DNA from: Actinomadura oligospora ATCC 43269
GTDB taxonomy: Bacteria; Actinomycetota; Actinomycetes; Streptosporangiales; Streptosporangiaceae
Length of the DNA: 64,000 nt
Assembly (NCBI RefSeq): GCF_000518265.1
Contig: NZ_JADG01000008.1
Coordinates: 1 to 64,000 of the forward strand
Direction: 5' to 3'
Positions within the stretch are counted from its first letter, which is position 1; each line of letters opens with the position of its first letter. Shown here one piece after another: positions 1 through 64,000 of the stretch. Below the pieces are notes generated by a model. That model saw only the letters and a program-made list of their open reading frames with translations. It did not search any database and was not told the origin of the DNA. The position numbers were made by a program, and so were the translations under genes.

Positions 1-100
1 GGTGCCGAGTAGCGCGGTGCGCGGTGCCGAGTAGCGCGGTGCGCGGTGCCGAGTAGCGCGGTGCGCGGTGCCGAGTAGCGCGGTGCGCGGTGCCGCGTAG
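1..100. repeat. 22-bp tandem repeat at window edge
   Basis: Four perfect copies of a 22-bp unit beginning ggtgccgagtagcgcggtgc, followed by a fifth degraded copy up to about position 100. The array is cut by the window edge, so its full length is unknown. The unit is not a multiple of three. Between the array and the kinase gene (about 97-188, minus strand) a short open stretch with normal-looking residues (TKEDAPQSFIYDAAQNY) can be read, but it has no convincing start codon. Confidence 0.85.
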
Positions 101-188
101 TTCTGTGCGGCGTCGTAGATGAAGGACTGCGGCGCGTCCTCCTTGGTGAAGTCGTGGGTGTAGCCGCTCTCCAAACCGGATCCGGGGG

Positions 189-2078
189 TTAGGGAGTGCG
201 GTTGAGGGTCAGGCGCATGCAGGTGCCGGGGCCGTGGGTGGCGGGGTGGGCGGTGATGGTGCCGTGCTGGGCCTCGGTGAGGCGTTTGACGATGTAGAGA
301 CCGAGGCCGATGCCGCCGAAACGGCGGCGGTCGCCGGCTTCGCCTTGGACGAAGCGCTCGAAGATCCGTTCGTGGTCGCCGGGGGCGATGCCGATGCCCT
401 CGTCGGTGACGGTCACGATCAGGTTGCGGCCTTCGGCGCGGGCGCGGACGCGGACGACGCCGCCGTCCGGGGAGTACTTGAAGGCGTTCTCGAGGAGCTG
501 GCCGAGGACGATGTCGGTGGCGAGCGCGTCACCCTGGCAGGACGGCAGCTCGGGGTCGAGTTCCAACTCCACACGGTGCAGCGGGGACAGGGAGCGGAAC
601 CCTGCGACGACGCCGGTGATGACGTGCGCGAGGTCGAAGGCGTCGATGGTGACGGCGAGCTCGTCCGCGCCGGCGCGGGAGCCGAGCAGCAGGTGTTCGA
701 CGAGGCGGGCCAGGGACTCGGCGCGGTCGGCGATCGTGGCGACGGCGGCGCGGCGGTCGGGGTCAGGGAGTTCGTCCCAGCGGTTGACGAGCGTGCTGGC
801 GAAGCCGCGCACGACCGTGATCGGGGTGCGCAGCTCGTGGCTGGTGGTCGCGAGGAACAGGTCCTTCGCCTCCTCCAGCGCCTTGGCCTCGGACACGTCG
901 CGGAAGTCCACGACCAGCTCGTCGGTCTCGGCGACCTCGGCGGCCAGCACCTCCAGCCACACTCCGGACGGCAGTCGCAGCGTGCGGATGCTCCCGGGCG
1001 CGGGCGCGTCGAACGGCAACGGGCCGCCGAGCGCCTGCTCGGTCGGGACACCGGTGAGGCGGGTCGCCGCCGGGTTCCACTGGCAGACCAGGCCGTCCCG
1101 GTCGAGCACGGCGATCCCGTCCGCGCTGGCGTCGATCACCGCCCGCTCGTGCGCACGCTGCCGGACGGCCTCGGCGAAGGCGACGGCATTCCCGACGGCG
1201 ACTCCGGCGTGCCCGGCGAGCAGCTCCAGCAGTTCCAGCTCGGTGTGGCCCGGCCGACGGCCGGAGAACAGCGCGTACAGCGCGCCGTACGGCCGGTTCT
1301 GCAGGTACGACAGGCCGAGCGTGATCGTGTGCAGGCCGGGCAGCTCCGACCAGATCAGGTCGCCGAGCCGTCGCTCACCACCGGCGAGCTTGACCGTCTT
1401 GCCCGTCCGCAGCAGCTCCCCGACCAGACTGGACCGCAGGTCGGCGGTCGCGCCGCGCATCCGTTCGGGCAGCCCGGTCAGGCTGACCAGCCGCAGCCGC
1501 TCGCCCTCGATCCGGACGAACCCGGCCGCGTCGGCGCCGGTCAGCTCGATCAGCGCCGCGGTGATCCGGTCGAGCACCACGGCCAGGTCGAGCTCGGCGT
1601 TCAGGTCGGCGACGATGTCGTTCAGTCGCCGGACCAGCCGGGCCCGCTCGGCCATGTGATGCTGCGCGACCTCGTCCTCCTCCACCGGGTGGTAGACGCC
1701 GACCCAGCCGAGTGGATCGCCGTGCGCGTCCCGGAGCAGGCTCGTGTCGATCCGGACGTCGATCAGCGTCCCGTTCCGGCAGAACCGGCGCGTGGCGATC
1801 GAGATCCGGCCGGTGTCGCCCTCCCCGGCACGCCGCGTGAGCAGCCGCTCCTGCACCGCGTTGTGCTCGGCGGTCAGCTCGTCCGGCACGATCGGGGGGA
1901 CCCGCCCCATCATCTCGGCCGCCGTCCAGCCGAACATGCGCTCGGCCGCCGGATTCCACACCGTCACACGGTGCTCGTGGTCCACGGCGACGATCGCGTC
2001 GGCGGCGCACTCGATGACGGCGCGCGCGATCGGATCGTGAACCTGGAGCTGCACGCCCTCATGCTGCCATCGCATCAC
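189..2078 (-). CDS. PAS-GAF-PAS sensor histidine kinase
   Basis: Predicted soluble sensor histidine kinase, 629 aa. An N-terminal PAS domain lies at about residues 17-135 (contains WNPAAERMFGW). A GAF-like domain spans about 150-300 and a second PAS about 312-395 (contains QWNPAATRLTG). HisKA carries the H-box SHELRTP with the phospho-acceptor His414. The HATPase domain has an N-box around Asn531, a G1 box DEGIGI (559-564) and a G2 box GIGLGL (589-594). No transmembrane segment is visible, so it probably senses a cytosolic signal or ligand. No response regulator gene is adjacent, so it looks like an orphan kinase; the partner cannot be named. The start is double Met; the second Met is equally possible. 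A perfect DnaA box lies about 157 nt upstream of the start. Confidence 0.9.
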   Translation of the reverse strand: MMRWQHEGVQLQVHDPIARAVIECAADAIVAVDHEHRVTVWNPAAERMFGWTAAEMMGRVPPIVPDELTAEHNAVQERLLTRRAGEGDTGRISIATRRFCRNGTLIDVRIDTSLLRDAHGDPLGWVGVYHPVEEDEVAQHHMAERARLVRRLNDIVADLNAELDLAVVLDRITAALIELTGADAAGFVRIEGERLRLVSLTGLPERMRGATADLRSSLVGELLRTGKTVKLAGGERRLGDLIWSELPGLHTITLGLSYLQNRPYGALYALFSGRRPGHTELELLELLAGHAGVAVGNAVAFAEAVRQRAHERAVIDASADGIAVLDRDGLVCQWNPAATRLTGVPTEQALGGPLPFDAPAPGSIRTLRLPSGVWLEVLAAEVAETDELVVDFRDVSEAKALEEAKDLFLATTSHELRTPITVVRGFASTLVNRWDELPDPDRRAAVATIADRAESLARLVEHLLLGSRAGADELAVTIDAFDLAHVITGVVAGFRSLSPLHRVELELDPELPSCQGDALATDIVLGQLLENAFKYSPDGGVVRVRARAEGRNLIVTVTDEGIGIAPGDHERIFERFVQGEAGDRRRFGGIGLGLYIVKRLTEAQHGTITAHPATHGPGTCMRLTLNRTP

Positions 2079-2234
2079 CTCGTCCTGCCGGGCAACCGCC
2101 CCTGAAAGGTCTCACCGCACCGCTCTCCCACTTCGAAAACCATCACCCCCTTCCCTCACACAGGCCCCGTCCATTCCCCCGCACAACATCCAGTCTCCGT
2201 CCCGCCAGGCACCGAGGAAAGCCAACCAGCGATC

Positions 2235-2243
2235 TGTGGATAA
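2235..2243 (-). promoter_or_regulatory. DnaA-box 9-mer
   Basis: The plus strand reads TGTGGATAA, so the minus strand carries the perfect DnaA box TTATCCACA. It lies between the kinase start and the low-complexity gap. Binding is inferred from sequence alone. Confidence 0.4.
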
Positions 2244-2749
2244 CCGCCGAATCCGCAGCTCAGAGCACTTGTGGCAACGGGCTTAGCTTCCCCGTCCTAG
2301 TCCACCGGCCCCGTCCGCCGCCGGCGCGGGCCCTACCACCACCCGCCGCCGGTGGCGCCTATCGCCGTCGGCAAGGGCATGGCGATGGTCCTCGAGCGCC
2401 TGTCCTGACCGTCCGGCCGGACGCGCCGCTCCCCGCCTACGTCGTCGGCATCTCCGCCGTGCGCCATGTGGTCCAGGTCCGTCCGGCCGCGGCCGCCAAA
2501 TCGGAGCAGGGAGCGGACGGGACGCTGGAGGCGCCCTACGACCGGCTGGTGGTGGGCGTCCCCCAAGCGTGGATCTCACACGAGTCCGCGCAGAACGCCG
2601 CACGCGCTCCTGGCCTCAGGCCGCCGACCCGGTCTGCCGGTGGCGTCCGCGGTGTCACGGCTGTTTTCGCCGCCGTCCGTCGCCGATCGCAGCGGTCCGC
2701 CGCAGACCGCAGGCGCGCTACCGACCGCCGCGCCTCCCGCCTCGCTTCA

Positions 2750-3140
2750 GCCCCAGGCCACGCCACGCCTCGGCTCCACACGTTGCCGCGCCTCGCCGCG
2801 CCTCGCCTCGCCTCGCCGCGCCATGCCACGCCTCGCCTCCACGCCTCGCCGCGCCAGGCCATGCCGCGCCACGCCGCGTTGCGCCGCGCCAGGCCGTGCC
2901 GCGCCACGCCGCGTTGCGCCGCGTCAGGCCAGGCCGCGTCAGGCCGCACCGCGCCAGGCCGCGCCACGTCGCATCGCGACACGTCGCGCCGCGTCACGCC
3001 GCACCGCATCGCGTCACGCCGCATCGCGCCGCGCCAGGCAGCGCCGCGTCAGGCAGCGCCGCGCCGCGCCAGGCAGCGCCGCGCCACGCCGCGTTGCGTC
3101 ACGTCAGGCCAGGCCGCGCCAGGTGGCGCCGCGCCGCGCG
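2750..3140. repeat. Degenerate GC-rich short-word repeat tract
   Basis: About 390 bp of interleaved words of roughly 10-13 bp, for example cgccgcgccaggc, cgccacgcctcg and cgcgtcaggc, repeated imperfectly with few T residues. All reading frames encode monotonous Arg/Ala/Pro or Arg/Trp/Ala sequence. The tract behaves like a decaying minisatellite rather than a gene. Confidence 0.75.
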
Positions 3141-3430
3141 TCGGCTGTGCGCCTCGCCTTGCTTTGGCTTCGCGCCTTGCGGCGGTTCGCTGCGGGGTTG
3201 TTCGTCACGGACCTGCGGCAGGGGCGCGTTGCAGCGGGCCCCAGATGTGGGATCGGGCTCCGCGCGCAGGCTTGAGCTTCTTGTCTCGGCCTGCGCTGCG
3301 GCCCGCGCCACGGTGCGGGCCGCGCAGCGTTGGGTGCCCTGGGTGCGGGTCTCACGGCGCAGGCTGGGGCCTTGTTCAAGGGGCTTTGCGTTGGGTTCTG
3401 CGCGTTGCGGGTGTTGGGCGTGGGGTGGGG

Positions 3431-4786
3431 TTAGGCGGGGGTTTCGGGCTTGGGGCGGGTCAGGGGGGCCAGGAGGAGGGCGGCGCCTGCGGCGACCAGG
3501 AAGGAGAAGAGGGAGGCGCTCATCCAGGAGGCGGGGGTGAAGTGGAGGGCCTTCTGGACGTCCTGCCAGAGGTCGGTCCAGTGGGCGACGGTGCCGGGGT
3601 TGATGAGCTGGTAGACGACGATGCCGGCGAGCCAGGCGACGATCATGTTCCAGCGGGCGGGGGCGGAGCGGGCGGTGTTCCAGCCGCGTCGGCCGCTGCC
3701 GAGGAAGAAGTCGGCGGCCAGGACGCCCAGCATGGGGACGAAGACCGAACCGATCAGTGACAGGAATCCGGCGTAGTCGTTGATGTCCAGGGCCAGCGCG
3801 AGAACCGTGATCAGGACGCCCAGCGCGACCGACAGGACGCGGCGGTCGGCGCGTGGGACGAGGTTCTGGATCGACACGGCCGTGGAGTAGACGTTCGCGA
3901 AGGACTGGTCGGCCTCACGCAGGACGAAGATCGCGAAGATCAGCGCGCCCAGCGTGACGTGCAGGAACGGGTCGTAGATCCGGGACGAGTCGCCCGCGAC
4001 CAGGGCCAACGCGAACAGGCCGAGCACGTAGGCGATGATCTGCGTGATCGAGTAACCGACCGTGGCCGCGCCGAAGGCGGCGCGCTGCGTCCGGGAGTGG
4101 CGGGTGTAGTCGGCGGCGACCGGGACCCACGAGATCGACACCGCGAGCGCCGCGTCCGCGCCGATCCAGAACCCGTTCCAGGAGCCCCGGTTCAGGTCGG
4201 GCAGCGGCTCACGCAGCAGCTGGACGTAGAAGTAGACCAGCGCGACGCAGACCGCGACCGTCACGTAGCGGCGCAGCATCCGGACGGATCCGAGCGGCCA
4301 GATCGTCAGGACGGTCGTGATCACACCGGCGGCGACCACGTAGACCCAGCGCGGCACGCCGTCGTAGAGGGCCTGGGCCGCGCCCGCGATGGTGATCAGT
4401 TCGAAGGTGCCCCAGCCGATCAGCTGCGCGACGTTCAGCAGGGTCGGCAGGTAGGACGGCCGGGCCCCGAACAGTCCGCGCAGGAGCACCATCGCGGGCT
4501 GGCCGGTGCGCGCGCCGGGGACGGCGGCCAGGCCCAGCATCAGGCCGCCGATCACCGTTCCGACGATCATCGCGGTGATGCCCGCCATGATCGAGATGGT
4601 CGGCTTGCCGTCCTCGGTCGGCGCGAGCACGGTGTACGCGCCGGAGAACGCGAGGAGGCTGACGCCGAGGTTGGCCCAGAACGCCGACTGGTCCCAGAAG
4701 CCCAGCACCCTGGGCGCGGGCTGGTCGAGGGTGTACGGGGCCTCGTCGCGCGGGGCGTCGACGGACTTCGGTTGCACAGCGGACAC
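3431..4786 (-). CDS. cytX: Hydroxymethylpyrimidine transporter CytX (NCS1 family)
   Basis: Integral membrane permease of the nucleobase:cation symporter-1 family, 451 aa, with about 12 hydrophobic segments and the family-type N-terminus (LGFWDQSAFWANLGVSLLAF). CytX members import the thiamine precursor HMP or related pyrimidines. The assignment to CytX rather than a generic cytosine/purine permease rests on the TPP riboswitch directly upstream. The start is GTG at 4784-4786. The GTAGGGAG that ends the riboswitch lies 6 nt upstream and is also the only good ribosome binding site, which supports this start. A TenA thiamine-salvage gene occurs elsewhere in the window (35.4-36.0 kb). Exact substrate is inferred, not shown. 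Confidence 0.87.
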   Translation of the reverse strand: MSAVQPKSVDAPRDEAPYTLDQPAPRVLGFWDQSAFWANLGVSLLAFSGAYTVLAPTEDGKPTISIMAGITAMIVGTVIGGLMLGLAAVPGARTGQPAMVLLRGLFGARPSYLPTLLNVAQLIGWGTFELITIAGAAQALYDGVPRWVYVVAAGVITTVLTIWPLGSVRMLRRYVTVAVCVALVYFYVQLLREPLPDLNRGSWNGFWIGADAALAVSISWVPVAADYTRHSRTQRAAFGAATVGYSITQIIAYVLGLFALALVAGDSSRIYDPFLHVTLGALIFAIFVLREADQSFANVYSTAVSIQNLVPRADRRVLSVALGVLITVLALALDINDYAGFLSLIGSVFVPMLGVLAADFFLGSGRRGWNTARSAPARWNMIVAWLAGIVVYQLINPGTVAHWTDLWQDVQKALHFTPASWMSASLFSFLVAAGAALLLAPLTRPKPETPA

Positions 4787-4792
4787 TGCACG

Positions 4793-4882
4793 CTCCCTAC
4801 GCCGGCATTACCCGGACAGGTTCATGCGGTCGGCGGCGCCGCGTTCTGCCGCCCTCTCAGCCCGGTTGGCCCGAGCTCCCGC
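4793..4882 (-). promoter_or_regulatory. TPP riboswitch (THI element)
   Basis: Read on the minus strand, the element contains the THI-box cores GGGAGCTCGGG, GGCTGAGAGGGC, then CCGCATGAACCTG and GGGTAATGCCGGCGTAGGGAG split across the 3' arm. CTGAGA and the ACCTG...GGGTAATGCC...GGGAG series are the invariant TPP-binding elements. The 3' end pairs with the 5' end to form P1, and the 3' GGGAG doubles as the cytX Shine-Dalgarno sequence, so TPP binding should directly mask translation initiation. Confidence 0.95.
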
Positions 4883-4904
4883 GGTGTTCCGTTAAGACGG
4901 GCAA

Positions 4905-4934
4905 ATGGTACATCGAACGTTCCAGGGAGTGGAA
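4905..4934 (-). promoter_or_regulatory. Possible cytX promoter
   Basis: On the minus strand TTCCAC (4929-4934) and TACCAT (4905-4910) are separated by 18 nt, resembling a weak -35/-10 pair placed just upstream of the TPP riboswitch. This is pattern matching only. Confidence 0.3.
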
Positions 4935-5171
4935 CGCCCAGGGATCCGCCTTTTTTCGCGGCCCTGGCAAGCCCGACCACATGCCCCGCCGAGCCCGGCC
5001 CTCGTCCTCACCCAACTCCCCCAACCCGCATAGGCGCAGCGCTCGTGAAGCCACGGAGATGCGGAGGGTTCGATTCGCTCGGCGGAGGTCCGCGCAGGGG
5101 AGAGTGTCCCCCGCCCGCTCGACGGGGCGGCCTCCTCGTGTCGGCGCGGGGCGGGCAGGGGGAGTGCGGGG

Positions 5172-5507
5172 TTAGGCGATGTGTGGGGGTGCGTCGGTGT
5201 GGCCGTCCATGGGGCGGCCTGCCTCCAGCCAGCGCTTCATGCCGCCGGTGACGTTCTTGGCGATCCAGCCGGCCTGGTTGAGGGCGACGGTGACCTGCGC
5301 GGACCGCATCCCGGACCGGCACACGACGTAGATCTCGCGGTCGCGGGGGATCTCGACGGCGCGGTCGCTCAGCTCGCCCATCGGGATGTGGACCGCGTCG
5401 GGAGCGTGCCCGGCGTCCCATTCGTACTGTTCCCGGACGTCCAGCAGGTACGCGTCTTCCGGTACCTCGGCAGCGTCCACGGCCGGGACGTCGTTCCCGA
5501 AGTTCAT
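5172..5507 (-). CDS. Single-domain rhodanese sulfurtransferase
   Basis: Small cytosolic rhodanese-fold protein, 111 aa, one domain. It has the expected features: LLDVREQYEWDAGHAPDAVH near the N-terminus and an active-site loop CRSGMRS with the persulfide-carrying Cys, then GGMKRWLEAG near the C-terminus. The start ATG at 5505-5507 is chosen because GGGAGG lies just upstream and because the domain begins immediately after it; an open frame extends upstream to 5624 but without domain content. Such proteins move sulfane sulfur; the acceptor is unknown. It is divergent from the SSI-like lipoprotein gene. Confidence 0.88.
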   Translation of the reverse strand: MNFGNDVPAVDAAEVPEDAYLLDVREQYEWDAGHAPDAVHIPMGELSDRAVEIPRDREIYVVCRSGMRSAQVTVALNQAGWIAKNVTGGMKRWLEAGRPMDGHTDAPPHIA

Positions 5508-5713
5508 CCGAACCTCCCAAAAGGCCCCCGCCGCGTGGGTCGGGGACGTTCGCAACCTACAGATCCGAGCACGAATCCCATCATGCTCCAGGACCTTCCA
5601 TGTCCCGCCGCCCGTCCGCCACACGCAGACTCACCCCTGCGTCCCGGACGTCGCGCACCGCGGCGGCCGGAATCGCAGGGAACCGTCCGGACGGCTGTAA
5701 CGTCGAATCGTCT

Positions 5714-6172
5714 ATGCGGTATCGGATGCTCCTTTTCACACCGGCCGCCCTGGCTCTGGTGATGTCGGCCGCCGCCTGCGGTTCCGAACACGCCAAGTCG
5801 GGGACGTCGGTGACCCCGCCGAAGGACCAGGTCGCGCCCAGCGGCTCCTCCGCGAACCACCTGACCGTCAGTGTCCGGGCGTCCGCCCAGGCTCCCGCCA
5901 AGACCTGGACCCTGACCTGCGATCCCACGGGCGGCGACCTCCCGAAGGCTGCTCAGGCGTGCACGGCCCTGGCCAAGGCCCCGGACGCCTTCAAGCCCGT
6001 CCCGCCGGACATGATGTGCACCAAGATCTACGGCGGTCCGGAGGTCGCCACGGTCAAGGGCACCTGGCACGGCCAGGCGATCGACACCAAGTTCACCCGG
6101 ACGGACGGCTGCCAGCTGGCCCGCTGGAGCAAGGTCGCCCCCCTCTTCGGAGGCGTCCCACCCGTCCGCTGA
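5714..6172 (+). CDS. Subtilisin-inhibitor-like (SSI) lipoprotein
   Basis: 152-aa exported protein. The signal peptide ends in a lipobox (VMSAAAC) with Cys22 as the predicted lipidation site, so it should be anchored to the outer face of the membrane. The mature part matches the Streptomyces subtilisin inhibitor fold: CDPTGGDLPKAAQAC, MCTKIYGGPEVATVKGTW and DGCQLARW, with four Cys in the two expected disulfide positions. By alignment to SSI the reactive site is CTK-IY, giving Lys104 at P1, which predicts inhibition of trypsin-like rather than subtilisin-like proteases. Most SSI proteins are freely secreted; lipid anchoring is less usual. The start was chosen for the signal peptide; there is no strong ribosome binding site. 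Confidence 0.85.
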   Translation: MRYRMLLFTPAALALVMSAAACGSEHAKSGTSVTPPKDQVAPSGSSANHLTVSVRASAQAPAKTWTLTCDPTGGDLPKAAQACTALAKAPDAFKPVPPDMMCTKIYGGPEVATVKGTWHGQAIDTKFTRTDGCQLARWSKVAPLFGGVPPVR

Positions 6173-6630
6173 CGACCCCGCCCGCCTGCTGACGGCCCCG
6201 CCCGTTCGCTGACCGCTCCGCCTGATGGCCCCGTCCGCCCACCTGACGGCCTGGCCCTTCCGCCGCCGGGACCCGCCGGACGGCCTGGCCCGTCCACTGG
6301 CGGGCCACGCTGGACAGCCCTGCGCACGCCGGATGGTCCTGCCTGCCGGATGGCCCGCTTGCTGGCGGGCCCGCCGGACGGCCCTGCCAGTCCGCCTAAC
6401 AGCCCGGCCGCTGGCGGGCCCGCCGGACGGCCCTGCCTGGAGGACGGCCTTGCCGGTCTACCTGACGGCTCGGCCTGTCCGGGGACGTGGCGGCGCGTCT
6501 GTTGAACATGCTCCCTACCCACCCCGCCAACCCCCGGCCGCGTCCGCTCCCAGCATGGGATCGGGGCGCGGTCGGCTCACGTTCGGCCTCAGGCGTCCCC
6601 GAAGCTCGCGGCCGCACCGCGCGGAGGGGG
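6173..6630. repeat. Degenerate gacggcc-type repeats, no gene
   Basis: Gap between convergent genes. From about 6180 to 6485 it consists of imperfect repeats of phrases such as ctggcgggcccgccggacgg and gccctgcc at irregular spacing. The longest similar units recur near 6350 and 6410. No protein or RNA gene was recognised; the rest (6490-6630) is unremarkable. Confidence 0.6.
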
Positions 6631-7494
6631 CTACTTGAGGAGGCGGGAGAGGCGGCGGTCGGCCAGGGGCTTGCCGCCGGTCTGGCAGGTCGGGCAGTAC
6701 TGCAGGGACGAGTCGGCGAACGAGACCTCGCGGATGACGTCGCCGCAGACGGGGCACTTCTCGCCGGTGCGGCCGTGGACGCGGAGGCCGGTCTTCTTCT
6801 CGGCCTTGAGATCCTGCGCGGCGAGGCCCTCGGAGCGGGCGACGGCGTCGCGAAGGGTGTCGATGACGGCGTCGTAGAGGGTCTGGATCTCCTCGTCGGT
6901 GAGGGAACCGGCGATCTTGAAGGGCGACATCTTCGCGACGTGCAGGACCTCGTCGGAGTAGGCGTTGCCGATGCCCGCGACGATCTTCTGGTCGCGGAGC
7001 AGGCCCTTGATCTGGGTGCGTTTGCCCCGGACGATGCCGGCCAGCGTGTCGACCGTGAAGGACGCGGCGAGCGGGTCGGGGCCGAGTGAGGCGACGCCCT
7101 CCACGTCGGACGCGTCGCGCACGACGTAGACGGCCAGGCCCTTCTTGGTTCCGGCCTCGGTGAGGTCGAAGCCCGAGCCGTCGTCCAGGTGGACGCGCAG
7201 GGCGAGCGGGTTCTTGCCGCCGGGACGGACGGGCTTGACGGGCACCTCGTCACGCCAGCGCAGCCACCCGGCGCGGGCCAGATGGACGACCAGGTGCAGC
7301 CCGTCCGCGTCGATGTCGAGGAACTTGCCGTGCCGGGCGACGCCGGTGATCGTGAGCCCGCCGAGGGAGGTGACCGGCGGGTCGTAGGTCTTGAGCGCGG
7401 AGATGGCGAGAACATCGACGCGTGCGACGGCGTGGCCGACCGCGCGTTCCCGCAGGAACGCGGCGAGCGACTCGACCTCGGGAAGCTCGGGCAT
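6631..7494 (-). CDS. Fpg/Nei family DNA glycosylase
   Basis: Bifunctional DNA glycosylase/AP lyase of the formamidopyrimidine/endonuclease VIII family, 287 aa, for excision of oxidised bases. After Met removal Pro2 (PELPEVE) would be the catalytic nucleophile with Glu3 next to it. Lys57 in RHGKFL matches the conserved beta-turn lysine. The C-terminal zinc finger has the CPVC...CPTC pattern, with QTGGKPLADRRLSRLLK after it. Sequence alone does not separate MutM from the actinobacterial Fpg-like paralogues, so no symbol is given. The gene stands alone and faces the copper operon divergently. Confidence 0.88.
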   Translation of the reverse strand: MPELPEVESLAAFLRERAVGHAVARVDVLAISALKTYDPPVTSLGGLTITGVARHGKFLDIDADGLHLVVHLARAGWLRWRDEVPVKPVRPGGKNPLALRVHLDDGSGFDLTEAGTKKGLAVYVVRDASDVEGVASLGPDPLAASFTVDTLAGIVRGKRTQIKGLLRDQKIVAGIGNAYSDEVLHVAKMSPFKIAGSLTDEEIQTLYDAVIDTLRDAVARSEGLAAQDLKAEKKTGLRVHGRTGEKCPVCGDVIREVSFADSSLQYCPTCQTGGKPLADRRLSRLLK

Positions 7495-7659
7495 GCTTCA
7501 CAGTATCCGAGGACGGCCGTCGTCCACAGCGCTGTGGAAAGCTGTGGAAAACCCTGTGCACGGCGTCGGTAACCTCGGCGCGAGGGACGTTCGCGCCGGA
7601 TATACCTTGGCAAATGCCCCCGTTCCGACGACCGCGCGCGGCGGCCGGGGCGCGGGGCA

Positions 7660-7668
7660 TGTGGATAA
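7660..7668 (-). promoter_or_regulatory. DnaA-box 9-mer
   Basis: Plus strand TGTGGATAA, a perfect DnaA box on the minus strand, in the fpg-copZ gap. Related TGTGGAAA words occur at about 7536-7555. Confidence 0.4.
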
Positions 7669-7787
7669 CCGGCCCGCCAGGGGCCGTCCGGGGACCCTCT
7701 GAGGCCCACCGGGCAGGCCGTCCGGGCGGCGCGGGACGGCGGGACGTATCACCAGATATCCCAGCAATGTGATGCAGGTCTCGCAAT

Positions 7788-7808
7788 AACCCCTAGGGGG
7801 TAGGGGTT
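7788..7808. promoter_or_regulatory. CsoR-like copper operator 1
   Basis: Contains AACCCCTAGGGGG followed by TAGGGGTT. This GC-rich palindrome resembles the CsoR/RicR operator class (TACCCC...GGGGTA). It lies about 100 nt upstream of copZ. Confidence 0.65.
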
Positions 7809-7848
7809 GCGATAGGTGTGACCCTGTGGCAGCATAAGGGCCACGAGA

Positions 7849-7863
7849 TACCCCCAGGGGGTA
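7849..7863. promoter_or_regulatory. CsoR-like copper operator 2
   Basis: Near-perfect palindrome TACCCCCAGGGGGTA, a textbook-looking CsoR-type operator, 40 nt upstream of the copZ start. Together with operator 1 it brackets a probable promoter (7806-7840). Repressor release by Cu(I) is known for CsoR; here it is inferred, and no csoR gene is in the window. Confidence 0.75.
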
Positions 7864-7903
7864 CCTCGAGGACAGCGAAAACGAGCACCGAGGAGTCAGG
7901 GAC

Positions 7904-8107
7904 ATGAGCACCGCCACCTACACCGTCACCGGAATGACCTGCGGCCACTGCGTCGGCTCGGTCAAGCAGGAGGTCGGCTCGATCAGCGGCGTCAGCGACG
8001 TCCAGGTGGAGCTGGCGAGCGGCAAGGTCACCGTCACCAGCGAGGCGCCGCTGGACGACGCCGCGTTCCGTGCCGCCATCGACGAGGCCGGATACGAGGT
8101 CGCCTGA
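7904..8107 (+). CDS. copZ: Copper chaperone, HMA domain (CopZ-like)
   Basis: 67-aa heavy-metal-associated domain. The Cu(I)-binding motif GMTCGHC (Cys13, Cys16) is followed by the usual beta-alpha-beta pattern ending in DEAGYEVA. It should deliver Cu(I) to the CopA ATPase encoded two genes downstream. Its start follows GGAGTCAGGGAC, and the two CsoR-like palindromes lie just upstream, so copper-induced expression is likely. First gene of the copZ / secreted protein / copA operon. Confidence 0.93.
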   Translation: MSTATYTVTGMTCGHCVGSVKQEVGSISGVSDVQVELASGKVTVTSEAPLDDAAFRAAIDEAGYEVA

Positions 8108-8190
8108 CCCGGTGAGATCGGTGCCGCGGCGGCCGTCCGAGTGAGGGACGCCGCGGCACCGGCCGCCGCCGGGACGGGCCGAAAGGACGG

Positions 8191-9123
8191 ATGACGATGA
8201 GGACGACGACGAGAGTCGGCGCGTACGTGCTGGGCCTGGCGGCCGTCTTCGGCGGCGCGCTGGGGATCGGAACGGTGACCGGATCCGTGGGCGCGAAAGC
8301 GGAGACGGGACACCACATGAACACTGAAAGCGGGGACGAGATGAGCGGCGAGCACGGCGGACACGGCGGACAGGGCGGCGCGCACGGCGGACACGGAGGC
8401 GGCGGGGGTACCCCCGGGGGGCTCCTGGTCACGGACGGCGGCTACACGCTGGCCCCGCAGACGACCACCGTCACCCCGGGCCAGAAGACCGACTTCCGGT
8501 TCACCGTGAACGGGCCGGACGGCAAGCCGGTCACCCGCTACACCCCGCTGCACGGCAAGGACCTGCACCTGATCCTGGCCCGCCGGGACCTCTCGGGCTT
8601 CCAGCACCTGCACCCGACCGCGGTCGGCGGCGGAGTCTGGTCCGTCCCGATCACGCTGACGGACGCGGGTGCGTACCGCTTCTTCACCGACGTGCAGCCG
8701 GTGGGCGCCGAGAAGCAGCTCACCCTCGGCACCGACGTCTTCGCCCCGGGCGACTTCCAGCCCAAGGCCGTCCCGCAGCCGGAGCTGACCGCCAAGGTCG
8801 ACGGTTACGAGGTCACGCTGAAGGGCGAGCTGAAGCCGGGCCAGCCGAGCCCGCTGACCCTGACCGTCAGCAAGGACGGTCAGCAGGTCACCAACCTGGA
8901 CCCCTACCTCGAGGCGTACGGGCACCTGGTCGCGCTGCGCAGCGGCGACCTCGCCTACCTGCACGTCCACCCCGAGGGCGAGCCCGGTGACGGCAAGACC
9001 AAGCCCGGCCCGGACATCACCTTCGACGCCGACGTCCCGAGCGCCGGCACCTACCGCCTCTACCTGGACTTCAGCCACGAGGGAACCGTCCGCACGGCCG
9101 AGTTCACCGCCGTCGCGAAATAG
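8191..9123 (+). CDS. Secreted His/Gly-rich copper-operon protein
   Basis: 310 aa with a basic N-terminus and hydrophobic segment (residues about 8-30), so exported or membrane anchored. Next comes a Met/His/Gly-rich stretch (GHHMNTESGDEMSGEHGG and HGGQGGAHGGHGGGGG) that should bind metal. The rest is beta-rich, with two immunoglobulin-like sections. Conserved His clusters include LHGKDLHLILARRDLSGFQH and AYGHLVALRSGDLAYLHVHP. Proteins of this type sit in actinobacterial copper operons; the exact function is not established. Position between copZ and copA points to extracytoplasmic copper binding. GC-rich start region; ATG at 8191 preceded by GAAAGGACGG. Confidence 0.75.
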   Translation: MTMRTTTRVGAYVLGLAAVFGGALGIGTVTGSVGAKAETGHHMNTESGDEMSGEHGGHGGQGGAHGGHGGGGGTPGGLLVTDGGYTLAPQTTTVTPGQKTDFRFTVNGPDGKPVTRYTPLHGKDLHLILARRDLSGFQHLHPTAVGGGVWSVPITLTDAGAYRFFTDVQPVGAEKQLTLGTDVFAPGDFQPKAVPQPELTAKVDGYEVTLKGELKPGQPSPLTLTVSKDGQQVTNLDPYLEAYGHLVALRSGDLAYLHVHPEGEPGDGKTKPGPDITFDADVPSAGTYRLYLDFSHEGTVRTAEFTAVAK

Positions 9124-9215
9124 CCCGTACCCCTAACGCCCGACCAACAGACCTCACCCCCCAAGACGCGTAGCAGCGGAAGCGCGGACGCGCCGGAACC
9201 GCGAAAGGAGCAGCG

Positions 9216-11483
9216 ATGGCCACCACAGCCCCTCCCTCAGGCCACATCGAGCTGGCGATCGGCGGGATGACCTGCGCTTCCTGCGCCGCCCGCATCGAGA
9301 AGAAGCTCAACCGGATGGACGGTGTCACCGCCACCGTCAACTATGCGACCGAGAAGGCCACGGTTCAGTTCCCCGAGGGGGTGACCGCCGATGACCTGAT
9401 CGCCACCGTCGTGAAGACCGGCTACACCGCCGAGCTTCCGAAGCCGCCGAAGGGCTCCGACTCCGGTGCGGACGCGGACGCCGAGCCCGCGGACGAGCTG
9501 AAGCCGCTGCGGCAGCGCCTGATCACGGCGCTGGTGCTGTCGGTCCCGGTGATCGCGATGGCGATGGTCCCGGCCCTGCAGTTCAAGAACTGGCAGTGGA
9601 TGTCGCTGGTCCTGGCCGCGCCCGTGGTCGTCTACGCGGGCTGGCCGTTCCACCGGGCCGCCTGGACGAACCTGCGGCACGGCGCCGCGACGATGGACAC
9701 GCTGGTCAGCGTGGGCACGCTCGCCGCGTTCGGCTGGTCGCTGTGGGCGCTGTTCCTCGGGAACGCGGGCACGCCGGGCATGAAGCACGGCTTCGAGTTC
9801 TCGATGACCCGCTCGGACGGCTCGTCCAACATCTACCTGGAGGCGGCGGCCGGCGTCATCGCCTTCATCCTGGCCGGACGGTACTTCGAGGCGCGCTCCA
9901 AGCGGCGCGCCGGGGCCGCCCTGCGCACCCTGCTCGAGCTGGGCGCCAAGGACGTCGCGGTGATCCGCGGCGGCGCCGAGCAGCGCATCCCGATCGACCA
10001 GCTCAACGTCGGCGACGTGTTCGTCGTCCGGCCCGGCGAGAAGATCGCCACCGACGGTGTCGTCGAGGAGGGCACGTCCGCCGTGGACGCCTCCCTGCTC
10101 ACCGGCGAGTCGGTGCCGGTGGAGGTCTCGCCCGGCGACGCGGTGGTCGGCGCCACGGTGAACGCGGGCGGACGGCTGCTCGTCCGCGCCAGCCGGGTCG
10201 GCTCCGACACCCAGCTCGCGCAGATGGCCAAGCTGGTCGAGGACGCGCAGACCGGCAAGGCCCAGGTGCAGCGCCTCGCGGACCGGCTCTCCGGGGTGTT
10301 CGTCCCGATCGTGATCGCGCTCTCCATCGCCACGCTCGGCTTCTGGCTCGGCACGGGCGACGGCGTCGCCGCCGCGTTCACCGCCGCGGTGGCCGTCCTG
10401 ATCATCGCCTGCCCGTGCGCTCTGGGCCTGGCCACTCCGACCGCGCTGATGGTCGGGACGGGCCGGGGCGCCCAGATGGGCATCCTGATCAAGGGCCCGG
10501 AGGTCCTCGAGTCGACCCGCAAGGTGGACACCGTCGTCCTGGACAAGACCGGCACCGTGACCAGCGGCCGGATGGCGCTCGTCAAGGTCGTCGTCGACTC
10601 CGCCGCCGAGACCGACGAGAAGCAGGTCCTGCGGCTGGCCGGGGCGCTGGAGGACGCGTCGGAGCACCCGATCGCCCAGGCGATCGCCAAGGGCGCGACC
10701 GAGAAGGTCGGCGACCTGCCCAAGGTGGACGACTTCGGCAACATCGAGGGTCTGGGCGTCCAGGGTGTGGTGGACGGGCACGGCGTGCTCGTCGGCCGGC
10801 CGAAGCTCCTCGCGGAATGGGAGCAGCACCTGACCCCCGAGCTGGAGAAGGCGATGTCCGAGGCGGCCGAGCGCGGCGAGACCGCCGTGGCGGTCGGCTG
10901 GGACGGCAAGGCCCGCGCGGTCCTGACGGTCGCGGACCAGATCAAGCCGACCTCCGCCGAGGCGATCACGCAGCTGCGGGCGCTGGGCCTGCGGCCGGTG
11001 CTGCTGACCGGTGACAACGAGGCGGTGGCCCGGACGGTCGCCGACCAGGTCGGCATCGACGAGGTGATCGCCGAGGTCATGCCCGCCGACAAGGTGGACG
11101 TGGTCAAGAAGCTGCAGGCCGAGGGCCGGACGGTCGCGATGGTCGGGGACGGTGTCAACGACGCCGCCGCCCTCGCCCAGGCCGACCTGGGCCTGGCGAT
11201 GGGAACCGGCACGGACGCGGCGATCGAGGCGTCCGACCTGACCCTGGTCCGCGGCGACCTGCGGTCGGCGGCCGACGCGATCCGGCTCTCCCGCAAGACG
11301 CTCGCCACCATCAAGGGCAACCTGTTCTGGGCCTTCGCCTACAACGTGGCCGCCCTGCCGCTCGCGGCGACCGGCCTGCTCAACCCGATGATCGCGGGCG
11401 GCGCCATGGCCTTCTCGTCGGTCTTCGTGGTGAGCAACAGCCTCCGCCTCCGGCGGTTCCGCGCACTCACCGGGAACGCGTGA
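9216..11483 (+). CDS. copA: Copper-exporting P1B-type ATPase CopA
   Basis: 755-aa heavy-metal P-type ATPase. An N-terminal HMA domain has GMTCASC (Cys20, Cys23). The actuator loop TGES lies at 296-299 and the intramembrane metal site CPC at 399-401 ([12 protein letters not shown]), which specifies Cu(I)/Ag(I). The phosphorylated Asp443 is in DKTGT; the SEHP, TGDN and [10 protein letters not shown] motifs follow. About eight transmembrane helices. The protein exports Cu(I) from the cytosol using ATP. Last gene of the copper operon, followed by a clear terminator. ATG at 9216 preceded by GAAAGGAG. Confidence 0.96.
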
Positions 11484-11525
11484 CAACGGGTTCCCCGAGC
11501 GCCTGACACCGGGCGCGCACAAGGA

Positions 11526-11549
11526 GGTCCGGCCCTTCGGGGCCGGGCC
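11526..11549 (+). terminator. Rho-independent-like terminator after copA
   Basis: Inverted repeat GGTCCGGCCC-TTCG-GGGCCGGGCC followed by TTCTTCGTTGTGTT. A strong GC stem with a modest T-rich tail, about 40 nt after the copA stop. Confidence 0.75.
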
Positions 11550-11804
11550 TTCTTCGTTGTGTTCTCCGGACGGTTGATCCGTGCGGTTCGGAGGGGGCGG
11601 GGATGCCGTTCTGGGGCAATTCCGGATAGGCATCCGATCAACCCGTAGGTCGCCTTATTCCGGCCTTGGTCACTATCTGTGGCCGCTTGTGGTCAGACCC
11701 GTTGAGAACGAAAGATCGCTGGTCATGCTGGGGTCGTTCGTCGGGGACGAGGCGCCGGAGCGGGCCGGGAGAGCGGTCGCGCGGGGGTGGCGCGGGGGGT
11801 GGCT
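11550..11804 (+). promoter_or_regulatory. Leader region of the polysaccharide operon
   Basis: Gap between the copA terminator and the first polysaccharide gene. Positions about 11625-11730 are noticeably richer in A/T than the surroundings, as expected for a promoter region, but no specific box stands out. Confidence 0.3.
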
Positions 11805-13052
11805 GTGAACGATCCGAGCAGTGGTGTGGGCGAGTGCCGTCTGTGCGGCGCGAAGGACCTGGCGAGCGTCGTCGACCTCGGGGCAACGCCGCCGTGCGAG
11901 CTGTTCCTCACCGTGGACCGGCTGGACGCGCCGGAGATGACCTACCCGCTGCACCTGCGGGTGTGCCGGGAGTGCCGGCTGGCGCAGCTCCCGCCGCTGA
12001 TCACGCCCGAGGAGACGTTCACCGAGTACGCGTACTTCTCGTCCTACTCCGACTCGTGGGTGCGGCACGCGAAGGACTTCGTGGACGCGGCCGTCGAACG
12101 GGTCGCGCCGCGCTTCGTGGTGGAGGTCGCCAGCAATGACGGATACCTCCTCCGGCACGTGGTCGAAAAGGGCGTCCGGTGCCTCGGAATCGAACCGTCC
12201 GCGAATGTGGGCGAGGCGGCCCGGGAGAAGGGCGTTCCAACGCTGACGGAGTTCCTGACCGAGGAGTCCGGGCAACGGGTCAGGAACGAGCACGGACCCG
12301 CCGATCTCGTCGTGGCGAACAACGTCTACGCGCACATTCCGGATGTCGTCGGGTTCACCAAGGGGCTTCGCGCGCTCGTCGCGGACGACGGATGGGTGTC
12401 GATCGAGGTCCAGTACCTCGCGACGCTCATGGAACTCGGCCAGTACGACACGATCTACCACGAGCATTTCCAGTACTACACGGTCGCGTCCGCGCAGCGC
12501 GCGCTCGCGAGTGGCGGACTGGTCCTGGTGGACGTCGAGCTGCTGCCCACGCACGGCGGTTCGATTCGCCTGTGGGCCCGTCCGGGCGGTGAGCCCAGTG
12601 CGCGCGTGCACGAGCTGCTGCAGAAGGAACGCGAACAGGGCCTGCACAGTGACGAGGGCTATGAGGCGTTCGCGGAGCGCGTCGCCAAGGTGCGGCGCGA
12701 TCTGCTGAAGTTCCTCATAGCGGCGGCTGATGAAGGCAAGACGGTCGTCGGGTACGGGGCTCCGGGCAAGGGCAACACCTTGCTGAACCACTGCGGCATT
12801 CGTTCCGACCTGCTCGCCTACACGGTCGACCGGAATCCGTACAAGCACGGACGGTTCACTCCCGGGACGCGGATTCCGATACTTCCGCCTGAGCGGATCG
12901 CGGAGGACCGTCCGGACTACGTGCTCGTCCTACCGTGGAACCTCCGGGACGAGCTTTCCGAGCAGCTCGCCTATGTGAACGCCTGGGGCGGACGGCTGGT
13001 CTTCCCCATCCCCGAACTGGACGTCGTGCAGGTCGGGGAGGTCGAGGCGTGA
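11805..13052 (+). CDS. Sugar C-methyltransferase (zinc-binding, SAM-dependent)
   Basis: 415-aa protein with the architecture of NDP-deoxysugar C-methyltransferases (TylCIII/NovU type). An N-terminal zinc site has CRLC and CREC pairs (Cys11, Cys14 and the later pair in VCRECRLAQLP). A central SAM-binding domain has VVEVASNDGYLL. A C-terminal domain contains GYGAPGKGNTLLNHCGI. It would add a methyl branch to a keto sugar nucleotide. The start is taken as GTG at 11805 after GGGGGGTGG; another in-frame GTG at 11787 is possible. The stop overlaps the next start (GTGA), so the two are translationally coupled. First gene of the polysaccharide operon. Confidence 0.85.
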   Translation: MNDPSSGVGECRLCGAKDLASVVDLGATPPCELFLTVDRLDAPEMTYPLHLRVCRECRLAQLPPLITPEETFTEYAYFSSYSDSWVRHAKDFVDAAVERVAPRFVVEVASNDGYLLRHVVEKGVRCLGIEPSANVGEAAREKGVPTLTEFLTEESGQRVRNEHGPADLVVANNVYAHIPDVVGFTKGLRALVADDGWVSIEVQYLATLMELGQYDTIYHEHFQYYTVASAQRALASGGLVLVDVELLPTHGGSIRLWARPGGEPSARVHELLQKEREQGLHSDEGYEAFAERVAKVRRDLLKFLIAAADEGKTVVGYGAPGKGNTLLNHCGIRSDLLAYTVDRNPYKHGRFTPGTRIPILPPERIAEDRPDYVLVLPWNLRDELSEQLAYVNAWGGRLVFPIPELDVVQVGEVEA

Positions 13053-13822
13053 AGGTCGTCCTGTTCTGCGGGGGCCTCGGCATGCGCATGCGCACCGGCA
13101 CGCCCGGCGACGTCCCCAAGCCGATGCAGCTGGTCGGGCCGCGTCCGCTGTTGTGGCACGTCATGCGGTACTACGCGCACCACGGGCACACCGAGTTCAT
13201 CCTGTGCCTCGGCCACGCGCCACACCACATCAAGGACTTCTTCCTCCACTACTCGGAGACGCACTCCAACGACTTCCGCCTGCGCGACGGGCGCGTCGAG
13301 CTGCTGTCCACCGACATCTCCGACTGGCAGATCACGTTCGTGGACACCGGGGCCGAGTCGCCGATCGGCGAGCGGCTCCGGCGCGTCCGGCCCCATCTGG
13401 ACGGGGACGAGATGTTCCTCGCCAACTACGCCGACGTGCTGTCCGACGCCCCGCTGCCGGACATGATCGACCGGTTCGCCGCGTCGGACGCGGGCGCGTC
13501 GATGATGGTGGTGCCGCCGACCGACTCGTTCCACTGCGTCGAGCTCGGCGCGGACGGGCGCGCGTCCGGCATCGTCCCGGTCACCGAGATGCCGGTGTGG
13601 ATCAACGGAGGCTACTTCGTCCTCCGCCAGGAGGTCTTCGACCACATCCCCGAGGGCGGCGACCTCGTCGCGGACGGCTGCGCGGCCCTCGCCAAGACCG
13701 GCGGGCTGCTCACCTACCCCTACCGGGGGTACTGGCGTCCGACCGACACCGTGAAGGAGCGCCTCGCGCTGGACGAGGCGTACCGGCGCGGCGAGCGCCC
13801 CTGGGCGGTCTGGGAACGGTGA
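13049..13822 (+). CDS. Sugar-1-phosphate nucleotidyltransferase (cytidylyltransferase-like)
   Basis: 257 aa. The N-terminus VKVVLFCGGLGMRMR, with KPM shortly after, is the nucleotidyltransferase signature (GGxGxR...KPM). The body resembles glucose-1-phosphate cytidylyltransferase (RfbF): the ends of the protein contain INGGYFVL and YWRPTDTVKERLALDE. It likely activates a hexose-1-phosphate as the first step to the branched or deoxy sugar handled by its neighbours. CTP versus TTP use cannot be told from sequence alone. GTG start overlapping the preceding stop. Confidence 0.85.
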   Translation: MKVVLFCGGLGMRMRTGTPGDVPKPMQLVGPRPLLWHVMRYYAHHGHTEFILCLGHAPHHIKDFFLHYSETHSNDFRLRDGRVELLSTDISDWQITFVDTGAESPIGERLRRVRPHLDGDEMFLANYADVLSDAPLPDMIDRFAASDAGASMMVVPPTDSFHCVELGADGRASGIVPVTEMPVWINGGYFVLRQEVFDHIPEGGDLVADGCAALAKTGGLLTYPYRGYWRPTDTVKERLALDEAYRRGERPWAVWER

Positions 13823-14206
13823 CGCGGCCCGCTGCGGCCTCGCTGTCGCCGCACGTTGGAGAGGCGTTTCGGCGCACGTTGGAAGGGCGCTTCGGCGCGA
13901 CGGGACGGCCCTCCGGCTCGCGACGAGCCTGGACGGGCGGAGGGAACCGCGGCTCAGACGGGCCGTGGGGTGCTGTGAGACCCCGCGTCTCGGGCGAGGC
14001 GTGGGGTGCTGTGGGGCCTCGCGTCTCGAGCGAGGTGCGAGGTGGTGTGGGGCCTGGCGTCTCGGGTGAGGCGCGGGGCTGTGTGTGGGGCTTCGCGGCT
14101 CGGGTGAGGCGCGGGGCGGAGGTGCCGGACGGGCCCGGGGCGGGGCACGGCCGGTCGGACGCGGCCGCGGCCGGGGGGTGGCGGCGGTGACCGGGACGAG
14201 GAGACG
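13823..14206. repeat. Gap with about 36-bp degenerate direct repeats
   Basis: The only long gap inside the left polysaccharide operon. Positions 13965-14118 hold about four imperfect copies of a unit near 36 bp built around gtggggcctcgcgtctcggg and tgaggcgcgggg. The flanks 13823-13964 and 14119-14206 hold no gene. Each unit contains a short self-complementary stretch (cgcgtctcg...cgag), so a string of small hairpins is possible in the mRNA. Confidence 0.7.
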
Positions 14207-14848
14207 ATGATCAGACTGACGCCGGGCCACTGCTCGGAGATCCTGCTGCTCGGAGCGCACTGCGACGACGTGCCGATCGGGGCGGGCGGGACGCTGCTGC
14301 AGCTGTGCCGGGCCAACCCCGGGCTGAGCGTGCGGGCGCTCATCCTGTCGGGCGCCGGGACGGTGCGCGAGGCCGAGGAGCGGGAGGCGCTGGACGCGTT
14401 CTGCCCGAAGGCGCGGCTGGAGGTGGCCGTCCTCGACATGCCGGACGGCCGGCTCCCCGCGTACTGGGAGCGCACGAAGGAGGCCCTGGAGGAGGTGCGG
14501 CGCGGCTGCGAGCCGGACCTGATCCTCGCGCCGTCCGCGACCGACGCCCACCAGGACCACCGCGGCCTCGCCAAGCTCGTCCCGACGGTCTTCCGCGACC
14601 ACATGACGCTCGGCTACGAGATCCTCAAGTGGGAGTCGGACCTCCAGCAGCCCGAGGTGTTCGTGCCGCTGGACGAGGCCGTGGTCGCCGAGAAGATCGA
14701 CCTGCTGCACCGCTCCTACCCCTCCCAACACGATCGTTCCTGGTTCGACGAGGAGACGTTCCGCGGCCTCGCGCGCGTGCGCGGGGTGCAGGCGGGCGTC
14801 CGCTACGCCGAGGGCTTTCACACCAGCAAACTCACCCTCCGATTCTGA
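14207..14848 (+). CDS. PIG-L/LmbE family deacetylase
   Basis: 213-aa zinc-dependent N-deacetylase-like protein. The family zinc motif AHPDD appears here as AHCDDVPIGAGGT, and the second motif HQDHRGL is intact. Known relatives remove acetyl groups from N-acetylglucosamine-type substrates such as GlcNAc-inositol. In this setting a nucleotide-linked or lipid-linked amino sugar is the likely substrate. The HCDD variant replaces the usual Pro with Cys but keeps the two Asp. ATG after GACGAGGAGACG. Confidence 0.83.
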   Translation: MIRLTPGHCSEILLLGAHCDDVPIGAGGTLLQLCRANPGLSVRALILSGAGTVREAEEREALDAFCPKARLEVAVLDMPDGRLPAYWERTKEALEEVRRGCEPDLILAPSATDAHQDHRGLAKLVPTVFRDHMTLGYEILKWESDLQQPEVFVPLDEAVVAEKIDLLHRSYPSQHDRSWFDEETFRGLARVRGVQAGVRYAEGFHTSKLTLRF

Positions 14849-14857
14849 GGAGCTGCC

Positions 14858-15874
14858 GTGCGCGTCCTGCTCACCGGCCATCAGGGATATCTCGGCACGG
14901 TCATGGCGCCCGTGCTGACAGCGGCCGGGCACGAGGTCACCGGCCTCGATTCCGGGCTGTTCGCCGACTGCGTGCTCGGGCCGGCCCCGGACGACCCGCC
15001 CACGCTGGCCGTCGACCTCCGGGACGTCCGGGCCGAGGCCCTCGCCGGGTTCGACGCGGTGGTGCACCTGGCGGCGCTGTCGAACGATCCCCTGGGGTCG
15101 CTGCGCCCGGAGATCACCTACGACATCAACCACCACGCCGCGTCCCGGCTCGCCGGGCTGGCCCGCGAGGCCGGGGTGCGGCGCTTCCTGTACGCCTCGA
15201 CGTGCTCGGTGTACGGCGCGAGCGGCGACTCGCTGGTGGACGAAGACGCCCCGCTCCGCCCCGTCACCCCGTACGCCGAGTCCAAGGTACGGGTCGAGGA
15301 CGACATTTTCGGGCTCGCCGACGACGACTTCTCCCCCGTCTCGCTGCGCAACGCGACCGCGTTCGGGTTCTCGCCGCGGCTGCGCGCCGACATCGTGCTG
15401 AACAACCTCGTCGGGCACGCGCTGCTGTCCGGGGTGGTGAAGGTGCTGTCGGACGGCACTCCATGGCGTCCGCTCGTGCACGCGCGCGATATCGCCACCG
15501 CGTTCGCCGCCGTCCTGGACGCGCCGCGTGAGGCGATCCATGCGAAGGCGTTCAACGTGGGGACCGAACGGAACAACCTTCAGGTCGCGGAGATCGCGGA
15601 ACACGTGCACGAGGCCGTTCCTGATGCCGAGCTGGTCATCACGGGGGAGACGGGAGGGGACCCGCGTTCCTACAGGGTGGACTTCGCGCGCATACGAGAA
15701 GCGCTTCCCGGGTTCGACTGCGCCTGGTCCGTCGCGGACGGCGCTAGGGAACTGGCCTCGAAGTACCGCGAGCACGGGCTGACACAGGAGGTGTTCGACC
15801 GCCGCTTCACGCGCCTCGCGCGCCTGGCCGACCGCCGTGAGGCGGGCACGCTCGACGAGAACTTCAGGTCATGA
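14858..15874 (+). CDS. NAD-dependent sugar epimerase/dehydratase
   Basis: 338-aa extended short-chain dehydrogenase. The Rossmann motif is TGHQGYLG at the N-terminus. The catalytic region has STCSVYG and YAESK (Tyr-x-x-x-Lys). It would epimerise or dehydrate an NDP-sugar. GTG start with GAGGAG at proper spacing; only 9 bp after the deacetylase. Its stop overlaps the next start by 4 bp. Confidence 0.87.
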
Positions 15875-17142
15875 CACCGGACGAGATGCATGCTCTGGTG
15901 GAGCGGCTGTACCCGCTCTGCCGGAGCATCACCGGGGACGGCGTCCGGCGCACGCTCGACATCGTGGGGGAGCACCTGCCGTCCCTGCGCGCGCACGAGG
16001 TTCCGACCGGGACGGACGTGCTCGACTGGACGGTCCCCCGCGAGTGGAACATCCGCGACGCCTACATCAAGGACGTCGCGACAGGGGAGCGCGTCGTCGA
16101 CTTCCAGGCCCTGAACCTCCACGTTGTCGGTTACAGCACGCGCGTGCACGAGACGATGACGATGGACGAGCTGGCGCCGCACCTTCACACGCTGCCCGAC
16201 CAGCCGTCGCTGGTCCCCTACAGGACGAGCTACTACGCCGAGACGTGGGGTTTCTGTCTGAGTGAGGAGACCCGCGCGTCCATGGGGGACGGCCCGTTCG
16301 AGGTCTTCATCGACTCCACCCTGGAGGACGGTCACCTCACCTATGGCGAGGCCGTCATTCCAGGAAGCAGCGATAGGGAAGTGCTGGTTTCCTGCCACGT
16401 CTGCCACCCGTCCCTAGCGAACGACAACCTGGCGGGGATCGCGGTGGCGGTCGCATTGGCACAGCGACTTCACACGCCGCGCCACACCTTCCGCTTCATC
16501 TTCGCGCCGGGAACCATCGGGGCGATTACGTGGCTGGCACGAAACCGGTCACGTGTGGACGCCATCGCGCATGGGCTGACCCTCGCGTGCGCAGGAGACG
16601 AAGGCCAGATTCATTACAAGCGGAGTCGGCGCGGCGACGCGTCCATAGACCGGGCCTTCGAGCAAGTGCTGCGCGGGCGTCCGCATACGGTTCTCGACTT
16701 CTCCCCCTACGGGTACGACGAGCGCCAGTACTGCTCCCCCGGATTCGACCTGCCGGTGGGCTCCCTTACGCGGACTCCGTACGCGCGGTATCCCGAGTAC
16801 CACACGTCCGGGGACAATCCCTCGTTCGTCTCCCGCGCGGCCATGAGCGACACCCTCGAAACGCTCTGGCAGGCCGTCCAGGTACTGGAGCGCGACCGGA
16901 CTTACCTGAACCTCAGTCCCTTTGGCGAACCCCAGTTGGGACGCCGTGGCCTGTACGGGGCCCTCGGGGGACGCAGCGACACCGAGCAAGCCCAGATGGC
17001 GATGCTGTGGGTGCTGAACCAGTCCGACGGGCTGCACAGCCTCCTCGACATCGCCGACCGATCCGATCTGCCGTTCGCCATCGTCGCCGACGCCGCCGAC
17101 GCCCTGCGCGACGCCGGACTCCTCAAGGAGCTGGAACCATGA
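15871..17142 (+). CDS. DUF4910 aminopeptidase-like protein
   Basis: 423 aa. It matches the DUF4910 family (M28-like zinc aminopeptidase fold with a DUF2172-type insert and a C-terminal winged helix). Recognisable pieces are [17 protein letters not shown] at the N-terminus, [16 protein letters not shown] with His/Asp metal ligands, and [14 protein letters not shown]. The C-terminal 60 residues ([20 protein letters not shown] onward) form a winged-helix-like domain. These proteins recur in polysaccharide clusters; the substrate is unknown and need not be a peptide. ATGA overlap with both neighbours suggests tight co-translation. Confidence 0.85.
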
Positions 17143-18179
17143 CCGAGCTCAGGACCGGGCCCGACGCCGGGCGGAAGGCCGGCTTGAAGGCGGGCGACGT
17201 CGTCGAGGTGCGCGGCGCCGAAGAGATCCTCGCGACGCTCGACGAGCGGGGCGAACTGGACGGCCTGCCGTTCATGCCGGAGATGCTGGCGTACTGCGGG
17301 CGCCGGATGACCGTCCACAAGGTCGCGCACAAGCTCTGCGACACGATCAGCCGTTCCGGCATGCGGCGTATGGAGAGCGCCGTCCACCTCGCCGAGGCGC
17401 GCTGTGACGGGTCGTCCCACGGCGGCTGCCAGACCGCGTGCTCGCTCTATTGGAAGGATGCCTGGCTCAAGCGCGTCGAACCCGGCGCCACCGCGGAGCC
17501 GATGCCCGAGGAGCCGGTGCCAGCCGAACAGGACGAGGGCGTGCGCAAGCTGCTTCCCTTGCTCGAGGTCAACACGCGCAAGGAACCGGACGTGGACGGC
17601 GGGGTCCGCTACTCGTGCCAGGCCACCGAGCTGCTGCGCGCCGCGCCGGAGCGCGTCGGTGTGAAGAACGTCGGCCAGTTCGTGGACGACGTCCGCACCG
17701 GCAACAACACGATCGGCGAGTCCGTCAGGGCGTTCCTCATCGGCGGATACAACCGCTACCAGGACATCACGCGCGCGCGTCTGCCGAAGCCATTGCTCAT
17801 CAACAAGGGCCTGCGCTGGGCCCTCTTCGAGGGAGCCGTCGACGGTCGCACTCCTGTGGAGACCCTCGATCTCAAGCCGGGTGAGCTCGTCCGCATCAAG
17901 TCGCGTGACGAGATCATCAAGACGCTCAACAAGGACCTGCTCAACCGCGGCATGGGCTTCGAGAACGAGATGGCCCGCCACTGCGGCAAGACGGCTCGCG
18001 TGCGCGCGCGAGTGGAGAAGGTCCTGGACGAGCGCACCGGACGTCTCCTCACCATGAGGACCCCCTGCATCATCCTCGAGGGGTTGGTTTGTGAGGGGGC
18101 CTACAACTTCAACTGCCCGCGCGAGTTCGTCCCCTTCTGGCGGGAGATCTGGCTGGAACGCGTCCAGGACGCGCCTTGA
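17139..18179 (+). CDS. Unrecognised protein with an internal domain duplication
   Basis: 346 aa, family not recognised. Two segments align with each other: about 18-114 and about 247-342. Both start GD/GE-VV/LVR-x-x-EI-x-x-TL, continue with EM..CG (Cys53 and Cys282), then Cys-[DE]-Gly-x5-Cys (Cys89/Cys97 and Cys318/Cys326), and end in W..WL.RV. A helical section of about 120 residues joins them. The conserved Cys pairs suggest metal or disulfide sites. No signal peptide or membrane segment. ATG overlaps the DUF4910 stop and its own stop overlaps the flippase start, so it belongs to the polysaccharide operon. A role as an assembly or modification factor is inference only. Confidence 0.8.
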   Translation: MTELRTGPDAGRKAGLKAGDVVEVRGAEEILATLDERGELDGLPFMPEMLAYCGRRMTVHKVAHKLCDTISRSGMRRMESAVHLAEARCDGSSHGGCQTACSLYWKDAWLKRVEPGATAEPMPEEPVPAEQDEGVRKLLPLLEVNTRKEPDVDGGVRYSCQATELLRAAPERVGVKNVGQFVDDVRTGNNTIGESVRAFLIGGYNRYQDITRARLPKPLLINKGLRWALFEGAVDGRTPVETLDLKPGELVRIKSRDEIIKTLNKDLLNRGMGFENEMARHCGKTARVRARVEKVLDERTGRLLTMRTPCIILEGLVCEGAYNFNCPREFVPFWREIWLERVQDAP

Positions 18180-19687
18180 GCGATGACGCTGGGGCCGTCG
18201 TCGATGACGGCGAGGCTGCTGAGGGGTCGCTGGGCGCTAAGACGCGGCGGGGGCTGAGCTGGAGCCTGCTGGGGACGGTCGGGACGAAAGCCGGTTCGTT
18301 CGCGCTCAACCTCGTGCTCGCGCGGTTGCTCGCGCCCAGGGACTTCGGGGTTTTCGCCATCGCCCTAGCCGCATGGGCGTTCCTCATCCACGTGAACGAC
18401 GCGGGCATCATCGCGGCGGTCGTGCAGTGGCGGGGGAAGCTGGAGGAGATGGCGCCCACGGCGGCCGTCCTCGCATTCGTTTCCAGTGCGCTCGTGTATG
18501 TGGCGTGCTGGTTCGCGGCGCCGTACTACGCGGATCTGGCTGACAGCGAGGCCGCGACTGGGCCGATCCGTTTGCTGTGCCTGGTTGTCGTGGTGGACGG
18601 GATCACGGCCGTCCGCAGCGGCTCCCTCATGCGCGCGTTCAGGCAGGACACCCTCGTCAAGGCGAACCTTGTAGGGCTCGTGTGTCAGGCGCCCGTCGCG
18701 GTCGTCCTGGCACTCGCGGACTACGGGCCCTACAGCTTCGTGTGGGGACAGGTCGTCTCCTCCGTCGTCGCGGGCGCGCTCATCATGAAGTGGGCGGACG
18801 TCCCCGCGACGTTCGGCTTCGACCGGGCCGTCGCGCGGCGGCTGCTGCGCTTCGGGCTGCCGCTCGCCGCGTCCCTCGGCATCGAGTCCGTGCTGCTCAA
18901 CGCGGACTACGTGATCGTCGGGCACGTCCTCGGGACGGTCGCGATCGGCTACTACATGATCGCGTTCAACGTCTCGAGCTGGGTGCCGACGCTGATCGGG
19001 CAGGCGATCCGGTACGTGTCCACGGCCACGTTCTCGCGGCTCGCCGAACGGGACGACCCGGACTCGCTGTCCGACGGCGTCCGCCGCGGCCTGCCGCTGC
19101 TCCTGGCGTTCGTGTTCCCGGCGGCCGTGCTGCTCGCGACGCTCGCGAAACCGCTCCTGACCTTCCTGTACGGCGCGCGGTGGACGCCCGGCGCGGTCGT
19201 CCTCGGGTTCCTCGCCGTGCTGATGGCCGTCCGGATGGTCACGTCGCTGACCTTCGACGTGCTCACCGCGGCCGGACGGACCCGCGCGACGATGTGGCTG
19301 AACCTCGCCTGGGTCGTCGTGCTCGTCCCGGCCCTGCTCGCCGGGGTGCGGTGGGACGGGATCCGCGGCGTCGGCGTCGCGCACGCGCTGGTCGGCGTGG
19401 GCGTCGCGCTGCCGCTCGCGCTCGCCGCGCTGCACCGGGCGGGCGTCCGGCTCGGCCCGGCGGCGCCCGCGATCGCCCGTCCGGCCGCGGCCGCCGCCCT
19501 CATGGCGGTCGCCGTCCTCGGCGCCGACCACGCGGTCACGGCGGCGTTCGGGCAGGTCGCGGTGGTGCGGCTCGTCGTCGCCGGTGGCCTCGGGCTCCTG
19601 GTCTACCTGCTGCTCGCCGTCCCGAAGAACGCGTTCCTGCGCGTCGCGCACCGACTACCGATCCCCGCCATGTCCAAGGAGGGCTGA
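18176..19687 (+). CDS. Wzx-type polysaccharide flippase
   Basis: 503-aa polytopic membrane protein of the MOP/PST superfamily with about 12-14 hydrophobic segments. The N-terminal LSWSLLGTVGTKAGSFALNL and LARLLAPRDFGVFAIA are typical of oligosaccharide flippases. It should move undecaprenyl-linked repeat units to the outer face of the membrane. TTG start overlapping the previous stop (TTGA). Confidence 0.87.
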   Translation: MSDDAGAVVDDGEAAEGSLGAKTRRGLSWSLLGTVGTKAGSFALNLVLARLLAPRDFGVFAIALAAWAFLIHVNDAGIIAAVVQWRGKLEEMAPTAAVLAFVSSALVYVACWFAAPYYADLADSEAATGPIRLLCLVVVVDGITAVRSGSLMRAFRQDTLVKANLVGLVCQAPVAVVLALADYGPYSFVWGQVVSSVVAGALIMKWADVPATFGFDRAVARRLLRFGLPLAASLGIESVLLNADYVIVGHVLGTVAIGYYMIAFNVSSWVPTLIGQAIRYVSTATFSRLAERDDPDSLSDGVRRGLPLLLAFVFPAAVLLATLAKPLLTFLYGARWTPGAVVLGFLAVLMAVRMVTSLTFDVLTAAGRTRATMWLNLAWVVVLVPALLAGVRWDGIRGVGVAHALVGVGVALPLALAALHRAGVRLGPAAPAIARPAAAAALMAVAVLGADHAVTAAFGQVAVVRLVVAGGLGLLVYLLLAVPKNAFLRVAHRLPIPAMSKEG

Positions 19688-19692
19688 CCGTC

Positions 19693-20604
19693 ATGCCGCT
19701 GGTGACCATCGCGCTGCCCGTGCGCAACGCCGGGGAGCGGATCGACCGGGTCGCCCGGTCCGTGCTCGGCCAGGACCACCCGGACCTGGAGTTCCTGATC
19801 TGCGACAACGCGTCCGACGACGACACCGGCGACCGCTGCCGCGCGCTCGCCGCCCGCGACCCGCGTGTCAGGTACCACCGGCACCCGGAGAACATCGGCA
19901 TCCTGCCGAACTTCATGAGCGCGAGCCGGCTGGCCTCGGGGGAGTACTTCCGCTGGGTCAGCGACGACGACGTGCTGGAACCGACCCTGGTGTCCCGGTC
20001 GCTGGAGGTCTTCGGCGAGGACGGGCGGCTGGTGCTCGTCACGTCCCAGACGTCCTACACGAGCGACGAGGGCGTCGTCAGCACGTCCCCTTTCACCGAA
20101 CGCGGGCTCGCGTCGGACGACCCGCTCGTGCGCTTCAAGGCGATGCTGCGGCTGCTCAACTCGAGCCATCTCCTCATCGACCCGCTCTACGGCCTTTTCC
20201 GCCGGGACGTATTGGTGGCCCTGCCGCGCCGGAACATGCTCCGAGAGGACGAGGTGATGGCCACGAAACTCGCCCTCGCCGGACCCTGGGGACACGTGTC
20301 CGAGGTGCTCGCGCACCGCCATTGGAAGACCGAGAAACCGGGCGTTCTCGCCCGTCGCCTTGGCGTCCCGTCCTGGCAGGCGCACTGCGCGACGACCCTG
20401 GAATGCCTGGAGATCCACCGGTGGGTGGACGATCCCGGAAACACCCCGGAACTGACGGACGAGCAGCGCCGCCGCGCGCGAGCGGCGGTCCGCGCGACCT
20501 GGGCCCGCCGGGAACGCCGTGTCGCCGGACACAGAGCGCGGAAAATGGCCCGGCTCGCGACCGGCGCGATACGCGGTGATCTGGGGTTTTCCACAGGCCG
20601 ATAG
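19693..20604 (+). CDS. Glycosyltransferase family 2
   Basis: 303-aa GT-A fold glycosyltransferase. The N-terminus VTIALPVRNAGERI, the SVLGQDHPDLEFLICDNASDD segment broken by a conserved DNAS motif, and the DDD-like VSDDDV metal site are diagnostic. It would add one sugar to the lipid-linked repeat unit on the cytosolic face. It lies 5 bp after the flippase. Sugar specificity is unknown. Confidence 0.87.
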   Translation: MPLVTIALPVRNAGERIDRVARSVLGQDHPDLEFLICDNASDDDTGDRCRALAARDPRVRYHRHPENIGILPNFMSASRLASGEYFRWVSDDDVLEPTLVSRSLEVFGEDGRLVLVTSQTSYTSDEGVVSTSPFTERGLASDDPLVRFKAMLRLLNSSHLLIDPLYGLFRRDVLVALPRRNMLREDEVMATKLALAGPWGHVSEVLAHRHWKTEKPGVLARRLGVPSWQAHCATTLECLEIHRWVDDPGNTPELTDEQRRRARAAVRATWARRERRVAGHRARKMARLATGAIRGDLGFSTGR

Positions 20605-20741
20605 TGGCCATGGCGACACCTGGACCGATGAAAACCGGGCCACCCGGATGCACGATGACAGCGTCATCAATTGCCGGGGCATGGAGACGCGGCGAAGCCG
20701 ACCACCGCCCTCGTCCTGACGAGGGCCCACCGGGGGCATAC

Positions 20742-21992
20742 ATGGGTTTCTGGAAGACGATCCTGGGCATAGCCCGGAACCGGCTGATCGGGCCACCCGT
20801 CGTCGTGCTCGGCCTCGGCGTCGGGGCTCTCGTGTTCGTCCTGACGCCGGTCACCTACGTCTCGTCCAGCCTGCTCGTGCTCACCACCCCGTCCGCGGGC
20901 GGCCTGGAGGACCCGAACCGCCCCGGCTGGACGACCAACCCGCTGCTCCAGTTCAACGACGGCCTGAAGACGACCGCCGCGATCCTCATCCAGGCCGCCG
21001 GGACGGACGACGCGCTCGCGAAGATGGGCGTCGCGAAGGGCGGGGCCACCAAGGTCGTCATCAACGACGGCACCAGCAACGGCAAGGTCATGACCGCGAG
21101 CCAGACCGGCCCGTTCATCTTCGTCCAGGTCACGAGCACGCGCGAGGACGAGGTCACCGGCGTCGTCCACAACGCCGAACAGCACCTGCGCGATGATCTG
21201 GTCAACCGCCAGCGCACTCTGGGCGCGCCGAAACAGACCTATCTGATGCTCACCGAGGTCGTCCCGGCGTCGTCCCCGGTCGCGCAGAAGACCCAGAAGT
21301 TGGAGTTCTCCGGCGCCGCCTTCGTGGCCGTCGTCGGCCTGGGCTTCGGCATCGCCTACCTCGGTGCCCGCCGCCGGGCCCTCCGCGAGGCCGCCGCCGA
21401 AACCCCGTACGACTTCTACTACGGCACCACCACGGATTCCGTTTCCCTCCGTCCGGCCCGCCGTTCCGCCCTCACACCCTCGCCGGTTGCCCGCACGCAC
21501 CTGGAGGGAGACTCCTCGTCCCAACAGGTTCCGGCCGTCCCGCAGTCGCCGAACGGTTCGTCCCCGCCCGCGCCGAACGACTACGGTCTTCCCCTTACGG
21601 GCGACCCCACCGAAACCGTCCGCGACCTGCCCGTCCCTGCTTCACACGAGAATGAGCGTCCGCACGACGCGAAGCGCCCGCGCGCGCATGAGCAGACCGA
21701 TGAGCGTCCCGATGGCGGCGACCAGCCCGGCGAGGACGTCCGTTCCCGTGAACAAGGGCAACTGCGCGCGCACTGGAGCGAACCGGCGCACGGTGACGAG
21801 CGCGTCCGTGAGCTTGACGACGCGTTCGAGGACGACAGCGTGGCGCAGGCGGATCGCGGGCACCGGGGCGATCGCGGGACGAAGGCGCGGCAGGGCCCGG
21901 CGGCGTTCGAGATCCTCGGCGCCGAGGCGGCGGCGCGGGAGCGGGAGACGGGCGAGGAGTCCGAGGACGCGCCCGCCCCGCGGGTGAGGTGA
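20742..21992 (+). CDS. Wzz-like chain-length/co-polymerase membrane protein 1
   Basis: 416 aa. An N-terminal transmembrane helix (VVVLGLGVGALVFVL) precedes an extracytoplasmic domain with a YVSSSLLVLTTP start typical of Wzz/capsular co-polymerases. A second transmembrane helix (AAFVAVVGLGFGIAYLGA) lies near residue 200. After it comes a long, low-complexity, charged cytoplasmic tail rich in Pro, Asp, Glu and Arg, without a tyrosine kinase domain. The start at 20742 avoids overlap with the upstream gene; an open frame runs up to 20604. It pairs with the following paralogue. Confidence 0.75.
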   Translation: MGFWKTILGIARNRLIGPPVVVLGLGVGALVFVLTPVTYVSSSLLVLTTPSAGGLEDPNRPGWTTNPLLQFNDGLKTTAAILIQAAGTDDALAKMGVAKGGATKVVINDGTSNGKVMTASQTGPFIFVQVTSTREDEVTGVVHNAEQHLRDDLVNRQRTLGAPKQTYLMLTEVVPASSPVAQKTQKLEFSGAAFVAVVGLGFGIAYLGARRRALREAAAETPYDFYYGTTTDSVSLRPARRSALTPSPVARTHLEGDSSSQQVPAVPQSPNGSSPPAPNDYGLPLTGDPTETVRDLPVPASHENERPHDAKRPRAHEQTDERPDGGDQPGEDVRSREQGQLRAHWSEPAHGDERVRELDDAFEDDSVAQADRGHRGDRGTKARQGPAAFEILGAEAAARERETGEESEDAPAPRVR

Positions 21993-22002
21993 GCGCGGCG
22001 CG

Positions 22003-22731
22003 ATGGATTTCTGGAGCACGCTGCTGGTGCTGTTCCGGCGCTGGTACCTGACCGTCCCGGCGTTCGTGCTGTCGCTCGCGATGGCGAGCGCGGTGTTCGC
22101 GCTGACGCCGTCGCACTGGGTCTCGACGTCGGTGCTCGTGCTGTCCAGCCCGAAGAACGGCGGCGACATCACCGTTGACCAGCGCAAACAACCCAACCGG
22201 AACCCGCTGCTGATCTACGAGCGGGGGCTGAGCGAGACCGCCGCGATCCTGATCCAGATTCTCGGGTCGCCCGAGATCGGGCAGCGGATCGGCGCGACCC
22301 CGGGCGGCGCGACGCAGGTCCAGGTGGGCAACGGCAGCAACAACCCCGAGCTGCTCGACAACGGCAGCCCGTTCATCTACATCCAGGTGGACAGCACGTC
22401 CCAGTCCGCCGCGTTCGACACCAACACCAAGCTCGTCCAGGAGGCCCAGCGCGTCCTGAACGAGCGCCAGCACTCCCTGGGCGCTCCCCCGGCCACGTTC
22501 ATCACGATCAGCAGCGCCGTCCCGCCGACGACCCCCGTCGTCCAGCGCAAGGGCAAGAAACGCGCCGCGGTGGCCTTCATGGCCTTCTCCGTCATCGTCT
22601 CCCTCACCCTCGCCTACGGCGGCGAGAGCTACGCCCAACACCGCCGTCGCCGCCGAGAGGCCGCCGGCCCCGCCCCGTCCCCACCCCGCCGCCGCCCCAC
22701 CCCAGAACCCGAACCCGCCGGAGGGCACTAA
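22003..22731 (+). CDS. Wzz-like chain-length/co-polymerase membrane protein 2
   Basis: 242 aa, paralogous to the preceding gene: same order of N-terminal helix (VPAFVLSLAMASAVFALTP), WVSTSVLVLSSP, a GLSETAAILIQI segment corresponding to GLKTTAAILIQA in the first copy, GGATQVQV, and a second helix near residue 200. It has a short Arg/Pro-rich tail. The pair probably sets polymer length together with the polymerase encoded next. No kinase domain. Confidence 0.78.
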   Translation: MDFWSTLLVLFRRWYLTVPAFVLSLAMASAVFALTPSHWVSTSVLVLSSPKNGGDITVDQRKQPNRNPLLIYERGLSETAAILIQILGSPEIGQRIGATPGGATQVQVGNGSNNPELLDNGSPFIYIQVDSTSQSAAFDTNTKLVQEAQRVLNERQHSLGAPPATFITISSAVPPTTPVVQRKGKKRAAVAFMAFSVIVSLTLAYGGESYAQHRRRRREAAGPAPSPPRRRPTPEPEPAGGH

Positions 22732-22733
22732 CC

Positions 22734-23690
22734 GTGCCCAACGACCCCACCCCCACCAGCCGGCCCCCCTCCTCCCCTCCCCCCAAAGCCAACCGCCCCC
22801 ACCCCAGGCCAAGAACAGCCAAGAACCCACCCAAACCAGCGCTGCCCAGCTCAGCACCCCCCAAGCCCACAATGCGCACAACAGCGACCCGTCGACCGGC
22901 CACCCCCAGCACACGCCCCCGCAACGCAACAACACGCAGAGCGAAGACACCCAAGGCCCCGATGCCCAGGCCAGCGACACCCCTGGCAGCGACGCCCAAG
23001 GCCGCGATGCGCAGGCCGCAGATCGGCAGAGCGCGGATGCGCAAGGCTGCGACGCGCAACGCCGCGACTCCCAGGGCCGCGACGTACGGGAAGACGATGC
23101 GCGAGGCAGGCACACCCAGAGCAGGAATCCACAGGACGGTGATACGACGTTCGGCGATGCCCGCCCTGAGGGTGTGCCCGACAGGGTGCGGGGCGGGGGG
23201 ACGCAGCTCGGGCGGGTGCGGGGTGGGAGTGCGCAGCTTGGAGGGATGCGGCCTGGCGGTGCGCGGGGTGGGCATGTGGCGGGTGGCGATGCCCGACCTG
23301 GGGATGTGGCCAGGGGTGACGTTCAGGGCGGGGGCGTGTTGGGGCGGGAGGACTTCGGCCTGGGGGTGGATGGGGGGGCTGGCTCGGGCGGGGCTGTGCT
23401 GGGGCGTGGGCGTAGTGCGTCGGGGGCGAGTGCGCGGGCGCGCGGAGGGCTTGGACGAGGCGGGGCTATGCGTGGGGGCGAGGGCTCGGTTCGGGGAGGG
23501 CAGGCGCAGGGACGTGCGCGTTCTGTCCTCGGTGTGGACGAGCCGGAACGTAGAGCGCTTGCTCAGGGCGGGATTGCACGAGGTGCTGGGGGCATCGGAC
23601 GGGCCCGTCTGGGGCCTGGACAGGGAGGCCGGAGGAGCGTCCGCAAGCCAGGAGTGGCGGCTCGGGCGGACGGAGCGACGCTTGGGGTGA
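22734..23690 (+). other. Low-complexity open frames before the polymerase
   Basis: Two plus-strand frames are open here. One starts at GTG 22734 after a good GGAGGG site and ends in TGA overlapping the ATG at 23690 (TGATG). It encodes a 318-aa Pro/Thr/Arg then Gly/Arg/Trp-rich sequence that looks unnatural. The other frame (-1 relative to it) has no start codon upstream of 23174. It encodes a repetitive hydrophilic run (DAQGRDAQAADRQSADAQG) and is continuous with the polymerase. A C6A3 run lies at about 22773. Possible readings are a disordered N-terminal extension reached by frameshift, a sequencing indel, or non-coding repeat decay. Confidence 0.4.
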
Positions 23691-25012
23691 TGTTCGCGCT
23701 CGCGACGCTGGTCGTCCCGGCGCGGCTGGTGGTGCGGGGGACGGGGATCTCGCTCACGCCCGCCGACCTGGTCGCGCTCGGCATGGGGTTGACGTGGCTG
23801 GCCGCGCAGTTCGTGGCGAGTTCAGGGGTGGCCAAGGGACGAGCGGCGGCTCGGACGGTCGCGTCGTTCTACGTGGCGGCGATGTTCGCCTGTTACGGCG
23901 CGGCGAACAGCAGCTACCTGCCCGCGGACGAGCGGAATCTGCTCGACCACTCGCTGGTGCTCGCGGTGGCGTTCGCCGGGGTGACGCTCGCGGTGTGCGA
24001 CGGCGTCCGGACGCTCGACCGGCTGAACCTGCTCCTGAAGTGGGTGGTGGCGGGGGGCACGGCGGCGGCGTTCGTCGGCGCGCTGCAGTACCTGTTCATG
24101 TTCGACCTGACCAAGTACATGGTCGTGCCGTTGCTGCGGTACACCAGCGACGACAACCCGACGATCATCCCGCGCGGTGGACAGTTGCGGGTGGCGGCGA
24201 CGACAGGCCACCCGATCGAGTTCGGGATCGTCTGCACGATGGTGCTGCCGCTCGCGATCCACTACGCGCTGCGCGCCCGGCGCGCCGGGGAGCCCTCGTG
24301 GCCGTGGTGGGGGTCGGCGACGCTGTTGCTGTCCGGGATGCTGTTCTCGGTGTCGCGGTCGGGTGTCCTGACCCTGCTCGCGGTCGGGTTCGTGCTGCTC
24401 GCGGGCTGGCCGCCGCGGATGCGCACGCGCGCGCTCGTGGTGGTCGCGGCCTGCTCGACCGCCGTTCTGATGGTCGCCGGCGGACTGGTCAGGGCGATCT
24501 ACAACCTCTTCGCCAACGCACAGGCCGACACGAGCATCACCGCGCGCCAGCACCGCTACGGGCAGGCCGCGATGGAGATCTCCAAGCATCCGATCTTCGG
24601 ACGCGGCGACGGGACCTGGCATTTTCCCGTCTACAACGCGTTCGACAACCAATACATCATGTCGATGGTCGAGACCGGCCTGCTCGGCACGACGGCGCTG
24701 GTCCTGCTGTTCCTCGGCGGGATCTACTCCTCCATCCGCGCCCGCGGCAAGGCGTTCTCCGACCACGACACCCGCGACCTCGCCCTGTCGGTCACCGCCT
24801 CTCTCTCGGCGCCGCTCGTCGGCGCCGTCACCTTCGACCTCCTCTCGTTCGCGACCATCACCGGCCTCACCTTCCTCATGGTCGGCGCCGCGGGCGCCCT
24901 GCTCCGCATCACCCGCGAACAGGAACCCCCGACGACCATCCCCTGGCGCGTCCGCGCAAGCAAAACCAGGGCCGCCCGAGCCTTCCGCGCCAGAGTCACC
25001 CAAACCCGCTAG
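23690..25012 (+). CDS. O-antigen ligase/polymerase-like membrane protein (Wzy/WaaL family)
   Basis: About 440 aa with about 10-11 transmembrane helices. The large periplasmic loop region contains TGHPIEFG and an ARQHRYGQAAMEISKHPIFG-type segment (split here for length) followed by GRGDGTWHFP, features of the Wzy_C/O-antigen ligase family. It should polymerise or transfer lipid-linked repeat units outside the membrane. The ATG at 23690 starts just before the first helix (MFALATLVVPARLVV); an in-frame GTG at 23174 would add a 172-residue Gly/Arg-rich extension. Last gene of the left polysaccharide operon. Confidence 0.82.
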   Translation: MFALATLVVPARLVVRGTGISLTPADLVALGMGLTWLAAQFVASSGVAKGRAAARTVASFYVAAMFACYGAANSSYLPADERNLLDHSLVLAVAFAGVTLAVCDGVRTLDRLNLLLKWVVAGGTAAAFVGALQYLFMFDLTKYMVVPLLRYTSDDNPTIIPRGGQLRVAATTGHPIEFGIVCTMVLPLAIHYALRARRAGEPSWPWWGSATLLLSGMLFSVSRSGVLTLLAVGFVLLAGWPPRMRTRALVVVAACSTAVLMVAGGLVRAIYNLFANAQADTSITARQHRYGQAAMEISKHPIFGRGDGTWHFPVYNAFDNQYIMSMVETGLLGTTALVLLFLGGIYSSIRARGKAFSDHDTRDLALSVTASLSAPLVGAVTFDLLSFATITGLTFLMVGAAGALLRITREQEPPTTIPWRVRASKTRAARAFRARVTQTR

Positions 25013-25383
25013 ACCAGTCAGTTCCTCATCCCGTCACCCTCAATCCCGCCATCCACCCCCGGCTCCTCTCCACCCCCGGCTCCTCTCCACCCACGGCTCT
25101 GCTCCACGCTCGGCTCTGCTCCGCGCGCGCCGCGTTCCGGTCCCCACGTGTTCCGTGCGTGGCGTGTTCCGCGGTCTGTGCTTGTCTTCCGGCCCTGACC
25201 TTGCGCGCCGCGTTGTGCGTCTGCCTGCCGTCTGCGTCTGCGGCTGGCTGCTTTGGCGGTGGGGTGCCTGGTGGTGGTCTGCTGGGCTTGCTTCGCCTCT
25301 GGGATGCAGTGGAGCGGGTTCTGGTTTGGAAGCTTGTGCGTTTGGGGCGTCGGTTGCTCGGTTTGGTGAGGGGGCGGCTGGGG
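25013..25383. repeat. Gap with short CT-rich repeats
   Basis: Between convergent genes. Positions about 25060-25125 hold imperfect repeats of roughly 16 bp (cacccccggctcctctc, cacccacggctctgctc, cacgctcggctctgctc). The remainder to 25383 contains no recognised gene; no obvious terminator hairpin was found. Confidence 0.55.
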
Positions 25384-26418
25384 TTATTCGGTGCAGGGGA
25401 GGGGGCGGAGGGTGGCGGTGATCTTGTAGTTGGCGTCGATGGTGACGATGGTGTTGCCGGTCCAGGTCTGGATGGCGTGGCACCAGGATTCGACCGGGGC
25501 GTAGGACCAGGACCTGTCGACCATGCGGTTGTCGCGGACGACCAAGCGGCCCGCCACGTGCTTGAGCTGGATGCTGTAGGTGCCTCCGGCGACGAGGTTG
25601 TTCTCGACCGTGACGTCGTTGATGGTTCCGCCGGCGCTGTCGGCGAGGAACAGCGGGGCGGTGAAGTCGGAGACGCCGCGCTGGTCGAAGGTGTTGTGCC
25701 GGACGACCAGGTGGCGCGCGTCGCGGACGCCCCAGACCTGGATGCCGTCGGCGTGGTCGGCGCCGTTGGAGCAGTTCTTGACGTAGGAGTCGATGATCTC
25801 GACGTTGCCGCCCTTCGCCGCGTCGCCGGAGACCTTGAAGCCGTGGCTGAAGCCGCGGACGAGCAGCCCGGACGCGCGGTAGCGGGCGGTTCCGACGGCG
25901 TCCTCGCTGACGCAGCGGTCGGGGCGGCCCACGGTGGAGTCGGTGATCGTGAACGGGTGGTTGGCGTCCTTGTAGTCGTTGGTGACGCGGCCGTCGATCA
26001 CGCTGTTGCGGATCGTCACGTTGTCGGCGGCGATGACCAGGTTGCCCGGGACATGGACGCCGTCCAGGACGGTGCCGGGCTTGTCGATCAGCAGGGCGTC
26101 GTTGTCCACGTTCAGCTTGACCTTGCGCGGGGCGGCCAGCGAGTGCGGGGCGCCCGTGCAGTCCGGGGTCGGGTAGGCCGGGCAGCGGCCGTTCCCGGTG
26201 GGCTTCGTGCTCGGGGGTGAGCCGGCCGTGGGGAGTGCCGTGGGCGTGGGTGGGGCGCTGGGCCGGGCGGAGGACGTGCCCGGCACGGGGCTGGAGGCCG
26301 CCCCTGTCGGAGGTTGCGCGATCTCGTCCTTGCCCTGGCAGGCGGCGAGGCCCAGGGCGAGGAGCCCCGCCGCCGTCGCGACCGTCAGGGCCCGGCTCCT
26401 GCCGAACGACTCGGTCAT
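25384..26418 (-). CDS. Lipoprotein with right-handed beta-helix domain
   Basis: About 344 aa. A signal peptide ends in a lipobox (LALGLAAC), then a Pro/Ser/Thr-rich linker of about 55 residues, then a parallel beta-helix domain with repeated short strands (NVTIRNSVIDG, VEIIDSYVKNC, LVVRHNTFDQRG, VTVENNLVAGG). The fold is that of pectate-lyase-like and polysaccharide-binding proteins. The location in the polysaccharide locus fits a surface lyase or binding protein, but no catalytic residues were identified. The start at 26418 (MTESFGRS) gives a normal signal peptide; upstream Mets at 26427 and 26436 are alternatives. Confidence 0.75.
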   Translation of the reverse strand: MTESFGRSRALTVATAAGLLALGLAACQGKDEIAQPPTGAASSPVPGTSSARPSAPPTPTALPTAGSPPSTKPTGNGRCPAYPTPDCTGAPHSLAAPRKVKLNVDNDALLIDKPGTVLDGVHVPGNLVIAADNVTIRNSVIDGRVTNDYKDANHPFTITDSTVGRPDRCVSEDAVGTARYRASGLLVRGFSHGFKVSGDAAKGGNVEIIDSYVKNCSNGADHADGIQVWGVRDARHLVVRHNTFDQRGVSDFTAPLFLADSAGGTINDVTVENNLVAGGTYSIQLKHVAGRLVVRDNRMVDRSWSYAPVESWCHAIQTWTGNTIVTIDANYKITATLRPLPCTE

Positions 26419-26531
26419 AGGTCGCATTGTGAGCACAGCGCGGGGACGGGTGGGGTGGTTCCCCCGCTGACGGCTGATTGTGGCCAGCAGGTTCGCCCGG
26501 CCGCACGTCGGGCCTGGTTACGTTGGTGGGC

Positions 26532-27467
26532 ATGGCGTCTCGGGGGTTGGGTGGCCGGGCCGGCGTGGTTCCCATGGGCGTCGCCGCCGTGTGCGGTGTG
26601 CTGCTGGTCGCGGTGTACGCGCTCGCGGTGTGGACGGTGCCGGGGCAGCGGTTCGAGGACGCGGTGCTGCGGGCGTCCTGGCCGGATCGCGAGTCGGCCG
26701 TGGTGACGGTGCTGGACACGATCTCGATCGGCTCGCTGGCACTGGCGTCGGGCCTGGTCGGCTGGATCGGCCACCGGGCGGGCGGACGCGCGATCGCGAT
26801 CGCCGCCGTTCTGATGATCTTCGCGACCGTGACGACGACCGAGCTGCTCCAGGCGGTGCTGCCGCGGCCGATCCTGCTCGCCCACGGCTTCCGCCGTGAG
26901 GACCGGTCGTTCCCGAGCGGGCACACGGCGGTAGCGACGGCCGTGCTCTGCGGGCTGCTGCTGGCCGTTCCGGTGCGGTGGCGGTCGTGGACGGCCCTGC
27001 CGGTGCTGCTCGGCTCGGCCGGGATCGGCGCGGCGACGGTGACGGCCGGCTGGCATCGCCCGAGCGACACCGTGGGCAGCGCGCTGATCGTCATGATCGG
27101 TGTCTCTGTCACGGTCGGCCTCCTCCGTCGCCGCGGTCTCCTCGTCCCACTAACCCAAACGAGCGACGGGGGGCGGATCGTTGGGGGCATTCTCGGAATT
27201 GTTGTGACGGCGTCCGCGACGATCGCCGTTTTCGCAGGTCACAAGGCCGCGGCGGCGCTGGATCTGACCGGTGATCCCGACCTGGCCCCGCCCAGCGCGG
27301 TCGTGGCGGGCCGTGCCCTGGCCATCGCGGCGGCGGGCACGGCCACGCTGACGACGTTCCTCCTTCTGCGTGGTCTGGGCCCGGCCAGACGCGCGCGCAC
27401 GAGGACATTCAACGACCGGGAGGCCCAGTCGGTATCAGAGCGCCTGGCGAGTGAGCCGGGCGCGTAG
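26532..27467 (+). CDS. PAP2-family phosphatase, multi-pass membrane protein
   Basis: 311 aa. The PAP2 core motifs PSGHTAVATA and GWHRPSDTVGS are present, preceded by a PRP segment (VLPRPIL) in place of the canonical KxxxxxxRP. About six helices form the PAP2 unit and extra C-terminal helices follow. In this locus an undecaprenyl-diphosphate phosphatase recycling the carrier lipid is a reasonable guess. The 3' end overlaps the convergent RmlC-like gene by 33 bp. Confidence 0.8.
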   Translation: MASRGLGGRAGVVPMGVAAVCGVLLVAVYALAVWTVPGQRFEDAVLRASWPDRESAVVTVLDTISIGSLALASGLVGWIGHRAGGRAIAIAAVLMIFATVTTTELLQAVLPRPILLAHGFRREDRSFPSGHTAVATAVLCGLLLAVPVRWRSWTALPVLLGSAGIGAATVTAGWHRPSDTVGSALIVMIGVSVTVGLLRRRGLLVPLTQTSDGGRIVGGILGIVVTASATIAVFAGHKAAAALDLTGDPDLAPPSAVVAGRALAIAAAGTATLTTFLLLRGLGPARRARTRTFNDREAQSVSERLASEPGA

Positions 27468-27992
27468 GGCGGACCAGGAACCAGCGGCCAGATCGCGGTC
27501 GCTGATCGCGGCCACGGGGAGCGGCCAGGGGATCCCCAGGTCCGGGTCGTCGTAGCGGACGGACAGGTCCTCGGACGGGTCGTGCTCCCGGTCGATGCGG
27601 TAGCAGACGTCCGACAGGGCGGTGAGGGACTGGAAACCGTGCAGCATGCCCGGCGGCACGTGCATCGTCGTGAAGGTCTCGTCGTCCAAGCGGACGGTCA
27701 CATGCTGGCCGAAGGTGGACGACCCGGGACGGGCGTCCACGACGACGTCGAGCACCGCACCTCGCGCGCAGCGCACGAGCTTGGCCTCCCCGCGACCGGA
27801 ACGTCCGTGCAGGCCGCGCACGGTTCCGTAGCGTGACCTGGACTGACTGTCCTGGAGGAAGGCGGCGGCGTCCAGCCCGTGCGCGGACGCGACGGTGGCG
27901 TCGAAAGTCCGGGTGAACAGGCCGCGGTCGTCGCGGTGCGGCTCGGGCACGAACAGCAGCAGCCCGTCCAGCTTCGTTCGCTCTACTCTCAT
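27435..27992 (-). CDS. dTDP-4-dehydrorhamnose 3,5-epimerase-like protein (RmlC family)
   Basis: 185-aa cupin of the RmlC family. Diagnostic parts: RDDRGLFTRTFD, VRGLHGRSGRGEAKLVRCARG with the catalytic His, DVVVDARPGSSTFG and PPGMLHGFQSL. It epimerises dTDP-4-keto-6-deoxy sugars. The family QxP after GLH is changed (GLHGR), as in deoxysugar-pathway members, so the product may be a sugar other than rhamnose. Starts back to back with the divergent glycosyltransferase, 5 bp apart. Confidence 0.85.
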   Translation of the reverse strand: MRVERTKLDGLLLFVPEPHRDDRGLFTRTFDATVASAHGLDAAAFLQDSQSRSRYGTVRGLHGRSGRGEAKLVRCARGAVLDVVVDARPGSSTFGQHVTVRLDDETFTTMHVPPGMLHGFQSLTALSDVCYRIDREHDPSEDLSVRYDDPDLGIPWPLPVAAISDRDLAAGSWSALRARLTRQAL

Positions 27993-27997
27993 ATGTC

Positions 27998-28870
27998 GTG
28001 GACCTCACCGAAGGGCCGGTTGCCGGCGCCGAAGGGCCGGTTGTCAGCGTCGTCATCCCCGCGCACAACGAGGAGGCCGGACTCGCGGCCCTGCTCGCCC
28101 GGCTCCTGGACGGGGCCGCGCCCGGGGAGTTCGACGTCGTGGTGGTCGCCAACGCGTGCACCGACCGCACCGCCGGGGTGGCGCGGGACGCGGGCGTCCG
28201 GGTCGTGGAGACGGCGACGCCTGGCAAGGCCAACGCGCTGCGGCTCGGCGATGCCGCCGCTCGCGTCTTCCCCCGGGTCTATGCCGACGCCGACATCCTG
28301 CTCTCCGCCGTGGGCGTTCGCGCGCTCGCGGAGGCCGCCAGGCGCCCAGGAGTGCTGGCCTGCGCGCCGCGTCCCGTGCTGGACCTGTCCGGTACCGGCG
28401 CGGTCGCCCGGCGCGTCCACCGCGTGCACGAGGCGCTCATAGCGCCGTCCAGGGGCCTCGCCGGGACGGGCGTGTACGTGCTGACCGAGGACGCGCACGC
28501 GCGCGTGTTCCCGCTGCCGGACGGTCTGCTCGCCGACGACGGCTGGGTCCACGCCACCTTCGACCAGGACGAGCGCGTGGTCGTCACCGAGGTGACCTCC
28601 GTGGTGCGACCTGCTCGGACCGTCCGGGCGCATCTGCGCCGGCGGGTCCGGGTCCGGCTGGGGAACCGGCAGCTCACCGAGCTCGGACGCCCGGTGACCG
28701 CGAACCCGCTGCGGCCCTCGGACCTCCTCGTCCTCGTGCGCGCGCGGAGGGTCGGGGCCGTCGAGGCCGCCTGCTACCTTGCGGTGCTGGCGTTGGACAA
28801 AGCCCTGGCCCGGGTGCGGCGAGACCGTCCCGTCAGCTGGGGGACCGACGCCAGCAGTCGCCATTCCTAA
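27998..28870 (+). CDS. Glycosyltransferase family 2
   Basis: 290 aa. N-terminal VVSVVIPAHNEEAGL, VVVVANACTDRT and YADADI (metal-binding DxD) define the GT-A fold. The C-terminal half contains LLADDGWVHATFDQDE. Substrate unknown. GTG start. Only 5 bp separate it from the divergent RmlC-like start, so its promoter must lie within that neighbour. The 3' end overlaps the convergent methyltransferase by 4 bp. Confidence 0.8.
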   Translation: MDLTEGPVAGAEGPVVSVVIPAHNEEAGLAALLARLLDGAAPGEFDVVVVANACTDRTAGVARDAGVRVVETATPGKANALRLGDAAARVFPRVYADADILLSAVGVRALAEAARRPGVLACAPRPVLDLSGTGAVARRVHRVHEALIAPSRGLAGTGVYVLTEDAHARVFPLPDGLLADDGWVHATFDQDERVVVTEVTSVVRPARTVRAHLRRRVRVRLGNRQLTELGRPVTANPLRPSDLLVLVRARRVGAVEAACYLAVLALDKALARVRRDRPVSWGTDASSRHS

Positions 28871-29523
28871 CCTCGTTTCACAGCGATCAGCGACTTCACG
28901 AGCCCCGCGAACCTCTCGCCGAGGATGTCCGACTCGGGGAACAGGAAACCCATCTCCGTCCGCCCGAGGAGTTCGACACCCAGGGCGTCCGCGATGGCGG
29001 CCTCGCGTCCTTCGGGCTTCACCTTCACGAGCGGCCAGCGTTCGGCCAGACGCGCACGCGCGCTGAGCGGAAGGAACTGGAACCCGGGGCACACCCAGTG
29101 CGGCTCGACCGGGAAGTACCGGTACGGCGTCTGCACCCAGTGCCGGGGCGCCAGGTTCCGGACCGCGCGCGCGAAGCGCTCGCGCTGGGCGATCCCGCCG
29201 ACGTGCTCGATCACCGAGTTGGACACGACGAGGTCGAAATCACGTCCGAGCAGGTCTTCGCGCAGGTCGCAGGCATCGCCGGTCTCGGCGGTCACGCCGT
29301 CCGGGAGGCCGTCCGGCTGCTTCTCCAGGAGGTTCACGATGTGCAGCCGGGCCGGGCGCGCAGGCGCGCGATCCCAGAACTCGTAGGTTCCGCCAAGGTC
29401 GATCACCGACATCGATTCCAAGCCGGGGAACGCCTGGCGGAACATCTCCCAACGCCGCCGCCGGGCTTTCGCGCCAAGAGAGTCGGGTCCTTCGACGAAG
29501 CGGCTGCGCAACGTCTGTTTCAC
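28867..29523 (-). CDS. SAM-dependent methyltransferase, class I
   Basis: 218 aa. The SAM-binding motif I is SVIDLGGTYEFWD, followed by GDACDLREDLLG and DLVVSNSVIEHVGG. The motif is typical of Methyltransf_11/23-like enzymes of polysaccharide loci. The GTG start at 29523 is supported by GGAGG just upstream and overlaps the stop of the preceding glycosyltransferase gene (GTGA). Likely modifies a sugar or a lipid-linked glycan; acceptor unknown. Confidence 0.8.
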   Translation of the reverse strand: MKQTLRSRFVEGPDSLGAKARRRRWEMFRQAFPGLESMSVIDLGGTYEFWDRAPARPARLHIVNLLEKQPDGLPDGVTAETGDACDLREDLLGRDFDLVVSNSVIEHVGGIAQRERFARAVRNLAPRHWVQTPYRYFPVEPHWVCPGFQFLPLSARARLAERWPLVKVKPEGREAAIADALGVELLGRTEMGFLFPESDILGERFAGLVKSLIAVKRG

Positions 29524-30827
29524 GACCCCTCCTTGTCTGTGCGGCGTCCGATGCGTCGGATCAGGGAGGTGCGGCGCATTCGTTCCGGAGCGCACGCCGC
29601 ATCGTAGGCCGCCAACAAGGCTTTCTGGGAGTGATCCCATGAGAGCGGCCCGGCCACACGCTGGTGGCCCAGCTCACCCATGCGCGCGCGTTCTGCCGGA
29701 TCGTCCAGGAGTTGTGCGATGAGCTTGGCGAACGCGGATTCGTCGTCGCACGGCGCGAACACTGCCGCTTCCCCAGCGGACACGCGCGACTCGTGCAGAT
29801 CGAACGAGACCGTGGGACGAGACATGGCCATGTACTCCATGACCTTGTTCATCGTTGAGCGGTCGTTGAGCGGGCTGTACGGATCGGGCGCCAAGCACAC
29901 GTCAGCGGTGGACAGGTAGGGCAGCAGGCGGTCGTCCAGGACGCGCCCGGTGAACTCGACCCGATCCTCTAGGCCGAGGTCACGAACCATCTGGACAAGG
30001 GGCTCGAACATGTCGCCATCACCAAGGAACGCGGCGTGCCAGTCGTTCCGCCCGAGTTCGTCACGCAACTTGACGAGGGAACGCAGCGCATAGTCCACGC
30101 CGTCCTGCGGGCCCATGACGCCCAGGTACACGAGCAGGTGGTCCTTGCCGCGCTTCAGCTCGTCCTGTCGCGGGACGGGCCGGAATCGGTCCGTCGCCGG
30201 GGCGCTGCGCACGACGAAGACGTCCTCGGGACGCTTTCCGCCGCGCTCCAGGGCGATCTCCCGGTAGCTCTCGTTAGTGACGATGACGACGTCGGCGGTG
30301 TCGTAGGTCGCGCGCTCTACCCGGCGGACGCAGCGGTAGAGGAAGTCCTCGCCGCGCCCGAACCGGGACAGGTACAGCTCCGGCACCAGGTCATGCTGGT
30401 CGAACACGAACCGCGTGCCATGTCTCCGCAGCATCCGCGCCACGAGGAACAGCAGGTCGGGCGGGTTGCAGGCGTGCACGACATGGAACGGGCCGCCCTC
30501 CCGGACGAGCCGCCGCGCGATCCGGGCCGTGTGCCACAGGGCCGTGGAGTACTCGGCGAGGTAGCCGCGCGGCCCGCCGCTCGCCGCGGCCAGTGGATAG
30601 CGGTGGATGGCGACACCGTCGATGAACGCCTCGCGTTCGGTGTCGTTCTTCGCACCCTGCGGGCAGATGACATGCACCTCCCAGCCCGCGTCGCGCAACA
30701 CCGTGCTCTCCTGCCAGACCCGCCGGTCGAACGGGACGGACAGGTTCTCCACGAGGATCAGGGCGCGCCGCCGGGCGGGGGCCCGCCGGGTCGGGCGCTC
30801 GCCGCTCTTGTCGCCGTGAACAGCCAA
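29520..30827 (-). CDS. Glycosyltransferase family 4
   Basis: 435-aa GT-B fold enzyme. N-terminal ENLSVPFDRRVWQES, central DQHDLVPELY and the C-terminal nucleotide-sugar site APDPYSPLNDRSTMNKVMEY (broken here at the family E-x7-E-like region) are typical of WbuB-like GT4 transferases. It acts at the cytosolic face in repeat-unit assembly. It precedes, and overlaps by 4 bp, the methyltransferase gene. Confidence 0.87.
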   Translation of the reverse strand: MAVHGDKSGERPTRRAPARRRALILVENLSVPFDRRVWQESTVLRDAGWEVHVICPQGAKNDTEREAFIDGVAIHRYPLAAASGGPRGYLAEYSTALWHTARIARRLVREGGPFHVVHACNPPDLLFLVARMLRRHGTRFVFDQHDLVPELYLSRFGRGEDFLYRCVRRVERATYDTADVVIVTNESYREIALERGGKRPEDVFVVRSAPATDRFRPVPRQDELKRGKDHLLVYLGVMGPQDGVDYALRSLVKLRDELGRNDWHAAFLGDGDMFEPLVQMVRDLGLEDRVEFTGRVLDDRLLPYLSTADVCLAPDPYSPLNDRSTMNKVMEYMAMSRPTVSFDLHESRVSAGEAAVFAPCDDESAFAKLIAQLLDDPAERARMGELGHQRVAGPLSWDHSQKALLAAYDAACAPERMRRTSLIRRIGRRTDKEGS

Positions 30828-30909
30828 AGCTCACGCATCCAGGGATGAGCCGGCGCCCCCTGGCGCCGGGCGGGGCAGGGACCGAGTGCGGGGTGGGTGG
30901 CTGGCGGGA

Positions 30910-32019
30910 TCATCGGGGACCGTCCTCGGACTGACGGGCGGTCTCCATCGCGCGGCGGGCCCGGCGGAGAGCGGGAGCCAACCGGGTGTCGCGCAACGTG
31001 TTTCGGGCCGTTCCCACGGCGTTGTTCCGGACGCGTCGGACGGCGCGCGCGACCGGGCCGCGCAGCACCGCGCCCTGGCACACCTGCGTCTCGCCGGTCT
31101 TGGCGCGGCGCTTGTACTCGTCCTCGCCGCGTCCCAGGTCAATGCGGGTGATGCCGAGCTCCGGAGCGGCGGCGACGAGCTCGCGCAGCAGGATCCAGCC
31201 CGGTGCGAGCGCCGAGTGCGCCGGGTCGTACACCGGGAACCACCAGTGCAGAACGCCCCCGGAGCGGAGACCGAAATGAGCAGCGAGCAGTTCTGGTCCG
31301 GCTCGTACCACCGACAGCACGCCGCCGAAATCGGCCGCGCGCGTGTGCAGCAGGTGATGCAGCAGGTCACGGCGGGACGGGTCGGCGAAGAAGTCCCGGG
31401 CGTTGGTCGCCGCGTACTGGCCGCGCTTCAGCTTGATCAGCTCGTCGAGCGCGCCGGGATCGACCGTGTCGGCCTCGAAGGTCACGGGCCCGAGCGTCCG
31501 CGCGGCCTTGCGGGTGCGGCGTCGGGCCTGGCCCATGTTGTCCCGGCCGCTGCGGGACGCGCGGCCGAGATAGCCGTCCAGACCGCCGCTGACGTCGAGA
31601 AACGGGGACGGCCGCCGCGACTCGACCGACGGCTCGAACTCGGGCAGGCCGTCCAGAAGGTGGTCGAACTCCAGCGTTCGGACGCTCGTTCCCGACACCA
31701 GGGACCGGACCGGAAACGGCACGCCGGCGGCCGAAATCGGCCCCTGGAAGTCGGCCCCGGGCCATCCGACCGGCCGCGCGACCGCGCCGTCACGATGCAG
31801 GGCGAAGATCCCGGTGATCCGCTCACCCTCACTTGCCACCGCTACCGTGACCGGCCGTCCCGAGGCGTGCACGGCGGCTGCGAAACCGGGGTGAAAGTAC
31901 GGGCTGTCGTACCGAGCGTCCGCCGCCCGCAACGACTGCCACGCGGCCAGCTCGGCCGCACCGAGGGCATCGAGCCCGACAAGGCGCAGTCGCACGTCGG
32001 ACCGGGGGTCTGAAGCCAT
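30910..32019 (-). CDS. GNAT-type acyltransferase, BioF2-like/FemAB-related
   Basis: 369 aa. It matches the acetyltransferase fold of polysaccharide-locus BioF2-like proteins (Acetyltransf_6): FHPGFAAAVHASG at the N-terminus, SGRDNMGQARRRTRKAAR in the middle, and HWWFPVYDPAHSALAPGW plus IDLGRGEDEYKRR near the C-terminus. It would acylate an amino sugar or transfer an amino acid. The ATG overlaps the previous stop by one base (TGATG). Confidence 0.83.
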   Translation of the reverse strand: MASDPRSDVRLRLVGLDALGAAELAAWQSLRAADARYDSPYFHPGFAAAVHASGRPVTVAVASEGERITGIFALHRDGAVARPVGWPGADFQGPISAAGVPFPVRSLVSGTSVRTLEFDHLLDGLPEFEPSVESRRPSPFLDVSGGLDGYLGRASRSGRDNMGQARRRTRKAARTLGPVTFEADTVDPGALDELIKLKRGQYAATNARDFFADPSRRDLLHHLLHTRAADFGGVLSVVRAGPELLAAHFGLRSGGVLHWWFPVYDPAHSALAPGWILLRELVAAAPELGITRIDLGRGEDEYKRRAKTGETQVCQGAVLRGPVARAVRRVRNNAVGTARNTLRDTRLAPALRRARRAMETARQSEDGPR

Positions 32020-32969
32020 CAGGCCTTCAGCTCCCGGATTCGATGGGACGGCAGCAGAAGCGCGGCCAGCGCGGCACGCGACGTACGACGCCCCGCGAGC
32101 GCGCGCAACAGCTCGCCCAAGGCGATACCCAGGAAGAACGGGACGGCGGCAAGCGTCCCCCGCCGCCGCCTAAAGAGACGCACCCGGTTGACGGTGAGCA
32201 GCGAATACAGCATCGGGCTGGTGTCGGACTCCCCGCCCAGGTGCACAACCCCGGCGGCAGGCTCGTACCAGGTGCACAGCCCAAGGTCAGCGGCCCGAAG
32301 CGCAAACTCGGTCTCTTCGCTGTAGAGCAGGAACGACTCGTCCCAGGGACCGGCTCGGCGGATCGTCTCCACCGCCAGAAGCTGTGCCGCGCCCGTTGCC
32401 CATGCCACCTCGTGCGCGCGCGTGTAGGCGTCTGGGTCGATGACCTTCTCGCCCCAACGGGAGCGGGGGCCGCCGAGCAGTGCGTCCATCCACACGCGCG
32501 CGACGCTCGGTCGCCGGAACAGCGAACCCTGGAGCGTCCCGTCCGGGTGGGACAGGCGTGGGACCGCGATGCCGCGCCGCTCCGGATCCGCGGCGAGCGC
32601 TCCGGCCAGTGTGGCGAGGGCTCCGGGCTGGAGCCGGCAGTCGGGATTCATGACGAACACCGCGTCCAGGTCGTCAAGGTCGAGGACGGCCGTTCCGGTG
32701 TTGATCGCCGCCGAGTATCCGCCGTTCCGGCCGGTCTCGATCACCTGCAGCGGCAGCGTCGCCGCCGTGCCCTTCGCGATGCGGACCGACTCGTCCCGCG
32801 AGGCGTTGTCGACCACGACCACGGCCCGCAGCTCCGCGCCGTCCGCCCCGGGAGCGATCGAGTCCAGGCATCCGCGCAGCACGCTCGCGCTGTTGTAGGT
32901 CACCACCACGACGGCGACCCGGGACGGCGTGGCGGAGCCTGCGGGGTTGGAATGCGACATTTCGGTCAC
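32019..32969 (-). CDS. Glycosyltransferase family 2, rhamnosyltransferase-like
   Basis: 316 aa. VVVVTYNSASVLRGCLDS, VVVDNASRDES, FVMNPDCRL (DxD-like) and the downstream ATGAAQLLAVETIRRAGPWDE (split) match the WbbL-like branch. C-terminal hydrophobic helix. GTG start overlapping the deacetylase stop by 4 bp. Part of a minus-strand operon: deacetylase, this gene, acyltransferase, GT4, methyltransferase. Confidence 0.87.
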   Translation of the reverse strand: MTEMSHSNPAGSATPSRVAVVVVTYNSASVLRGCLDSIAPGADGAELRAVVVVDNASRDESVRIAKGTAATLPLQVIETGRNGGYSAAINTGTAVLDLDDLDAVFVMNPDCRLQPGALATLAGALAADPERRGIAVPRLSHPDGTLQGSLFRRPSVARVWMDALLGGPRSRWGEKVIDPDAYTRAHEVAWATGAAQLLAVETIRRAGPWDESFLLYSEETEFALRAADLGLCTWYEPAAGVVHLGGESDTSPMLYSLLTVNRVRLFRRRRGTLAAVPFFLGIALGELLRALAGRRTSRAALAALLLPSHRIRELKA

Positions 32970-33751
32970 CTTCCGCGGGTGCGCTTGATGAGGCGGGCGG
33001 TGTTGCGGCGGAGCCGGATCGCGGGCCCTGGCGGTGCCAGGACGCGGTCGACCCAGGCGTCGTCGAGGTCGTGCCGGAGGCTCGTGCGCGCCTGAAGCCA
33101 GGCGTCCGGACGGGCCGGACCGCCGTCGCTCGTGTACGCGCGCGTCACCGAGGCCCGGCGCAGGCGGCGCAGGACGTGCCGGTCATAGGAGCCGAACGGG
33201 ATGGCGACGCGGCTGACCGGTTCGCCGGTGATGTCCGCCAGGACGCGGTGCGCGCGCACGAGCTCCTCGTTCGCCTGCGCGGCGGTGAGCCGCCGCCAGT
33301 CGCGGTGCGCCCAACCGTGGGAGCCGACCCTCATCCCGGCCTTGACCAGCTCGCGGACGCCGTCGACGGTGAGCCGCCCCGGTTCGCCGAGCCGTCCGGC
33401 CAGCACGAAGAACTCGGCGGTCAGGCCGCGTGCGAGCAGTCGCGGAAGGGCGGTGTCGACGTCGGACGCGTTGCCGTCGTCGAAGGTCAGCCGGACGTCC
33501 GGACGCTCGGCCACCGCGTCGAGCACGCGCTCGAAGCGGCCGACGTCGACCCACGTCCCGTCCTCGCCCGGATCGAGCGCCCGCCCCGGCCGCGGCCCGA
33601 TGCCGTGCGCCGTGAGGTTGATGACGCGCCCGCCGTCGCCCAGGCCGGTTTCGCCCAGGCCCGCCCCGGCCCGTCCCACCTCGCGCGACCCGAGGCCGCC
33701 GCCCTCGTCGAGGCCGTGACCGGCCCCGCCCACACCGATGTTCCCGCCCAC
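32966..33751 (-). CDS. Polysaccharide deacetylase (NodB domain)
   Basis: 261 aa. The NodB metal site appears as LTFDDGNASD and SHGWAHRDW (D-D-H-H), with FGSYDRHVLRRLR later. Predicted to remove N- or O-acetyl groups from sugars. The first 40 residues are Gly-rich and may not all be translated; no signal peptide is visible, so it may act in the cytosol on a lipid-linked intermediate. First gene of the minus-strand right-arm operon. Confidence 0.82.
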   Translation of the reverse strand: MGGNIGVGGAGHGLDEGGGLGSREVGRAGAGLGETGLGDGGRVINLTAHGIGPRPGRALDPGEDGTWVDVGRFERVLDAVAERPDVRLTFDDGNASDVDTALPRLLARGLTAEFFVLAGRLGEPGRLTVDGVRELVKAGMRVGSHGWAHRDWRRLTAAQANEELVRAHRVLADITGEPVSRVAIPFGSYDRHVLRRLRRASVTRAYTSDGGPARPDAWLQARTSLRHDLDDAWVDRVLAPPGPAIRLRRNTARLIKRTRGR

Positions 33752-33858
33752 CCCGATGCCCTTCTGTCACCCCGACGCGACAGACAATAGCTACGAGGTT
33801 CACAATTTCCTGCAATTTCGCTCTGACCACATACGGCCACTGCCTTCCGCTTTGCCGC

Positions 33859-35430
33859 ATGCCCGCATCGGGGTTATCAATGGCCGAAGTCAGCTCTGCG
33901 GCGGCACTCGGTGACCGTGCAACACGCGCACATCCGTCTGAATGGCTTTTCAGGGCAAAGACGTTGTTTTCGGGGGCACCACAAGTGACCGTAATAGACG
34001 GCGTTAACTCCGGCACGGGCGGCCGGGTCGCCACACGCGCCACCTGGTTCGCCAGGTATGTTCATCTGCTGGTCGTGCTGGACCTGGCGTGTGCGGCCAC
34101 CGCCGGGGTCGCCGGTTTCGCGCTGCGTTTCTCCGGCTGGGACGAGAGCGGCCGATGGCCCGACATCCTGCTCGCGATCGGGCTCCCGCTGGTCTGGGTG
34201 CCCTGGCTCTCGTTCGCGGGCTGCTACGACCACCGATTTCTGGGCAGCGGCGCGGCCGAATATCGGAAGGTACTGAATGCGGGTATCACTCTTACCGCAG
34301 CTGTCGCGATCCTGTCATACGCGACCAAGGCGGAAGTCGCGCGCGGATATGTGCTCCTCGCATTGCCGCTGCTCGTGGCCCTGGACGTGACCGCCCGCCG
34401 CACCGCGCGCAGCCGCCTCCACCGCGCCCGCGAGCACGGTGACTGCATGCGTCGCGTCGTCGCCGTCGGCTACCACGACGGCGTCGCCGACCTCGTCCGC
34501 GAACTGTCCCTGCACCCCCACCACGGCATGCAGGTCGTCGGCGTCTGCGCCCCCGAACCCCCCGGCCTGACGGTCGAGGACGTCATGGTGCTCGGCGGCT
34601 TCGAGGACGTCCCCGAAGTGGTCGAACGCTGCCACGCCGACGCCGTCGCCGTGCTCCCCTGCGTCGAGTTGAACGGGGTCCGGCTGCGCCGGCTCGCCTG
34701 GCGGCTGGAGAAGTTTCGGACGGACCTTTTCGTCTCACCCGCACTCCTGGACGTGGCGGGCCCGCGCCTCACCATCCGTCCGGTCGCCGGGTTCTCCCTG
34801 CTGCACGTCGACCACCCCGAGCTGACCGGCCCGGCGCGCGCGGCGAAGGCCGCCTTCGACCGGATCACGGCCGCTCTGCTGCTGATCGCGGTCGCGCCGC
34901 TGCTGCTGGCCGTCGCGGTCGCCGTCCGGACCACCGACCCCGGCCCGGCGTTCTTCCAGCAGACGAGAATCGGACGCGCTGGACGCCGTTTCCGGATGAT
35001 CAAATTCCGGACGATGGTCACCGACGCCGAACGCCGGCGCGTCGAGCTGAGCGCACGCGTCGAGAACGGCTCGGTGCTGTTCAAGCTGAAGCGCGACCCC
35101 CGCGTCACCCGGATCGGACGCGTCCTGCGGCGCTACTCCATCGACGAGCTTCCGCAGCTGTTCAACGTGGTGCGCGGTGAGATGTCCCTGGTCGGGCCGC
35201 GTCCGCCGCTGCCCGAGGAGGTCGAGCGCTACGGCCAGGACGTCTACCGGCGGCTCGCCGTCAAGCCCGGTCTCACCGGACTCTGGCAGGTCAGCGGACG
35301 GTCCGACCTCTCCTGGGACGAGGCCGTCCGGCTGGACCTGCAGTACGTGGAGAACTGGTCGCTGCTGCTCGACCTGCAGATCCTCTGGCGGACCGTCCGC
35401 GCCGTCGTCAGCGGCAACGGCGCCTACTGA
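33859..35430 (+). CDS. Polyprenyl-phosphate sugar-1-phosphate transferase (initiating, WbaP-like)
   Basis: 523 aa. N-terminal four-to-five-helix membrane region, a middle CoA/NAD-binding-like domain, then the bacterial sugar transferase domain: KAAFDRITAALLLIAVAPLL, FRMIKFRTMV, RRYSIDELPQLFNVVRGEMS and VGPRPPLPEE. It transfers a sugar-1-phosphate to undecaprenyl phosphate and so starts repeat-unit synthesis. Start uncertain: ATG 33859, ATG 33880 or GTG 33985 (before TVIDGVNSG). Divergent from the deacetylase operon; converges on tenA with 8 bp between stops. Confidence 0.88.
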   Translation: MPASGLSMAEVSSAAALGDRATRAHPSEWLFRAKTLFSGAPQVTVIDGVNSGTGGRVATRATWFARYVHLLVVLDLACAATAGVAGFALRFSGWDESGRWPDILLAIGLPLVWVPWLSFAGCYDHRFLGSGAAEYRKVLNAGITLTAAVAILSYATKAEVARGYVLLALPLLVALDVTARRTARSRLHRAREHGDCMRRVVAVGYHDGVADLVRELSLHPHHGMQVVGVCAPEPPGLTVEDVMVLGGFEDVPEVVERCHADAVAVLPCVELNGVRLRRLAWRLEKFRTDLFVSPALLDVAGPRLTIRPVAGFSLLHVDHPELTGPARAAKAAFDRITAALLLIAVAPLLLAVAVAVRTTDPGPAFFQQTRIGRAGRRFRMIKFRTMVTDAERRRVELSARVENGSVLFKLKRDPRVTRIGRVLRRYSIDELPQLFNVVRGEMSLVGPRPPLPEEVERYGQDVYRRLAVKPGLTGLWQVSGRSDLSWDEAVRLDLQYVENWSLLLDLQILWRTVRAVVSGNGAY

Positions 35431-35438
35431 CCGGCCGG

Positions 35439-36047
35439 TTACAGCGGGACGTCCCAGAAGGCCAGCTCATGCCGCATGCCTTCCAGGAAGAACGCCTCGG
35501 CCTGGGCCGGCTCCGGCGCGGCCTCGTCGATCATCTGGGCGATGCGGCGCGTCAGCTCGGCGAACCCGGGGTCGGCGTAGGTGTCCACCCAGCGCCGGTA
35601 CCGGGGCTCGGACGGAGGGTTCTCGGCGAGCCGCGCCCCCAGCGTCGAATACCCCCACATGCACGGATACAAAGCGGCCAGCCCCTGACCGTAATCAGCC
35701 GCTGACTCCAGCAGAAACTCGGTGTACGCGGCGCACGGCCCGCCCTTCTTCGCTCCGTCGAGGTCGGCGCCGAACTCCGAGGACAGCCCCCGGTGCAGGC
35801 TCAGCTCCTCGTGGAAGGTCGCGTGCGCGAGATCGACCAGATCCCCGAGGTGCGCGGACGGCGCCTGCCACGCGAGCCGCGAGAAGACCCGGACGTAGTC
35901 GAGCAGGAACATGTAGTCCTGCTCCAACCAGGACCGGAAGACGGCCTCGTCGAGATCACCGCGGCCGATGCCCTGAACGGTCGGATGCGCGAGCTGCCGC
36001 TCGACCCACGGCAGGCCGAGTTCCTCCAGGTGCGAAGCAAGACCCAT
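35439..36047 (-). CDS. tenA: TenA/thiaminase II family protein
   Basis: 202 aa, one helical TenA domain. Conserved pieces are FRSWLEQDYMFLLDYVRVF near the N-terminus, a YPCMWGYSTLG segment containing the putative nucleophilic Cys, and AEAFFLEGMRHELAFWD with the C-terminal Glu. TenA salvages thiamine degradation products by releasing HMP. This matches the predicted HMP transporter CytX under TPP control at 3.4-4.8 kb, although no riboswitch precedes tenA. Confidence 0.88.
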   Translation of the reverse strand: MGLASHLEELGLPWVERQLAHPTVQGIGRGDLDEAVFRSWLEQDYMFLLDYVRVFSRLAWQAPSAHLGDLVDLAHATFHEELSLHRGLSSEFGADLDGAKKGGPCAAYTEFLLESAADYGQGLAALYPCMWGYSTLGARLAENPPSEPRYRRWVDTYADPGFAELTRRIAQMIDEAAPEPAQAEAFFLEGMRHELAFWDVPL

Positions 36048-36377
36048 CCCACGAGTCTGCCATCAACGCCTTACCGCCAAGACAGCACCAAGCCCGGCCC
36101 AACCGCACGGCCCGGCCCAAACCGCACCCGAACAGCACGAAGCCCCGCCGGAACCAGGGTTCCGGCGGGGCTCCGCCACGTCTGACCGATGTGTGGGTCG
36201 CCTCTCGGCGAAAGGCTCAACACGGCTCCAGCCGAACGGTATTCCGTGAAGGCGATAGATGAGGCCCGGGGACACCAGGCACATCGGCCACGTGTGATGT
36301 AACGGCACGCCCCCGCCAGGCATTCCCGGCAATCCGCCGTAACCTGGGCCACACCGCCGCGGGCCCCGCCCAAGGGC
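36048..36377. other. Gap with strong hairpin, no gene recognised
   Basis: Between two minus-strand genes. It contains a perfect 15-bp inverted repeat (36141-36172) and, from 36180 to 36350, a less GC-extreme stretch without codon bias. No known RNA family was recognised. Confidence 0.5.
36141..36172 (-). terminator. Perfect 15-bp hairpin
   Basis: AGCCCCGCCGGAACC and its exact complement, separated by 2 nt. It could terminate transcription of the methyltransferase gene (minus strand) ahead of tenA, or end a small RNA. No T-run follows closely; TTCGTGCTGTT follows on the minus strand. Confidence 0.6.
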
Positions 36378-36995
36378 TCAGTTACAGGGCGGCCGGACGG
36401 CCCTGACCAGCGTGTCCACCGCGAACCGCTCCTCGCCGTCCACCTCCACGGGACGCCGTACCCGCTCGGCCCGCTGCACCGTCAACCCCGGCAGCGCCGC
36501 CGTCACGTCGGACGGAGTGTGCAGAACCGCCGGATCCTGTGGCCCGCCGACACCCTCGGTCAGATTCGTCCGATCATGCCCGACGAACATCAGCACGCCG
36601 CCGGGCGCCAGCGCCTCGGACGCCCGCGCCAGCACGCCCCCGATGTCCGGTAGCTGCAGGTAGGCGATCACCACCAGGTCGAACGCGCCGCTGGGCGGCT
36701 CCCACGCCGTGACGTCCTCCACCAGTAGCTCGACCGAGACCCCCTTGGCCTCGGCCAGGTCGCGCGCCCGCGCGATGGCGACCGCCGAGAAGTCGACCCC
36801 GGTGACCGTCCACCCCAGCTCGGCGAGCCAGAGCGCGTTCCGCCCCTCGCCGCACGCCACGTCCAGCGCCCGCCCGGGCACCAGCCCCGCGCACTCCTCG
36901 GCCACGAACCGGTTGGGCCCTGACGACCACACCAGATCCCGTCCCGAATACCGCTCGTCCCAACCCCGCGCATCCACCCGAGCCAGCCTAGACAC
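36378..36995 (-). CDS. SAM-dependent methyltransferase, TehB-like
   Basis: 205 aa. Motif I is ALDVACGEGRNALWLAELGW, followed by VTGVDFSAVAIARA and FDLVVIAYLQLP. N-terminal WDERYSGRDLVWSSGPN is common to actinobacterial class I methyltransferases related to TehB. Small-molecule substrate unknown. Divergent from the flavin-binding protein gene. Confidence 0.8.
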   Translation of the reverse strand: MSRLARVDARGWDERYSGRDLVWSSGPNRFVAEECAGLVPGRALDVACGEGRNALWLAELGWTVTGVDFSAVAIARARDLAEAKGVSVELLVEDVTAWEPPSGAFDLVVIAYLQLPDIGGVLARASEALAPGGVLMFVGHDRTNLTEGVGGPQDPAVLHTPSDVTAALPGLTVQRAERVRRPVEVDGEERFAVDTLVRAVRPPCN

Positions 36996-37132
36996 TCACC
37001 TCCACCCCCGCTGGCCACCACCGGCCACGATCGTCCTGCCGTGGGGTGGAGAGCGCCCTGGCGGGCGATCTCGCCTTGGACACCGGTCGCAGGGCATGAT
37101 CGCGAGGGTTCTTGATGTTTTGGAGGCGGTTC

Positions 37133-37798
37133 ATGGGTTCGTTGTTGCCTGAGAATGAGCGGACGCGGCATCGGCGGTTGCGGGCGCAGGGGAGCCGGGA
37201 GCGGGGGGATCTCGACGCGATCCTGGCGGCGGGGTTCGTGTGCCATGTGGGTGTCGTGGTGGACGGGACGCCGCTGGTCGTGCCGACGGTGTACGGGTGC
37301 GACGCGGGGACGTTGTACTTCCACGGGTCGGTGGCGAGCCGGAGTCTGGTCGCCGGGGCCACGGACGAGATCTGCGTGACCGTGACGCATGTGGACGGGC
37401 TCGTGCTGGCGCGGTCGCTGTTCGAGCACGGGGTCAACTACCGCAGCGCGATGATCTTCGGCGTCCCGCGCGCGGTCACCGATCCCGAGGAGAAGATCGA
37501 GGGGCTGCGGATCCTCACCGAGCACTCGTCGCCCGGGCAGTGGGACTACGCGCGGCGGCCCAACAAGAAGGAGCTGGCGGCCACGACGCTGCTCGCGTTG
37601 TCGCTGGACGAGGCGTCCGTGAAGATCCGCGTCGGACCGCCGGACGATTCCGACAGTCCGGACGCGGAGCTGGGCCTCTGGGCGGGTGTTCTGCCGCTGG
37701 AGTCCCGGTGGGGCGCGCTGGTGGCCGATCCCGCGCTTCCGGCGGGGATCGAGCCTCCCGAGCACCTCGTCCGCCTGTCCGACACGGAGGCGGGCTGA
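37133..37798 (+). CDS. Pyridoxamine 5'-phosphate oxidase-like flavin-binding protein (NimA-type)
   Basis: 221 aa from ATG 37133, chosen because GGAGG lies 7 nt upstream. The split-barrel flavin-binding fold is recognised by DAILAAGFVCHVGVVVDGTP, VVPTVYGCDAGTLYFHGSVASRSL (in parts) and HGVNYRSAMIFG. Relatives include the NimA 5-nitroimidazole reductases and heme/flavin-binding PNPOx-like proteins. Real substrate unknown. Stops 3 bp before the convergent GAP1-like gene. Confidence 0.82.
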   Translation: MGSLLPENERTRHRRLRAQGSRERGDLDAILAAGFVCHVGVVVDGTPLVVPTVYGCDAGTLYFHGSVASRSLVAGATDEICVTVTHVDGLVLARSLFEHGVNYRSAMIFGVPRAVTDPEEKIEGLRILTEHSSPGQWDYARRPNKKELAATTLLALSLDEASVKIRVGPPDDSDSPDAELGLWAGVLPLESRWGALVADPALPAGIEPPEHLVRLSDTEAG

Positions 37799-37801
37799 CG
37801 G

Positions 37802-40315
37802 TCAGCCGTTCTTGCGGCGGCCCAGGATTCCGCGTCGTCCCTGGTAGGAGCGGATACGGGCCTCGGTTTCCTCCAGGGTCTGGCGGGTCTTCTCGGTGAG
37901 GTCGAGTTCGTCCGACGGGGCCGTGGAGGTCGTCTCGACGAGGTCCAGTTGGAAGTCGAGTTCGCTGGGCAGGCGGGCGCCGACGGCCTCGCGGAGTTCA
38001 CGGCCGAGGTTCGCGGCGGCGTCGTGCGCGGTCTTGACCAGCAGGTGGGCGGCATCGTCGGCGTCCTTGAACGAGTGGCCGTAGAGGTGGACGGCGATCA
38101 TCCGGGCCTCGAGCGCGGCGGCCAGGAGGTTGGGGCCGGTGAGCGGCCACGCGGAGCCGTCGATGGCGCGCAGGATCGGCATGGGCCGCATGCCGGTGGC
38201 GGTCGCCTCGGCGATCAGGCGGCCCACGTCGCGGAACGGCGTGTCGCCCGGGAGGGCGTGCAGGACGGTCCGGTACTCGTCGGCCGCGACGTTCGGGTGG
38301 CGCTTGGCGGCGTCCTCCCACCAGCGCTGGTAGGCGGGCCAGTCGGCCATGCCGGGGTTGACGGCGCGTCCGCGCACCACGGCTTCGACGACGGCGGCCC
38401 GGTTCGGCCCGTCGACCGCGCACAGGGCCCCGGCCAGGGCCACGACCAGCGCCACCTGGTCGGGATCGCGGGCCCACTGGAGGTCCGCGAGGTGCTCGAG
38501 CAGCGCGTGCTGGACGGTCACGGTGAAGCGGCGGAGCGACTCGTCCGCGACGAGGGTCCGGAAGGTGGCGGCGTAGGCGTACCGGTCGGGGATCTCCAGG
38601 TGGACGGGCGCCTCGTCGGCGGTCATCCGCAGGAGGTCGAGGACGGCGGCGTCCGCGCCACGGGTCGGGCGGACGTCGCCCAGCCGGTCCAGCCAGCTCC
38701 TGCGCTCGGACGAGGGCAGGCCGGTCAGCCAGCGGATCAGGACGGCGGCGAGCCGGTCGAGCCGTTCGCGGCGGGCCGCCGAGGAGACGAGCAGCGCCAC
38801 GCAGTCCGCGCCGTGCCGGGCGAACGCGGCGATCTCGGACAGCGACACGGTCGTGTCGGGGGTGCGCAGCGCGTGGAAGGGGTACAGCAGGTCGTGCGGT
38901 GCGACTCCGGCGAGGAGATCGAGCCAGGCGTCCTCGTCGTGGACGCCCGCCTGGTCCAGGTCGGCGACCAGCGCGCAGATGAGGGTGGATTGGCCGCGCA
39001 GGGCGCGAAGCATCGCAGGACGATCCGCCGTGCGCGGGTCCGTCCAGCGCTCTATGAGCTTGGCCGTGGTCTGCACCGGGGCGAGGCCCAGTCGCGGATC
39101 GCGGGACGTCCCGACCACGTCGGCCAGCAGCTTGTCCGTGTGACCGAGCGCATCCGCTAGGCGGACGTAAGGATTCGCATCCTCGGCCGGTGCGTTCCGG
39201 ACGCGCCGCAAGACCTCATTGGTGAGGGCACGCCACGGTTCACTCGGAACGCTCACGCCCAGCTCTTGCCAGACGTTCTGAACCGCGTCCAGTCCCCCAC
39301 CAAGGCGGATCAAAGCCGCTAGGAGAAGCTCATGGTCGGACCTGCGGGGGAGTTCCTTGTAGCGACCGCTCTCCAGCAGAGCAGCCACCTCGGACACCTC
39401 GCACTCGTTCTTCCGCACGCGCTCGAGGACAAGGGCAGGACGGTCCAGATCGACCAGGATGTTGTAGGCCCGGCTCGGTTCCGCGTTCACCAAGTACTCG
39501 GACCTGGAGGAGAGGTGGTGCAGCACCTCCAGCAGGCTGCGATGCTCGATCGAGCGGCGCAGCTCGTGCGCGTACGCGTAGGCGAGGGCCGCGTCCGTGG
39601 GAGTCTGCGGCTCCGAGACGCGCCAGTCGAGTTCGAAACTGCCCGGACGTGAGTGGTACGCGAACGTCAGGCGGATGTTGGAGTTGTCCCCACGCAGCCA
39701 GGTCGCAGCGGTCAGCCCAGGACGCCAGCCATAGGGGAGCAGTGCGGCCACCGCGTCGAGGAAACGAAGCCGGACGGTGTGGTCCAGGCCGTCCGCCCCA
39801 GTGATGGTGACAGGACCTTCAAGGAGCAACGCCGCTGCCACTGCGGCACGTCCGAGCCAGTCGTGATCCTCGATGTCCCGGGCGATGTCTTCGGGCGCAT
39901 AGGCCGGGACGTCTAGCGCGGCCGGTGCGAAGCCGTCCGGGCCGAGCCCGGATACTGCGCGCACGAGGCTCGCATAGGAAACCGGCGCGTGGACGAACTG
40001 CTCGTACGGAAAACAGCCGTAACGCGTCCGGACGATCGGACGGCCCGCCGCGTCGGTGCCGTCCGTCCAGTCGTGGATGGCGACGCCCAGGTAGCTGCCG
40101 CGGTCGTCGAGGACCTCGGTGAGGCTGATCCAGGGCAGCGCCTCCGCGCCGGTGCGCTCCGCCGGCGGGTTCCCCAGCGTGTACTGGTCGAGGATCGTGG
40201 TGAAGTCGTCCGCGTTGAAGAAGCCCCCGCCGGTGCCGAGGATCCCGTAGTCGTCGTAGCTGCCGGGGGTCTTGCCGCGCACGGCCCAGCCGGCCGAGAG
40301 ACGGGCCGTCGTCAT
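37802..40315 (-). CDS. GAP1-like GTPase-associated protein
   Basis: 837 aa, no membrane segment or signal peptide. The N-terminal 220 residues resemble the GAP1-N2 module of GTPase-associated protein 1 (YDDYGILGTGGGFF, GVAIHDWTDGTDAAGRPIV, RTRYGCFPYEQF, LPYGWRPGLTAATWLRGDNS in pieces). The rest is helical and Leu/Ala/Arg-rich, like the GAP1 middle and C-terminal parts. Comparative genomics by others links this family to GTPase-based conflict systems. ATG overlaps the GTPase stop (ATGA). Last gene of a four-gene operon. Biochemical activity unknown. Confidence 0.75.
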   Translation of the reverse strand: MTTARLSAGWAVRGKTPGSYDDYGILGTGGGFFNADDFTTILDQYTLGNPPAERTGAEALPWISLTEVLDDRGSYLGVAIHDWTDGTDAAGRPIVRTRYGCFPYEQFVHAPVSYASLVRAVSGLGPDGFAPAALDVPAYAPEDIARDIEDHDWLGRAAVAAALLLEGPVTITGADGLDHTVRLRFLDAVAALLPYGWRPGLTAATWLRGDNSNIRLTFAYHSRPGSFELDWRVSEPQTPTDAALAYAYAHELRRSIEHRSLLEVLHHLSSRSEYLVNAEPSRAYNILVDLDRPALVLERVRKNECEVSEVAALLESGRYKELPRRSDHELLLAALIRLGGGLDAVQNVWQELGVSVPSEPWRALTNEVLRRVRNAPAEDANPYVRLADALGHTDKLLADVVGTSRDPRLGLAPVQTTAKLIERWTDPRTADRPAMLRALRGQSTLICALVADLDQAGVHDEDAWLDLLAGVAPHDLLYPFHALRTPDTTVSLSEIAAFARHGADCVALLVSSAARRERLDRLAAVLIRWLTGLPSSERRSWLDRLGDVRPTRGADAAVLDLLRMTADEAPVHLEIPDRYAYAATFRTLVADESLRRFTVTVQHALLEHLADLQWARDPDQVALVVALAGALCAVDGPNRAAVVEAVVRGRAVNPGMADWPAYQRWWEDAAKRHPNVAADEYRTVLHALPGDTPFRDVGRLIAEATATGMRPMPILRAIDGSAWPLTGPNLLAAALEARMIAVHLYGHSFKDADDAAHLLVKTAHDAAANLGRELREAVGARLPSELDFQLDLVETTSTAPSDELDLTEKTRQTLEETEARIRSYQGRRGILGRRKNG

Positions 40316-41553
40316 CCGGCGCTCCCGCCCAGCCCGCTCCGCGGCCCGCCGGTATCGCCGGACGGGGCCTGGGCCAGCCGGTCCACCAGCCACATGATCG
40401 GCTCCATCACGTTGATCGGGCGGACCTTGCCGCGCAGGTGCATCGAGGTCGAGCCGTCCGTGTGGGTGCGGCGGACGAGGTTGCTGTAGTTCTCGTCGTC
40501 GAACTTCCCGGTCCGCGGGTCGATGTAGAAGCCCACGGCGGACGTCACGAAGTAGCGGGTGCGGTCGGGGGAGAAGTGCTGTCTGATCTCGCGGCGGATG
40601 GCGTCGATGTTACCGATGCCGTCCGCGCGGCAGAGCTCCTCGAAGAACCGCTCGGCGACCTCGGCGTGGACGGCCGGGAACAGGAAGTCGGGGTCGGTCA
40701 CCGACTCGTAGCCGCCGCGCCGCGCGATGTCGCGCACCCACAGGTGGTCGTACTTGGTGATGCAGACGGCCAGGTGGTGCGGCAGGTAGTGGTCGCCCCG
40801 GCTCTCCGGCGCGCGCTGGCTGATCTCCAGGATCGTCCGGTTGAAGAACTGGTAGGAGTCGCGGGCCTCGCGCTCGCGGGTCGGGTCGAGCAGCAGGATG
40901 AGCCCGCCGCACGCGGCGAGGTGCTCGACCAGCTCGCGCCGGTCACGGCCGCCGCCCTCGCCACGCCGGGACGGCTCGGGCGCGCCGGTCGCGAACCGCG
41001 GCCCGCCCGATGACCCTCCGGACGCGCTCGTGGCGAACCGGGGCCCACCGGACGAACCGGACCCCGAGCCGCCGGACGAGGCGGCCTCGGCGGCCCCGGC
41101 CCGGCTGTCGAACAACCGTCCCGGCGGGTCGACGAAGTCAAGGTGCACGCGGATCGGGACGTCCCGCTTCGCGTTCGGCCGGTACCACTTCGTCCGCTCC
41201 CTGACCTGCCGCGTTCCGTGCAGCCGCCAGGACAGCTTCTCCGACGAGTTCGTCGCGTGCGGGAACACCCGCTGCTCGCTGAGCTGGTCGGTGCTGGACG
41301 CCAGGAACGCGGTCGAGCCGTCGTTCGCGCCGTCCAGCCGCCAGCCCGGATCGCCCAGGCTCATCGCGATGCGCAGCGCGGCGAGGAAGGTCGTCTTGCC
41401 GCTCTGCGGCGCGCCCCAGATGCCGATGCTGGTCTTACCGGGACGAACCTCCTCCACGGGAGGGGACGGGGCGGGCGCGTCCGGCGGCGGTGTCGCCTCC
41501 CCCGCCTCCGGCCCGGGCGCCGCCTCCGGCGCGGGAGTCGTGGGTTCGGTCAT
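40312..41553 (-). CDS. TRAFAC-like P-loop GTPase of the conflict operon
   Basis: 413 aa. After a Pro/Ala-rich N-terminus the Walker A motif is GAPQSGKTT (47-55); DPPG (142-145) supplies the DxxG element; TKYD (266-269) stands in for NKxD, predicting guanine specificity. A Gly/Ser-rich insert between them (about 155-205) carries two copies of SSGGPRFAT 14 residues apart. The C-terminal half has HHLAVCITKYDHLWVRDIA and YFVTSAVGFYID. Operon position (overlapping both neighbours by 4 bp) indicates that it works with the vWA-like and GAP1-like proteins as a regulatory switch. That role is inferred. Confidence 0.83.
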   Translation of the reverse strand: MTEPTTPAPEAAPGPEAGEATPPPDAPAPSPPVEEVRPGKTSIGIWGAPQSGKTTFLAALRIAMSLGDPGWRLDGANDGSTAFLASSTDQLSEQRVFPHATNSSEKLSWRLHGTRQVRERTKWYRPNAKRDVPIRVHLDFVDPPGRLFDSRAGAAEAASSGGSGSGSSGGPRFATSASGGSSGGPRFATGAPEPSRRGEGGGRDRRELVEHLAACGGLILLLDPTREREARDSYQFFNRTILEISQRAPESRGDHYLPHHLAVCITKYDHLWVRDIARRGGYESVTDPDFLFPAVHAEVAERFFEELCRADGIGNIDAIRREIRQHFSPDRTRYFVTSAVGFYIDPRTGKFDDENYSNLVRRTHTDGSTSMHLRGKVRPINVMEPIMWLVDRLAQAPSGDTGGPRSGLGGSAG

Positions 41554-43496
41554 GCGGGGTCACCTTCCACGGGGACGGGGGCCATCAGCGGGAACGGGAC
41601 GCTCGCGCCGCCCGGCGGGACGAGCCCCATCGCGTCCGCCAGCGCGCGCGGCGTCAGGCCCTCCAGGGTGAGCCGCCGGTGCGCGCCCAGGGCCGTCCAG
41701 TACTCGCGGTCGGGGTCGGTCGAGCCGTCGAGGACGGTGACCAGCCGCACGCCGAACCGGTGCAGGGCGTCGGCCGCGGCACGCCAGTCGTCCTTGCGCG
41801 GGCACGGCTGGGCGAGCTCGCGCAGCGGGTCCTGGCCCTGGCCGCGCGGATGCGGCGGACGGCCCGCCAGCACGACCAGGACCCGGTACGGCGGATGGTG
41901 CATCTCGTTCAGCCAGCCGCGCGCGTCCCGCTGCCGCTCCAGGAACTCGACGATCTCGGCGAGCGCGTCCTCCAGCGGCGCCGCGTCGGACTGGTACGGC
42001 TGCATCCGCCGCTCCAGGGCGGCGAACGCGTCCAGGGCGCGGTCGGGATCGGCGTCCCACACGCCCTCGACGACGGCGTCGCGCTCCTCCCCCAGCTCGA
42101 ACGAGTGCTCGCGGTAGCCGCGCACCGACACTCCGGCGCGCTCCCCCAGGTCGGCCGAGACCAGTTCGAGCGTTCCGGTGAGCAGGTCGCGGCGGGCGGC
42201 GGCCGGGACCGGCGGGCCGCCCAGCTCGATCGCGCACAGCACGTCCACGGCGGCGGCCGGTGCCGGGCACGCGCGCGTGTGCGCGTACAGCTGGTCGAGC
42301 GGACGCGGATCGGGACGGACGTCCGGGAGATCCGGCCAGCGGACGCGTCCGGGCCCGTCGAGCGTGGCGCGCAGCGACAGCACACCGCGCGGCAGCCGGG
42401 TCGCCAGCACCGACACCGGACGCGGGTCGTACAGCATCGCGGGGAACTCGGGCGCGGCGACGACCGCGAGCACGACGTCGTTGTCCGCGCCGCCGGGGCC
42501 GCGCGCGACCCGCACGACGGCCTCCTGCCCGGACGTGCTCCCCGCAGGGAACAGCGGAACCAGGACAGGCTGCGCGGACGGCCCGTCGAACTGCGCCCCG
42601 ACCAGCCAGTACGGCGCACGCAGTGGCAGCCGGGCGACCGCGTCGGCCAGCTCGTCCACGGCGGGCCGCCCGATCCGGACGACCCGCGCGTCCGGTCGCA
42701 GCAGCTCCAGCCGGGAGACCGTCAAGCCCGGCACGGCCCAGCCCGGAGCGGAGTCGACCAGGACGGTCGTGACGCCGGCGGGCAGCCGCTCGGCGATCCG
42801 CGCGAGCCCGAGGTCGAGCGCCTCGGTGAGCCGCGCGCGGTCGACATCGTGCAGACCGCCCGCGAGCTGGAACGTCCTCTCGGCCGCTCCGGACGCGAGA
42901 TGCGAGCCGACCAGACGCTCCCAGGCGTGATCCTCGCGCGACCACGGGTCGCTCGGGCCGTCCACGGCGTCCGGACGGACGACCATCACGGACACGCCGT
43001 CCGCGCCGACGTCGATCAGCACCGGCGAATGCGCGTCGTACCGGACGAGCTCGTCGAACGCCCACTGCGTCGTCCACGTGGACGGATCGCGGTTGAGATC
43101 GGGACGCCCGAACTGCAGCGTCCACCCGCCGACGCCAGACGTCGCCGACGCCGCCGCCCTTGACTCATCGAGGAGCCGCGTCCGCTCCCGCCCGGCCTCT
43201 TCGCACGCGCGCGTCCACTGCCCGTCATCAGGGACGCCGCCGCGCACGAACGGCCGCGCCTCCTCACCCACGCGCGCCGCCGCACGTAGGTCATAACGAA
43301 GCCGCGCCTCGCTGAGTTTCCTCCCGTGGACGTCGTCGTCAGACGGCGTCCAGGCGCACTCCGCGCACGCGGAACGCGCGAACTCGTCCGGCACCAGTCC
43401 GCACACCGGGCAGGGCAACGGCACCTCGATCTCCGGCGGAACGTTCTCTTCCAAAAGCTTGTCGGCTTCCAACGGAAGTGGCGCGTCAGGATCCAC
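41550..43496 (-). CDS. Zinc-ribbon, vWA-like GTPase-associated protein
   Basis: 648 aa, soluble. An N-terminal zinc ribbon has Cys29, Cys32, Cys44 and Cys47 (CPVC...CAEC). The central part (about 150-460) has alternating strands and helices with no clear catalytic motif. The C-terminal part contains YRVLVVLAGRPPHP followed by a helix-strand pattern (DALHRFGVRLVTVLDGS), compatible with a vWA-like fold. Proteins of this layout accompany the GAP1-like and GTPase genes in actinobacteria. It overlaps the GTPase gene by 4 bp, and 30 bp separate it from the DUF4407 gene. Function unproven. Confidence 0.65.
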   Translation of the reverse strand: MDPDAPLPLEADKLLEENVPPEIEVPLPCPVCGLVPDEFARSACAECAWTPSDDDVHGRKLSEARLRYDLRAAARVGEEARPFVRGGVPDDGQWTRACEEAGRERTRLLDESRAAASATSGVGGWTLQFGRPDLNRDPSTWTTQWAFDELVRYDAHSPVLIDVGADGVSVMVVRPDAVDGPSDPWSREDHAWERLVGSHLASGAAERTFQLAGGLHDVDRARLTEALDLGLARIAERLPAGVTTVLVDSAPGWAVPGLTVSRLELLRPDARVVRIGRPAVDELADAVARLPLRAPYWLVGAQFDGPSAQPVLVPLFPAGSTSGQEAVVRVARGPGGADNDVVLAVVAAPEFPAMLYDPRPVSVLATRLPRGVLSLRATLDGPGRVRWPDLPDVRPDPRPLDQLYAHTRACPAPAAAVDVLCAIELGGPPVPAAARRDLLTGTLELVSADLGERAGVSVRGYREHSFELGEERDAVVEGVWDADPDRALDAFAALERRMQPYQSDAAPLEDALAEIVEFLERQRDARGWLNEMHHPPYRVLVVLAGRPPHPRGQGQDPLRELAQPCPRKDDWRAAADALHRFGVRLVTVLDGSTDPDREYWTALGAHRRLTLEGLTPRALADAMGLVPPGGASVPFPLMAPVPVEGDPA

Positions 43497-43526
43497 CGGA
43501 CGCCTCCCCCGACTGGCGGATCCGGG

Positions 43527-45392
43527 TCACCGCCCGTCCCGCCGGTTCAGCCAACGCGTCAGCCCCCCGAGAATGCCGCGCCGAGCGGGCTCGGCCATCG
43601 GGGACGGGTAGTGCCGCGTCTCCCCACGGGGACGAACCCGGTCACCCGTCGGACCACCGGCACCGTTCGGCCCGTCCTGCCCCCACGCCGGAGGCGGCTG
43701 CGTGCCCGTCCTGATCACCGGAGGGCCTGCCGGCGGAAACGCGGGCCCACCAGCACCGTTGGGCATCGGCGGCCTGGACCGGCTCAACCCGCCGGGAGGA
43801 GCCGTCGGAGGAACGTGACCGTTCCCCACATGCCCATGCCCAGCCCCAGCCGTCCCGGCCCCAGCCCCAGCCGTCCCGGCCCCAGCCCCGGCCCCGTTGG
43901 ACTCGGCGGAGAAGCGCCGGAGCTGCTCACGCTCCCAGCGCTCCAGTTCGAGCCGCTGCAACCGCCGCTCCACCTCGATGATCTCCGCCACGGACGTCTC
44001 GACCAGCTCGTTCCGCCGCTCCTGGAGCCGCCGGGCGAAGTCGGTCTGCCCGGAGTTCTCCCGCAGCCCGACGCCCTCCTGCTTGCGGACCTGGTCGTCC
44101 AGCAGCAGCCGGTCGCGGGAGCGGACCTTCTCCACCGCCTCGTCGTACGCGCCGGGCGGGCCGAACAGCGACAGCACCTTGACGATGATCGGCAGGCACT
44201 CCAGGACGGTGATGAACAGGAACAGCAGGAGCCGCGCCGACTGGAGCTGGCTCTCGCCCTCGGACGCCCTGTCCAGGCCCTTCAGGCGGATGAGCAACCC
44301 GGTGTTGTTCTTGTTGTTCTTCTCGAACGCCGCGCGGTCGGACTGCTGCCGGCCGCGCAGCGTCTTCAGCTCGCTCTGCACGCCGGGGAGTTTCTGCTGC
44401 GCCTGGGCGACGAGCACGTCCTTGTTCTTCGCCGCGGCCTGGTTCAGCGCGCCCGACTTCGTGCTGATCCGCTTGTTGATCTGGTCGATCTGCGTTTTCG
44501 CCTGGTCACGCCGCCGGACGAACTTCTGGTAGCGCGGCCCGTCGCCGCTCCGTCCGCTGGTGCCCTTGCAGCGGTCGCCGGTCAGTTCGCAGGCGGCCTT
44601 GTCGTCGTAGTCGTTGAACTCCTTCTGCAGCGCCGGGAGCTGCGCCCGCAGCTGCTTGATCTCCGCGTCGTCCTCGGGATTGGCGAGGCCGTCGCCGGTG
44701 CGCTGCCTCAGCAGCTGCGCCTCCTGCTGCTCCAGCACGCGGATCCGCTGCGAGTCCGGGCCGTTGTCGAGGTTCTGCTGGAACTTCCGGGAGTCCTCGT
44801 CGTGGATCTTGTCCACGGCGACCGCGACCTCGTCGTTGAAGATCTGGAGCACCAGCGGCGTCGAGATGATCACTCCGAACAGCAGCGCCATCGCGACCCG
44901 CGGCAGCGCCAGCAGGACGGTCAGCACCTTGCCCTGGCTGCGCGTCAGGGACACCACGAGCCAGCGGTCCAGGTTCAGGATGACCAGGAACCACAGCATC
45001 GAGAGCGGCACGGCCGCCCACACCGACGCGCCGACCGCCATGCGCAGCGCGAAGAACATCGAGACCGACGCGAGCGACGCCGTCGTGAGCACCGCGCCGC
45101 CGATCCCGATGTATTTCGCGCGGTCGGTCGTCGCCCGCCGCAGGATGTCGGGATCGGCACCGGACAGCCACACCAGGACGTTCTTCATCGGCCCCGTCCG
45201 TCTCGCAGAGTCATCCGTTGTGAGACGCCACTTCCGGGTCGATAGTTCCGGAGCGTCCCGAAGAAACCAGCTCCGGGTGAGCCATCGCGAGGAACGCAGG
45301 CGCTCCTCGGCCTCGCGTTCCTCCGGAGCGAAGGAGGCCGGCCGTCCGGCCGGAGCGTGGCGTGGTTCGGGCGGGTCGTTCGGACGCGTCAC
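43527..45392 (-). CDS. DUF4407 membrane protein
   Basis: 621 aa. Four hydrophobic segments: three in the first 200 residues (YIGIGGAVLTTASLASVSMF, VWAAVPLSMLWFLVILNLD, MALLFGVIISTPLVLQIF) and one around 400 (LLLFLFITVLECLPIIV). Between the third and fourth lies a long extracytoplasmic coiled-coil-rich loop (about 200-385). The C-terminal tail is first coiled coil, then Gly/Pro/Ala-rich. This is the DUF4407 layout. DUF4407 proteins are proposed membrane components of conflict systems. An internal ATG at 45188 (MKNVLVWLSGADPDIL) is a credible alternative start. First gene of the operon. Confidence 0.82.
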   Translation of the reverse strand: MTRPNDPPEPRHAPAGRPASFAPEEREAEERLRSSRWLTRSWFLRDAPELSTRKWRLTTDDSARRTGPMKNVLVWLSGADPDILRRATTDRAKYIGIGGAVLTTASLASVSMFFALRMAVGASVWAAVPLSMLWFLVILNLDRWLVVSLTRSQGKVLTVLLALPRVAMALLFGVIISTPLVLQIFNDEVAVAVDKIHDEDSRKFQQNLDNGPDSQRIRVLEQQEAQLLRQRTGDGLANPEDDAEIKQLRAQLPALQKEFNDYDDKAACELTGDRCKGTSGRSGDGPRYQKFVRRRDQAKTQIDQINKRISTKSGALNQAAAKNKDVLVAQAQQKLPGVQSELKTLRGRQQSDRAAFEKNNKNNTGLLIRLKGLDRASEGESQLQSARLLLFLFITVLECLPIIVKVLSLFGPPGAYDEAVEKVRSRDRLLLDDQVRKQEGVGLRENSGQTDFARRLQERRNELVETSVAEIIEVERRLQRLELERWEREQLRRFSAESNGAGAGAGTAGAGAGTAGAGHGHVGNGHVPPTAPPGGLSRSRPPMPNGAGGPAFPPAGPPVIRTGTQPPPAWGQDGPNGAGGPTGDRVRPRGETRHYPSPMAEPARRGILGGLTRWLNRRDGR

Positions 45393-45986
45393 CGCACCCC
45401 CGGAATTCCTCGATGGAACGGATCGAGAAGCGGGGTCAGCCTAACCCGAGCCATTCCGGCGCACCCCCACGAACGCCCCCAACAGTCACGAAGCGTAACC
45501 CGACCGTGATCGTCCCTCCCTCTGTCCACCTCGACCGGCTTCGCTGCCCACAGCCCGCCCACGCCTGGCCCGCCGTCACCGTTCGCTCATCACGAGGCTG
45601 GCCCCGTGGCGGGCCCCGCCCGCTACCCGCCAGTTCTTCTTCGACGACCATCACCACTTGTGCGACATAGCCAAGCGGCGCCCCGCCTCCCGGATGCATG
45701 ACCGAAATCCGTCCGCTTCGCGGACCCGCCAGCCCGGAGGACGGCCGGATAATTCGCTCTTACCTGCGAAAACTCACGGGTTCATCAGGGGTCTTCATGG
45801 CGCACGAGACAGAGTTATCTGGCCCTGATAGAGCCGTCCGGAACGCGAGCCTCGGTCTACGCTGACTGCCTGGACGTCCACGGAACCCCCAGCTCAGAGA
45901 CGTCCGCCAGCAGGCGTTTCACGCGACCCTTCCCTCGGGCGGGAGAGTCTGCAATCATCCCGAATCCAGGGGAATTGGGGGATCTT
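45393..45986. promoter_or_regulatory. Divergent intergenic region of the conflict island
   Basis: 594 bp between the DUF4407 operon (minus) and the EACC1/caspase operon (plus). It should carry both promoters. An 87-codon minus-strand frame at 45436-45699 is open but shows no domain, so it is not called. No obvious operator was found. Positions 45700-45860 are less GC-rich than the flanks. Confidence 0.45.
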
Positions 45987-46355
45987 GTGGAGCTACTCAT
46001 CCACATCGAAGGCGCTGAGGATGAACTTGAGCTGCACTCCTTGGAGGGCTGGCTGCGGGACGAGCCGGAACTCCGCGGAACCGCTCGGCTGAGCCGGCTG
46101 GCCGCCCCTCCCTTGCCGGGTGAGATGGGTGGTGGCCTGGACACCCTCCAGGTGGTCTTTACCGACGCTGTTTCGGCAAGTTCGCTCGTCGTAGCGATCG
46201 CCGCGTGGCTGGACAACCACCGCAAGAGCAAGGCGCGCGGCTCCGAGGCCACGGATGTCGTCATCCAGCGAGGAGACACCCGGATCGCCGTTTCGGGACG
46301 CTCTCTGGAGGAGGTCCTGGAGGCGCTTGACCAGCAGGATGGCGCCAGCTCGTGA
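45987..46355 (+). CDS. EACC1-like effector-associated protein
   Basis: 122 aa. It resembles effector-associated constant component 1 (EACC1): LHSLEGWLRDEPELRG near the N-terminus, a central hydrophobic segment (TLQVVFTDAVSASSLVVAIA), WLDNHRKSK, and a C-terminal strand-helix (VVIQRGDTRIAVSGRSLEEV). EACC1 proteins accompany varied effector genes, often caspase-like peptidases, in actinobacterial conflict systems and may control or target the effector. GTG at 45987 was preferred for the spacing to GGGGGAT; an in-frame TTG lies at 45975. It overlaps the caspase-fusion gene by 4 bp (GTGA). Confidence 0.78.
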   Translation: MELLIHIEGAEDELELHSLEGWLRDEPELRGTARLSRLAAPPLPGEMGGGLDTLQVVFTDAVSASSLVVAIAAWLDNHRKSKARGSEATDVVIQRGDTRIAVSGRSLEEVLEALDQQDGASS

Positions 46356-47992
46356 CTCAGCCCGATCCGCAAGCGTCTCGGGCCGTCCTGATCGGAACCG
46401 CTCAGTATGAGCACTACGGGTCGCTTCCGGGCGTTTCTGCGAACCTGATCGCCCTGCAGGAGGAACTCAGCCGTCCCGAGGTCTGGGGGCTGACACCGCA
46501 GGACTGCCAGGTGGTCATGGACCCGCGGGACCCCAGAGAGATGGTCCACCCGGTGACCGAGGCCGGGCGCGAGGCAACCGATGTCCTCCTGGTCTACGTT
46601 GCCGGTCACGGCATCCGCGATCACCAAGGGAATCTGCTGCTCGCCCTGCCGTCCACGGAAAGGGATCCGGCGACCCACGGGTACGGCACCGTTGCGTACG
46701 AACAGTTGCGGTTGACCGTCAAACGGGCCCGCGCACGCTATCGGGTGGTGATTCTGGACTGTTGTTACAGCGGTGCCGCCATCAACACGATGGGGGCGAG
46801 TGACGCGTCGGATCAGACTCCGATCGAGGGCACCTATGTGCTGGCCTCCGCACCGGCGACCCGGACCGCCATGGCTCCGGAGGGCGAAGAGTTCACCGCG
46901 TTCACCAGCGAACTCATCACCGTCATTCGCGAAGGAATCCCCAACGGGGACGAGTACCTGACCCTTGATGCGATCTTCAACCGTGTGTACGGCGAGCTTC
47001 ATGCGAAGGGGCTGCCTCACCCCTGGAATCAGGACCGTAACGCTGCGGGAAGTATCCCTCTGCTGAAGAACCGCGCGGTTGCGAGCCGGTCCGCTAACTC
47101 GCCGTCCGAGTATGGCGAGGTGCCTGGGGTCAAGCCGGGCCAGCTGTATCAGTCTCGGCGTGAACTCAGTGACGCCTATGTGCATCGCGCGCTTCAGGCC
47201 GGTATCTGTGGCAGCAAACACAAGGGTGGTGCCGAGTCCATCGTGGTCTCCGGCGGCTACGTCGACGATGAAGACCATGGTGACGTCATCATCTACACCG
47301 GGCACGGCGGACGCGATCCCAACACCGGTCGACAGGTCGCCGATCAGCGTCCGGCCGACAGCGGTAATGCGGCGCTCATCGCCAGCATCACCAGCCGTTA
47401 TCCCGTCCGGGTGATCCGGGGTGCCGCGGGCGATCCTGAGTACTCTCCGCCCATCGGATTCAGCTATGACGGCCTGTACACGGTGGAGAGTTACTGGGCG
47501 AAGCCAGGACGGGACGGGTTCCGCGTTCTTCAGTTCCGCCTGGAGAAGTCCAACGACCAAGCCCCCCCGGTCGCCCCCACGGGATCTCCCGAGGCTCGTG
47601 CCGGTTACGACCTTTCGCGTTGGGCTCCTGTTTCTCTCGACGTCTACCGAGACCGTCGCGTGGCAGCGTCCGTGTGCAGAATGCACAGCTACGAGTGCCA
47701 GCTGTGCGGGGTCGTCCTGCAGTCTCCGGACGGCCTGCAAATCACCCCGACCACGCATTTGAAGAGCCTTTCGCCGCCGCACCATGGACCGGACGTCCCA
47801 GAGAATGTCCTGTGCCTCTGTCCCACGCACAGAGTGCAACTCGACCTCGGAATCTTCACCATCGAGGACGACCTGACCGTCATCGACGAGACCACGGGTG
47901 CTCCTGTCGGTGAACTCATAGATCACCCGCGGCACAAGGTCAGCCCTGAGTACATCCGGTATCACCGGGGCCTTTACCGCCAGAAGCGCTAG
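46352..47992 (+). CDS. Caspase-like peptidase fused to SRA/YDG domain and HNH nuclease
   Basis: 546 aa, three domains. (1) Caspase-like C14 peptidase, about 8-240: catalytic His86 in VYVAGHG and Cys138 in ILDCCYSG. (2) SRA/YDG domain, about 255-400, a very strong match: PGVKPGQLYQSRREL, ESIVVSGGYVDDEDHGD, YTGHGG, PVRVIRG and YDGLY (372-376); SRA domains flip out and read modified cytosines. (3) HNH nuclease, about 440-505: CQLC (449-452), His469, ENVLCLCPTHR (Asn485, Cys490, His493). The usual PNHH of SRA-HNH enzymes is PTHR here, so nuclease activity should be tested rather than assumed. The SRA-HNH half resembles modification-dependent nucleases such as ScoMcrA; the caspase half is the unusual addition. 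Predicted to sense modified DNA and trigger cleavage and proteolysis (inference). GTG start. Confidence 0.9.
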   Translation: MTQPDPQASRAVLIGTAQYEHYGSLPGVSANLIALQEELSRPEVWGLTPQDCQVVMDPRDPREMVHPVTEAGREATDVLLVYVAGHGIRDHQGNLLLALPSTERDPATHGYGTVAYEQLRLTVKRARARYRVVILDCCYSGAAINTMGASDASDQTPIEGTYVLASAPATRTAMAPEGEEFTAFTSELITVIREGIPNGDEYLTLDAIFNRVYGELHAKGLPHPWNQDRNAAGSIPLLKNRAVASRSANSPSEYGEVPGVKPGQLYQSRRELSDAYVHRALQAGICGSKHKGGAESIVVSGGYVDDEDHGDVIIYTGHGGRDPNTGRQVADQRPADSGNAALIASITSRYPVRVIRGAAGDPEYSPPIGFSYDGLYTVESYWAKPGRDGFRVLQFRLEKSNDQAPPVAPTGSPEARAGYDLSRWAPVSLDVYRDRRVAASVCRMHSYECQLCGVVLQSPDGLQITPTTHLKSLSPPHHGPDVPENVLCLCPTHRVQLDLGIFTIEDDLTVIDETTGAPVGELIDHPRHKVSPEYIRYHRGLYRQKR

Positions 47993-48053
47993 TGCCCTCA
48001 GCTCCCGCGGCAGGGAGATTTCCTGGATGCGGGGTGTTGCCGAGTGGTGAGAG

Positions 48054-50162
48054 TTGCTATGTGTGGACGGTCGTGACTTTCTGACGGTGGTCGAGGGGTG
48101 CGCGGTGGTGGCTGGCGGGTCGGCGGGGGCACGGGGACGGCGGGCGCGCGAGGAGGCGCTCGAGCTGGCCCGGCGGTCGCGGGAGGCGTGGGAGCAGGCA
48201 CGGCGCTGGGAGGCCGCGGCGGAGGCGGAGCGGCGGGTCGCGGCCACGTTGCTGACGCTGACCGCGGACGGGTGGCGGCTGCTGGTGGACCGGCGCTGGC
48301 CCGGGACGGCGTCGGCGAACGTCGACATGATCCTCGTCGGACGCGGCGGGGTGTTCGTCGTCGACGTCAAGAACTGGCGGGACGCGCCGTCCGTCGGGAA
48401 CGGGCGGCTCAGCGCGGGCGGCCGCGAGCGCGACGGCGAGGTCGCCAAGATGCTGGCGATGGCGCGGGCGGTCGAGGAGCGGACGGCGGCGCTCGGCATG
48501 TCGCCGGTCGCCGTCCAGCCGCTGATGGTCTTCGCGGGGCACCGGCTGGACGAGTCGCTCGGCCGCGTCCGGCTCGTCGGGCGCGAGGACGTCCTCAACG
48601 TGCTGCTCGCCGCGCCGAAACGGCTGAACGCGCCGATGGTGAAGGCGGTCGCGGCGTACCTGGGGGAGGGGTTCCCGGCATACGAGACGAGCGCGCTTCC
48701 GGAACGTCCGAGCGCCGATCCGGGCGAGGCGGAGTCGCTGTTCGACGTCGAGGAGGTCGAGAAGGCGGCGCTGGAGTCCGTCCTGCACGGGCCGATCGAG
48801 CAGTGGATGACGTTCCTGCACCCCGACCAGGTGGCGATCGCGCGTCGCGACTGGAGCGGTCCGGCGCGGATCAGCGGTCCGGCCGGAACCGGGAAAACGG
48901 TCGTGGGGCTGCACCGCGCCGCGCACATCGCGACGCGCACGACCGGTCCGATCATGTACGTCACGTATGTGAACAACCTGCCGCGCGTCCAGGGGCGGCT
49001 GTTCCAGCGGATGGCCGGGCACCTGGCCGACCGGGTCGAGTTCACCAGCCTGCACGGATGGGCTCAACGCCTCCTCACGGGCCGCGGGATCCGCGTCAAC
49101 CTCGACCGCCGTCAGGCCGATGACGCCTTCTCCCGCGCCTGGCTCCAGGCCGGACGCGGCAGCGCCCTGACCGAGGTCGACCCGCTCCCGCACTACTGGG
49201 AGCAGGAGATCCACCACGTCATCAAGGGACGCGGCCTCACCACGCTCGAGGAGTACCGGACGGTCAGCCGCTACGGCCGCCGCACCCCGCTCCAGCCCGC
49301 GCACCGCGAGGCGGTCTGGCTCCTGTACGAGGAGTACGAGCTGCTCCTGCGCCGCCGCGACGTCCACGACTTCAACGACGTCCTGCTCATGGCCCTGGAC
49401 GAGCTGCGCGAACGCCCGGCCACACCGTCCTACGCCGCCGTGATCGTGGACGAGGTGCAGGACCTCACCCTCACCGGCGTCCGCCTCCTGCACGCCCTGG
49501 CGGGCGACGGCCCCAACGGCCTCCTCCTGATCGGCGACGGCCAGCAGGCCGTCTATCCGGGCGGGTTCCGGCTGGGCGAGGCGGGCGTCGGGATCAAGGG
49601 ACGCGGGGCCGTCCTGCGCGTCAACTACCGCAACGCCGCCCCGATCCTGGACGAGGCCCTCCGCCTGGTCTCCGAGGACCCGTTCGACGACCTGGACGGC
49701 CCCACCCCCAACGGCCACCGCACGGTCGAGACGACCTACCACGACGGACGCGTCGTCCACGCCGCCGCGCGTTCCGAGTCCGACCACGACGAACACCTGG
49801 TCAAGGCGCTCAACGCGCGCGCGGAGGAGGAGGACGCGCTCGCGAGCACCGCCGTCCTCTGCCGCTCACGCAACGACGTCGAGCACTACCACCGGCTCCT
49901 GACGCGCGCGGGCCTGCCCGTCCTCCGCCTCGACAACTACGACGGCCGTCCGGCGGACGCCCTGAAGATCGGCACCTACCTCCGCGCGAAGGGCCTGGAG
50001 TTCAAGAACGTCTACCTGCCCGCCTTCAACGCCCGTCCCACCACACCCGGCGGCGACCCGACGGCCGACGAACGCGCCGCCCTCACCCGCCGCCAGACCT
50101 TCGTCGCCATGACCCGCGCCCGCGACGTCCTCTGGCTCGGCACCATCGTCCCGGAACGCTGA
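48054..50162 (+). CDS. NERD-domain UvrD/Rep-like helicase
   Basis: 702 aa. The N-terminal NERD nuclease-related domain (about 55-165) has VDMILVGRGGVFVVDVKNW with Asp91, Asp104 and Lys106. A superfamily 1 helicase follows: Walker A GPAGTGKT (275-282), motif II VIVDEVQDL, motif III GDGQQAVYP, motif IV RVNYRN and motif VI VAMTRARDVLWL. The start is uncertain: TTG 48054 or GTG 48063, neither with a strong ribosome site. It follows the caspase-SRA-HNH gene by 61 bp on the same strand and probably shares its transcript. It could process DNA cut or recognised by that protein, but could also be an independent repair or defence gene. Confidence 0.85.
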   Translation: MLCVDGRDFLTVVEGCAVVAGGSAGARGRRAREEALELARRSREAWEQARRWEAAAEAERRVAATLLTLTADGWRLLVDRRWPGTASANVDMILVGRGGVFVVDVKNWRDAPSVGNGRLSAGGRERDGEVAKMLAMARAVEERTAALGMSPVAVQPLMVFAGHRLDESLGRVRLVGREDVLNVLLAAPKRLNAPMVKAVAAYLGEGFPAYETSALPERPSADPGEAESLFDVEEVEKAALESVLHGPIEQWMTFLHPDQVAIARRDWSGPARISGPAGTGKTVVGLHRAAHIATRTTGPIMYVTYVNNLPRVQGRLFQRMAGHLADRVEFTSLHGWAQRLLTGRGIRVNLDRRQADDAFSRAWLQAGRGSALTEVDPLPHYWEQEIHHVIKGRGLTTLEEYRTVSRYGRRTPLQPAHREAVWLLYEEYELLLRRRDVHDFNDVLLMALDELRERPATPSYAAVIVDEVQDLTLTGVRLLHALAGDGPNGLLLIGDGQQAVYPGGFRLGEAGVGIKGRGAVLRVNYRNAAPILDEALRLVSEDPFDDLDGPTPNGHRTVETTYHDGRVVHAAARSESDHDEHLVKALNARAEEEDALASTAVLCRSRNDVEHYHRLLTRAGLPVLRLDNYDGRPADALKIGTYLRAKGLEFKNVYLPAFNARPTTPGGDPTADERAALTRRQTFVAMTRARDVLWLGTIVPER

Positions 50163-50230
50163 GACCTCAGGATCTGTTCTCGAGAGCCACAGTCCGAAGG
50201 TCAGAGAGCCAGCGTTTGTGAACTCGAGGG

Positions 50231-51037
50231 CTAGGGCTTGCGGGCTATCGCGCCGTACATGCCCGCTTCGCTCGGCGACGCGGGCGGCGCGTCGGGGGAC
50301 GGCCGCCAGTCGGCGGTGTAGACGAGGCCGGGATCGAGGAGATCGGTACCGGTGAAGAAGCGGGCGACCTCGGCGGCGGTGCGGGTGTGCAGGGACGCGG
50401 CGGCATGCCGGTCGTAGACCTGCTCGGCCTCGCGGGCGACGTCCGGGTCCGGGTCGGACGTGCCGTGGGAGATGACCAGGTGGCTGCCCGGGGCGGTGGC
50501 CGACATGAGGCGGGCGACGATCCCGTGCGGGTCGTCGGCGTCCGGGAAGAAGTGCAGCACGGCGAGGAGCAGGACGGCGACGGGCCGGTCGAAGTCGATC
50601 AGCGCCGTCACGTCGGGGTGCGTCAGGATGCCCTCGGGCTCGTGCAGGTCGGCCTGGACGAGCGCGACGCCGTTGGTCCGGGCGAGGAGGGCGCGCGCGT
50701 GGACGGCCACGATCGGGTCGTTGTCGATGTAGACGACGCGCGCGTCCGGATTGTGCTGCTGGGCGACCTCGTGCACGTTCTGCTGCGTGGGGAGGCCGGT
50801 GCCGATGTCGATGAACTGGTCGATTCCGGCGTTCTGGACGAGATGCGTCACGGCGCGGCTGAGGAAGGCCCGGTTGTGCCGGCAGGCGGAGAGCGTCTGG
50901 GGCGCGGCGCGCAGGAACGCCTCGGCGGCGGTGCGGTCGACGGCGTAGTTGTCCTTGCCGCCGAGGAAGTAGTCGTAGATGCGCGCGGGACTCGGCACGC
51001 TGGTGTCGACTCCGGTCGGCACCCATTCTGCGGTCAT
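50231..51037 (-). CDS. DUF574-type SAM-dependent methyltransferase
   Basis: 268 aa. Typical actinobacterial S-adenosylmethionine methyltransferase family (Methyltransf_19): PSPARIYDYFLGGKDNYAVD at the N-terminus, DIGTGLPTQQNVHEVAQ, VVYIDNDPIV and DFDRPVAVLLLAVLHF. These proteins are multi-copy in actinomycetes; substrate unknown. Convergent with the NERD helicase. Confidence 0.9.
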   Translation of the reverse strand: MTAEWVPTGVDTSVPSPARIYDYFLGGKDNYAVDRTAAEAFLRAAPQTLSACRHNRAFLSRAVTHLVQNAGIDQFIDIGTGLPTQQNVHEVAQQHNPDARVVYIDNDPIVAVHARALLARTNGVALVQADLHEPEGILTHPDVTALIDFDRPVAVLLLAVLHFFPDADDPHGIVARLMSATAPGSHLVISHGTSDPDPDVAREAEQVYDRHAAASLHTRTAAEVARFFTGTDLLDPGLVYTADWRPSPDAPPASPSEAGMYGAIARKP

Positions 51038-51270
51038 CGCTTCTCCCCACCGGGCGGATACGGGCTGATCCTAGGACGCCCGCCACACGCCGGGCGAGGG
51101 ATTCCTTCCAGGACGGGCGGAACGTCGCGAGCATCCGCCTTCCGCTTCGGCGGCTCGACGATTCGTCCGGGTGTTGACGGTTCGTCGGGCGTCGGTTGTT
51201 CGCTCTGAGCGGTCATGCGCACAGCGGAAGCCCTTGAACCGACCTGACGTGCGGGTGATAGCACGGAGGC

Positions 51271-52275
51271 ATGAGGCTTTTGGTTCTTGGCGGGACGGAA
51301 TTCGTAGGACGGGCGGTCGTCGAGGAGGGCGTCGCCCGGGGCTGGGACGTCACGGTCTTCAACCGGGGGACGCACGGCGCGTCCGACGGGGTGGAGATGC
51401 TGCGCGGGGACCGCACCACGCCGGACGGCCTGGACGCGTTGAAGAAGGGTGAATGGGACGTCGTCCTCGACACCTGGTCGTGGGCGCCGGCGGCCGTGCG
51501 GGACGCGGCGGAGCTGCTGGCCCCGCGTGCCGCGTCCTATGTGTACGTGTCGAGCCGGTCGGTCTACGACTACCCGGTCGCGGTCGGCGCGGACGAGAAC
51601 GCGCCGGTGGTCGAGGGATCGCCGGACGACGACCAGTACCACGACCGGGCTCAGGACTACGCGCGGGTCAAGGCCGGCGGCGAGCTGGCGGCGGTCCGCG
51701 CGTTCGGCGACCGGGCACTGCTCGCGCGCGCGGGGTTGATCGTCGGCCCGTACGAGAACATCGGGCGGCTGCCGTGGTGGCTGAACCGGATCGCCCGGGG
51801 CGGCGAGGTGCTCGCCCCCGGGCCGTCCGAGCTGAAGCTGCAGCTCATCGACGCACGGGACCTGGCAGGCTGGGCGCTCGACGCGGCGGCCCGGCAGGTC
51901 GGCGGCGCGTTCAACGTGACCAGCCGGATCGGGCACACGACGATGCGCGAGCTGCTGGAGACGTGCGTCCGGGTGACCGGCTCGGACGCGCGGCTGCGCT
52001 GGGCCGACCCGGACCCGATCCTCGCGGCGGGCGTCCAGCCGTGGCAGGACCTTCCGATCTGGGTTCCGCCGGGCGAGTTGTACGAGTTCCTGCACCGGAC
52101 GAACGTGGACAAGGCACTTGGCGAGGGCCTGACCTGCCGTCCCGTCGAGGAGACCGTCGCCGACACCTGGGCCTGGCTGCGGAGCGTCGGCGGGGAGGCG
52201 CCGCAGCGCCCCGACCGCCCGCCGGTGGGCCTGGACCCGAAGGTCGAGGAGTCGCTGCTCAGCGGGGCTGCTTGA
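51271..52275 (+). CDS. NAD-dependent epimerase/reductase-like protein
   Basis: 334 aa. Rossmann motif GGTEFVGRAVVEE. VYVSSRSVYDYP and DYARVKAGGEL occupy the place of the SDR Ser/Tyr-x3-Lys region. LIDARDLAGWALDAA and FNVTSRIGHTTM are common to atypical extended SDRs of actinobacteria. Real substrate unknown. The last 17 bp overlap the convergent kinase gene. Confidence 0.85.
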   Translation: MRLLVLGGTEFVGRAVVEEGVARGWDVTVFNRGTHGASDGVEMLRGDRTTPDGLDALKKGEWDVVLDTWSWAPAAVRDAAELLAPRAASYVYVSSRSVYDYPVAVGADENAPVVEGSPDDDQYHDRAQDYARVKAGGELAAVRAFGDRALLARAGLIVGPYENIGRLPWWLNRIARGGEVLAPGPSELKLQLIDARDLAGWALDAAARQVGGAFNVTSRIGHTTMRELLETCVRVTGSDARLRWADPDPILAAGVQPWQDLPIWVPPGELYEFLHRTNVDKALGEGLTCRPVEETVADTWAWLRSVGGEAPQRPDRPPVGLDPKVEESLLSGAA

Positions 52276-52795
52276 AGAGGTGGCCGCCGTCCTGGACCGC
52301 GGCGAACACGGCGTCCGCGGTCTGGTCCGCGCTGAGCCCTGACGAGTCGAGGACGTACTTGTCGTAGTGGCCGTCCAGCGCGGTGAACTGGGCGTGCATG
52401 TCGCGGACGGGGCCCGGATCGGTGAGGTGCCGGTCCGGGTCCCGCGCGGTTGCGCGCGCGACGGCGGTCTCGAGGTCCGGACGCAGGATCACGTAATGGA
52501 ACGGCGTTCCGTGCGCGGTGAACCTGTCCAGGAACCACGGGCCCATGACGCCGTCGCAGACCACCGTGTACCCGCCCGCCGCGTAACCGAAGGCCGCGCC
52601 CGCCACGACGTTCATCACGGTCTCGTTCTGCGCCTGCGACTCGGGCAGATACGGCATGACCAGCCCGCGCTTGATGTACGCCCAGAAGTCGTCGGTGCGC
52701 AGGTGGACGCTGCGCTCGAACCGTTCGGCGAGCAACCCGGCCACGGTCGTCTTCCCCGCCCCGGGCGGCCCCGCCAGGATGATCACGTTCCCCAT
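52259..52795 (-). CDS. P-loop kinase, zeta-toxin/AAA-like
   Basis: 178 aa. Walker A GPPGAGKT at 9-16, TDDFWAYIKRG and a lid region with PDLETAVARATARDP give the fold of small nucleotide or phosphotransferase kinases (AAA_33, chloramphenicol-phosphotransferase-like). No antitoxin gene is adjacent, so a toxin role is not supported. Start ATG 52795 with the Walker motif at the usual distance; a longer frame upstream has no domain. Confidence 0.8.
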   Translation of the reverse strand: MGNVIILAGPPGAGKTTVAGLLAERFERSVHLRTDDFWAYIKRGLVMPYLPESQAQNETVMNVVAGAAFGYAAGGYTVVCDGVMGPWFLDRFTAHGTPFHYVILRPDLETAVARATARDPDRHLTDPGPVRDMHAQFTALDGHYDKYVLDSSGLSADQTADAVFAAVQDGGHLFKQPR

Positions 52796-53234
52796 CCCCC
52801 CATCCTCCCGCGCGTGCTCGACCAGGTCCGCCCACCGAACCGGCCGCACAAGCTCGACCACGCCGCCACGCCCGATTCGGACCGGGCTCCCCCGGTCGCC
52901 ACGCCCCTGCGCGCCTGACTGTCCGAGCCTCCTCGGCACAGACCCACCAACGACGTCGCGATCGACCGGCGACCACAGGCCGCTCCGCCCAACCGTCACA
53001 GCTCAGCGGATCAGCCCGTCCGATCGCCCCGGCTCAGCGGGCCGCCCGCCCGATCTCCGCTGGCCATCGGGTCGGCCCGCCTGACCGTCGCGGGTCAGCA
53101 GGTCAGCCTGCCTGACCGTCTATGCTCAGCGGGCCGATCCGCCCGATCGTCGCTGGTCAACGGGTCAGCGGGTCAGAGGGTCAGCCCGTCGGGGCGTCGG
53201 CCGGTCCCCCGCGGGGCGTCGGAGCGTCGGCCGG
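52796..53234. repeat. Gap with degenerate cagcggg/gtcagc repeats
   Basis: No gene recognised. Positions about 53005-53235 contain imperfect repeats of gctcagcgggcc, cgcccgatcg and gtcagcgggtcag-type words, with similar 25-45-bp phrases recurring around 53030, 53120 and 53160. It lies between the kinase start and the sigma factor stop, both on the minus strand. Confidence 0.55.
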
Positions 53235-54131
53235 TCACCCCGTGGGGTCGTGTCGGTCGCGGCGGAGGCCGGAGAGCTTGTCCGGGTTGACCTGGAAGCG
53301 GAGGTTCTGGATGCGGTCGTCGAGCAGGTCGAAGGTGACGACGCCGATCGGCTGTCCGCCGATCACCGCGAGCACGGCCAGCTCGCCGTTGACCGTCGCC
53401 GCCTCCAGCGTGACGCCCGCGGTGACCGGCTTGGTGAGCGTGCCGAGCAGCCAGCGCGCGACGTGGTCCGGCCCGTGCAGCGGACGGCGCGCCGCGGTGA
53501 TCTTGCCGCCGCCGTCCGACCAGCAGGTCACGTCCGGTGCGAGCAGTTCCATGACCGCGTTGATGTCGCCGCCGGACGCCGCCTCCATGAACCGCTCGGT
53601 GAGCGCGCGGCGGCGCTCCGGGTCGTCGTCGTAGCGGGGACGGCGGGCCAGCACGTGCTCACGGGCGCGGTGCGCGACCTGCCGGACGGACGCCTCGGGC
53701 CGGTCGACGAAACCGGCGATCTCGGCGTGCGAGAACCCGAACACCTCGCGCAGCACGAACACCGCGCGCTCGACCGGGGACAGCGTTTCCAGGACGACGA
53801 GCATCGCCGTCGAGACGGTGTCGGCCAACTCGGTCTCCTCGGCGGCCCGGTCGGGCGCGGTCAGCAGCGGTTCGGGAAGCCACGGCCCGACGTAGGACTC
53901 GCGCGTCGCGCGCGCGGAGGTCAGCCGGTTGAGGGCGAGGTTGGTGACCGTCCGCACCAGGTAGGCGCGGGGGTTCGCGACGCCGGACCGGTCCGCCTTG
54001 TTCCAGGCGAGCCACGCGTCCTGGAGGACGTCCTCGGCGTCGGCGACGCCGCCCAGCAGCTGGTACGCGGTGCCGAACAGCAGCCGCCGATGCTCGGTGA
54101 ACGGGTCGTCCGCCGGTTTCTGGAGGGTCAT
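53235..54131 (-). CDS. ECF41-family RNA polymerase sigma factor
   Basis: 298 aa. Sigma region 2 (FGTAYQLLGGVADAEDVLQD) and region 4 (ERAVFVLREVFGFSHAEIAG) are followed by a SnoaL-like C-terminal domain. The ECF41 hallmarks WLPEP (linker) and NPDKL (near the C-terminus) are both present. In ECF41 factors the C-terminal domain regulates activity instead of a separate anti-sigma factor. It lies 19 bp after an NDH-2-like gene, and ECF41 factors usually control such a neighbouring oxidoreductase or decarboxylase gene. ATG at 54131 chosen; upstream in-frame starts exist. Confidence 0.9.
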   Translation of the reverse strand: MTLQKPADDPFTEHRRLLFGTAYQLLGGVADAEDVLQDAWLAWNKADRSGVANPRAYLVRTVTNLALNRLTSARATRESYVGPWLPEPLLTAPDRAAEETELADTVSTAMLVVLETLSPVERAVFVLREVFGFSHAEIAGFVDRPEASVRQVAHRAREHVLARRPRYDDDPERRRALTERFMEAASGGDINAVMELLAPDVTCWSDGGGKITAARRPLHGPDHVARWLLGTLTKPVTAGVTLEAATVNGELAVLAVIGGQPIGVVTFDLLDDRIQNLRFQVNPDKLSGLRRDRHDPTG

Positions 54132-54150
54132 CGGGCCGGTCGCCCTTCCG

Positions 54151-55308
54151 TCAGCGGGTGGTCCGGCCACCCTTGGAGAGGTAGGGGTAGACATTGAAGC
54201 GCCTGCTCAGCCGGAAGAACTTGATGGGGCTTCCGCTGACGGTCTCCTTGTAGAGGACGGCCGCGCGCCCGGTGAGCATGGCGCGGCGCGGCGTGTCGTC
54301 CGCGCGCGTGAACTGGATGAGCCCGTCGCGCCGTCCGAGGCTGAGCGGCTGGTGGAAGTATCCGAACCGGAACGGCTTCGGGGGGCGCCCATGCAACAGC
54401 CGGACGATGTTGTCGGCGGCATGCGTACCGGTCGGGATCCCGCTCTGGCACGTCCCGTGGATGTCGCCCCACTTCTGCTTGACGGCGGCGGCGTCGCCGA
54501 TGGCGAACACGTCCGGATGCGAGACGGAGCGCAGTTCCGCGTCCACGACCACGCGTCCGCTCTTGTCAGTGGCGATTCCTGCGGCGGCGGCTATGGCGGG
54601 CACGCGCACGCCGGTTGTCCACAGGGTCACGTCCGACTGGACGACTGTGCCGTCGGTGAGCTCGATCCCGTCCACCAGGACCTTCCCGACGGCCTCACCA
54701 CTCCGGACGGAGACCCCGAGCCGCTCGAACGCCTTCGCCAGGTAGGCGCGCGCCCGGTCGCCCGTCATCGCGGCGGGCTCGCCCCGACTGACCAGCGTGA
54801 CCTTGAGTTCCGGGTGGCTCTCGGCGATCTCGGCGGCGGCCTCGACACCGGTCAGTCCGCCTCCGCAGACGGCGACGGTCGCGACGCCGGGCTCGGCCAG
54901 CCGCGCGGCCAGCCGCTGCGGCTCGTCCAGGGTGAACGCGTACTCGTCCGCGCCCGGGACGATGGACGTGTCGGTGCGGCTGCCGAGCGCGAACACGATC
55001 GTGTCGTACTTGAGAACGCCCTGGTCATCAAGGGTGATGCGGCGCTTCTCGGCGTCGACGGCGGTGACGCGGCCCTGCCGGAACACGACGCCCGAGCCGT
55101 CCAGCAGGTCCGGGATCCGGTGGACGGCGAGGTCCTGGCCGGCGGCGGTCTGGTGGGTGCGCAGCCGCTCCACGAACCGGTCGGACGGGTTGACCAGCGT
55201 GACCGTGACGTCCCTGTCGCGGCGGGTGCGGTGAGCGATCCGGACGGCGCACATCATGCCCGTGTACCCCGCGCCCACGACGACGATGTTCTTGCGCATC
55301 TTCCTCAT
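54151..55308 (-). CDS. NDH-2-like NAD(P)/FAD oxidoreductase
   Basis: 385 aa. FAD-binding GAGYTGMMCA at the N-terminus, YDTIVFALGS before the second nucleotide site, NAD-binding CGGGLTGVEAA, and DVFAIGDAAA near the C-terminus. The layout is that of type II NADH dehydrogenase-like flavoproteins. No clear C-terminal membrane helix is seen. Probably the ECF41 target gene and cotranscribed with the sigma factor. A Crp-like palindrome lies 69 nt upstream. Starts at Met 55308 or 55299. Confidence 0.88.
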   Translation of the reverse strand: MRKMRKNIVVVGAGYTGMMCAVRIAHRTRRDRDVTVTLVNPSDRFVERLRTHQTAAGQDLAVHRIPDLLDGSGVVFRQGRVTAVDAEKRRITLDDQGVLKYDTIVFALGSRTDTSIVPGADEYAFTLDEPQRLAARLAEPGVATVAVCGGGLTGVEAAAEIAESHPELKVTLVSRGEPAAMTGDRARAYLAKAFERLGVSVRSGEAVGKVLVDGIELTDGTVVQSDVTLWTTGVRVPAIAAAAGIATDKSGRVVVDAELRSVSHPDVFAIGDAAAVKQKWGDIHGTCQSGIPTGTHAADNIVRLLHGRPPKPFRFGYFHQPLSLGRRDGLIQFTRADDTPRRAMLTGRAAVLYKETVSGSPIKFFRLSRRFNVYPYLSKGGRTTR

Positions 55309-55376
55309 CTCCCTGAGGACGTTCCCGTTGGACGCCCATGGGACAAATGGATCGCGCCGTTCGTGACCGGTCCATA

Positions 55377-55392
55377 TGTGACCTGCATCACA
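55377..55392. promoter_or_regulatory. Perfect Crp-type palindrome
   Basis: TGTGACCTGCATCACA, i.e. TGTGA-N6-TCACA, the Crp/GlxR consensus. It lies between the divergent NDH-2-like and DUF11-like genes, 69 and 94 nt from their starts. A cAMP-dependent regulator is the expected ligand-responsive partner. Confidence 0.65.
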
Positions 55393-55485
55393 TCAGGTAG
55401 ATCGTCGGTCACGTCCCTGGACATATCCGTCCCCTGACGGCGTCGCCCCAGGTCAAAGAGGGTCTTGATATGGCTGGATGCCAGC

Positions 55486-56622
55486 ATGATCCTTTCGCGA
55501 CGATGGCGGAGGCACCGCCACCTGATCCCGCCGCTCGCCCTTTTCGGCGGCACGCTCGCGATGGGCGCCGCCGCGATCGGCTTCGGCGCCGCCTCCGGCC
55601 CCGGACCTGGACGCACCCCGGAGCGCATGGCCGCGCCCCCTCCGCCGACCGCGACCCCGGCCGCACTCCGCTCAGGCCCCCACGCGTCCAGCGTCGGCGT
55701 GAACCTGACCGTCCAAGGCATCCCGGCGATCGGCCAGCCCGCCTTCACCGGACGTCTGGGCACCGCCGACGCGCGGGACTCCTCCGGCCGCGCCGACTAC
55801 TCCCACGACCCCGATCACGTGAAGTCCCTGGTCACAGTCGCGAAGCCGTCGGGTGGCACGTCCGGCGGCGCCTGGACCGCCACCAACGCGGTCGGCATGT
55901 CACTCACCCCACGCGGCCCCGAACTCCTCCGGATCGCCACCCTCCGCACCGACGCCCGATGCCGTCCACCCCATGTCCGGACCACCCTCACCAAGCCGAC
56001 GGTCGCCGGGATCCCGATCACCGACGGCGAGAAGCGCATCCCCGTCACCGGCGCGCAGCTCGGCTACGACCGCGTCTCGACCGGCGTCCTCGACGTGCGG
56101 ATGACCCGCGTCCAGCGGACGACCCCGACCACCGCCGAGGCCCGCGCCGAGATCACCATCGACGGAACGCTGTTCGACCAGAACGCCCGGATCTACTCCG
56201 GCCCCATCGCCCACCTGGTCCTGGGCGACGTCCAGGCCCAGTGCCCCGGCGGGGCCCCCGAACCGGCCGACCTGAGGGTCCGCAAGACCGTGAACAAGAC
56301 CTCCGTCCACGTCGGCGGCACCGTCCGCTACACCCTGACCGCCGAGAACGACGGCGGAACCCTCATGGACGCCCGCTTCCAGGACGACATGACCAGGCTC
56401 CTCCGCCACGCCGCGTACAACACCGACGCGACCGCCACCAAGGGCCGCCTCACCTACCGGCGACCCCACCTCACCTGGACAGGCCACCTGACCCCCGGCC
56501 AGAAGGCCAAGATCACCTTCACCGTCACCGCCCGCCGCCCAGGCAAACTACGCAACATCGTCACCTGGAACACCCCACCAGGCCGCCTGGTAACCCGAGT
56601 AATCCCCACCCACAACCCCTGA
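55486..56622 (+). CDS. Secreted protein with C-terminal DUF11-like domain
   Basis: 378 aa. A basic N-terminus plus hydrophobic helix (LIPPLALFGGTLAMGAAAIG) indicates export. A Pro/Ala-rich linker and a novel-looking middle domain (about 65-265) follow. The C-terminal 100 residues match DUF11/Ig-like repeats (LRVRKTVNKTSVHVGGTVRY, VTWNTPPGRLV). Function unknown; a surface or adhesion role is possible. The ATG at 55486 is chosen over 55465 because it fits the signal sequence. Confidence 0.75.
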   Translation: MILSRRWRRHRHLIPPLALFGGTLAMGAAAIGFGAASGPGPGRTPERMAAPPPPTATPAALRSGPHASSVGVNLTVQGIPAIGQPAFTGRLGTADARDSSGRADYSHDPDHVKSLVTVAKPSGGTSGGAWTATNAVGMSLTPRGPELLRIATLRTDARCRPPHVRTTLTKPTVAGIPITDGEKRIPVTGAQLGYDRVSTGVLDVRMTRVQRTTPTTAEARAEITIDGTLFDQNARIYSGPIAHLVLGDVQAQCPGGAPEPADLRVRKTVNKTSVHVGGTVRYTLTAENDGGTLMDARFQDDMTRLLRHAAYNTDATATKGRLTYRRPHLTWTGHLTPGQKAKITFTVTARRPGKLRNIVTWNTPPGRLVTRVIPTHNP

Positions 56623-57669
56623 CCCCACCCACAACCCCACCCCAAACCACCCACCACTCTCACCCCAGACCACCGACCACTCTCAGCGCAGACCGCCCAG
56701 CACTCTCGGCGCAGACCGCCCCACTCCGTGCAACCGAGCCACCCAAGCCCCCAACCAGCCCCATACCAACCCAGACCGCTCCCACAGCGAAGTCAGCCCG
56801 CAGCCGCACCAGCGGACCAGCAGCCGCTCAACCCACCCACACAAGTCGATGGGTATTCGGATGGGTTGGCTGCGAATCAGAGGTGGGGGCTGGCGCGGGT
56901 CCAGCGCCGGGTCAGCCTGTTCCGGGCAGGCGGCTGCCGGTGCCGCCAGCATGACGCGTATCAAGGTCGCGCCAACGCCGCTGGTGGGGCGGCATGATCC
57001 GCGAGCCACTTCGACCCGCAGGCCGACCGGCCTGCTGCCGGACGAACCCAGCTCCTCCGAAGCCACCGGCCGCCGACAACGCTGGCGACCAGCACTCTGA
57101 GGCGCGACTCGACCGCAGAAGCCGGTCTGGGGGGTGCGGGGCTGTGAACCCCCGCCTGCGCGGCCGCAGTCCGCTAATGGTGCTGGTGAGTGGCGCTTTG
57201 AGGCGCGATTTGGTCGCGGAAGCCGGTCTGGGGGCGCGGGGCTGTGCCCCCCGGCTGCGGTCGCGGTCCGCTAATGGTGCTGGTGAGTGGCGCTTTGAGG
57301 GGCGGCTTGGTCGCGGAAGCCGGTCCGGGAGGCGCGGGACTGTGAGCCCTCAGCCCTTCGCGGCCGCAGGCGGTTGCCGGCGCTGGTAGGCGGCGTTTCT
57401 GAGGGCGGCTTGGTGGCGCTGGTGAGCGGGGCTCCGAGGGCGACTTGGTCGCGGAAGCTGTTTTGGGTGGCGTTGGGCTGTGTATATCCAGCCCTGCGCG
57501 GCCACGGACCGCTATGGCGCTGGCTCGGCCCTGCGCGGCTGCGGGCCGTTGACGGCGCTGGTAGGCGGCCTGTTCTGGGGGCTGGCTTGATGTGACCAGC
57601 ATTGACCGTCGTCCGGCGAGCGCTTGGTCGAGCGCTGGTCGAGCGATCCTCAGGGAGACGCGCGGGGTA
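56623..57669. repeat. Gap with about 97-bp tandem repeats
   Basis: No gene recognised in 1.05 kb. Positions about 57085-57590 contain roughly four imperfect copies of a unit near 97 bp. The clearest pair starts with gtccgctaatggtgctggtg at 57169 and 57266 and continues with tggcgctttgagg and ttggtcgcggaagccggt; the flanking copies are more decayed. The part 56623-57080 is C-rich, low in complexity, and holds no recognised feature. Confidence 0.75.
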
Positions 57670-58656
57670 TCAGGATTGGCCCGCGCCCGCCTCTGTCCGG
57701 AAGGTGTTCCTGTAGGCGGAGGGAGAGGTGCACATGATCCGGGTGAAGTGATGGCGGAAGGTGGCCGGGCTGTCGAACCCGACCACGGCCGCGATCTTCT
57801 CCACCGGGGTCGAGCCCTCCTCCAGGAGCGGCAGGCTGGCCATGATCCGCTGATGTAGGACCCAGCGCAGCGGACTGGTGCCGGTCTGCCGACTGAAGTG
57901 TCGGATGAAGGTGCGAGGCGCGAGGCAGGCGACCCGTGCGAGTTCGGCGATCGTCAGCGGGCTCGTCAGGTTGGCCAGGGCATGGTCCATGGCGCGCGCC
58001 ACCGCGTCGTTCGCTGCCGGCTCCGGAACGGCGGCCTCGACGAACTGCGCCTGACCCCCGTCCCGATGGGGCGGGACGACCAGACGCCGCGCGACGGCAT
58101 TGGCGACCCGCGCACCGTGGTCCTTGCGGACCAGATGCAGACACAGATCAAGGACGGCCGCACTCCCCGCGCCGGTGATCACGTCATCGCCGTCCACGTA
58201 CAGGACGTCCGGCGTGACATCGATCCCCGGGTAGCGTCGTCGCAGCAGGTCCGCGTACTGCCAGTGAGTCGCGGCGGCCCGCCCGTCGAGCAACCCGGCT
58301 GCGGCCAGAGCGAACGCCCCGGAGCAGTTCGACACCACCCGAGCCCCTCGCGCATGCGCCGTCCGCAAGGCGTCCACGAGCGCCTCGGGCACCTCCCCCC
58401 GGACATCGGGCACGGCCACCACGATCAAGGTGTCGGCGGCGGCGAACGCCTCCAGTCCCTGATCAGGCGTCATGACGAATCCGCCGACCATCCGCAACGG
58501 CCCCGGCGTCAGCCCGCAGACCCGCAGGTCATACCAGGGCACACCCAACTCAGGCCGTGGAAGCCCGAACACCTCGACGACCGCGCCCAGCTCGAACGGC
58601 GCCATCCCGTCAAAGGCCAGCACCGCGACCTCGTGCCCTCGCCCCACTCCGATCAT
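57670..58656 (-). CDS. GlxA-family transcriptional regulator (DJ-1/PfpI plus AraC)
   Basis: 328 aa. An N-terminal DJ-1/PfpI-like domain (about 8-185) has the nucleophile elbow SNCSGAFALAAAG. A C-terminal AraC-type double helix-turn-helix (about 225-320) has PLTIAELARVACLAPRTF and KIAAVVGFDSPATFRHHF. Such regulators commonly control a nearby metabolic gene; the divergent rhodanese at 59.3 kb is the likely partner. Confidence 0.9.
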   Translation of the reverse strand: MIGVGRGHEVAVLAFDGMAPFELGAVVEVFGLPRPELGVPWYDLRVCGLTPGPLRMVGGFVMTPDQGLEAFAAADTLIVVAVPDVRGEVPEALVDALRTAHARGARVVSNCSGAFALAAAGLLDGRAAATHWQYADLLRRRYPGIDVTPDVLYVDGDDVITGAGSAAVLDLCLHLVRKDHGARVANAVARRLVVPPHRDGGQAQFVEAAVPEPAANDAVARAMDHALANLTSPLTIAELARVACLAPRTFIRHFSRQTGTSPLRWVLHQRIMASLPLLEEGSTPVEKIAAVVGFDSPATFRHHFTRIMCTSPSAYRNTFRTEAGAGQS

Positions 58657-59275
58657 GGCCAGATCTTAACGAACAACGGCATTCACGCCACTATCCCAGC
58701 CCGACCCAACCAACGACCATTGATCAGGACAGACCACCCCCACCCCATCTCGAACACCGACCTCGATCAGGACAAGCCACCCCAGACAGCGACCACCGAT
58801 CAGGACAACCATCGCGCCCCACCCCGACGGGCCCACCGACCAGGACAGGCCATCCCGAACGGCAACCACGGCCACGACAGGCCCCAGACGGCGACCACGG
58901 CGACGACAGGCCGCCCCGGACGTTGGTCACGGCTACGACGGGCCCCGGACGGTGACCATGGCCACGACGGGCCGCCCCGGACGGCGGACCACGGCCACGA
59001 CGGGCTTGGACGGCGATCGCGGGCACGGCGGGCCGTGGACGGCGATCACGGTCAGGCGTCCCGAACGGGGACCACGGTCAGGACAGGCCATCCCGAGCGG
59101 CGATCACAGCCACGATGGGCCGCCCCGGACGGCGACCACCGTCAGGACGGGCCGTCTCGGGCGGTGACCTCGGTCGGTGCGGGCCAGCCCCGACGCAGCC
59201 GTGGCCGTGGCCGTCCACGCAAGGGGTTCCTGGCTTGGAAGCCCTGACCTCGCACGAAACAGTAAGGAGTCGATC
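58657..59275. repeat. Gap with cggcgaccacggccacgacgg-type minisatellite
   Basis: Upstream region of both the regulator and the rhodanese. From about 58850 to 59180 it is a degenerate array of units of about 30-45 bp built from cggacggcgaccac, ggccacgacggg and ccgcccc. At least eight variants can be counted. The part 58657-58850 has looser gatcagga-type repeats. Promoters must lie near its ends. Confidence 0.65.
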
Positions 59276-59728
59276 GTGACCGTTGATGAGATCCAGACCG
59301 ACAGCGCGGCTGTGCGGTTCTTCACCTCGCGGCTGGCCTTCGAGACCGACCCGTCGGACCTGTTCGCCCAGATGCGGGGGGACGGGACGGACAAGGTCAT
59401 CGTGGTGGACTCGCGTGCCCAGGAGGCGTGGGACATGGGACACGTCGCGGGGGCCGTGCACCTGCCCCGGCCGGAGATCGCCGCTCGTCACGACGTGGTT
59501 CTCGATCGGGACGCGCTCGTGGTCGTCTACTGCTGGGGACCGGGCTGCAACGGTGGGGTGAAGGCCGCTCTGGAACTGGCCCGGCTCGGCTACCGGGTCA
59601 AGGAGATGATCGGCGGGTTCGAGTACTGGGCCCGCGAGGGGTACCCCGTCGAGACCGCCGCCGGTGTCAGCCGTCGTTCTCCTGACCCCTTGACCGCTCC
59701 GGTGGCCGGCATCACCTGCGCCTGCTGA
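59276..59728 (+). CDS. Rhodanese-like protein
   Basis: 150 aa, one rhodanese domain. VIVVDSRAQEAWDMGHVAGA near the N-terminal half, and an active-site loop YCWGPGCNGG with the candidate catalytic Cys; GGFEYWAREGYPV at the C-terminus of the domain. A Cys pair ends the protein (ITCAC). GTG start at 59276 supported by AAGGAG. Pairs with the divergent GlxA-type regulator, as seen in other actinomycetes. Confidence 0.88.
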   Translation: MTVDEIQTDSAAVRFFTSRLAFETDPSDLFAQMRGDGTDKVIVVDSRAQEAWDMGHVAGAVHLPRPEIAARHDVVLDRDALVVVYCWGPGCNGGVKAALELARLGYRVKEMIGGFEYWAREGYPVETAAGVSRRSPDPLTAPVAGITCAC

Positions 59729-60382
59729 CCAGGGACATCACCTCCTTTTCCTGTGCTGGGCGAAGAACGCCCCTTCGCCCGAAATGATTTACCTGTGTTC
59801 CAGGGAGCCCCGGCCCTCTCCAGAAACGAAAAAGGGTCTGGGCCCCCTGGCCGCGACCTGCGCCCCAGATCCGCCTCCCCCCGGAACGGACGCGGGACGC
59901 AGGCGCGGCGGTGGACATGGACGCCGCATCCGCACCCTCCGCGGCGGGCTCGAAGCAGGTCCACGTGACCATCGTCGCCGCCGGTCCGGAGCTCTTCCAG
60001 CCAGCGCCCGAACTGTGGATAACCTGGTCGCAGGGAGGCTTTTCCCCGTGGACAGGCGGTCCAGCCGCCCCCGCAGAAGCCCTTCGTCCGAAGGTCTCGT
60101 GGGGCATCGCACCCGAGGTCGGGCCTACAGCGGCAGGAGAAACGCGATCACCTGCGCGCACGCGGACGGACACCGCCGAAGTGGCGTGTGTGACGTGACC
60201 GTCCGTTCGAGATGGGCATAAGCAGGGGGCGTCCCGACGTTAGGATGAACAAATCGCTCTTATGACGCTCGCCCGAACTGCGGCGACGTCACGACTGGCT
60301 CGTCCTTGCAGCGCACGAATCACGGCCGCCTCCCGGCCCCTGTGGTGCCTCCCGAGACGCGCCCCCTCTCGGAAGGTATTGC
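59729..60382 (+). other. Long leader region before the DEAD-box helicase gene
   Basis: 654 bp without a secure gene. A 95-codon plus-strand frame at 59911-60198 begins with reasonable codon bias (SKQVHVTIVAAGPELF) but decays and has no domain, so it is not called. A DnaA box lies at 60014-60022. Long leaders are common before cold-shock RNA helicase genes, but no known RNA element was recognised. Confidence 0.4.
60014..60022 (-). promoter_or_regulatory. DnaA-box 9-mer
   Basis: Plus strand TGTGGATAA, a perfect DnaA box on the minus strand, in the leader region before the helicase gene. Confidence 0.4.
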
Positions 60383-62242
60383 GTGACCGACGTTTCTGCT
60401 GCCCATGCCCCGTCCACCCCTGCGGAGGACGTCGCGGACACCGCGAGGGCCGAGGCACAACCCGGCTTCGCCGACCTCGGCCTGCCGGAGCCGCTCGTCG
60501 CGGCGCTCGCCCGCCAGGGCATCGAGTCCCCGTTCCCGATCCAGGCCGCCGCGATCCCGGACGTCATGGCCGGACGGGACGTCCTCGGCCGCGGCAAGAC
60601 CGGCTCGGGCAAGACCCTGGCCTTCGGCCTGCCGCTGCTCGCGCGCCTGGAGGGCCGCCGCGCTGAGCCGCGGCGTCCGCTGGGCCTCATCCTCGTGCCC
60701 ACGCGCGAGCTCGCCCAGCAGGTCGTGACCAACCTCGAGCCCCTCGGCCGGTCCCTGGGCCTGCACTTCAAGACCGTCATCGGCCAGACGTCGATGTTCA
60801 AGCAGATCGACGCGCTGCGCCGCGGCGTCGAGATCGTCGTCGCCACCCCGGGCCGCCTCAAGGACCTGATGCGCCAGGGCGCCGCCGACCTGTCCGACCT
60901 CGAGATGGTCGTGCTGGACGAGGCGGACCACATGGCCGACATGGGCTTCCTCCCGGATGTCACCGACATCCTGGACGAGGCTCGTCCGGGCGGTCAGCGT
61001 CTGCTGTTCTCCGCCACCCTGGACAACGACGTGGACGTCCTCGTCAAGCGCTACCTGAACGACCCGGTCAACCACGCGATCGGGCCCGTGGACGAGTCCG
61101 TCGACACGATGGACCACCACCTCCTCCTGGTCGCGCCCAAGGAGAAGGCGGCCATCACGGCCGAGATCGCCAACCGTGAGGGCCGGACGATCCTGTTCGC
61201 GCGCACGAAGCACGGCGTGGACCGGCTCGCCAAGCAGCTCACCGACGCGGGCGTCCGCGCGGCCGGCCTGCACGGCGGCAAGTCCCAGGGCCTCCGCACG
61301 CGCACGATCGCCGAGTTCCACGAGGGCACGTTCGACGTCCTCGTGGCGACCGACGTCGCCGCGCGCGGCATCCACGTCGACGGCATCAGCCTCGTCATGC
61401 ACGTGGACCCGCCGGCCGACCACAAGGACTACATGCACCGCGCCGGACGCACCGCGCGTGCGGGCGAGAAGGGCACCGTCGTCACGCTCGTCCTGCCCCA
61501 CCAGGTGCGTTCGACCTCCGCGATGACCCGCCGCGCGGGCATCGAGGCCCCCAAGCACCGCGTCACGTCCGGTGACGAGGAGCTGACCCGGCTCACCGGC
61601 GCACGGGAGCCGTCCGGTGTGCCGATCCAGGGCCCGGTCATCCCCGAGCGCCCGCGTCGTGAGCCGGGCCGTGGGGGCCGCCGTGGCGGCCGTTTCAACG
61701 GTCAGCGCCGTTTCCGTGACGACGGCCCCCGCGGTGGCGGCCGTCGCGATTTCGACCGTGAGGGACGTTCCGACGGCTTCCGCCGGGATTCCGACGGCGA
61801 GCGGCGCGGTGGCGGCCAGGGCAACGGGTACCGCGGCGACCGCGGTCGCGACCGTGGCTTCGACGGCAACCGCGGTGGCAACGACTCCCGCGGGGACGGA
61901 TTCCGCCGTAACGACGACCGGCGCGAGCGCCCCAACGGGGACGACCGCCGCGACAACGGCTTCCGTAACGACCGTCGTGAGGGCGGCTACCGCGGTGAGC
62001 GTTCCTACGGGAACGACCGCCGTGAGGGCGGTTTCCGCAGCGAGGGCGACCGCAGGGGCAACTACTCCGGCGACCGCCGCGAGTTCTCGGGCGACCGTGG
62101 ACCCCGGGGCGAGCACGGCTTCTCGGGCGACCGCCGTGGCGGCGGCCCGCGTGGTGCCGGTGCCGGTGCCGGCCGTCGCGACGGTTCCTACGGCGGCCCC
62201 CGCCGTGAGGGCTCCGACCGCAGCCGCGCGCGCTTCAACTAG
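60383..62242 (+). CDS. DEAD-box RNA helicase with RG-rich tail
   Basis: 619 aa. Full helicase core: FPIQ (Q motif), GKTGSGKT, PTRELAQQ, TPGRL, DEAD, SAT, ILFARTKHG, ATDVAARGI and HRAGRTARAG. From about residue 425 the tail is Arg/Gly/Asp-rich with repeated RGG, RRD and DDR words (FRRDSDGERRGGGQGNGYRG as an example), a likely RNA-binding, disordered region. Expected role: RNA unwinding in ribosome assembly, decay or cold adaptation. GTG start after GAAGG. Followed by a good terminator. Confidence 0.94.
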   Translation: MTDVSAAHAPSTPAEDVADTARAEAQPGFADLGLPEPLVAALARQGIESPFPIQAAAIPDVMAGRDVLGRGKTGSGKTLAFGLPLLARLEGRRAEPRRPLGLILVPTRELAQQVVTNLEPLGRSLGLHFKTVIGQTSMFKQIDALRRGVEIVVATPGRLKDLMRQGAADLSDLEMVVLDEADHMADMGFLPDVTDILDEARPGGQRLLFSATLDNDVDVLVKRYLNDPVNHAIGPVDESVDTMDHHLLLVAPKEKAAITAEIANREGRTILFARTKHGVDRLAKQLTDAGVRAAGLHGGKSQGLRTRTIAEFHEGTFDVLVATDVAARGIHVDGISLVMHVDPPADHKDYMHRAGRTARAGEKGTVVTLVLPHQVRSTSAMTRRAGIEAPKHRVTSGDEELTRLTGAREPSGVPIQGPVIPERPRREPGRGGRRGGRFNGQRRFRDDGPRGGGRRDFDREGRSDGFRRDSDGERRGGGQGNGYRGDRGRDRGFDGNRGGNDSRGDGFRRNDDRRERPNGDDRRDNGFRNDRREGGYRGERSYGNDRREGGFRSEGDRRGNYSGDRREFSGDRGPRGEHGFSGDRRGGGPRGAGAGAGRRDGSYGGPRREGSDRSRARFN

Positions 62243-62255
62243 GCGCCAGAACGCC

Positions 62256-62295
62256 CGGACGGGCCGTTGACACTTCGGTGTCAGCGGCCCGTCCG
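62256..62295 (+). terminator. Terminator after the DEAD-box helicase gene
   Basis: Inverted repeat CGGACGGGCC...TGACAC-TTCG-GTGTCA...GGCCCGTCCG followed by GTTTCATG. A strong stem with a UUCG tetraloop, 14 nt after the stop. Confidence 0.85.
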
Positions 62296-62332
62296 CGTTT
62301 CATGACCTGGAAAAACACCACCTCGGAAGGAG

Positions 62333-62341
62333 TTATCCACA
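62333..62341 (+). promoter_or_regulatory. DnaA-box 9-mer
   Basis: Perfect TTATCCACA, in the gap after the helicase terminator. Confidence 0.4.
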
Positions 62342-62560
62342 GTTCGGCGCCCGGCTGGCGTTCACCGTGCACCGCCGCCGAGGATGGATCCCGTCAGTCG
62401 TCGAGGGCCGGCACCCGCCGACCCCGAACCGGACGGGAGGTGATCAGGGCATGAAGATCGGCCCACTGGGTCGCAGTGAGATCGCGGGGCAGCGCCGCCG
62501 CCCGGAACGGCTGATCGTCCAGCCAGCAGATGATCCCTGACCGCGCCGCGCCGTGTCACG

Positions 62561-62660
62561 CTGCGCCAAAGCGCGCTGCGCTGCGCCAAAGCGCGCTGCG
62601 CTGCGCCAAAGCGCGCTGCGCTGCGCCAAAGCGCGCTGCGCTGCGCCAAAGCGCGCTGCG
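62561..62660. repeat. Five perfect 20-bp tandem repeats
   Basis: Five identical contiguous copies of ctgcgccaaagcgcgctgcg, followed by a broken sixth copy. Each unit contains gcgc-caaa-gcgc, so each could form a small hairpin. Identity of all copies suggests recent expansion. Confidence 0.95.
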
Positions 62661-62929
62661 CTGCGCCGAACCGTGTCATGCCGCGTCGGGGTCATGCCGC
62701 GCCTGCGGCGTGCCAGCGTCTGGGCAGGTCGGGCCGCCCGCTTCGGAGCGCGCCGTACCGGGCCGTGCTGACTCTGCCGGGCCGCCTTGCGCCGGGGCTG
62801 TACTGGGCCAAGGCCGTGCTGGCCGCATCGTGCTGGGCCACCTCGGGTGGTGCCTTGCCGGGACGTGGTGGGTTCACTGTGCTGGGGCAGCATCGTGCCG
62901 GCCACGTTGGCCACGTCGGGCCGCGCTGT

Positions 62930-63010
62930 GCCATGCCGCGTCGGCCATGCCGCGTCGGCCACGCCGCGTCGGCCACGCCGCGTCGGCCACGCCGCGTCGG
63001 CCACGCCGCG
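62930..63010. repeat. 14-bp tandem repeats
   Basis: About six near-perfect copies of gccgcgtcggccac, the first ones with an a-t variant (ccatgc). It continues into degenerate gtgccgggccacgcc words up to about 63060. Confidence 0.85.
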
Positions 63011-63157
63011 TCGGGCCGTGCCGGGCCACGCCGGGCCGTGCCGGGCCACGCCGGGGCGCGTTGGGCTGCGGTGGGGGGTTTGCTGGGGAGTGGGGGGACG
63101 CGTTGTGTTCGGGGCGTTTGGGGTGTGGGGGAGCGTGTTGTGTTGGGGAGGGAGGGG

Positions 63158-63964
63158 TCAGCCGGCTTCTTCTTGGAGTTCGGTGGGGGGTGGGGTGGCT
63201 TGGCGGAGTTTGTCTTGGAGGAGCTGGAGGCCTTCCATGCCGTCCAGGGAGAGGGCGGCGAGTTCGTCCAGGGAGATGAGGGGCTGGTTGCGGAGTGGGG
63301 GTTGCCAGCCCTCTTCTGGGGTGTGGCTGCGGAGGACCTTGGCGGGGACGCCGCCGATGACGGAGTGGTCGGGGAACTCGCCGCGGACCACCGCGCCGCC
63401 CGCGACGGCGACGTTCCGGCCGAGTCTGGTGCCGGGGAGGATGATCGCGCCGGTGCCGATCCAGCAGCCGGTGCCGATGACGACCGGGTTGTTCTCCGGC
63501 CACTGGCGGCCCACGGGCATGTCGAGGTCCGCGTAGGTGTGGTTCTGGTCGGTGATGTAGACGTTCGGGCCGGTGAAGACGTCGTCGCCGATCTCGATCG
63601 ACTGGTGGCCGACGATGTGGGTGCCCCGGCCCAGCGAGCAGCCCCTGCCGATCTTCACGATGACGTCCGGGCCGAGGTCCAGGCCGGGGACGAAACCGGC
63701 GGAGATCGTCACGTGGGTGCCGACGAGGGTGTGGGAGCCGATGGAGATCCACGGCTCCCCGTAGATCGCGCCGGACGGGAAGCCGATGCACACGCCCTCA
63801 CCGAGGTGGGCGAAGCGGCGTCGGCCCGGCGTCTCGGGGGTGATCTCGCCGTGCCGCTGGATCCACTCCCAGCCCCTGTGCACGGCCAGGTGCAGGCCCT
63901 GCCGGGCTCTGCGCTTGAGGAGCCCGGTGAGCTGCTGCCCCAGCGGACGCGATGTCGGCGACAT
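63158..63964 (-). CDS. Left-handed beta-helix acyltransferase (WcaF/hexapeptide family)
   Basis: 268 aa. Hexapeptide-repeat region from about 65 to 205: ISIGSHTLVGTHVTISAG, KIGRGCSLGRGTHIVG, IGTGCWIGTGAIILPGTRLG and VIGGVPAKVLR. This is the typical trimeric O- or N-acetyltransferase fold using acetyl-CoA. The active His is likely in QNHTYAD. Sugar or antibiotic substrate unknown. Ends at the right edge region of the window but is complete. Confidence 0.9.
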   Translation of the reverse strand: MSPTSRPLGQQLTGLLKRRARQGLHLAVHRGWEWIQRHGEITPETPGRRRFAHLGEGVCIGFPSGAIYGEPWISIGSHTLVGTHVTISAGFVPGLDLGPDVIVKIGRGCSLGRGTHIVGHQSIEIGDDVFTGPNVYITDQNHTYADLDMPVGRQWPENNPVVIGTGCWIGTGAIILPGTRLGRNVAVAGGAVVRGEFPDHSVIGGVPAKVLRSHTPEEGWQPPLRNQPLISLDELAALSLDGMEGLQLLQDKLRQATPPPTELQEEAG

Positions 63965-64000
63965 GGCGCCACCGTACCGGTTGGTAGTAACCCCAAGGTC

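Follow-up and report, generated by a model that had tools for sequence, protein, structure and literature searches.

The four genes described here occupy positions 37802-45392 of a 64,000-nt stretch of contig NZ_JADG01000008.1 (hereafter, the window) from Actinomadura oligospora ATCC 43269, a filamentous soil bacterium. All four open reading frames are present on the minus strand, and a codon-model gene caller trained on the window picks each of them (4/4), so that the first-pass annotation, which had described four minus-strand genes with 30-bp or overlapping junctions, holds for coordinates, starts and junctions alike. The gene for the zinc-ribbon and vWA protein follows the stop codon of the DUF4407 gene after 30 bp, and the two remaining junctions, vWA gene to GTPase gene and GTPase gene to GAP1-like gene, are 4-bp overlaps at 41550-41553 and 40312-40315, respectively. 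Because of this 30-bp gap and the two overlaps, a single transcript is likely. The features are as follows, each with the evidence that defines it.

43527..45392, minus strand: DUF4407 membrane protein, 621 aa, GTG start (PF14362, hydropathy, conserved Cys, conserved start)
44253..44837, minus strand: coiled-coil loop of the DUF4407 protein, approximately residues 186-380, predicted to be extracytoplasmic, with an invariant CxxxxxxC pair (hydropathy, flanking-loop charge, Cys conservation)
41550..43496, minus strand: protein of 648 aa with a zinc ribbon, a middle beta-rich region and a C-terminal vWA fold (open reading frame, alignment of 39 relatives)
43356..43412, minus strand: zinc ribbon CPVC-x11-CAEC, Cys29, 32, 44 and 47 (sequence; kept in most full-length relatives)
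41610..42263, minus strand: vWA domain, residues 412-629, without the MIDAS DxSxS, which is replaced by E-L-G-G (AF2 model, Foldseek/VIA, residue counts)
40312..41553, minus strand: TRAFAC-type GTPase, 413 aa, a divergent DO-GTPase relative (G boxes, sub-threshold PF19993, profile-profile comparison)
37802..40315, minus strand: GAP1-like protein, 837 aa, with alpha/beta N and M regions (1 to ~240) and an alpha-solenoid (~290-780) (AF2 model, Foldseek, sub-threshold GAP1-M, profile alignment)
45393..45516, minus strand: conserved DNA upstream (promoter side) of the operon (85% identical to the equivalent DNA at the A. harenae and A. logoneensis loci, L031 and L032)

The conserved upstream DNA (45393-45516) includes the element CCGGAATGGCNCGGGTTA and could hold a putative promoter or operator. 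Searches of the four proteins against Pfam, PADLOC and NCBIfam gave a sole confident match, to DUF4407; PADLOC returned no family for the GAP1-like, vWA or DUF4407 proteins and only chance-level P-loop matches for the GTPase, and no recognisable effector domain was found in the four genes. A tRNA called by ARAGORN at 41984-42074 on the plus strand, antisense within the vWA gene, was judged spurious, having a 4-base anticodon and no amino acid.

Properties of the four proteins

The DUF4407 protein matches PF14362 over its full length (E 1.3e-77, 261.5 bits against a cut-off of 31.3), which places it in a family for which no functional paper was found in the literature searched, nor any paper with DUF4407 in its title or abstract. 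Its correct start is the GTG at 45392: the extension of 68-78 codons before the ATG at 45188 is open and in frame, and it is conserved as protein (VTRPNDPPE...WRLTTDDSxRR) in four species. Hydropathy delineates four hydrophobic segments; the coiled coil falls between the last two of them (predicted TM3 and TM4), and a Gly/Pro-rich tail is predicted to be cytosolic. Cys268 and Cys275, both in the loop between TM3 and TM4, are invariant in 37/37 relatives, and an oxidised, external loop would fit this invariance. The membrane protein with an extracytoplasmic coiled coil that was first proposed is thus retained, with the topology as predicted from hydropathy, loop charge and cysteines.

In the 648-aa protein, the four cysteines of the zinc ribbon are in place. 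Pfam gave no match anywhere in this protein, including its vWA-like domain; the vWA fold was nevertheless recovered by structure comparison of residues 412-629 (Foldseek E 1e-5 to 1e-4, Z ~15 (14-15)) from an AF2 model with moderate local pLDDT, the matches being integrin I domains, vWF A and the vWA domains of Ku and TFIIH. The zinc ribbon and the vWA-like domain named by the first-pass annotation are therefore both found, the second by fold and not by profile. The canonical MIDAS site (DxSxS...T...D) is missing: most of the 39 aligned relatives have E-L-G-G in place of DxSxS, and His464, Leu512 and Cys565 are invariant in the same alignment. Because the MIDAS is missing, ligand binding via the usual metal route is unlikely.

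The GTPase carries a G1 of GAPQSGKT, a G3 of DPPG, a G4 of TKYD and a G5 of SAVGF, in line with the family-wide boxes GAPxSGKT, DxPG, TKxD and SAxGF, the key residues of which are invariant in 40/40 relatives; its earlier description as a TKxD GTPase is confirmed. PF19993 matches the window protein below threshold (3.1e-4, under the curated cut-off), 38 of the 40 relatives have a DO-GTPase2 match, and comparison with canonical DO-GTPases in hhalign gives a profile-profile probability of 99%. These sequence comparisons make the protein a homologue of the DO-GTPases described by Kaur et al. 2020 (PMC7159879). It differs from them at the residue that follows DxxG: canonical DO-GTPases of the first type nearly all read DxAGE, whereas this position is R in the window GTPase and G, R, A or other residues among its relatives, with E in just 3/40. 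We read the Glu after DxxG as the Walker B glutamate meant by Kaur et al.

For the fourth protein, the open reading frame and the length of 837 aa stand as first described, and the assignment to GAP1 is much less secure. No Pfam model matches it even at E 0.1, so that ‘GAP1-like’ is an inference of the first-pass annotation and not a family match. Specifically, PF20013 (GAP1-N2) matches neither the window protein at E 0.1 nor any of 45 relatives at E 0.05 (0/45); the same model finds matches in 44 of 101 genomes, including that of A. oligospora itself at another locus. An AF2 model, built like that of the vWA protein on 5 sequences (the window and four related loci), contains an alpha-solenoid at residues ~290-780 with pLDDT mostly 75-95, preceded by 288 N-terminal residues of low confidence. 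Foldseek on this model gave non-specific helical-repeat matches only, and searches of the PDB with profiles of the GAP1-like and vWA alignments gave chance matches only.

Is this protein, then, a GAP1 at all? A different solenoid scaffold, unrelated to GAP1 and recruited to a DO-GTPase-related switch, would explain why GAP1-N2 is matched in none of the 45 relatives, why an hmmsearch with the protein's own profile finds 0 of 20 canonical GAP1-N2 loci, and why the profile-profile probability drops to 2%. We consider such a scaffold unlikely, if the least unlikely of the alternatives, in view of three observations. First, local hhalign runs align the protein with GAP1-N2 co-linearly over ~205 columns, starting at both N termini (P 3e-4 to 0.03); the probability is low, 2-38% depending on direction, but controls and reversed profiles reach at most 1.2%. 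(A run with -glob gave 78%, a value that we discarded in favour of the local runs.) Second, PF20014 (GAP1-M) is found in 15/45 relatives, below threshold, at approximately residues 146-209, the expected place. Third, the gene comes directly after that of the DO-GTPase-like protein, as in the published systems. This distant profile evidence is suggestive of GAP1 membership, and the protein is probably a very divergent GAP1. Because the Pfam GAP1 models fail and the distant evidence is only suggestive, we assign it to a third, divergent branch next to GAP1-N1 and GAP1-N2, a member of neither.

Co-occurrence, reduction and surroundings of the operon

The first-pass annotation had made its reading depend on co-occurrence of these genes elsewhere, and they do co-occur. 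The GAP1-like protein is present, patchily, in 90 of the 299 genomes of the order (~30%) and DUF4407 in 124; DUF4407 is found in 87 of the 90 genomes with the GAP1-like gene versus 37 of the 209 without it (Fisher p ~3e-41). At the level of loci, DUF4407 lies within 15 kb of 85 of 96 GAP1-like genes, several of the other 11 being on short contigs, and the order vWA, GTPase, GAP1-like is constant in dozens of loci. Because the identical gene order recurs across dozens of genomes, the gene set is far beyond chance. In a wider sample, 29 of 395 genomes of the class carry a GAP1-like family member, all within three families, and a phylum-wide sample searched with the GTPase profile adds just two weak P-loop matches. 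Plasmids yielded one divergent Streptomyces GTPase relative and two distant DUF4407 matches; viral contigs gave no match in a scan that relies on matching peptide patterns.

Across ~60 neighbourhoods, the genes appear in four layouts. The longest is a nine-gene operon: DUF4407 (sometimes divergent), radical SAM (Fer4_12), coiled coil, tandem AAA+, zinc-ribbon/vWA, GTPase, GAP1-like, ASKHA and GrpE-like. The names ASKHA and GrpE-like are our reading, Pfam HSP70 matching the former at only E 0.044 and no model matching the latter. In the nine-gene operon of A. barringtoniae (L033), the radical SAM activase-like, coiled-coil and tandem CbbX-like AAA+ genes at 3716-8170 form a fixed three-gene block. 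In the second layout, a kinase and DUF4407 are divergent from vWA, GTPase and one or two GAP1-like genes. The third is the four-gene form, present in four Actinomadura genomes. The fourth, in two other families (f19 and f20), consists of paired units of GTPase and GAP1-like genes, often facing each other. Two facing units are common at the f19 loci (L164-L176), suggesting paired or competing switches, and a further canonical-type DO-GTPase lies nearby at L170, L173, L177, L179 and L180.

In a maximum-likelihood tree of 69 GTPases, the window groups with A. harenae, A. logoneensis and A. rupiterrae (support 100/99); the nine-gene A. barringtoniae operon is the sister of this four-gene clade (100/100), which falls within a nine-gene clade (100/99). 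Since it is nested there, the four-gene form is best read as a single loss of two blocks, the radical SAM–coiled-coil–AAA block and the ASKHA–GrpE-like block. The lost blocks were sought in trans in the A. oligospora genome, where nothing turned up beyond general CbbX-like AAA+ proteins and a single NrdG-like protein; a single-sequence search, which is weak evidence, found no ASKHA homologue.

What remains of the operon is under purifying selection, with dN/dS of 0.25-0.40 for the four genes; the corresponding values are 0.11-0.14 in a nearby glycosyltransferase and TenA-like gene and 0.11-0.34 in further neighbours. The flanking genes are common to the related species and dS is alike in operon and flanks (0.2-0.5). 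On these sequence comparisons, the operon has been passed down vertically here, and its sequence changes moderately fast. None of the four proteins is better conserved than DUF4407 (85-89%).

Two features of the surroundings deserve description. Upstream of the operon on the plus strand, at 45975-47992, an EACC1 gene (PF19953, 2e-24) is followed by a caspase-SRA-HNH fusion (NF047832, PF02182 and PF13391), a pair that we propose to be a caspase conflict system with a nuclease effector that would read modified DNA; the main text of Kaur et al. 2020 (PMC7159879) makes no mention of SRA. Like the systems treated here, the pair is another proposed conflict system, and it adjoins the operon, but it is a separate transcription unit, inserted only in the window's genome among the relatives compared. 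In A. harenae, ~80 bp stand in place of the ~2.5 kb at 45516-48053 that hold it, and the adjoining NERD-UvrD helicase is retained; in A. logoneensis the helicase is missing too. The spot thus looks like an insertion site. On the other side and close to the operon, 11826-35430 carry an extended series of genes that, judged by sequence alone, are of sugar-biosynthesis, glycosyltransferase, flippase-like and polyprenyl glycosylphosphotransferase-like type, probably an exopolysaccharide cluster.

Relation to described GTPase-centric systems

Kaur et al. 2020 described GTPase-centric systems that combine a DO-GTPase bearing a Walker B glutamate with a three-domain GAP1 protein of N1 or N2 type; in N2-type systems, the GTPase usually has two zinc ribbons and is accompanied by an FNIII protein (PMC7159879). 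The first-pass claim that the operon fits the proposed GTPase conflict systems is not supported in that form, as the operon departs from this published GAP1-N2 recipe. The DxAGE glutamate is absent; no N-terminal cysteine ribbon was found on the GTPase, the ribbon sitting on the vWA protein; no fn3 match was obtained in the four window proteins or in the accessory proteins of the A. barringtoniae locus; and the partner is DUF4407, which the main text of that paper does not mention.

Compared with the Hsp70 theme of GAP1-N2 systems (PMC7159879), the operon is alike in that a GTPase homologous to DO-GTPases is encoded immediately upstream of a large GAP1-type protein and in having a membrane component and an actinomycete distribution, and its nine-gene relatives add Hsp70-like and GrpE-like partners. 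Beyond the glutamate, the ribbons and the FNIII protein, it differs in lacking a Pfam GAP1-N2 match, and the new partners are DUF4407, radical SAM and tandem AAA+. The third GAP1-N2 theme of the same authors (kinase, PP2C and standalone vWA) is echoed by the many relatives in which the core occurs together with a Ser/Thr kinase and a vWA protein; these differ in that DUF4407 is present and a GAP1-N2 domain is not detected. The same genome does contain a canonical Hsp70-theme GAP1-N2 system (L108, contig C17, ~114-124 kb), comprising Hsp70, a large linked protein, a zinc-ribbon DO-GTPase, GAP1-N2 and a second TM GTPase.

The operon is, in our assessment, a trimmed-down and hitherto undescribed relative of the GTPase conflict systems, themselves known from computational work alone; the supplementary data of PMC7159879 may list such loci under another label. 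A bolder proposal would make it a third class of GTPase–GAP1 systems, widespread in filamentous actinomycetes, with DUF4407 as the sensor, a GTPase without its catalytic Glu, the GAP1-like protein as a true GTPase-activating partner and the four genes as the minimal working core. That all of these elements hold together strikes us as rather improbable.

Proposed working and competing roles

Our preferred reading, to which we assign a probability of roughly 0.45, is that the four genes specify the minimal core of a GTPase switch complex anchored in the membrane, belonging to a third DO-GTPase/GAP1 branch, that senses the envelope or an invader. The complex formation, sensing and hydrolysis in trans that we infer would proceed as follows. 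DUF4407 would sit in the membrane, where its external, disulfide-bearing coiled coil would sense an envelope disturbance or an invader and thereby change the cytosolic tail. The tail would be read by a complex of the GTPase, the zinc-ribbon/vWA protein as adaptor and the GAP1-like solenoid as scaffold, with GTP loading leading to assembly at the membrane; the vWA and solenoid proteins would be natural assembly parts and the GTPase the switch. Since the Glu following DxxG is missing from the GTPase, switching off probably depends on a residue provided in trans, which would most simply come from the GAP1-like partner, an idea that takes one motif position as its basis. In the nine-gene ancestor, the AAA+ and ASKHA/GrpE-like proteins would have remodelled the complex; the four Actinomadura species dropped these accessory blocks and retained the sensor–switch core.

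Could DUF4407 instead be the effector? In an abortive-infection version, formulated by analogy with the SLATT effectors of GAP1-N2 systems, the complex of GTPase, GAP1-like and vWA proteins would detect phage and cause DUF4407 to open as a pore in the membrane, with death or arrest of the cell as the result. The published GAP1 systems are indeed proposed conflict systems with SLATT TM effectors (PMC7159879), and the patchy presence in ~30% of the order's genomes, the kinship to these proposed systems and the adjoining insertion spot, with its EACC1-caspase-SRA-HNH cassette and NERD-UvrD helicase, count for an immune link. The conservation of DUF4407, however, is not that of a variable effector, and PADLOC gave nothing beyond chance-level P-loop matches. 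Moreover, the synteny of the operon in related species with dS like that of its flanks, its near absence from plasmids (one match) and the lack of a match in the viral contigs scanned do not favour a mobile defence cassette. Weighing these points, we think that a killing pore is improbable.

The opposite possibility, a housekeeping module of hyphal actinomycetes with no conflict role, perhaps a GTPase-regulated envelope-stress or cell-wall/differentiation complex, appears equally doubtful. Vertical inheritance speaks for it, as do matches confined to actinomycete genomes, mostly of 5-13 Mb, a Ser/Thr kinase that is frequently linked divergently with DUF4407, and the reported link between DO-GTPases and membrane stress (PMC11237479); yet absence from most genomes of the order, copy numbers of 0-3, repeated block loss and tandem GAP1-like duplicates would be unusual for an essential function.

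The membrane-anchored switch remains our preferred account. GTPase–GAP1 systems are among the commonest proposed conflict systems of multicellular bacteria, and no worked-out mechanism was found for them in the literature searched. The operon gives the DUF4407 family its first consistent set of partners, and the motif change after DxxG splits the GTPase family and predicts a testable difference in GTP hydrolysis. As a natural reduction of a nine-gene operon to four genes, it is also the smallest set to express and test.
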